IMG/VR virus record: IMGVR_UViG_3300034685_000135
Location: 1 to 22,037 of that record
Direction: 5' to 3' (one strand)
DNA length: 22,037 bases
Source of the DNA: a virus
Shown: one piece after another, positions 1 to 22,037 of the stretch
How the letters are laid out: each line of letters starts with the position of its first letter
Position numbering within the stretch: the first letter of the stretch is position 1
Made by a program: the position numbers and the translations under genes
Notes under the pieces: model-generated
Told to the model about the DNA's origin: nothing
Database searches by the model: none
What the model saw: the letters and a program-made list of their open reading frames with translations, nothing else

Positions 1-2
1 GA

Positions 3-626
3 TTTTTTGTTGATTATGATGCTCCTAAAGTTATAGCAGAGCATTTTCATGATGGTGATGTAGTTACAGTAATTGGAGAAAATGTGTTTACCGAATATAA
101 TGATAAACCTATAGTTAATTATAAAATAAACAACATATATAAATCAGATAAAGAAATTAATTTTGATACTCCAGATTTTGAAGAACTCAATGATTTTATT
201 CAAGAAATTGTATTTGTATCTTCTTCACTTGATAATAAAGAAAATAAAGTATATATAACAGCTTATGTTATAGGATATAAAGATAATTTTAATACTGCTG
301 TATTTGTAGTAGATGCTCAAAAATATCCTGCATTAGCTAATACATTTAGGACTAAATTTAAATTTGGTGATGATATTAAAGTTGCTGGCAAAATACATAA
401 TAGAGTTGAAACAATAGAAGTTGAAGTAGAAGTTAATGAAGAATACGGTGAAATACCTGGTGGATACAAACAAGCTATAATTAATCGTAGGCGTGAAATG
501 GAGATAACAGGTGTATTTCCTGATTCTATTTATAAAGGAATATATACAGAAGCAGATTTTGTTAAGCCTGTTGAAAAAGAAATGCCGCTACCTGAAGAAT
601 TAACAGATGAAGGTTTGCCGTTTTAA
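3..626 (+). CDS. SSB-like OB-fold protein, 5' end cut by window edge
   Basis: The frame is open from base 3 to the TAA at 624-626, so the gene begins outside the window; the GTG at 84 is only an internal codon. About 207 residues are visible. The pattern of alternating beta-strand stretches (IVFVSSSL, KVYITAYVIGY, TAVFVVDAQ, DDIKVAGKI) fits one or two OB folds. The C-terminus is acidic and ends in DEGLPF, which resembles the acidic DDDIPF-type tip by which bacterial and phage single-strand DNA-binding proteins recruit partner proteins. It lies directly before a RecA-like ATPase, as expected in a phage recombination module. Inference: a single-strand DNA-binding protein of phage replication or recombination. 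The family assignment rests on the tail, predicted fold and context, not on a clear sequence signature. Confidence 0.6.
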   Translation, partial: FFVDYDAPKVIAEHFHDGDVVTVIGENVFTEYNDKPIVNYKINNIYKSDKEINFDTPDFEELNDFIQEIVFVSSSLDNKENKVYITAYVIGYKDNFNTAVFVVDAQKYPALANTFRTKFKFGDDIKVAGKIHNRVETIEVEVEVNEEYGEIPGGYKQAIINRRREMEITGVFPDSIYKGIYTEADFVKPVEKEMPLPEELTDEGLPF

Positions 627-658
627 TTTTAATAAATAAAGAATATAGGAGGAATTAG

Positions 659-1729
659 ATGTCAATTAATTTATTAAATGTAAAACCTAATGTTCCTACA
701 GTATCTTTAGATAATTATTTTTGGCTTATATCAGGAATTCCAAAATCAGGTAAAACTACTCTTTTTGCTAAACTTATTGAAAAATATTATGGTGATGTTT
801 CTAAGGGTTTGTTATTGGCTTTTGAAAAAGGATATCAGGCTTTGAAGGTTAATGCAGTTGATGTAAATAATTTTGATGAATTTGAAGAAATTGTAAATCA
901 GTTAATTGAAAAGAAAGATCAACTTCCTTTTAAAGAAATAGGTATTGATACAGCGGATATTCTATGGGATAGAGCACAAGAAAAAGTAATTGAAGAATGG
1001 AATATTGAAAATCCAGCAAAAAGAACTAAAGATATTTCTGGTGTAGGAGCAAAAGGTAAATCAGATAAGGGGTTCGGAGAAGGATATAGTAGGGCTAAAA
1101 AGAAAATTAGGGATAATATTGATAAATTAATGAAGGCTGGATATGGAATCATAGCTTTAACTCATGATAAAGACAAAGAAATTGAACAACGAGATGGATT
1201 AAAATATGACCAATTAGTTTGTTCTTTGCCGTCATCAGCAAGAGAAGTATTTGTAAATATGGCAGATTTTCATATATTTATTACAATAGAAAAAGAAAAG
1301 GTAAATAATGAAATCCAAACAAAGAGATATATTTATTTTAGAACTGATGGATATGTAGAAGCAGGAAGTAGATTTAAAAATGTGCCCACTAAAATTGAAT
1401 ATAGTATTGACGAATTAATAAAAGTATTTGAGACAGCAATTAAATCAGAATTAGGTGAAAATGTCAATTTAGATAGATTAAAAGAAGAAGAACAGATAAA
1501 AAAAGAGCAAGAAGCTAAAAAATTTATTGAATCATTACAGTCAAATAAAACGGTTGATGAATTACAACAAGATATTGCAAATGTTTTAAAGAATAAGATT
1601 AATAACGAAGGCAAAAATAAAACAGAATTAGAAAAATATTTAATGGAGAAATTTGGTACTGCTAATTATACAAAATTAGACGATATAAATATATTAAAAG
1701 AATTTTTAAATGCAGTAAAAAATTATTAA
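659..1729 (+). CDS. RecA/Sak4-like phage AAA ATPase (AAA_24 type)
   Basis: This 356-residue protein carries a Walker A motif GIPKSGKTT at residues 26-34 close to the N-terminus, and a Walker B-like stretch GIDTAD at 95-100. This layout is typical of the AAA_24 family of phage ATPases, which includes Sak4-type single-strand annealing or recombination proteins. The first 250 residues form the ATPase core. The last 100 residues are rich in Lys and Glu and look helical, which may be an oligomerisation or partner-binding tail. The start is supported by AGGAGG six bases before the ATG. It follows the SSB-tailed protein by 32 bases, and Sak4 proteins are known to work with SSB. The ATPase fold is secure; the recombination role is inferred from family and neighbour. 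Confidence 0.8.
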   Translation: MSINLLNVKPNVPTVSLDNYFWLISGIPKSGKTTLFAKLIEKYYGDVSKGLLLAFEKGYQALKVNAVDVNNFDEFEEIVNQLIEKKDQLPFKEIGIDTADILWDRAQEKVIEEWNIENPAKRTKDISGVGAKGKSDKGFGEGYSRAKKKIRDNIDKLMKAGYGIIALTHDKDKEIEQRDGLKYDQLVCSLPSSAREVFVNMADFHIFITIEKEKVNNEIQTKRYIYFRTDGYVEAGSRFKNVPTKIEYSIDELIKVFETAIKSELGENVNLDRLKEEEQIKKEQEAKKFIESLQSNKTVDELQQDIANVLKNKINNEGKNKTELEKYLMEKFGTANYTKLDDINILKEFLNAVKNY

Positions 1730-1754
1730 ATATAATTTAAAGGAGTTTTTTATT

Positions 1755-2273
1755 ATGAATGTTTTAGCAACAATTCTTTTGGTTGCTCAACTATTTTTGT
1801 CACCTGTGGGGGCATCACAAGCTCTCCCAGGTGACTACTACAACATTCCACTTTCACCTTTCCTACAAGATTATATTATTGACCTATCTAATCAATATGA
1901 ATTAAGCCCCGAATTGGTTTTTGCCGTGATAAAACAAGAAAGTAATTTTGATATAATAGCGGTCAGTAAGACTAACGATTATGGTTTAATGCAAATTAAT
2001 AAAAGATATGCTAAAAGTTTTGCTGATGAATTGGGTATAACAGATTTTAATATTCTTGATCCATTTCAAAATTTGCAAGTAGGAATATATATATTAGCAA
2101 AACATCGAAATTATTGGCGGCAACAAGGTTATTCAGACGAAGAGGTTTTTGATTTAACATTAAGCTCCTATCATCAAGGAAGATATAGAACTAAAGTAAA
2201 AGGGGTTAGTAGGGGATATTGTGACCGAGTATATAAATATAAGGAAAAATTGGAAATAACAGGAGGTTTATGA
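1755..2273 (+). CDS. Secreted lytic transglycosylase, SLT family
   Basis: The protein has 172 residues. Residues 1-20 are hydrophobic (LATILLVAQLFLSPVGA) and look like a signal peptide or anchor, although there is no Lys or Arg before the hydrophobic stretch. The rest is a soluble lytic transglycosylase domain: catalytic Glu62 in the IKQESNF motif, GLMQIN at 77-82, and a late Ser-Tyr-His-Gln-Gly segment in place of the more usual S-x-x-AYNAG. Such enzymes cleave the MurNAc-GlcNAc bond of peptidoglycan outside the membrane. The ribosome site AAAGGAG lies before the ATG. The position, between a recombination ATPase and an antirepressor-type gene rather than with lysis genes, is odd. It may serve DNA entry, lysis, or act on superinfecting phages; the sequence does not decide. 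Confidence 0.85.
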   Translation: MNVLATILLVAQLFLSPVGASQALPGDYYNIPLSPFLQDYIIDLSNQYELSPELVFAVIKQESNFDIIAVSKTNDYGLMQINKRYAKSFADELGITDFNILDPFQNLQVGIYILAKHRNYWRQQGYSDEEVFDLTLSSYHQGRYRTKVKGVSRGYCDRVYKYKEKLEITGGL

Positions 2274-2383
2274 TGAAATTAATTTATTTATTGTGTAGTT
2301 TAATTTGGCTTGTATGGTTTGTAGCAACTGCATTTTTTAATTTTAATCCCGATAGATTTTTATTAGTGGCACATTTTTATTGA
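2273..2383 (+). CDS. Tiny predicted membrane protein (36 aa)
   Basis: The ATG overlaps the TGA stop of the transglycosylase by one base, and AGGAGG at 2261-2266 lies inside the end of that gene at good spacing. Translation gives 36 residues: MKLIYLLCSLIWLVWFVATA followed by a short tail ending in HFY. Nearly all of it is hydrophobic, so a single membrane span is likely. Translational coupling to the transglycosylase suggests the two products act together at the envelope. A holin-like or accessory role is possible but not shown, because a single-span protein this short has no diagnostic motif. Confidence 0.55.
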   Translation: MKLIYLLCSLIWLVWFVATAFFNFNPDRFLLVAHFY

Positions 2384-2442
2384 TTAGTTTTATGTTTTTT
2401 ATGGAGTTTTTGTTTGGTAGATAAAATAGGAGGTTTAATAGA

Positions 2443-3216
2443 ATGGGTGATATAATTCAAATTAATGGAAAAGATATAAAAATTAAAGAATATAAAGGTC
2501 AAAGAGTAATAACTTTTAAAGACATCGATGAAGTTCATGAAAGACCAGAAGGAACAGCAAGTAGGAATTTTAGCCAAAACAAACACAGATTTATAGAAGG
2601 AGAAGATTACTTTTATTTAACTAAAACAGAAATGGAATCTACGAAATTCGTGAATTATAGTAGCCCCAAGGGTTTGACGCTTATAACAGAATCTGGTTAT
2701 CTAATGCTAGTTAAATCTTTTACTGATGATTTAGCTTGGCAAGTTCAACGTCAATTAGTTAATGTATATTTCCGTGCAAAAGAAATTAGAGATATTTATC
2801 AAAATATGACGCAATTACAAATACTAAAACAAATAGTAGATAATATGGTAGAACAAGAGAAAATTACAAAGGAAATTCAAGAAAAACAAAGAGAATTTGA
2901 GATAAAAATGGTTGAACAAAGTAAAAATATTGATACTTTGAATGCTATAGTTTCTGTTGAAAATCAAGAAACTTTACGCCAAAAGTTTAATGCAGCAGTT
3001 AAGGCATGGGCTTATAAAGAACAATTAACAATGCCACAAGCTTATAAAGAAGTATATAAAATAATAAGAAATAATCAACATATTGATATTAAAAGTAGAG
3101 CAGTTAGAAGAAGTATAAAACCTATAGATGTGCTTGAGCAAGATGGATTATTAGAATATGCATTAAGAATTGTAAATGAAAAATTGAATAACAACAAAAA
3201 GGATAAAAGTGCATAA
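2443..3216 (+). CDS. ORF6N-domain phage antirepressor-type protein
   Basis: The protein has 257 residues. The N-terminal half matches the ORF6N pattern of phage DNA-binding proteins: QRVITFKDIDEVHERPEGTA, then NKHRFIEGEDYF, a tract around LTLITESGYLMLVKSF, and DDLAWQVQRQLVNVYFRAKE. A charged, probably coiled segment follows (about residues 120-165). The C-terminal 90 residues (around AWAYKEQLTMPQAYKEVYK) are a separate helical domain common in such proteins. ORF6N, KilA-N and BRO proteins are antirepressor or regulatory proteins in temperate phages. The start has AGGAGG nine bases upstream. The fold assignment is good; the target repressor cannot be seen here. Confidence 0.8.
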   Translation: MGDIIQINGKDIKIKEYKGQRVITFKDIDEVHERPEGTASRNFSQNKHRFIEGEDYFYLTKTEMESTKFVNYSSPKGLTLITESGYLMLVKSFTDDLAWQVQRQLVNVYFRAKEIRDIYQNMTQLQILKQIVDNMVEQEKITKEIQEKQREFEIKMVEQSKNIDTLNAIVSVENQETLRQKFNAAVKAWAYKEQLTMPQAYKEVYKIIRNNQHIDIKSRAVRRSIKPIDVLEQDGLLEYALRIVNEKLNNNKKDKSA

Positions 3217-3248
3217 AATTTTAGTTTGATATATAAGGAGCTGTTATC

Positions 3249-3896
3249 ATGGGAATGTATGATACTTTTGAGGGTGGTTATCAGGTAAAGTGTTTCTATC
3301 ATCCAATATTTAGCGATTTTTTAGATGACGAATTAACTTATCATTCGGGTGGTTTATTAAATTATTATAGAATAGGAGACGCAGTCCCAATTGAAACAAC
3401 ATATTATGAATACCCTAGAGATTTTTATATTGTAGATGAAGATGATGATTTTGTAGTAATTGATATTCAAGATGGTAAATTTGTAAGTATTATAAAAAAT
3501 ATAGAAGATATTAAATGCATTAAGCCTTTTTATAATAAATATGGAGAAAGAATAAAAGCAAATAATGTTGATGAATTAAAATTATATATAAGTGAATATC
3601 AAGAAGCTGAACAAAAAATGGATTTTTCGATATTCAATAACAAATGGTTTGAGTCATGGCCAGATTGGTATTATTTAGGGGAACTGATTGAATGCTATTT
3701 TATTTTAAAAAATTATAATGATATTGGTATTGTGGAACAATATATTAAACCGAAAGAAAAACTTGATAAAATAATAAAAGAAGTTTTAAGAATTAAAAAA
3801 GAAAAACCTGATGTTTTTAAATTCTATATTGAGAAATTTAAGGATGATAAAGTTATAAAAGATATTTTAAAGGAAATAGAAAATAAAGGAGTGTAA
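3249..3896 (+). CDS. Phage protein of unknown function starting MGMYD
   Basis: The gene encodes 215 residues and starts at an ATG with AAGGAG before it. The N-terminus MGMYDTFEGGYQVKCFYHP resembles a group of phage proteins that start with M-G-M-Y-D and often carry a short metal-binding segment; here only a Cys and His remain, so a zinc site is doubtful. The middle is rich in acidic and aromatic residues (DEDDDFVVIDIQDGKF). The C-terminal third is a run of Lys/Glu helices. No catalytic motif is apparent. It is followed after four bases by the next gene, so the two are probably cotranscribed. Confidence 0.75.
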   Translation: MGMYDTFEGGYQVKCFYHPIFSDFLDDELTYHSGGLLNYYRIGDAVPIETTYYEYPRDFYIVDEDDDFVVIDIQDGKFVSIIKNIEDIKCIKPFYNKYGERIKANNVDELKLYISEYQEAEQKMDFSIFNNKWFESWPDWYYLGELIECYFILKNYNDIGIVEQYIKPKEKLDKIIKEVLRIKKEKPDVFKFYIEKFKDDKVIKDILKEIENKGV

Positions 3897-3900
3897 TTTT

Positions 3901-4170
3901 TTGGAAATAAAAGAGTTATTTCGGCTAAAAATAAAAGAATATATTGATTATCTAATTGAATTATCTGATAATATAATACCTGAATTGCAGGAAAGAATAT
4001 GGCAAACAATGGAAGAAGAAAATCAGGGAAAAGAAAATACTTTTAACTGGGCAAAAAGAGGATTTAATGTTTTGGATTATTATACGCATTTAAGTTATGA
4101 TAAACAAATTGAAATAGCAGAACATTTTGGGATATTAAAGAAAAAAAGATATAATAATAGGAGGAAATGA
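3901..4170 (+). CDS. Small hypothetical protein (89 aa, TTG start)
   Basis: The TTG at 3901 is chosen because AAAGGAG lies about ten bases before it, inside the end of the previous gene, and no ATG fits. The protein is mostly helical and charged (MEIKELFRLKIKEYIDYLIE) and ends in a basic tail, KKKRYNNRRK. No known domain was recognised. The basic tail could bind nucleic acid, but this is only a guess. It is packed between two other small genes in the same direction. Confidence 0.65.
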   Translation: MEIKELFRLKIKEYIDYLIELSDNIIPELQERIWQTMEEENQGKENTFNWAKRGFNVLDYYTHLSYDKQIEIAEHFGILKKKRYNNRRK

Positions 4171-4326
4171 ATGGGTAAATCCTATAGAATAGATAATCAA
4201 AGTTATTATACTTGCTCATATATGATTTATGACAAAAACAATAAACCAATAATTAGAATTGAAGTAGAGGAAGATATGGGGTTAGATAGTTTATTAGATA
4301 TTTTAAAAGAAGTAATAAAACCATAA
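4171..4326 (+). CDS. Small hypothetical protein (51 aa)
   Basis: The ATG directly follows the stop codon of the preceding gene, and TAGGAGG lies at 4159-4165 with proper spacing. Translation runs 51 codons: MGKSYRIDNQSYYTCSYMIY, then a charged part, DKNNKPIIRIEVEEDMG, and a short helix, LLDILKEVIKP. The pattern of two beta-like strands and one helix suggests a compact fold, but no family was recognised. Its tight placement and strong ribosome site support that it is real. Confidence 0.65.
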   Translation: MGKSYRIDNQSYYTCSYMIYDKNNKPIIRIEVEEDMGLDSLLDILKEVIKP

Positions 4327-4344
4327 TTTTACGGAGGTTTTAAT

Positions 4345-5265
4345 GTGAAAGTTAAATTATTTACACATACTGATTTAGATGGTATAGGTTGTGCCATACT
4401 AGGAAAATTAGCATTTGATAACAATATCAGCATCGAATATTGTAATTATGACGAAATAGATAATAAAGTAAAATATTTTCTTGATGGTGACTATTTAAAT
4501 TATGATAAAATTTACATAACAGATATATCAGTTGATAAAGATACAGCAAATAAAATTAATGAAGTTATAACTAACAAAATATTATTATTTGACCACCATC
4601 AAACATCTTTATGGCTTAATAAATATAATTGGGCTAAAGTTATTGAAAAATATGGTATATATAAAACATGCGGGGCACAATTGTTTTATATATATCTAGT
4701 AGAAAATAATTTACTAAAATTGAGTTATATTCATGGTATACAAGATTTTGTGCAAGTTGTGAGAGAATATGATACCTGGGAATGGAAAATTAATAATTAT
4801 ATAAAACCAAAACAATGGAATGATTTGTTGTACATATATGGCAGAGATAATTTCATTGAGTTGATTATTAATAAAATTAAATCGCAATTTAATTTTGATA
4901 ATACTGATTATTTATTGCTTAAATTAGAACAAGAAAAGGTTGATAGATATATAGAAGATAAGGATAAAAAAATGATTGTTAAAAAAATACAAGGCTATAA
5001 TGCAGGAATAGTTTTTGCAGAGCAGTATATTAGTGAACTAGGAAATAAGCTAAGTGAGTTACATCCTGGATTAGATTTTATTATAATAATTAATCTGGAT
5101 AAATCTGTAAGCTATCGAACTGCAAAAGACAATATTAATTTAGGAGTAGATATAGCCAAAATTTATGGTGGCGGTGGGCATCCTAAAGCAGCAGGTAGTC
5201 CAATAAGTGATGATATAAAAAATGAGGTTATTGATTTAATATTTGATAAACGATATTTAACCTAA
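4345..5265 (+). CDS. DHH/DHHA1 family phosphoesterase (NrnA/oligoRNase-like)
   Basis: This 306-residue protein starts at GTG with ACGGAGG upstream. It shows the family signature in order: HTDLDG at residues 8-13, ITD at 58-60, the DHH triad at 83-85 (FDHHQTS), and the DHHA1 substrate-binding motif GGGGHP at 275-280 near the C-terminus. These residues coordinate two metal ions. Family members cleave short oligonucleotides (NrnA nanoRNase), cyclic dinucleotides, pAp, or single-strand DNA (RecJ). At this length without extra domains, NrnA-like activity is the most likely. In a phage it could recycle nucleotides from short oligomers, or degrade cyclic-oligonucleotide signals of host defence; the latter is speculation. 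Confidence 0.85.
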   Translation: MKVKLFTHTDLDGIGCAILGKLAFDNNISIEYCNYDEIDNKVKYFLDGDYLNYDKIYITDISVDKDTANKINEVITNKILLFDHHQTSLWLNKYNWAKVIEKYGIYKTCGAQLFYIYLVENNLLKLSYIHGIQDFVQVVREYDTWEWKINNYIKPKQWNDLLYIYGRDNFIELIINKIKSQFNFDNTDYLLLKLEQEKVDRYIEDKDKKMIVKKIQGYNAGIVFAEQYISELGNKLSELHPGLDFIIIINLDKSVSYRTAKDNINLGVDIAKIYGGGGHPKAAGSPISDDIKNEVIDLIFDKRYLT

Positions 5266-5268
5266 TTA

Positions 5269-5430
5269 GCGACAGAAGTCTCCTACTTCTATAAGTGGGA
5301 GATGAATGTCGATTTATTTGATATAATAAAATATATGGAGATGAAACAGTACTTTTAGTGTGGGTAAATTGGTAACAGAAGTTACCTTGATCACAAAGCC
5401 ATCACCTCTATAGGGGGGGGTAGTTCACAT
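5269..5430 (+). ncRNA. IS200/IS605 right-end or TnpB guide RNA-like structured block, no tnpB
   Basis: This 200-base gap has no reading frame but clear RNA structure. An outer stem, CGACA at 5270-5274 with TGTCG at 5307-5311, encloses a 9-bp stem, CTCCTACTT with AAGTGGGAG (one G-U pair), and a CTAT loop. A second hairpin is GGTAAC-AGAA-GTTACC at 5371-5386. A third, weaker one is around CACCTC-TATA-GGGGGGGG, and the block ends in TAGTTCAC at 5421-5428. This order of hairpins and the G-rich end in GTTCAC recall, from memory, the right ends of TnpB-carrying IS605 elements, whose transcripts act as guide RNAs. The eight-G run appears to spoil the last stem. No tnpA or tnpB is nearby, so this may be a remnant, a non-autonomous element or a reused RNA. 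Confidence 0.45.
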
Positions 5431-5468
5431 CTTTAAATCACAAATAAAAAATATAGGAGGATAATATT

Positions 5469-6035
5469 ATGGATAGTATAATTGGGAATTTAGCTTTAGA
5501 AAATCTTGATGTTGATATAAATAATGATGAACAAAAAGAAAAATGGCAGATTAAAGATGATAATACTGCTGAATGGGCACTGAAGGTCATGAGAGAAGCT
5601 GAAGCTGAATATCAACGGATGGTAGATGTGGTAAATAAAGAAATAGAACAATTGCAGTTGGCTTTAGAAAAGGCTAAGAAAGAAAGAAATAATACAGTTA
5701 ATTTCTTTACAAGTAAACTTAATGAGTATTTTAATACTATCCCAGATAATGTAAAAAAGAAAACAAAAACACAGATAACATATAAATTACCTACTGGAAA
5801 ATTAAAATTTAAATTGTCTAGTATTGAATTTAAACGAGATGAAGAAAAATTGGTACAATGGTTGAAAAGTAGAAATATGAATAATTATATAGAGATACAA
5901 GAAAAACCAAAATGGGGCGAATTAAAAAAGACAGTTAAAGTAGATAAAAATAAAGTAATATCAGAAGATGGAGAAATTGTAGATGGTGTAGAAGTTGTTG
6001 AGACACCGCCAGAATTTAAAGTAGAATTAGGGTGA
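5469..6035 (+). CDS. gam: Mu Gam-like host-nuclease inhibitor
   Basis: The 188-residue protein matches the layout of Gram-positive phage Gam-like proteins: a [16 protein letters not shown] start of a long helix, a coiled coil of about 60 residues ([20 protein letters not shown]), then a beta-rich segment with [20 protein letters not shown] and a final EEKLVQWLK-type helix. Gam binds double-strand DNA ends and keeps RecBCD or AddAB nucleases away. The start has AGGAGG eight bases upstream. It precedes the GGQ protein by four bases, so they are likely one transcript. Family assignment is by pattern; the function follows from the family and fits a linear phage genome. Confidence 0.75.
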
Positions 6036-6039
6036 TATT

Positions 6040-6411
6040 ATGTCCCAACGAAAACTATTATTTTCTATAACCAAAAAAGATTTTCGCATAGATACTTTCA
6101 GAAGTGGTGGTAAAGGCGGTCAAAATCAAAATAAAGTAGAAACAGGAGTAAGAATTACACATATATCCAGCGGAGCAGTCGGAGAAAGTAGAGAAGAACG
6201 AAACCAGATGCAAAACAAAAAGAAAGCTTTTGAACGGCTTATTAAAACACCTGAATTTCAGAAATGGTATAAAATAGAATGTGCAAAGCGATTAGGTTTA
6301 TATGTTAATATAGAACAAAAAGTCGAAGAAGATATGAGACCAGAAAATTTACGGATAGAATATTTTGATTCTAATTTTAATAAATGGGTTGAACAGAAAA
6401 ATAATGTGTAA
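6040..6411 (+). CDS. Stand-alone GGQ-domain release-factor-like protein
   Basis: The 123-residue protein is a class I release factor GGQ domain only. It has [20 protein letters not shown] at about residues 22-41, with the catalytic GGQ at 26-28, followed by the basic helix [14 protein letters not shown] typical of the RF-1 fold. Codon-recognition domains are absent, as is the long basic tail by which ArfB enters stalled ribosomes. Known GGQ-only proteins hydrolyse peptidyl-tRNA in ribosome rescue. The phage product could rescue stalled ribosomes during takeover of the cell, or act on damaged ribosomes as PrfH does. The sequence does not choose between these. It starts with ATG five bases after the Gam stop, with AGGGTGAT upstream. 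Confidence 0.85.
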
Positions 6412-6462
6412 TTATGTAGCCGTGGCGGCACAATAGCTGGCACTAAAAAGGAGGAAATCAAA

Positions 6463-6621
6463 ATGTCAATTACACCCGAAAGAAAAGAAGTAATCAATGG
6501 TAATGAAATTGAGGAAATATATTGAGCGGGCAAATTTATAGTATACATCAATAATCGACTATACAAAGGGAGTTTTGAAGAAGCTGTAAAACAATTGACT
6601 AGTGTAGGCGGGAGGGAATAG
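6463..6621 (+). pseudogene. Small gene interrupted by an in-frame TGA
   Basis: A strong ribosome site, AAGGAGG at about 6448-6454, precedes ATG 6463. The frame encodes MSITPERKEVINGNEIEEIY and then meets TGA at 6523-6525. It stays open and protein-like for 31 more codons, with KFIVYINNRLYKGSFEEAVK, to TAG at 6619-6621. The TGA sits where a Trp codon (TGG) would read smoothly, IYWAGKF. Other genes here use TGA as a true stop and TGG for Trp, so the code itself is standard. The plain reading is a nonsense mutation in a small 52-codon gene; low-level read-through is possible. Confidence 0.5.
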
Positions 6622-6623
6622 TA

Positions 6624-6788
6624 ATGGATAAAATTGAGAGGGCATTAAATCTGGCATGTAAATATTTAGGAGAACGGCTATGTTCTTCTTGCCCGATATA
6701 CATTGAATGCTATATTGAAACAGAACAAATAACTTGTGCTAATTTCTGGAAAAAATATTTATTAGAACAGGTGGGGAAAGAGGAATAA
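6624..6788 (+). CDS. Small cysteine-rich protein (54 aa)
   Basis: The ATG lies two bases after the previous frame's stop, with GGGAGGG at 6610-6616 as ribosome site. The protein begins MDKIERALNLACKYLGERLC and has Cys residues in the spacing C-SSCP-IYIEC-10 residues-C-ANFWKKYLL. The same layout, ALxLAxxY then CP then C-(F)W-K-x-Y-x-L, occurs in the C-terminal half of the gene at 9071-9364, so the two are distant relatives. Four or five Cys suggest zinc binding. The function is unknown. It overlaps the next start by one base. Confidence 0.65.
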   Translation: MDKIERALNLACKYLGERLCSSCPIYIECYIETEQITCANFWKKYLLEQVGKEE

Positions 6789-6940
6789 TGATGAAAAAAT
6801 ATCCATTAAAATCTATTGAATATTGCTATAACATTAACGAGGAAAATGAGTATAAAAATGAAAAAAATTTTTTGGGTATTGTGATCAAGAATGTGCCTGA
6901 TAGGATGATGAAAGAGATATGTGTGCAATACTTGGAATAG
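6788..6940 (+). CDS. Small hypothetical protein (50 aa)
   Basis: The ATG overlaps the previous TAA (TAATG), and GAAAGAGGA supplies a ribosome site. Translation gives 50 residues beginning MMKKYPLKSIEYCYNINEE and ending in MMKEICVQYLE. No domain was recognised. The next 150 bases hold a loosely coding-like 41-codon frame (6962-7087) without a ribosome site, so this gene may once have been longer and been cut by a frameshift. The evidence for a real product is the coupling and ribosome site only. Confidence 0.5.
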   Translation: MMKKYPLKSIEYCYNINEENEYKNEKNFLGIVIKNVPDRMMKEICVQYLE

Positions 6941-7095
6941 CTAAAAATATGACTGATATGAATGAAAAAGGCGTTCGAATATATAGTACCGTTTGAACAA
7001 TTTAAAAATAAACTACTGCTACTTTCTTACAAGTTCGGTGATACGGGCGGAGCGGACAATGTAAATTATGTGAAGAAAAGAAGGTGAATTCTATT

Positions 7096-7371
7096 TTGAA
7101 TAAACAACCTAAGCAGTTTTTACGTGTTGAAGGAAATAATGGTGGAGATTTTATTGAAATTCATGATGTCGGCAACGGAAAAATAAACTTAAAGTCTGGA
7201 AGTTGTTGCGTTATGAGTATTGATGCTATTGTACCAGTCGAATTTTTAACAGCAATATTATCAGAAAAAATGATGGAATATGACGGAGGTATAGAAGCAA
7301 TAATTGATTCTTTTGGATGGGATAAAAAGTATAAAAATGAACTGAAAAATAAGGTTCAAAGACATTATTAA
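7096..7371 (+). CDS. Hypothetical protein (91 aa, TTG start)
   Basis: The frame can begin at GTG 7084 or TTG 7096. TTG 7096 is preferred because AAGGTG at 7081-7086 then lies nine bases upstream, while GTG 7084 would have no space for a ribosome site. The protein starts MNKQPKQFLRVEGNNGGDFI and has a beta-rich first half with KINLKSGSCCVMSIDAIVPV, then a helical half with an acidic stretch, EYDGGIEAIIDSFGWD. No family was recognised. Codon use is close to that of the flanking small genes. Confidence 0.6.
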   Translation: MNKQPKQFLRVEGNNGGDFIEIHDVGNGKINLKSGSCCVMSIDAIVPVEFLTAILSEKMMEYDGGIEAIIDSFGWDKKYKNELKNKVQRHY

Positions 7372-7424
7372 TAACATATTTCAAAGATCATGTGCAATCT
7401 GTAAATAATGTAAAGGAGGTTATT

Positions 7425-7511
7425 ATGGGTAAAACAATTTATTTAACGGATAAAGAGATAGATTTTTTATTATGCGAAGGAGTGAAGAATATATGGCAGT
7501 ACCTTTACTGA
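7425..7511 (+). CDS. Very short ORF with strong ribosome site (28 aa)
   Basis: AAAGGAGGT sits five bases before ATG 7425. The frame codes MGKTIYLTDKEIDFLLCEGV plus eight residues and ends in TGA at 7509-7511. The leader before it (7374-7424) resembles the leader at 13500-13551 base by base, so it was probably a functional gene start. The reading frame may be the front part of a damaged gene: a second ribosome site, AAGGAGTGA, and ATG 7493 begin a 12-codon frame overlapping its end, and further broken frames follow. A true 28-residue peptide cannot be excluded. Confidence 0.4.
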   Translation: MGKTIYLTDKEIDFLLCEGVKNIWQYLY

Positions 7512-7534
7512 TATCAAAAAAGAAAGGATAAAAA

Positions 7535-7663
7535 ATATTACCTGACGATTACAAACTAGGATGGCTGTTTAAAAATGAAAATGAAGCATATTGGGTGGTA
7601 TGGGGAAGTTGTAAAGACAAGGAAACCGCATTGCAGTGTGCAAAAGACGTAATAGAAAAGTAG
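7535..7663 (+). pseudogene. Coding-like 42-codon frame with ATA in the start position
   Basis: Between TAA at 7529-7531 and TAG at 7661-7663 one frame reads LPDDYKLGWLFKNENEAYW followed by VVWGSCKDKETALQCAKDVI, which looks like real protein. No ATG, GTG or TTG is in frame at the front. AAAGGA at 7523-7528 is placed correctly for ATA at 7535. Beyond the TAG the same frame continues in coding-like fashion (SDSPLTEYLTIEQISALKQ) to TGA at about 7751. Either the gene starts at ATA, or this is a decayed gene with a lost start and stops. Confidence 0.4.
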
Positions 7664-7761
7664 GGCAAAAGAGATATTTTTATCTCAGACTCACCTTTAA
7701 CTGAATATCTGACAATAGAACAAATTTCTGCATTAAAGCAGATAACCATTTGATTCGTATT

Positions 7762-7822
7762 CCAAGGACAATATGTAGTAGCAAATCCAGGGGTCAAAAG
7801 GCCCCGAAAGGAGGGTTTATAA
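7762..7822 (+). repeat. Leader repeat copy 1 with short hairpin
   Basis: The stretch CCAAGGACAATATGTAGTA (7762-7780) and the following CAAATCCAGGGG occur again with few changes at 8073-8104. Both copies end in CCGAAAGGAGG just before a gene start. Copy 1 also contains a perfect hairpin at 7790-7805, GGGGTC-AAAA-GGCCCC, directly before the ribosome site. It may be an untranslated leader element of the small-gene patch or a scar of gene duplication. Confidence 0.55.
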
Positions 7823-8029
7823 ATGGAACAAAAGGTAGAAATTCTTACATTAGAACAGTTTGCAGAATTACCACGTAAAGAGCGAAAAGCAAAAATTAAC
7901 GAATACATTAAGCAATATGGTTGTGAAAAATTATCTGAAGTTTGGGATATACCTGCAAGGGTAATTGCTCGTATAAGTATGGTACTAAGCTACGATAATG
8001 TTTGGGATTATATCAGAGATTGGTACTGA
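7823..8029 (+). CDS. Small helical protein, possible HTH (68 aa)
   Basis: ATG 7823 has AAAGGAGGG about nine bases upstream. The protein is MEQKVEILTLEQFAELPRKE, then a helical part, KAKINEYIKQYGCEKLSEVW, then DIPARVIARISMVLSYDNVW. The middle (helix, glycine turn, LSEVWDIPARVIARI helix) has the spacing of a helix-turn-helix, which would make it a small DNA-binding regulator. No clear family was recognised. It follows leader repeat copy 1 and precedes copy 2. Confidence 0.65.
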   Translation: MEQKVEILTLEQFAELPRKERKAKINEYIKQYGCEKLSEVWDIPARVIARISMVLSYDNVWDYIRDWY

Positions 8030-8072
8030 AGAAGTAGATGAGTAATGGAAGTAGTTAATCCTGCCCTGTCTG

Positions 8073-8118
8073 CCAAATACAATATGTAGTAACAAATCCA
8101 AGGGCCGAAAGGAGGTAT
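8073..8118 (+). repeat. Leader repeat copy 2
   Basis: CCAAATACAATATGTAGTA at 8073-8091 and CAAATCCAAGGGCCGAAAGGAGG match the repeat at 7762-7813, but without its inserted hairpin. It forms the leader and ribosome site of the zinc-ribbon gene at 8124. In one frame both copies read QYVV(A/T)NP, so they could also derive from the end of an old duplicated gene. Confidence 0.55.
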
Positions 8119-8123
8119 CTGAT

Positions 8124-8330
8124 ATGCCGTTGCCATATTTTGGCGAAATATGCCAGCACTGCAAAGGCACTGGATATATACGAAGATGCCCGAAGTGTAA
8201 GAGTACCGATGTAGATATATACGAAGTGCCTGGCATGTGGTGGGGATGGAGATGTAAATGCGGATGGGAATACAGAGAATATTATTTGGAACCCGCATCT
8301 TGCTATGAACCTGCACATTCCAAAGATTAG
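8124..8330 (+). CDS. Small zinc-ribbon protein (68 aa)
   Basis: ATG 8124 follows GAAAGGAGG at suitable distance. The protein contains three Cys pairs in the first 50 residues: CQHC at 10-13, CPKC at about 22-25, and CKCGW at about 45-49, which together fit one zinc ribbon plus an extra CxxC. The segment GMWWGWRCKCGWEYREYY is rich in Trp and aromatic residues. Such small phage zinc ribbons usually bind nucleic acid or a host protein, for example RNA polymerase; no target is known here. Codon use is less AT-rich than in the flanking phage core genes. Confidence 0.75.
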   Translation: MPLPYFGEICQHCKGTGYIRRCPKCKSTDVDIYEVPGMWWGWRCKCGWEYREYYLEPASCYEPAHSKD

Positions 8331-8362
8331 AAGAATAATTCTACAAAGGAGGTAAATAATTA

Positions 8363-8629
8363 ATGTGTTTCTATGATGAGCATGAATACTATAAGGATTT
8401 AGAAGCTGAAGCCAGATATTGGGAAAATATTAACGCTGAAGCCGAAACAAAAATTGAAGCAGAGGCTGAAGCTGAAGCTATGAATCAAGAACGTTTTAAG
8501 CCGAAAAAACCTATATACGATTATAAAAAACATTTATATATCTGTCCTAATTGCGGAAAATTTTTGCATACCTGTAATGAACATAAAAAATACAGTATGT
8601 GTTGCGGGCAATTATTGGACTGGAATTAA
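8363..8629 (+). CDS. Small zinc-ribbon protein with Glu-Ala repeat (88 aa)
   Basis: ATG 8363 has AAAGGAGGT upstream. The N-terminal half is a charged helix with a simple repeat, AEAETKIEAEAEAEA, encoded by GAAGCTGAAGC-type DNA repeats that may vary in number between relatives. The C-terminal half is a zinc ribbon: CPNCGKFLHTC and then MCCGQLLDW. The Cys layout suggests binding of one zinc ion. The helix may form a coiled coil for dimerisation. The function is unknown. Confidence 0.7.
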   Translation: MCFYDEHEYYKDLEAEARYWENINAEAETKIEAEAEAEAMNQERFKPKKPIYDYKKHLYICPNCGKFLHTCNEHKKYSMCCGQLLDWN

Positions 8630-8633
8630 CAGC

Positions 8634-8656
8634 AGGCAGGTATCCCCAGCCTGCCT
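8634..8656 (+). other. Inverted repeat (7-bp stem, 9-base loop), no U-tract
   Basis: AGGCAGG at 8634-8640 pairs perfectly with CCTGCCT at 8650-8656 around the loop TATCCCCAG. It lies right after the stop of the Glu-Ala zinc-ribbon gene and before the ribosome site of the next gene. No run of T follows, so it is not a standard intrinsic terminator. It may modulate mRNA decay or transcript pausing. Confidence 0.5.
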
Positions 8657-8680
8657 ACCAAATAAAAGGAGTGCATGAAC

Positions 8681-8836
8681 ATGTTTTCCGTATTTTCCAC
8701 TAGAAAAGAATTTTGCGGCATTTGCAAAGAAAAGTGTTCTATATTCAGATTTATAATAAGCTATTTACATGATATGTATTGCTGGAACCCTAAAAATGAG
8801 TGGCTGAAAAAGCAAGCCCTATACTTCTGGACATGA
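8681..8836 (+). CDS. Small cysteine-containing protein (51 aa)
   Basis: ATG 8681 lies after AAAGGAG at about ten bases; an in-frame ATG at 8675 is an alternative. The protein begins MFSVFSTRKEFCGICKEKCS, with CxxC plus a further Cys, and has a hydrophobic middle (IFRFIISYL) and a late Cys-Trp pair. It could bind zinc. Its stop overlaps the region of the next gene's ribosome site. No family was recognised. Confidence 0.55.
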   Translation: MFSVFSTRKEFCGICKEKCSIFRFIISYLHDMYCWNPKNEWLKKQALYFWT

Positions 8837-8853
8837 GACGGAGGCGAATTAAA

Positions 8854-8988
8854 ATGCGGGAGAGAAATCCTCGTTGTTTATATTGTGGTAAATTTGTTTC
8901 GTTTATTAATACTATTCGATATACACCTTATGGTAACTATTGTGATATAGAACCACCCGATGAAGAATTTATATGCCAAAAATGTTGA
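8854..8988 (+). CDS. Small zinc-ribbon protein (44 aa)
   Basis: The start ATG 8854 is chosen because GGAGG at 8840-8844 is nine bases upstream; an upstream extension to GTG 8800 would run inside the previous gene. The protein begins MRERNPRCLYCGKFVSF and ends EEFICQKC. The two CxxC pairs (CLYC and CQKC) at the two ends form a classic four-Cys zinc ribbon of minimal size. The role is unknown. A gap of about 80 bases without a credible gene follows. Confidence 0.65.
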   Translation: MRERNPRCLYCGKFVSFINTIRYTPYGNYCDIEPPDEEFICQKC

Positions 8989-9070
8989 GGTAATCTTAAT
9001 AGTTCAGAAAAAGAATTAACTTATAGAACATCATGGATAAAACCACATTCGTTATAGGAGGCGAACTAAA

Positions 9071-9364
9071 GTGCATGAGATGAAGATGAGCGATGATTCC
9101 CTAAAATCAAAAATATCAAAGCTAGAATCTGAATTATATCATGCAAATATCTACATAGAGAGATTAGAGAAAGAAAATCTTAAACTCCAAAAAGCTCTTG
9201 AATTGGCAGTTAATTATTATTATACCGAAGCAGGAAATTGCCCACGTGAAATTACAGAATTTCCTTGCCGCAGAATTCGCTCAGGTTGTGATGAAAATAC
9301 AGAAAAGGAATGTTGGAAAGAGTATTTCCTGAAGGAGGCCGAAAAGAATGAGTGCGATGCTTGA
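9071..9364 (+). CDS. Coiled-coil protein with cysteine-rich tail (97 aa)
   Basis: GTG 9071 has AGGAGG about eight bases upstream; ATGs at 9080 and 9086 are possible alternatives. Residues 8-45 form a coiled coil (KSKISKLESELYHANIYIER and LEKENLKLQKALEL). The tail has Cys residues in GNCPRE, FPCRRIRSGC and KECWKEYF. The block KALELAVNYYY to CWKEYFL matches the whole of the 54-residue protein at 6624-6788 in layout, so the gene looks like a coiled coil fused to that small domain. The end overlaps the next gene by 17 bases. Confidence 0.7.
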   Translation: MHEMKMSDDSLKSKISKLESELYHANIYIERLEKENLKLQKALELAVNYYYTEAGNCPREITEFPCRRIRSGCDENTEKECWKEYFLKEAEKNECDA

Positions 9365-9668
9365 AGAAGCCGAATTGAAATTTGATAAATTAACTAGTCA
9401 TCTAAGCGAAAAGGAATTCGTTTTTGTAAAAATACAATATTGGGTTCGCATATTGAATAACGGATTGTATCCTGAACAGTGGTGTAAGCCGACAGCAAAA
9501 GGAACAAAAGTTGTATGTAGACCTATCGAAAATCGTGATGATTATGAATTGAAATATGGCGAATTCAAGAACTTCATTGAATGGGCTAATAAGAAATATG
9601 ATTTAGGGTTGGAAGTAAAAAGAAAGCCGAAGGAGGTTACGGAAAATGTTAGCCAAGGCCAAGGATGA
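9348..9668 (+). CDS. Hypothetical phage protein (106 aa)
   Basis: ATG 9348 lies inside the end of the previous gene, with GGAGG ten bases upstream, so translation is coupled. The protein has a helical N-terminus (MSAMLEEAELKFDKLTSHL), a central aromatic part (FVFVKIQYWVRILNNGLYPE) with Trp-Cys, and a charged tail. No motif was recognised. The tail overlaps the start of the next gene by 23 bases, and that stretch contains the next ribosome site, AAGGAGG, so the last residues are probably constrained by DNA rather than protein. Confidence 0.65.
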   Translation: MSAMLEEAELKFDKLTSHLSEKEFVFVKIQYWVRILNNGLYPEQWCKPTAKGTKVVCRPIENRDDYELKYGEFKNFIEWANKKYDLGLEVKRKPKEVTENVSQGQG

Positions 9669-9840
9669 TTTATACTGTCCTGAATATAATTATCAAAACT
9701 GGCGCAAAGGCAAAGAATATCCCTGTGTTATGCGAGATGACCTAATAGATATAGCAGACGAAAAAGGCGTAGTGTTTCACTTTTCGCAGAAAATCAAAAG
9801 TAAATTGGAAGAAGTTTTTGAGTTTGTAGAGGGAATATAA
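9646..9840 (+). CDS. Small hypothetical protein (64 aa)
   Basis: ATG 9646 lies inside the preceding gene with AAGGAGGT upstream. The protein starts MLAKAKDDLYCPEYNYQNWR and continues KGKEYPCVMRDDLIDIADEK, followed by short strands and a terminal helix, EEVFEFVEGI. The W-R-K-G-K-E-Y motif followed by strands is seen in small beta-barrel phage proteins, so a compact SH3-like fold is possible. No function can be given. It is the last gene of the less AT-rich patch. Confidence 0.6.
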   Translation: MLAKAKDDLYCPEYNYQNWRKGKEYPCVMRDDLIDIADEKGVVFHFSQKIKSKLEEVFEFVEGI

Positions 9841-9871
9841 TTTATGGGAGAAATAATAAATGAATAAAAAT

Positions 9872-9904
9872 TTGATTTTATTTACAAATAAGATTTATAG
9901 GAGG
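9872..9904 (+). repeat. Repeated AT-rich leader ending in the ribosome site (example copy)
   Basis: TGATTTTATTTACAAATAAG followed by ATTTATAGGAGG precedes the radical SAM gene. Close relatives precede the ribosome sites at 5434-5459, 16392-16416, 16911-16946, 17800-17832 and 19164-19195, with the shared core TTTTATT-(T/C)ACAAAT-A-AAATATAGGAGG. Looser forms occur at 630-652, 11160-11182 and 15860-15888. The core ends in the ribosome site, so it is an untranslated leader element and not a promoter. It probably aids ribosome binding and may also be a site of recombination between modules. Confidence 0.6.
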
Positions 9905-9914
9905 TAATAAGCAA

Positions 9915-10991
9915 ATTAATATAGGGATTATTGATGCAGATTTATTGGATAAAGGAACACGATTTCCAAATTTAGCGTTAATGAAAATAAGCGGATATTA
10001 TAAAGGCCAAGGAAATAATGTGAAATTAATTTCAGATTATAATCAAATTAAAGAATATGATTTAATTTTTTTATCAAAGGTTTTTGATTATACTAATATA
10101 CCTATTGATATTAATAATATAAGAAACTTAAAGTATGGTGGAACAGGTTTTTATTATGATAAAGCTCTATTTTTAAAACCAGAAATAGAACATCATTTTC
10201 CAGATTATAATTTATATGATGAATATGTGCAATTAAAATTAAAACAAGGTGAACCTAAAAATAAATGGAAATATTATACAGATTATAGTATTGGTTTTAC
10301 TACTAGAGGATGTTTTAGAAAATGTAATTTTTGTGTAAATAAACGATTTAAAAAAGCTATTAAATGGTCTGATTTAAATGAGTTTGTAGACATAAATAAA
10401 AAATATATAACATTGCTTGATGATAATTTTTTAGCATATGAAGGATGGAAAAATATTTTATTGACATTGCAAAATACAGGAAAAAGATTTGAATTTAAAC
10501 AGGGATTAGATATGAGGTTAATGACCGAAGAAAAAGCAAGGATGTTATCTGAAAGTAAATATATTGGTGATTATATATTTGCTTTTGATAACATAGAGGA
10601 TAAAAATGTAATTAAACAAAAATTAAATATTTGGAAAAAATATTGCAATCAAAGTACGAAACTATATGTTTTATGTGCTTATGATAGTCAAGATGTTATT
10701 GATATTATTAATACATTTGAACGAATAAAAATTATTATGGAATATGGGTGCTTACCTTATATAATGAGATATAAAGATTATGAAAAAAGTCAATGGCGAG
10801 GTATTTATATAAATTTAGCCAGATGGTGTAATCAACCAAATTTTTATAAAAAGATGAGTTTTAGAGAATATTGTGAAGTCAATGGAGAGAATAGTTCAAC
10901 AATGAAATATATGAAAGAATTTGAAAAAGAATATCCTGAAGTTGCAAAAAGTTATTTTGATTTAAAGTATAGTTCCATAAATATGTTTTAA
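9915..10991 (+). CDS. Radical SAM protein (ATT or TTG start)
   Basis: The protein has the CX3CX2C iron-sulfur motif, GCFRKCNFC, with Cys at about residues 133, 137 and 140 counted from 9915. The 130 residues before it look like a Rossmann-type domain, as in B12-binding-like radical SAM enzymes; the TIM-barrel half follows. Such enzymes cleave S-adenosylmethionine to a 5'-deoxyadenosyl radical. The first usual start in frame is TTG 9945, but no ribosome site serves it. The frame is coding-like further up, NIGIIDADLLDKGTRFPN, and AGGAGG at 9899-9904 points to ATT 9915. Substrate unknown. It lies 320 bases before SpeD, another AdoMet enzyme. Confidence 0.85.
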   Translation: MNIGIIDADLLDKGTRFPNLALMKISGYYKGQGNNVKLISDYNQIKEYDLIFLSKVFDYTNIPIDINNIRNLKYGGTGFYYDKALFLKPEIEHHFPDYNLYDEYVQLKLKQGEPKNKWKYYTDYSIGFTTRGCFRKCNFCVNKRFKKAIKWSDLNEFVDINKKYITLLDDNFLAYEGWKNILLTLQNTGKRFEFKQGLDMRLMTEEKARMLSESKYIGDYIFAFDNIEDKNVIKQKLNIWKKYCNQSTKLYVLCAYDSQDVIDIINTFERIKIIMEYGCLPYIMRYKDYEKSQWRGIYINLARWCNQPNFYKKMSFREYCEVNGENSSTMKYMKEFEKEYPEVAKSYFDLKYSSINMF

Positions 10992-11010
10992 AGAAGGTTG
11001 TTATTTATAA

Positions 11011-11139
11011 TTCTATTCCCAAATAAAAAATATAAGACAATATCCGCCACATATAGAATTATTTGCTAGGAAACAGTGGGATTGTTTAGGGTTTGATATA
11101 GATGGATGGGATATTAAGGAAGTATTAAAGAATATATAA
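11011..11139 (+). pseudogene. C-terminal remnant of an MT-A70-type adenine methyltransferase
   Basis: After TAA at 11008-11010 this frame reads FYSQIKNIRQYPPHIELFAR and then KQWDCLGFDIDGWDI, ending at TAA 11137-11139. This is the tail seen in MT-A70-family and related phage adenine methyltransferases (FYSLIE...PP-x-x-ELFAR...GWD). No start codon or ribosome site precedes it, and the motif DPPW with the rest of the enzyme is gone. The sequence just before and within it (TTATTTATAATT then AAATAAAAAATATA) resembles the leader before the methyltransferase gene at 16959, which suggests a deletion that joined a leader to a gene tail. Confidence 0.6.
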
Positions 11140-11191
11140 GATTTGTTAAAAAAAACTATTGATAAATATAAAATATAGGAGTATAATATAT

Positions 11192-11310
11192 ATGGAAGTA
11201 GTAAATAAAATTTATCATAAATTTAGCAAATAGATATGAAAATAAAAATAAAAAAGAAAAAATTTACAATAAAAAAGATATGGCAAAAATTATTAAATAA
11301 AGGAGGATAA
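11192..11310 (+). pseudogene. Broken gene start, possibly methyltransferase-type
   Basis: ATG 11192 has TAGGAG and the usual AT-rich leader upstream, but the frame stops after 13 codons, MEVVNKIYHKFSK. This start resembles that of DNA methyltransferases (compare MLEINKIYCMDC at 19201). A neighbouring frame continues with NRYENKNKKEKIYNKKDMAK to TAA just before the SpeD ribosome site. Together with the MT-A70 tail upstream, the 10992-11312 gap appears to be debris of one or two lost genes. Confidence is low because the pieces are short and Lys/Asn-rich. Confidence 0.35.
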
Positions 11311-11312
11311 TA

Positions 11313-11654
11313 TTGCAGGTAGGAATACATATTATTGCTGATTTGAAAAAATGTAATAAACGAAAATTAAATGATATAAATTTTATAGAAAAACTTTTAT
11401 ATAAAGCTTCAGAATTTGCTAATGCGAAACCAATGGGAATAAAGACAGTTAAATTTGAACCACAAGGGCTTTCTTCGGTATTAATTATAGCTGAATCGCA
11501 CATTTCAGTACATACTTATCCAGAATTAGAATATTGTGCTGTTGATATTTTTACATGTGGGAAAAACGCAAAGCCTTTGAAGGCATTTGGGTATATAAAA
11601 AAAGAATTAGAGTGTGAAGAGTATAGGATACAGGTTGTAAATAGAAAAATATAG
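11313..11654 (+). CDS. speD: SpeD-type pyruvoyl-dependent S-adenosylmethionine decarboxylase
   Basis: TTG 11313 follows AAGGAGG. The 113-residue protein has the full class 1 AdoMet decarboxylase core: AESHISVHTYPE at 60-71 and AVDIFTCG at 76-83. Ser62 would be the self-cleavage site that becomes the pyruvoyl group; His67 and Cys82 match the processing His and catalytic Cys. It sits at the short end of the family range. The enzyme makes decarboxylated AdoMet for spermidine synthesis. Some relatives, including phage ones, are reported to decarboxylate ornithine or arginine instead. No spermidine synthase is in the window. The product may serve polyamine supply for DNA packing, or lower AdoMet; both are inference. 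Confidence 0.9.
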   Translation: MQVGIHIIADLKKCNKRKLNDINFIEKLLYKASEFANAKPMGIKTVKFEPQGLSSVLIIAESHISVHTYPELEYCAVDIFTCGKNAKPLKAFGYIKKELECEEYRIQVVNRKI

Positions 11655-11665
11655 GATGTGATAAT

Positions 11666-12001
11666 ATGGATATAATTTATGATTTTTATTTATTTCTTTT
11701 AAAAAAGATTAATATGATAGAAGAAACATGGTTAGTTACTTGTATTGGTTTTAGAAGTATAGATTTTGAAGAATTTTATAAAAAATATTTTGAAGAAAAA
11801 ATTAAGGATTTTGACGAATTTTCATTAAAAAAGTTATCAAAAATAATAAGTTTAATGAAAAAAGAATATAAAATACTTGAAAAACAGCAGGTAGATACTA
11901 GTGAAAAAATAGCCTGGCTTGAAGATGCATTATATATATTAAAAAAGCATATTGAAAATATATGTAAGTATAAGAGGGTAGTTGGAAATGAAAAAAAGTA
12001 G
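11666..12001 (+). CDS. Helical hypothetical protein (111 aa)
   Basis: ATG 11666 has AGGATG upstream and lies 11 bases after SpeD. The protein is mainly helical: an aromatic N-terminus (MDIIYDFYLFLLKKINMIEE), a region rich in Phe, Tyr and Lys, and a last coiled-coil-like helix (LMKKEYKILEKQQVDTSEKI, then AWLEDALYILKKH). No known domain was recognised. Closeness to SpeD suggests cotranscription, but not a shared function. Confidence 0.65.
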   Translation: MDIIYDFYLFLLKKINMIEETWLVTCIGFRSIDFEEFYKKYFEEKIKDFDEFSLKKLSKIISLMKKEYKILEKQQVDTSEKIAWLEDALYILKKHIENICKYKRVVGNEKK

Positions 12002-12170
12002 TCATCTTATAGAATTTTGTAAAGAAAAACAATGTTATTACCAAGATTGGGCTGATTGGTTTACTTTGCAAGGTAATTACAATAGAGCAAATGATATGCT
12101 AAAAACATGTGAAACGTGTGTTATAAAACGATATAATGATTGGCTTACAGAGAAAGGATATATAAAATAA
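11988..12170 (+). CDS. Small cysteine-containing protein (60 aa)
   Basis: ATG 11988 is preferred over TTG 11982, with AGAGGG further upstream. It overlaps the end of the previous gene by 14 bases. The protein starts MKKSSHLIEFCKEKQCYYQD and has a later CETC pair in MLKTCETCVIKRYNDWL. The C-x4-C and CxxC pairs could bind a zinc ion. The Trp-rich middle, DWADWFTLQGNY, is characteristic but not linked to a known family. Confidence 0.6.
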   Translation: MKKSSHLIEFCKEKQCYYQDWADWFTLQGNYNRANDMLKTCETCVIKRYNDWLTEKGYIK

Positions 12171-12197
12171 TCTTTTTATAAAGTAGGGAGGAAAATT

Positions 12198-12527
12198 ATG
12201 CCATCTAATTACCTTTTATTTGACTATCCAGCTTTTGATGTTACTTTAAATAAATTAGGCAGAGTAAAACTAAGTTTAACAAAAAATCATTTTTACGATA
12301 TTCCAGAAATTGAAATTAATCTAACCAACGCTGATATTTACAATATTCTGCTACTTCTTAAACAAAAAGAAGAATGGGTAAAAGTTATAAAACGAATTAT
12401 TGAAGCGGAACCTAATACTTGCGTTGGAAAAGGTTCTTGCCCATTTCCATTTAGATGTAAATATTGGTTTACCTGCAAGAGAGATTATTGCGAAACTGAA
12501 GCATTATGGAATGGAGAACCGAGTTAA
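12198..12527 (+). CDS. Hypothetical protein with cysteine-rich C-terminus (109 aa)
   Basis: ATG 12198 has AGGGAGG upstream. The first 75 residues have strand-helix pattern, with LSLTKNHFYDIPEIEINLTN and a helix, YNILLLLKQKEEWVKVIKRI. The last 35 residues carry five Cys: TCVGKGSCPFPFRCKYWFTC and KRDYCE, similar in spirit to the cysteine tails at 6624 and 9071. Zinc binding is likely. The role is unknown. Confidence 0.65.
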   Translation: MPSNYLLFDYPAFDVTLNKLGRVKLSLTKNHFYDIPEIEINLTNADIYNILLLLKQKEEWVKVIKRIIEAEPNTCVGKGSCPFPFRCKYWFTCKRDYCETEALWNGEPS

Positions 12528-12539
12528 GGAGGGCATTAT

Positions 12540-12653
12540 ATGATTTGGCCAGAAGTTATTTATCATGCAATCGATGTATTTGGAATCATAGTAATACCAA
12601 TATTTATGGTATGTTTTATTGTATGGAATATAACGAAAGATAATAAAGATTAA
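12540..12653 (+). CDS. Tiny single-span membrane protein (37 aa)
   Basis: ATG 12540 follows AAGGAGGGC, with the start 13 bases after the previous stop. The product, MIWPEVIYHAIDVFGIIVIP and IFMVCFIVWNITKDNKD, has one clear transmembrane span and a short charged end. It lies just before a lipoprotein gene, so both neighbours act at the envelope. They may form a membrane module such as superinfection control, but this is only inferred from position. Confidence 0.6.
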   Translation: MIWPEVIYHAIDVFGIIVIPIFMVCFIVWNITKDNKD

Positions 12654-12666
12654 AGAAGGTAATAAA

Positions 12667-12885
12667 ATGAAGAAATATATTTTAAGTATTATAGTATTGT
12701 GTTTATTAATCTTATTTATAACAGCATGTTCTAAAGTAGATGCTATACAAAATGATAGATTTGAAATTATTTACAAACAATCTTTTTCTAAAACTTTTAA
12801 AAATATCTATATTTTGCAAGATAAAACAACGGGTATTAAGTATATTTATATTAGTAATGGCGGAATAACAAGGCTAGAAGAATGA
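12667..12885 (+). CDS. Lipoprotein with DUF6440-like domain (72 aa)
   Basis: ATG 12667 has AAGAAGG upstream. The N-terminus MKKYILSIIVLCLLILFITAC is a lipoprotein signal with the lipobox ITAC and lipidation at Cys21. The mature part, with DRFEIIYKQ, ILQDKTTGIKYIYISNGG and ITRLEE, fits the DUF6440 pattern of a small beta-sheet domain (D-K-x-T-G-V-x-Y-L). DUF6440 proteins are common in Firmicutes and their phages and have no proven function. A surface lipoprotein expressed from phage early genes could block receptors or DNA entry of other phages; that idea is inference. Confidence 0.7.
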   Translation: MKKYILSIIVLCLLILFITACSKVDAIQNDRFEIIYKQSFSKTFKNIYILQDKTTGIKYIYISNGGITRLEE

Positions 12886-12907
12886 ATTAAAATTATGAAA
12901 GGATGAA

Positions 12908-13189
12908 ATGATGGAAAAATATCAAAATAACAATAAATTACCCACTATTAAAGAATATTTTGATTACCTGAATAAATATATAGATAGTTTATCAGATGAA
13001 GAACTTTTAAAACTTTTAGATGAACAAGATATTAAATACGATATTGTAAAAGCAAAAATAAACAATGGAGTAATTGAATGTATGAGTCAAATATGTAATG
13101 AAACAAGTTGTCTTAATTATAATAAATGTAAAATATATAAGATAGAAATAAAGGAAATACAAGAAGAACAGAATGTAAATAATATATAA
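12908..13189 (+). CDS. Small protein with cysteine cluster (93 aa)
   Basis: ATG 12908 or ATG 12911 follows AAAGGAT. The front 50 residues are helical and acidic (TIKEYFDYLNKYIDSLSDEE). The rear has four Cys in IECMSQICNETSCLNYNKCK, spaced like a zinc knuckle. It belongs with the other small cysteine-bearing genes of this region. No family was recognised. Confidence 0.6.
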   Translation: MMEKYQNNNKLPTIKEYFDYLNKYIDSLSDEELLKLLDEQDIKYDIVKAKINNGVIECMSQICNETSCLNYNKCKIYKIEIKEIQEEQNVNNI

Positions 13190-13208
13190 CATAAAGGAGG
13201 ATGGAAGA

Positions 13209-13229
13209 ATGTTAAGATATACGGAGTGA
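13209..13229 (+). other. Six-codon leader ORF coupled to the next gene
   Basis: The strong AAAGGAGGA at 13194-13202 serves ATG 13209, which encodes only MLRYTE before TGA at 13227-13229. This stop overlaps the GTG start at 13226, which lacks its own ribosome site. Translation of the 90-residue gene therefore probably depends on reading this leader. A start-proximal frameshift in the annotated gene is the alternative. Confidence 0.4.
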
Positions 13230-13498
13230 GTGATAACATTGTGGTATTTGAAGGTCAAGTAAAAGATGAATTTGATGTTTTTGATGTTGGTTTAAAAGTC
13301 ACATTTGCGGATGGAACAGTAGCAGTTATTAGCTATGGAAAAAATGATTTAGCTATATGGAAAATTGAAATTCTATCAAAGGGCGATAAGTTTGACAGGT
13401 TAGAAGAATGTTTTGATGAAGATGATGAAATTTATTCAGACATTCTTTATATGAAAGATAATTACAATTGTCTTATAAATGAAATTGAAGAAGTATAA
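13226..13498 (+). CDS. Hypothetical acidic protein (90 aa, GTG start)
   Basis: The frame starts at GTG 13226, which overlaps the stop of a six-codon leader. The protein has a beta-rich first half (MSDNIVVFEGQVKDEFDVFD, then VGLKVTFADGTVAVISYGKN) and an acidic helical end (LEECFDEDDEIYSDILY). No motif was recognised. The perfect inverted repeat at 13499 lies directly behind its stop. Confidence 0.6.
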   Translation: MSDNIVVFEGQVKDEFDVFDVGLKVTFADGTVAVISYGKNDLAIWKIEILSKGDKFDRLEECFDEDDEIYSDILYMKDNYNCLINEIEEV

Positions 13499-13531
13499 TT
13501 ACATATTACAAATATGATGTGTAATATGTAA
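13499..13531 (+). promoter_or_regulatory. Perfect 12-bp inverted repeat, operator- or hairpin-like
   Basis: TTACATATTACA at 13499-13510 is the exact reverse complement of TGTAATATGTAA at 13520-13531, with a 9-base spacer. It lies between a stop codon and the next ribosome site. The AT-rich stem lacks a U-tract, so an operator for a dimeric regulator or an mRNA hairpin is more likely than a terminator. A related, less symmetrical sequence lies at 7374-7420. Confidence 0.5.
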
Positions 13532-13551
13532 ATTATGCGAAGGAGGTAAAT

Positions 13552-13728
13552 ATGAAAAATCTATTATTGAAAATTGCTGATTGGATAAATCAAAGGTATG
13601 GGGTAAAAATAGGACTTATGACAAAATTCTATTTTCAAGGTAGACTGTATAAAGTCGTAGCAATTGAGAACAGGGTATCTGTTAATGCTAAAAGTATATT
13701 AAATATTGAAACCGAAGATTATATGTAA
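13552..13728 (+). CDS. Small hypothetical protein (58 aa)
   Basis: ATG 13552 has GAAGGAGGT at good distance. The product starts MKNLLLKIADWINQRYGVKI and has a strand-rich second half, FYFQGRLYKVVAIENRVSV. The pattern helix then beta sheet, with G-R-L-Y-K-V, suggests a small beta-barrel. No function is known. The leader contains the 13499 inverted repeat, so this gene may be regulated by it. Confidence 0.65.
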   Translation: MKNLLLKIADWINQRYGVKIGLMTKFYFQGRLYKVVAIENRVSVNAKSILNIETEDYM

Positions 13729-13741
13729 AAAGGATGATAAT

Positions 13742-14442
13742 ATGTTTAAAAAAAGAAAAAATATAAGAATTAAAAGATTAATAAAAAAAAATTCAAAGAA
13801 AATTATCATGGCGATGGAGAAATAGAAATTACAAACAGGTCTTTAAAAGACGGATATTGGAATTGTACATGGTTTGGCAGTTTTGATATACCTGATTGGT
13901 TTGACGCTATAGTAAGAGAAGGTATTGAAGAAGAAATAAGACCTTATTGTGAACAGAAATATAAAGAAGTAGTAGAAGGATTTAGACAATGTTTTGGTGA
14001 TATAAAGCACAATAAAGGATTTAGTGATAGATTTGATAAAGATAAATGGTATACTTTATCTTGTCCTTTTCCTCCGTTTTGGATATGTATTCCTGACATT
14101 TATGAAAATGTATATAATGATGAAAATAATTGTAAGAGATGTGAAACTCATAGATGCTGGTTATGTGAAAATCGAAAAGAGGTACTTGTGCAACCAGCAA
14201 GATTAAAAACCAAGGAAGAAATAGAAGAGATGATTGAAAGAATAAAAAAAGATAAAAATCCTTATACAAATGAAATGATTAGAGAAATTGAATGGGAAAG
14301 AGAAAATGCATTAAAATATTTTAATTTTGTTGGAGGATCACCTTTTACTGATGAATGTTGGGAACTGAAGAAATTTACAGGTATTAATATGTGGGGAGAA
14401 TTTAGTTTTCCTGCTGTTGGAGAATTTGAACCCTATGAGTAA
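13742..14442 (+). CDS. Cysteine-containing protein, frame joined across an A9 run
   Basis: ATG 13742 has AAAAAGGATG upstream and starts MFKKRKNIRIKRLIKK, but this frame stops at TAG 13823. The -1 frame is open from 13774 to TAA 14442, is strongly coding-like (DGEIEITNRSLKDGYWNC, GSFDIPDWFDAIVREG), and has no ATG, GTG or TTG before GTG 14188. Both frames meet in nine A's at 13783-13791, where the frame phase gives the -1 slippery heptamer A-AAA-AAA. A single -1 shift yields a 233-residue protein with CKRC and CWLC pairs near residues 140-150. The cause may be programmed frameshifting, transcript slippage, a mutation or an assembly error. Confidence 0.6.
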
Positions 14443-14454
14443 AAGTTTTATTTT

Positions 14455-14907
14455 ATGGCGGTGATTATAATTCCAAAAAAATCTAATAAAAGACGTTGGT
14501 TATCTTTATATGAATATAGAAAATTATATCCTGATGAAAATATTTTTTATGAAAAACCAGATTTTAGGGAAGATAAACGAACTTGTAAATGGTGTGGTAA
14601 ACCATTAAAAAACAAAAGGCAATTATCATTTTGTTGTAGTGATTGTAGAGATTTATATGATAGAGCGACTACATGGGATAGGGGAACGGCATCATTACCA
14701 TATAAAATTTTGTGTAGAGATAAATTTATTTGTCAAAGATGTGGTAAATTTATTGGTATGATAAATGAATATGGTATGAAAATACCAACTCCAAAGGAAG
14801 CTGAAGTGCATCATATAAAACCTGTATCAGAAGGCGGATTGGATAATCAATATAATTTGATTAGTTTGTGTAAAAAATGTCATGATGATATACATAATGA
14901 AAAATAA
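14455..14907 (+). CDS. HNH endonuclease with zinc-ribbon front
   Basis: The 150-residue protein has CKWC at 44-47 and CCSDC at 60-64, which form an N-terminal zinc ribbon. The HNH domain then follows: CQRC at 93-96, catalytic HH at 119-120 in EVHHIKPVSEGG, Asn in DNQYNL, and CKKCHDDIH at 139-147. Such phage HNH enzymes nick or cut DNA; some are homing endonucleases, others help packaging. ATG 14455 has no good ribosome site. The segment GGCGGTGATT just after it resembles one and points to ATT 14470 in the same frame as the real start. Confidence 0.85.
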   Translation: MAVIIIPKKSNKRRWLSLYEYRKLYPDENIFYEKPDFREDKRTCKWCGKPLKNKRQLSFCCSDCRDLYDRATTWDRGTASLPYKILCRDKFICQRCGKFIGMINEYGMKIPTPKEAEVHHIKPVSEGGLDNQYNLISLCKKCHDDIHNEK

Positions 14908-14929
14908 GTAATTAATAGGAGGGTATGTT

Positions 14930-15133
14930 ATGGAGGATTTAAGAAAAGTTGAAGTATTAAAAGATGGGAAATGGCAAGAAATAGAATTTAAAAAGATTCA
15001 TAAAGGAGATATCTTTAGACTTTTTGAATCTACTGGTGAACCTGTTATAGATAATAATGGAAAAACAGAATTTGTTGCTAAAAATGAACCTTATATGACA
15101 AGTGATGGAGTGTTAGGGGTAGATATATTGTGA
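14930..15133 (+). CDS. Small phage protein (67 aa)
   Basis: ATG 14930 has AGGAGGG upstream. The protein reads MEDLRKVEVLKDGKWQEIEF, then KKIHKGDIFRLFESTGEPVI and FVAKNEPYMTSDGVLGVDIL. The K-x-G-D-I-F-R-L-F-E core followed by a strand-rich end is a pattern I associate with small accessory proteins of Firmicute phages. No function is known. It is predicted to be a soluble beta-rich domain. Confidence 0.7.
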   Translation: MEDLRKVEVLKDGKWQEIEFKKIHKGDIFRLFESTGEPVIDNNGKTEFVAKNEPYMTSDGVLGVDIL

Positions 15134-15162
15134 TCATATTCTTAAAATAGATGGAGATAAAA

Positions 15163-15855
15163 ATGGAAAGGCCAATAATATTCAACACGGAAATGGTTAA
15201 GGCGATACTGGAAGGGAGAAAGACACAGACGAGAAGAGTATTGAAGATAAACGGTAAGATAGTTACACATCCAGAAGAAAGAATAAAATTGCAGGATGAT
15301 GGGGTTGTATATTTTTCCTTAAATTCGATGAGCGGGCCTTATAAATGCCCTTATTCACCAGGCGACATTCTTTGGGTGCGGGAAACGTGGAGCTATGAAG
15401 AATATAACAAAGATTGTGGAGAGCCTGAGGGATACCTATATAAAGCTGACTATGTAAACGATAAAGAAAGCGAAATATACCGACTAGAAGGAATAAAGAA
15501 TGGTATGGATATATGGAAATGGAGGCCCTCAATCCACATACCCCGCAAGGCCGCCAGGATATTCCTGAAAGTAAAGAATGTGTGGGTTAAACGGTTACAG
15601 GATATAACTGAAGAAGATGCAAAAGCAGAAGGGGTTGAATGGTTAGCTGAAATATCAGCATATAAAAATTATTTATGGCATGGTAGTTATAATGTCCCAA
15701 AAAATTTAATTGAATTATGGCCTTATCAGTATTCTGGTTATAGTTCCGCAAGAGATTCATTTAGCAGTTTATGGCAACTTCTTTATGCTAAACGTGGCTA
15801 TGGATGGGAAACGAATCCATGGGTATGGGTAATCGAATTTGAGAAATTGAAATGA
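15163..15855 (+). CDS. ASCH-domain-like phage protein
   Basis: ATG 15163 is chosen because GGAGA lies seven bases upstream, within the earlier in-frame ATG 15151. The 230-residue protein has the typical pattern: MERPIIFNTEMVKAILEGRK with TQTRR, PGDILWVRETWSYEE, WRPSIHIPRKAARIFLKV, the LQDITEEDAKAEGV helix, and final NPWVWVIEFEKL. ASCH domains bind RNA or nucleotides; some hydrolyse modified cytidine. Many phage members were named morphogenetic proteins without proof. The front half is less AT-rich than the back half, with a change near position 15620, which suggests a mosaic origin. Confidence 0.8.
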   Translation: MERPIIFNTEMVKAILEGRKTQTRRVLKINGKIVTHPEERIKLQDDGVVYFSLNSMSGPYKCPYSPGDILWVRETWSYEEYNKDCGEPEGYLYKADYVNDKESEIYRLEGIKNGMDIWKWRPSIHIPRKAARIFLKVKNVWVKRLQDITEEDAKAEGVEWLAEISAYKNYLWHGSYNVPKNLIELWPYQYSGYSSARDSFSSLWQLLYAKRGYGWETNPWVWVIEFEKLK

Positions 15856-15893
15856 AGTTCTATTTTTATTGATTTGAAAATAGGAGGTATAAA

Positions 15894-16388
15894 ATGAAAG
15901 TTTATGTTGTTACAAGCGGTAGTTATTCTGATTATAGTATAAAGAAAATTTTCTTAGATAAAGAAAAAGCAGAACGATATATTGATATTAAGGAAAAAGA
16001 AGGTTGTTTAGATATAAATGGCTTAGAGATATATGAAACAAGTGATGATAATCTAATTGAATTAAAAAAATACATATATGTTCAATTTATCATTTATTCA
16101 AATGGAGAAACACAGTATATTTTTGAAATTATAAATACTAATACTTTAGATAATCCATGTATCGATGATTATCCATATATTTATAGTTATTATCACTATA
16201 TAGATTGGTGCAATGAATATATAATTAATATTCATAGACCATTAACACAAGAAAATTATGATGAAGAAAAATTATATAATAAATATAAAAAAGTATGTGA
16301 AGATATTTGGGCTATGATTAAATATAATTTATCCGAAGGATGGGATGAAAAAATGATTAATAAGTGGTTGAAGGAACAGACGATATGA
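15894..16388 (+). CDS. Hypothetical protein with DUF7336-like start (164 aa)
   Basis: ATG 15894 follows AGGAGGT in a leader of the repeated type. The N-terminus MKVYVVTSGSYSDYSIKKIF plus LDKEKAERYID matches the pattern of small phage proteins with Y-S-D-Y-x-I and D-K-E-K-A-E (DUF7336-like). The middle is Tyr- and Ile-rich with EIINTNTLDNPCIDDY. The C-terminus is a helix ending in WDEKMINKWLKEQTI. The role is unknown. Confidence 0.65.
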   Translation: MKVYVVTSGSYSDYSIKKIFLDKEKAERYIDIKEKEGCLDINGLEIYETSDDNLIELKKYIYVQFIIYSNGETQYIFEIINTNTLDNPCIDDYPYIYSYYHYIDWCNEYIINIHRPLTQENYDEEKLYNKYKKVCEDIWAMIKYNLSEGWDEKMINKWLKEQTI

Positions 16389-16423
16389 GTATTTTTACAA
16401 ATTAAAAATATAGGAGTTAGAAT

Positions 16424-16912
16424 ATGTATCAAGGAAATAGGTTGGTTTGTGGTAAATGTAAATATTTTCCTTACGATATAGAGATTAAAAATAATACTAT
16501 AATATATCATTCTAATTGCAAAATGATTGACCATAATAAAATAAAATTGTTTAAACGGTTTTTTCTTACATACGGAAGCACTATGGGGCGAAACAATATA
16601 TGTTATTATTATGAACCAGCTTTATGGAATAAAAGCGGGCAAAAAGAATGGACTAATATTAGAGATTATATTGAATGGCTTGATAAAGAATTTTATCCGC
16701 AACCACCACATATAAAAGGAAGTAAATTGGATTATGAAATGAAAGTTTATTTAATTTATAATAACAACGAATATGTTGTTAGTTTAAAAAGTTGGCTTGA
16801 TGGTACAGCAATTAAAGATAACAAAATAAATTATATATTTTGGTATAAAATCAATAAAAATAAAAGGATATTACATAATGAGAGTAGAAATAGCGGTTTT
16901 TTGAAATTATGA
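16424..16912 (+). CDS. Hypothetical protein with cysteine motif (162 aa)
   Basis: ATG 16424 follows TAGGAG in the repeated leader. The N-terminus has RLVCGKCKYFPYD and then NCKM, and a further Cys in NNICYYYEP, a possible zinc site. A recurring phage pattern is visible: N-I-R-D-Y-I-E-W-L-D-K. The rest is Lys-, Asn- and Tyr-rich, with strands (KVYLIYNNNEYVVSLKSW). No domain was recognised. Confidence 0.65.
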   Translation: MYQGNRLVCGKCKYFPYDIEIKNNTIIYHSNCKMIDHNKIKLFKRFFLTYGSTMGRNNICYYYEPALWNKSGQKEWTNIRDYIEWLDKEFYPQPPHIKGSKLDYEMKVYLIYNNNEYVVSLKSWLDGTAIKDNKINYIFWYKINKNKRILHNESRNSGFLKL

Positions 16913-16958
16913 TTTTATTTATAATTGATAAATAAAAAATATAGGAGATGATAGGTTA

Positions 16959-17795
16959 TTGATTGCTTTAAACCAATTTTATATAGCAGAAGCCAGTAAA
17001 TTTATGAAAGAAAATATACCAGATAATTTTATTGATTTAATTATTACATCACCACCATATGATAATTTACGTACATATAAAGGATTTGTGTTTGATTATA
17101 AATCTATTTTGAAAGAATTATATAGAGTAACTAAAGATGGAGGGGTAGTAGTTTGGATAATAGGAGATGCAACGATAAATGGTTCGGAAACAGGTACAAG
17201 TTTTAAACAAGCATTATATGCAAAAGAAGAATGTGGGTTTAGATTACATGATACAATGATATACCAAAAAGATGCTTGTCCTTTTCCTGAAATAAATCGA
17301 TATTATCCTTCATTTGAATATATGTTTGTTTTTAGTAAAGGTAAACCAAAAACAGTGAATTTAATTAAAGATAAACCTAATAAAAGATATGGGGAAAAGG
17401 TTGCAAGTTCTACACAAAGACAACCAGATGGTACAACAATTAAAGTGTCAGCAAACAAAATTAATCCTGATAGACAAGTAAAAGAATTTGGTGTGCGTAC
17501 TAATGTATGGTTTTATTCGCCAGGGTATATGAAATCAACAAAAGATAAAATTGCATATAAACATCCAGCACAATTTCCAGAAAAATTAGCAGAAGATCAT
17601 ATTAAATCATGGAGCAATGAAGGAGATATAGTATTCGATCCAATGTGTGGAGCAGGCACTACGTGTAAAATGGCATGGCTTAATAATAGAAAATTTATTG
17701 GTGTAGATATATCAGAAGAATATATAAATGAAATATGTATTCCAAGATTAAAACAATATGGATGGAGCGAAGATAAAGTAGAACAAATTGCGTAA
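16959..17795 (+). CDS. DNA methyltransferase, N4-cytosine/N6-adenine, beta order (TSPPY)
   Basis: The 278-residue protein has the catalytic motif TSPPY at 30-34 (ITSPPYDNLR) before the AdoMet-binding motif, FDPMCGAGTT at 226-235. This is the beta order of the N6_N4_Mtase family. SPPY is more common in N4-cytosine enzymes, while DPPY marks N6-adenine enzymes, so N4C is the first guess. TTG 16959 is used; AGGAG is 12 bases upstream, a little far. The central part is a variable target-recognition region. No restriction enzyme lies near, so self-protection or epigenetic control of phage DNA is the likely role. Confidence 0.85.
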   Translation: MIALNQFYIAEASKFMKENIPDNFIDLIITSPPYDNLRTYKGFVFDYKSILKELYRVTKDGGVVVWIIGDATINGSETGTSFKQALYAKEECGFRLHDTMIYQKDACPFPEINRYYPSFEYMFVFSKGKPKTVNLIKDKPNKRYGEKVASSTQRQPDGTTIKVSANKINPDRQVKEFGVRTNVWFYSPGYMKSTKDKIAYKHPAQFPEKLAEDHIKSWSNEGDIVFDPMCGAGTTCKMAWLNNRKFIGVDISEEYINEICIPRLKQYGWSEDKVEQIA

Positions 17796-17837
17796 AACTG
17801 TAATTTTATTCACAAATATAATTTATAGGAGGTTATT

Positions 17838-17990
17838 ATGTTCACTTACGATTCCAAGAATGATATTATGTATATTATTTTTAAAGATGATAAATGTTTT
17901 GCCGAAGAACCATATGAGGGGTTTGTGGTGAGAATAAATGAAAAAGATGAAGTTTGCGGATTTACTATTTTACTGGATGAAGCAGAATAA
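17838..17990 (+). CDS. Small DUF2283-like protein (50 aa)
   Basis: ATG 17838 has AGGAGG five bases upstream in the repeated leader. The product begins MFTYDSKNDIMYIIFKDDKC and continues FAEEPYEGFVVRINEKDEVC, then GFTILLDEAE. This matches the DUF2283 pattern Y-D-x2-x-D-x-M/L-Y-I ... E-x-x-x-G-x-V-V ... G-x-x-I-L. The domain is found in many phages and small toxin-antitoxin-like loci; no function is settled. The fold is a short beta-sheet. Confidence 0.7.
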   Translation: MFTYDSKNDIMYIIFKDDKCFAEEPYEGFVVRINEKDEVCGFTILLDEAE

Positions 17991-18090
17991 AATAAAGTTA
18001 TTTAGCGATGTAATTAATTATTATAAAGAACAAATAAATTTATATGAAAATATTATTCAAAAACTTGAACAAGTGAGAATAAAATTATAG
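17977..18090 (+). CDS. Very small helical ORF overlapping DUF2283-like gene (37 aa)
   Basis: ATG 17977 lies within the last codons of the previous gene with GGATGA around it, a weak ribosome site. The 37 residues, MKQNKIKLFSDVINYYKEQI and NLYENIIQKLEQVRIKL, form an amphipathic helix, perhaps a coiled coil. The codons look like those of neighbouring genes. The overlap implies coupling. It could also be a chance frame. Confidence 0.45.
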   Translation: MKQNKIKLFSDVINYYKEQINLYENIIQKLEQVRIKL

Positions 18091-18113
18091 TTTAATAAAA
18101 AAGGGGAGAAAAA

Positions 18114-18383
18114 ATGAAAATTTTAGGCAAAACCGAAGATGGTTATATTCTTGAAGCTCATTCTGATGAAGTAGCGAATTTGATTGGTTATTACAGTAAA
18201 TATAATGAAAATTTCAAAGTTCAAGTAGGCGATGAGATTAGAATAAATGAAATGTATCACCAGCTTTACACTTTGCAACATAAACAACCAGAATTACAGA
18301 CAATTGTTAGTACGTTAAGAAATCTTGCTGACTTATTAGAACCTGTATGTCCAGTAATTGAAAATGCAATGAAAATTAAATAA
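18114..18383 (+). CDS. Hypothetical phage protein (89 aa)
   Basis: ATG 18114 follows AAGGGGAG. The product starts MKILGKTEDGYILEAHSDEV, with a strand-helix pattern, then VQVGDEIRINEMYHQLYTLQ, and ends in a helix, LRNLADLLEPVCPVIENAMK. The sequence is well balanced and coding-like, but no known motif was recognised. It precedes a nucleotide kinase by 42 bases. Confidence 0.7.
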   Translation: MKILGKTEDGYILEAHSDEVANLIGYYSKYNENFKVQVGDEIRINEMYHQLYTLQHKQPELQTIVSTLRNLADLLEPVCPVIENAMKIK

Positions 18384-18425
18384 CTGCAAATTAATTGGTA
18401 GATTCATAAAATAAGGAGTGATTAT

Positions 18426-18956
18426 TTGAAAGGCATCATTAATATTTCAGGAAAAGCACAGCATGGCAAGACTTCAACTGCATTGTTTTTACAAAAAAAA
18501 TTACCTGGGAAATCTTTAATTATACATCATGCAGATTATCTTAAATTTATATGTCAAAAGTATTTAGGTTGGAATGGGAAAAAAGATAATTATGGGCGAA
18601 CATTACTACAAACTATAGGCACTGAAAAAATAAGAATGAAATATAAAAATACTTTTTGGGTAGATAGAACTTGTGATTTAATAGATATATTTAAAAATGA
18701 TTATGCTTGGTTTCTTATTCCAGATTGTCGGTTTCGGGATGAAATATATACAACTATGGCTAGATTTCCAGATTATGTTACAAACATAAAGGTTGTTAGG
18801 TTAAATTTCGATAACGGGTTGACTGAAGAACAGAAAAATCACCAATCAGAAATAGATTTAGATAATTTTAAATTTGATTATCATATTGTTAGTGAATCTG
18901 GATTAGATAAATTAGAGAAACAGGTAGATATTTTTATAAAAGAATTTTTAAAGTAA
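18426..18956 (+). CDS. Deoxynucleoside monophosphate kinase-like P-loop protein
   Basis: TTG 18426 follows AAGGAGTGATT. The 176-residue protein has Walker A SGKAQHGKTS at 8-17, then an ADYLKFICQKYLGWNGKKD segment, a WVDRTCDLI helix, the IPDCRFRDEIYTT motif, and NHQSEIDLDNFKFDYHI. This order matches phage dNMP kinases of the T4 gp1 type (D-x-R-F-x-x-E and the H-x-S-E motif). The enzyme phosphorylates dNMPs for phage DNA synthesis. Because base modification is sometimes paired with such kinases, its substrate could be a normal or modified nucleotide; the sequence cannot tell. Confidence 0.8.
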   Translation: MKGIINISGKAQHGKTSTALFLQKKLPGKSLIIHHADYLKFICQKYLGWNGKKDNYGRTLLQTIGTEKIRMKYKNTFWVDRTCDLIDIFKNDYAWFLIPDCRFRDEIYTTMARFPDYVTNIKVVRLNFDNGLTEEQKNHQSEIDLDNFKFDYHIVSESGLDKLEKQVDIFIKEFLK

Positions 18957-18971
18957 GTAAGGTGAATCAAT

Positions 18972-19157
18972 ATTAATGAATATTTAGGAATATATGATGA
19001 AGAATGGATAATGTTACATGCTGTAAAAATAAAAGCAAATAGTAAAGAAGAAGCAATATTAAAATTTAAGAAATACTTAGAAACAAAGACTGTTAGTTTA
19101 GTAGATGAAAATAAAATTTATGTAATTCCTTTATTTGCAGTAGAAACAATTAAGTAA
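18972..19157 (+). CDS. Small protein with ATT in the start position (61 aa)
   Basis: After the kinase stop, TAAGGTGA lies seven bases before ATT 18972. The frame reads NEYLGIYDEEWIMLHAVKIK, then ANSKEEAILKFKKYLETKTV, ending KIYVIPLFAVETIK at TAA 19155-19157. It is clearly coding-like, with amphipathic alternation. The only ATG in frame is 19011, which has no ribosome site and would remove 13 residues. An ATT start, as in infC, is the simplest reading. The protein resembles small strand-helix-strand phage proteins, unidentified. Confidence 0.55.
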   Translation: MNEYLGIYDEEWIMLHAVKIKANSKEEAILKFKKYLETKTVSLVDENKIYVIPLFAVETIK

Positions 19158-19200
19158 AATAAAGATTTTATTTACAAATATAAAATATAGGAGGTTAAAG

Positions 19201-19992
19201 TTGTTAGAGATAAATAAGATTTACTGTATGGATTGCAGAGAAAGAATGAAATTAATAGAGGATAAAAGTATAGATTTAGTAATAGCAGATCCTCCTTATA
19301 ATATAGGAGGTAACGGAAAACCAAGTGTTAAGTGGGAAACTAAAAAAATTAAAACGGTTAAAGAAAAGTGGGATATTTTTAATGAGAGTAGTTTTTATAA
19401 GTTTAATTTAGTATGGATAAGTGAATGTAAGCGTATATTAAAAGACAATGGAAACATATTAATTTTTGGTAACAAAGATAATATATACGAAGTTGGATAT
19501 ATATTGAAAAAGTTGAATTTTGATATTAAAAACCACATTATTTGGTTTAAAAGAAACTCGCCTCCTAATGTTACTTGTAGAACATTAACACATTCTTGTG
19601 AACATATTATTTGGGCAGTAAATGGTAAAAAGAATTGGACATTTAATTATTGGGTAGCAAAGGAGCTTAATGGTGGTAAACAACAAAGAGATTTATATGA
19701 TATTCCAATGACTCCGCCAAAAGAAAAAGTTTATGGGAAACATCTTGCGCAAAAACCTCTTGAGTTAATTAAAAGACTTGTTTTGACTTTTTCAAATGAA
19801 AGTGATTTAGTTCTTGATCCGTTTATGGGTAGTGGAACAACAGCAGTAGTTTGTAAAATGTTTAACAGAAATTTTATTGGATTTGAGATTAATGGAGATT
19901 ATTGTGATATTGCAGAAAGACGAATTAAAAATATAAGTAAAACTGAGAAAAATGAAGAAAAACAAAGAAATAAAGAAATTATTTTTGGATAA
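19201..19992 (+). CDS. DNA adenine methyltransferase, beta order (DPPY)
   Basis: TTG 19201 follows AGGAGG eight bases upstream in the repeated leader. The 263-residue protein has DPPY at 30-33 (VIADPPYNIGG) and LDPFMGSGTT at 205-214, the beta order of N6_N4_Mtase. DPPY favours N6-adenine methylation. KPLELIKRLVLTFSNESDLV before the AdoMet motif is the usual KP-L helix. The last 25 residues are Lys/Glu-rich. The first residues, MLEINKIYCMDCRERM, are typical of the family. It is unlike the enzyme at 16959 apart from the motifs, so they are not recent duplicates. Confidence 0.88.
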   Translation: MLEINKIYCMDCRERMKLIEDKSIDLVIADPPYNIGGNGKPSVKWETKKIKTVKEKWDIFNESSFYKFNLVWISECKRILKDNGNILIFGNKDNIYEVGYILKKLNFDIKNHIIWFKRNSPPNVTCRTLTHSCEHIIWAVNGKKNWTFNYWVAKELNGGKQQRDLYDIPMTPPKEKVYGKHLAQKPLELIKRLVLTFSNESDLVLDPFMGSGTTAVVCKMFNRNFIGFEINGDYCDIAERRIKNISKTEKNEEKQRNKEIIFG

Positions 19993-20033
19993 AATGTTAA
20001 TTTTATACAACTGTAAAAATGGGAGGAGATATT

Positions 20034-20318
20034 ATGAAAATACGAATAGAAAATGAATTTAGGGTAGTGGATTATGATGTTATAGAAATTGTGGAGGAAT
20101 TTTTGGATAAAAATAATTCGAGTTATGTAATAAGAGGTACTGTAAATGGTGAATCAGTCAATCTTGTAAGATTTAAAGAATTTAAAGATTGCGTGGAAGA
20201 ATTTAATAAAATTATAGAATGTAATAATATTTATGTTTTAAATCCCAATAAAAATAGCACTATAAAAACTAATATAACTCCTAGAGTACAAATCTTTAAT
20301 CGAAATCTTCTTTTTTAA
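20034..20318 (+). CDS. Hypothetical phage protein (94 aa)
   Basis: ATG 20034 is preferred because GGGAGGAG lies directly upstream; an earlier in-frame ATG at 20019 would translate the ribosome site itself (MGGDIM). The product starts MKIRIENEFRVVDYDVIEIV and has strand-rich segments, YVIRGTVNGESVNLVRFKEF, and a helix, VEEFNKIIECNNIYV. No family was recognised. Confidence 0.65.
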   Translation: MKIRIENEFRVVDYDVIEIVEEFLDKNNSSYVIRGTVNGESVNLVRFKEFKDCVEEFNKIIECNNIYVLNPNKNSTIKTNITPRVQIFNRNLLF

Positions 20319-20344
20319 CAAATATATTTTAAAGGATGATATAT

Positions 20345-20821
20345 ATGCCACGTCAAATAAAATGCCAATATTGCAATAAAAAATTTGACAAAATAGAAGG
20401 CAATTATGAAAAAGTAAATACAAAATATTACCATAAAGAATGTTTTATAAAATGGCAACAAGAAAATCAAGATCGACAAGAATTATATGATTACATAAGA
20501 GAGATATTTCATATAACCTTTCCTACTGGACTTATGTTAAAACAAATAAAAGAATACAAAGAAAAAAGGGGTTATACCTACAAAGGTATGACTCTCGCCC
20601 TTAAATATTTTTTTATGGTTCAAACTCATAGTGCAGATATTCCAACTTTAGGTATTATACCTTATGTTTATGACCAAGCTAAAAAATATTGGCGAAATAT
20701 AGAAATTAAACAGAAGCGAATGGAGAAAACAATAAAAATGGAAGATAAAATTGTAATTAATTTATTATCAGATCAATCTAACAACCAATTAATAGAAACA
20801 TATAAAATAGAAAATATATAA
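20345..20821 (+). CDS. Zinc-finger-like protein upstream of the helicase (158 aa)
   Basis: ATG 20345 is used; AAAGGA is eight bases upstream (20331-20336). The N-terminus has CQYCNKKFDKIEGNYEKV and later YYHKECF, which together form a Cys2-His-Cys zinc finger of LIM-like spacing. The rest is helical and charged, with a GYTYKGMTLALKYFF segment and a tail rich in Lys. Its position directly before the DnaB-like helicase suggests a helicase-loading or replication accessory role, but no helicase-loader motif is present. Confidence 0.7.
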   Translation: MPRQIKCQYCNKKFDKIEGNYEKVNTKYYHKECFIKWQQENQDRQELYDYIREIFHITFPTGLMLKQIKEYKEKRGYTYKGMTLALKYFFMVQTHSADIPTLGIIPYVYDQAKKYWRNIEIKQKRMEKTIKMEDKIVINLLSDQSNNQLIETYKIENI

Positions 20822-20835
20822 TGGAGTGGTACCTA

Positions 20836-22037
20836 TTGATTCAAGATAAAAGAAGTATATTTCAAGTTTTAGGTTGCTTAATTAAAGAACCTGATTTATT
20901 TATTAAATATGACAATATTAAATTAGATAGAGATGACTTCCCTGAAAGATTTCATAAAATTATTTTTGCGGTAATTTCAAATTTATATGAACAAGGTGTT
21001 GAAAAATTAGATGCTTTAGCTATAGATAGTTTTTTAGCCAAATATAAAGCACAATATGAAATATTTAATGAAAATAATGGTATAGAATATGTTAATCAAG
21101 CAACAGAAATGGCTGAAATTGAAAATTTTGAATACAATGCAATGCGAATTAAAAAATATTCTTTGCTTAGAGATTTACAAAAAAATGGATTCCAAATATC
21201 TGAAATATATGATGAAAATGATGAAGAAAAAATGATAGTATTTGATAAATTAACTATTGATGATATAGTTGAACATTATGAAATTAAATTATCTGATTTA
21301 AAAGTAAAATATTCAGTGGGTAGAAAAGCAATACAGGCTGGCGAAGGATTAAAACAATTAAAAGAACAGTATAAACAAAAACCTGAATTTGGAATACCAT
21401 TTCCAAGCCCAGGAATGACTAGAATATTAAGAGGATTTAGGAAGGGAAAATTATATTTACATTCTAGTTTAAGTGGACGTGGAAAATCAAGAAGTATGGC
21501 TGGTATGGCAACATATCAAGCAGTATTTTTAAATAAGCCAATATTATATATAACTACTGAACAAAAAGAAGATGAAATACAAACATTGGCTGTAGCTTAC
21601 ATATCTCAAGTTGATGAAGAAAAATTTTTAATAAATACTTATAACTTAGAAGAAGAAAAAAGAATCAATGAAGCAATTGAAAAAATAGAAAATAGTCCGC
21701 TATATATTGAATATGTACCTGATTTTACTCCAGAAAAAATACAAAATATAATCAAACATCATAAGTTGATCCATAATATAGAATATGTTTATTTTGATTA
21801 TATTAAAACTACAGTAGAAATGTTAAGCGAACTTGCAAACAAATCACGTGTTTCTGGATTAAAGGAATATAATATTTTATATATGTTTGCTGAAAAATTA
21901 AAGAGATTAACTAATAAATTAGATATAGGAATATATACAGCAACTCAATTAAATGCCGATACATATGATGCTAAAGATGATTATAATGAAAGGTTATTAC
22001 GGGGTGCTAAAGCTATTGCAGATGCTATTGATGTAGG
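20836..22037 (+). CDS. DnaB-like replicative helicase, 3' end cut by window edge
   Basis: TTG 20836 follows GGAGTGG; 400 codons are visible. The N-terminal 100 residues have the DnaB N-domain pattern SIFQVLGCLIKEPDLFIKYD and FPERFHKIIFAVISNLYEQG. A linker follows, then the RecA-fold core: Walker A SLSGRGKS at about 211-218 (first residue Ser instead of Gly/Ala), a YITTEQ segment, and Walker B VYFDYIK around Asp321. DNADTYDAKDD-like and LRGAKAIADAIDV segments at the end match DnaB loops. It unwinds DNA ahead of the phage polymerase. No primase domain is visible in the window. Confidence 0.85.
   Translation, partial: MIQDKRSIFQVLGCLIKEPDLFIKYDNIKLDRDDFPERFHKIIFAVISNLYEQGVEKLDALAIDSFLAKYKAQYEIFNENNGIEYVNQATEMAEIENFEYNAMRIKKYSLLRDLQKNGFQISEIYDENDEEKMIVFDKLTIDDIVEHYEIKLSDLKVKYSVGRKAIQAGEGLKQLKEQYKQKPEFGIPFPSPGMTRILRGFRKGKLYLHSSLSGRGKSRSMAGMATYQAVFLNKPILYITTEQKEDEIQTLAVAYISQVDEEKFLINTYNLEEEKRINEAIEKIENSPLYIEYVPDFTPEKIQNIIKHHKLIHNIEYVYFDYIKTTVEMLSELANKSRVSGLKEYNILYMFAEKLKRLTNKLDIGIYTATQLNADTYDAKDDYNERLLRGAKAIADAIDV

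Follow-up and report, generated by a model that had tools for sequence, protein, structure and literature searches.

A probable miniature IS200/IS605-type element carrying a TnpB guide-RNA scaffold, and no protein genes, in a phage contig

A structured block lies between two genes of the window (the whole stretch of 22,037 nt of a virus contig that was analysed), which raises the question of what this block is, how it came to be there and what it could target. The original prediction, made from the sequence letters, had placed at 5269-5450 an IS605/TnpB-type guide-RNA block without tnpB, and the structural features that it named were all present in the sequence: nested stems (CGACA 5270-5274 with TGTCG 5307-5311, enclosing CTCCTACTT/AAGTGGGAG), a perfect hairpin GGTAACAGAAGTTACC at 5371-5386 and a G-rich end (GGGGGGGGTAGTTCAC / TAGTTCAC) closing at 5428. 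The gap is bounded by a DHH-family ORF (4345-5265; Pfam DHH below the cut-off) and by a Mu Gam-like gene (5469-6035; PF07352, E 1e-27), and it was correctly described as free of genes, as no gene-like ORF of at least 40 aa was found in the stretch separating the flanking genes (5266-5468), where a minus-strand ORF merely grazes 5438-5590. The real unit is slightly larger than predicted and is divided into a target site, an element and a guide. In particular, positions 5262-5428 very probably represent a miniature, non-autonomous IS200/IS605-type element of 167 nt without protein genes, as judged from sequence homology. The features of the locus were as follows:

5256-5261, plus strand: TTTAAC target site or transposon-adjacent motif (TAM), adjoining the left side of the element, read from the sequence.
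5262-5428, plus strand: a probable complete IS200/IS605-type element of 167 nt, non-autonomous and free of ORFs, delimited by aligning its ends with full-length and short relatives.
5262-5311, plus strand: left end (LE), CTAATTAGCGACAG and the nested hairpin 5270-5311; presumed TnpA-binding site, from homology.
5319-5327, plus strand: extended -10 promoter-like motif TGATATAAT, just 5' of the scaffold, without a matching -35.
5321-5428, plus strand: scaffold assigned to a TnpB guide RNA (reRNA) by its full-length match to covariance model R2; its 3' end reads GUAGUUCAC.
5337-5353, plus strand: scaffold helix 1, GGAG 5337-5340 with TACT 5350-5353, partly degraded, one A.A mismatch.
5359-5395, plus strand: scaffold helix 2, 5359-5363 with 5391-5395, with a window-specific double change from C-G to U-A.
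5371-5386, plus strand: scaffold helix 3, GGTAAC AGAA GTTACC, a perfect hairpin and the most covarying helix of the family.
5398-5421, plus strand: scaffold helix 4, which is the right-end hairpin, 5398-5407 with 5412-5421, one A.G mismatch in the window.
5422-5428, plus strand: right-end terminus AGTTCAC, the final bases of the element; GTAGTTCAC is invariant in 24 of 24 aligned sequences.
5429-5448, plus strand: would-be guide ATCTTTAAATCACAAATAAA, phage DNA directly 3' of the scaffold and leader of the gam-like gene; from 5429 on it reads AUCUUUAAAUC.

By homology to scaffolds lying directly downstream of tnpB, the segment 5321-5428 is a TnpB guide-RNA scaffold. A degenerate pattern of its 3' part was found at eight IMG/VR loci and a longer pattern at 16 loci of GTDB genomes, mostly Caloramator; common to these loci was a scaffold of ~109 nt ending in the invariant GTAGTTCAC, and homology stopped right there. 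Covariance model R2, which was built from 23 relatives with the window left out and given a four-helix structure (replacing R1, whose structure was automatic), matched the window at 5321-5428 over its full length (1-109) with 91 bits and an E-value of 1.5e-23. In the alignment of 24 sequences, 99.1% of the cells of the four-helix structure were paired. Moreover, eight pairs showed two-sided change (shuffled mean of 4.4) and the covariation score was 0.243 (0.097 after shuffling), values reached by none of 500 shuffles each, these counts not being probabilities because the relatives are not independent of each other; sliding the partners abolished the signal. All six pairs of helix 3 had changed on both sides across the 24 sequences. 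Furthermore, the plus-strand fold of 5260-5460 was better than 200 out of 200 dinucleotide shuffles (z of -3.3, and -1.9 for the minus strand). In Rfam, searched at the gathering threshold and up to an E-value of 5, only chance-level matches appeared (Clostridium-PBP and RsaA), and neither the window nor the scaffolds of its relatives matched guide-RNA families such as RAGATH or HEARO at gathering score. Thus, the search with guide-RNA models that had been proposed for this block gave a clear match with the purpose-built model and none with Rfam, and the new model covers a reRNA family absent from Rfam 15.

The left end of the block pointed to a transposon as well. It was 92% identical over 50 nt to the left ends of two short elements, L016 and L020 (blast, E about 6e-16), a match that, together with that of R2, shows that the structure is not due to chance. 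In addition, blast of the block gave an 85% match between its first hairpin and a hairpin of an Aneurinibacillus plasmid that lies directly upstream of tnpB, the ORF downstream of it having Cas12f1-like_TNB and OrfB_IS605 domains; the stem at 5270-5311 was therefore reassigned from the guide RNA, where the original prediction had counted it, to the left end of the transposon. TTTAAC abuts this end in nearly every relative, the exceptions being L020 (ATTAAC), L065 (TTTACC) and the degenerate L079. Exact left-end patterns gave no match in IMG/VR and GTDB, and blast of the window block against phages returned nothing at 1e-5 and only AT-rich noise at E-values up to 10. A left-end-like hairpin and another left end were also observed on plasmids. 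A solo left-end-like hairpin lies upstream of a lac-operon regulator on a Leptotrichia plasmid (L008 2501-2554; NZ_CP072379), in a 5-kb locus with no scaffold (best model match E 0.77) and no annotated tnpB, and an internally deleted copy comprising left end, tnpB tail and scaffold occurs on plasmid CP026602 of Clostridiaceae bacterium 14S0207 (L117, about 1740-2114), its left-end hairpin sharing the GGGAGAT variant of the window.

Complete elements with the same ends were found in other virus contigs. The first, of 1688 nt (L017 9345-11032), consists of tnpA for a Y1 transposase (PF01797, E 9.1e-46), followed by tnpB (PF07282/PF01385/PF12323) and then the scaffold, and the second (L111, in a virus contig of 126 kb) encodes a TnpA 90% and a TnpB 84% identical to those of the first. 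The ends of the window element are thus those of an IS605-type element, which bears out its description as non-autonomous, and the similarity to IS605 right ends on which the original prediction could have failed was clear. IS607-type and IscB/HEARO-type elements also use guide RNAs at their ends, so a guide RNA of one of those types was weighed instead of one for an IS605 TnpB; but the full-length relatives carry Y1 TnpA and TnpB with IS605 OrfB domains and the scaffold has no Rfam match, which makes such an origin scarcely credible. A cis-regulatory RNA of the gam-like gene with no link to transposons, such as a riboswitch or a leader, would likewise give a structured RNA in the 5' gap. No Rfam family reached the threshold, however, and the homology ends exactly at transposon boundaries in unrelated sites; homologous IS605 ends already refute this reading, whose probability is close to nil.

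The 22-kb record itself had no tnpB, as no match to PF07282 was found in it, in agreement with a guide-RNA block lacking its nuclease gene, and no gene with a TNB domain, so that no adjacent tldR (a nuclease-dead TnpB repressor of the TldR type) was present either. The proposed search for tnpB thus came out empty in this record and positive in other virus contigs. The virus contig of this record is probably incomplete, and hence a tnpB elsewhere in the phage or in its host is possible. As a separate observation, the virus contig in which the DHH ORF has a homologue (L011; IMGVR_UViG_3300033802_000220) had six ORFs with TNB domains, in open frames of 351-547 aa, and no match to the reRNA model of the window.

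Several relatives were also short and without tnpB. From the left end to GTAGTTCAC these forms measured 167 nt in the window, 182 nt in L016, 193 nt in L020, 214 nt in L013/L014 and 225 nt in L035, and those of L016, L020 and L013/L014 reside in virus contigs. Caloramator sp. mosi_1 had 26 scaffold loci, with a TNB domain directly upstream in about half of them (paired by position), and ten short copies (194-202 nt) that follow TTTAAC in nearly every case, with differing flanks and guides. The guides of the relatives differ from that of the window, and their short copies represent independent insertions. The short copies probably spread as short forms, and not by a fresh deletion each time, because several of them share the internal junction GCGAAAACCAAG..CTAAAATTAGCC, and their dispersal among differing flanks suggests mobilisation by TnpA in trans. 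Copies from C. australicus (L038 and similar) were rejected as short elements, since their left-end distances of 48 nt came from the left-end probe matching the right-end hairpin. An additional observation in the phage contig with the 182-nt element was a series of three successive Rfam group I intron matches within 1 kb (L016 775-1764), of which two exceed the gathering score and one falls just short of it.

Scaffolds without a left end were observed in virus contigs too (L015 690-764, which is the same as L108, and L018 8363-8437 on the minus strand), abutting without a gap the opening codons of a different gene, with an ssb-like start in one case and 'MLVYVLNKHGKP', perhaps IscB-like, in the other. 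The contig of L015/L108 (126-kb record) also has a complete TnpA and TnpB element. A 20-nt match of the orphan L015 guide in another virus contig was taken as chance, since TTAA was present there but TTAAC was not, and the surroundings showed no similarity. Moreover, Rhodothermus phage RM378 had a full-length match to the reRNA scaffold with 109 bits (L116 1586-1695; NC_004735 128214-128323), located directly after the gene of an RNA polymerase sigma factor, with no adjoining tnpB; part of it is annotated as an 84-bp hypothetical protein, and this genome also has a distant TNB-domain ORF (45382-45582) and a weak second scaffold (25637-25739).

As regards the insertion itself, the boundaries of 5262-5428 were set by homology alone, through alignment of both ends to full-length and short relatives. 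Direct reading revealed no terminal inverted repeats, the left CTAATTAGCG being unpaired with the right GTAGTTCAC, and no target duplication, there being no second TTTAAC after 5428. The element provides the stop codon of the DHH ORF (CTAA, 5262-5265), and joining the flanks would give TTTAAC-ATCTTTAAATCACAAATAAA and lengthen the DHH protein from 306 to 311 residues. No exact match to these joined flanks was found in IMG/VR, which leaves the boundaries to homology; as the nearest homologues of the DHH ORF were, in addition, merely 47-50% identical, the empty site was deduced and not seen. The gam-like gene had no close relatives in IMG/VR.

The guide of TnpB is the flank 3' of the right end, and its TAM is the insertion target (ISDra2, PMC8612924), according to which the guide of the window starts at 5429, directly after the scaffold and at ATCTTTAAATC, as had been predicted. 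Across the element, the geometry is that of TTTAAC followed by ATCTTTAAATC... The further proposal that this guide would touch the leaders of many phage genes did not hold. The shared leader, roughly ACAAATAAAAAATATAGGAG, overlaps the distal part of the guide and extends past it, lying outside the seed, and there is no repeat of the first 12 bases of the guide. Among TTAAC-flanked sites on both strands of the record, the best one matched 11 of the 20 guide positions with zero seed matches, and the other top sites had at most two seed bases. Since no other TTAAC-flanked site in the record matches, the expected target would be only the empty site of the element itself, as for ordinary TnpB elements. 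The A-rich leader (~ACAAATAAAAAATATAGGAG) is in its own right an extended ribosome-binding leader directly before many start codons of the phage, with copies at 634-653, 5440-5465, 11164-11189, 11295-11314, 16397-16416, 16922-16947 and 19166-19198.

The explanation that best accommodates these results is that an ancestral IS605 element (LE - tnpA - tnpB/reRNA - RE) would have lost the entire stretch separating its left end from the 5' boundary of the scaffold, the resulting 167-nt unit then being inserted 3' of TTTAAC, presumably by a Y1 TnpA acting in trans, where a DHH-family phage gene ends and a Mu Gam-like gene follows downstream. The unit is in the sense orientation relative to the flanking genes, so operon read-through would produce the scaffold and the guide of the right flank, as might the weak extended -10 at 5319-5327. 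No -35 box matching this motif was found for the window scaffold, and TGATATAAT also occurs elsewhere in the window, in two more copies on the plus strand and two on the minus strand, which makes the motif alone weak. In L016, a 12/12 sigma-70 promoter match lies directly before the scaffold, placed there by deletion. Having neither tnpA nor tnpB, the element could work only with proteins supplied from elsewhere: a matching TnpB from the host or from a co-infecting IS605 copy would load the RNA and cut TTTAAC-ATCTTTAAATC... / TTTAAC-ATCTTTAAATCACAAAT, the empty site. Such cleavage would bring the element back once it had been excised or, by homing, spread a copy to related phages lacking it.

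The identity of the 167-nt element should be distinguished from its present activity, which is doubtful. The element may be a dead fossil, inserted once, its RNA never used and now decaying, a possibility to be taken seriously at somewhat below even chances. Two of the 24 scaffold pairs are broken and helix 1 is weakened, there is no -35, the record has no tnpB, and placing the stem substitutions of the window at random broke as few pairs in 14% of trials (P of 0.14), so that loss of constraint is not rejected and current constraint on the window copy is unproven. Against decay, 22 of the 24 pairs are kept, including the window-specific compensatory U-A and the perfect helix 3, and both ends and the TAM are intact. 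A phage that keeps the scaffold to recruit TnpB against related, insertion-free phages is an improbable alternative. It would fit the sense orientation within a phage gene cluster, the scaffolds without tnpB in other virus contigs (L015/L108 sharing its record with a complete TnpA and TnpB element), the promoter of L016 and the RM378 scaffold without adjacent tnpB; but the guide is no more than the DNA flanking its own insertion, which selfish mobility would by itself lead one to expect. For phage-borne guide RNAs without tnpB in general, it is quite unlikely that they are active trans agents, transcribed from operons, loaded by the TnpB of a host or co-infecting phage and cutting insertion-free relatives; if they were, homing or phage-phage exclusion would follow. 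Trans-encoded omegaRNAs have been reported for IscB.

Overall, the window element appears to be a phage-borne case of a known kind, namely a non-autonomous IS605 derivative comparable with the haloarchaeal PATEs, and its interesting aspect is the full covarying scaffold kept without a nuclease in phages. Studies of TnpB guide RNAs normally deal with RNAs encoded beside their nuclease. In this miniature family, a complete scaffold has been kept but the protein has not, both in virus contigs and in one thermophile chromosome, where it occupies about ten sites; as an orphan-guide family with differing guides, it makes the action of TnpB in trans directly testable. With IS605-type elements having tnpA and tnpB (L017 and L111), the window copy shares both ends, the TTTAAC target, the GTAGTTCAC terminus and the reRNA scaffold, but it lacks both genes and measures 167 nt vs. 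1688 nt. The PATEs (palindrome-associated transposable elements) of Haloquadratum consist of transposase-free, fused IS605 ends (PMC3119063) and are alike in this, in their near-terminal palindromes, in their expansion as families and in having no inverted repeats or target duplication. In contrast to them, the window element lies in a phage contig, has bacterial relatives and has demonstrably kept a complete covarying guide-RNA scaffold, the PATE paper predating guide RNAs. Finally, the locus resembles the reRNA/omegaRNA of ISDra2 and AmaTnpB in its right-end scaffold, its 3'-flank guide and a TAM that is the insertion target and, by description, in a four-helix scaffold of about 100 nt (106 nt with four predicted stem-loops in the AmaTnpB reRNA; PMC10278001), whereas it differs from them in having no TnpB in cis and in being known here from its sequence alone.
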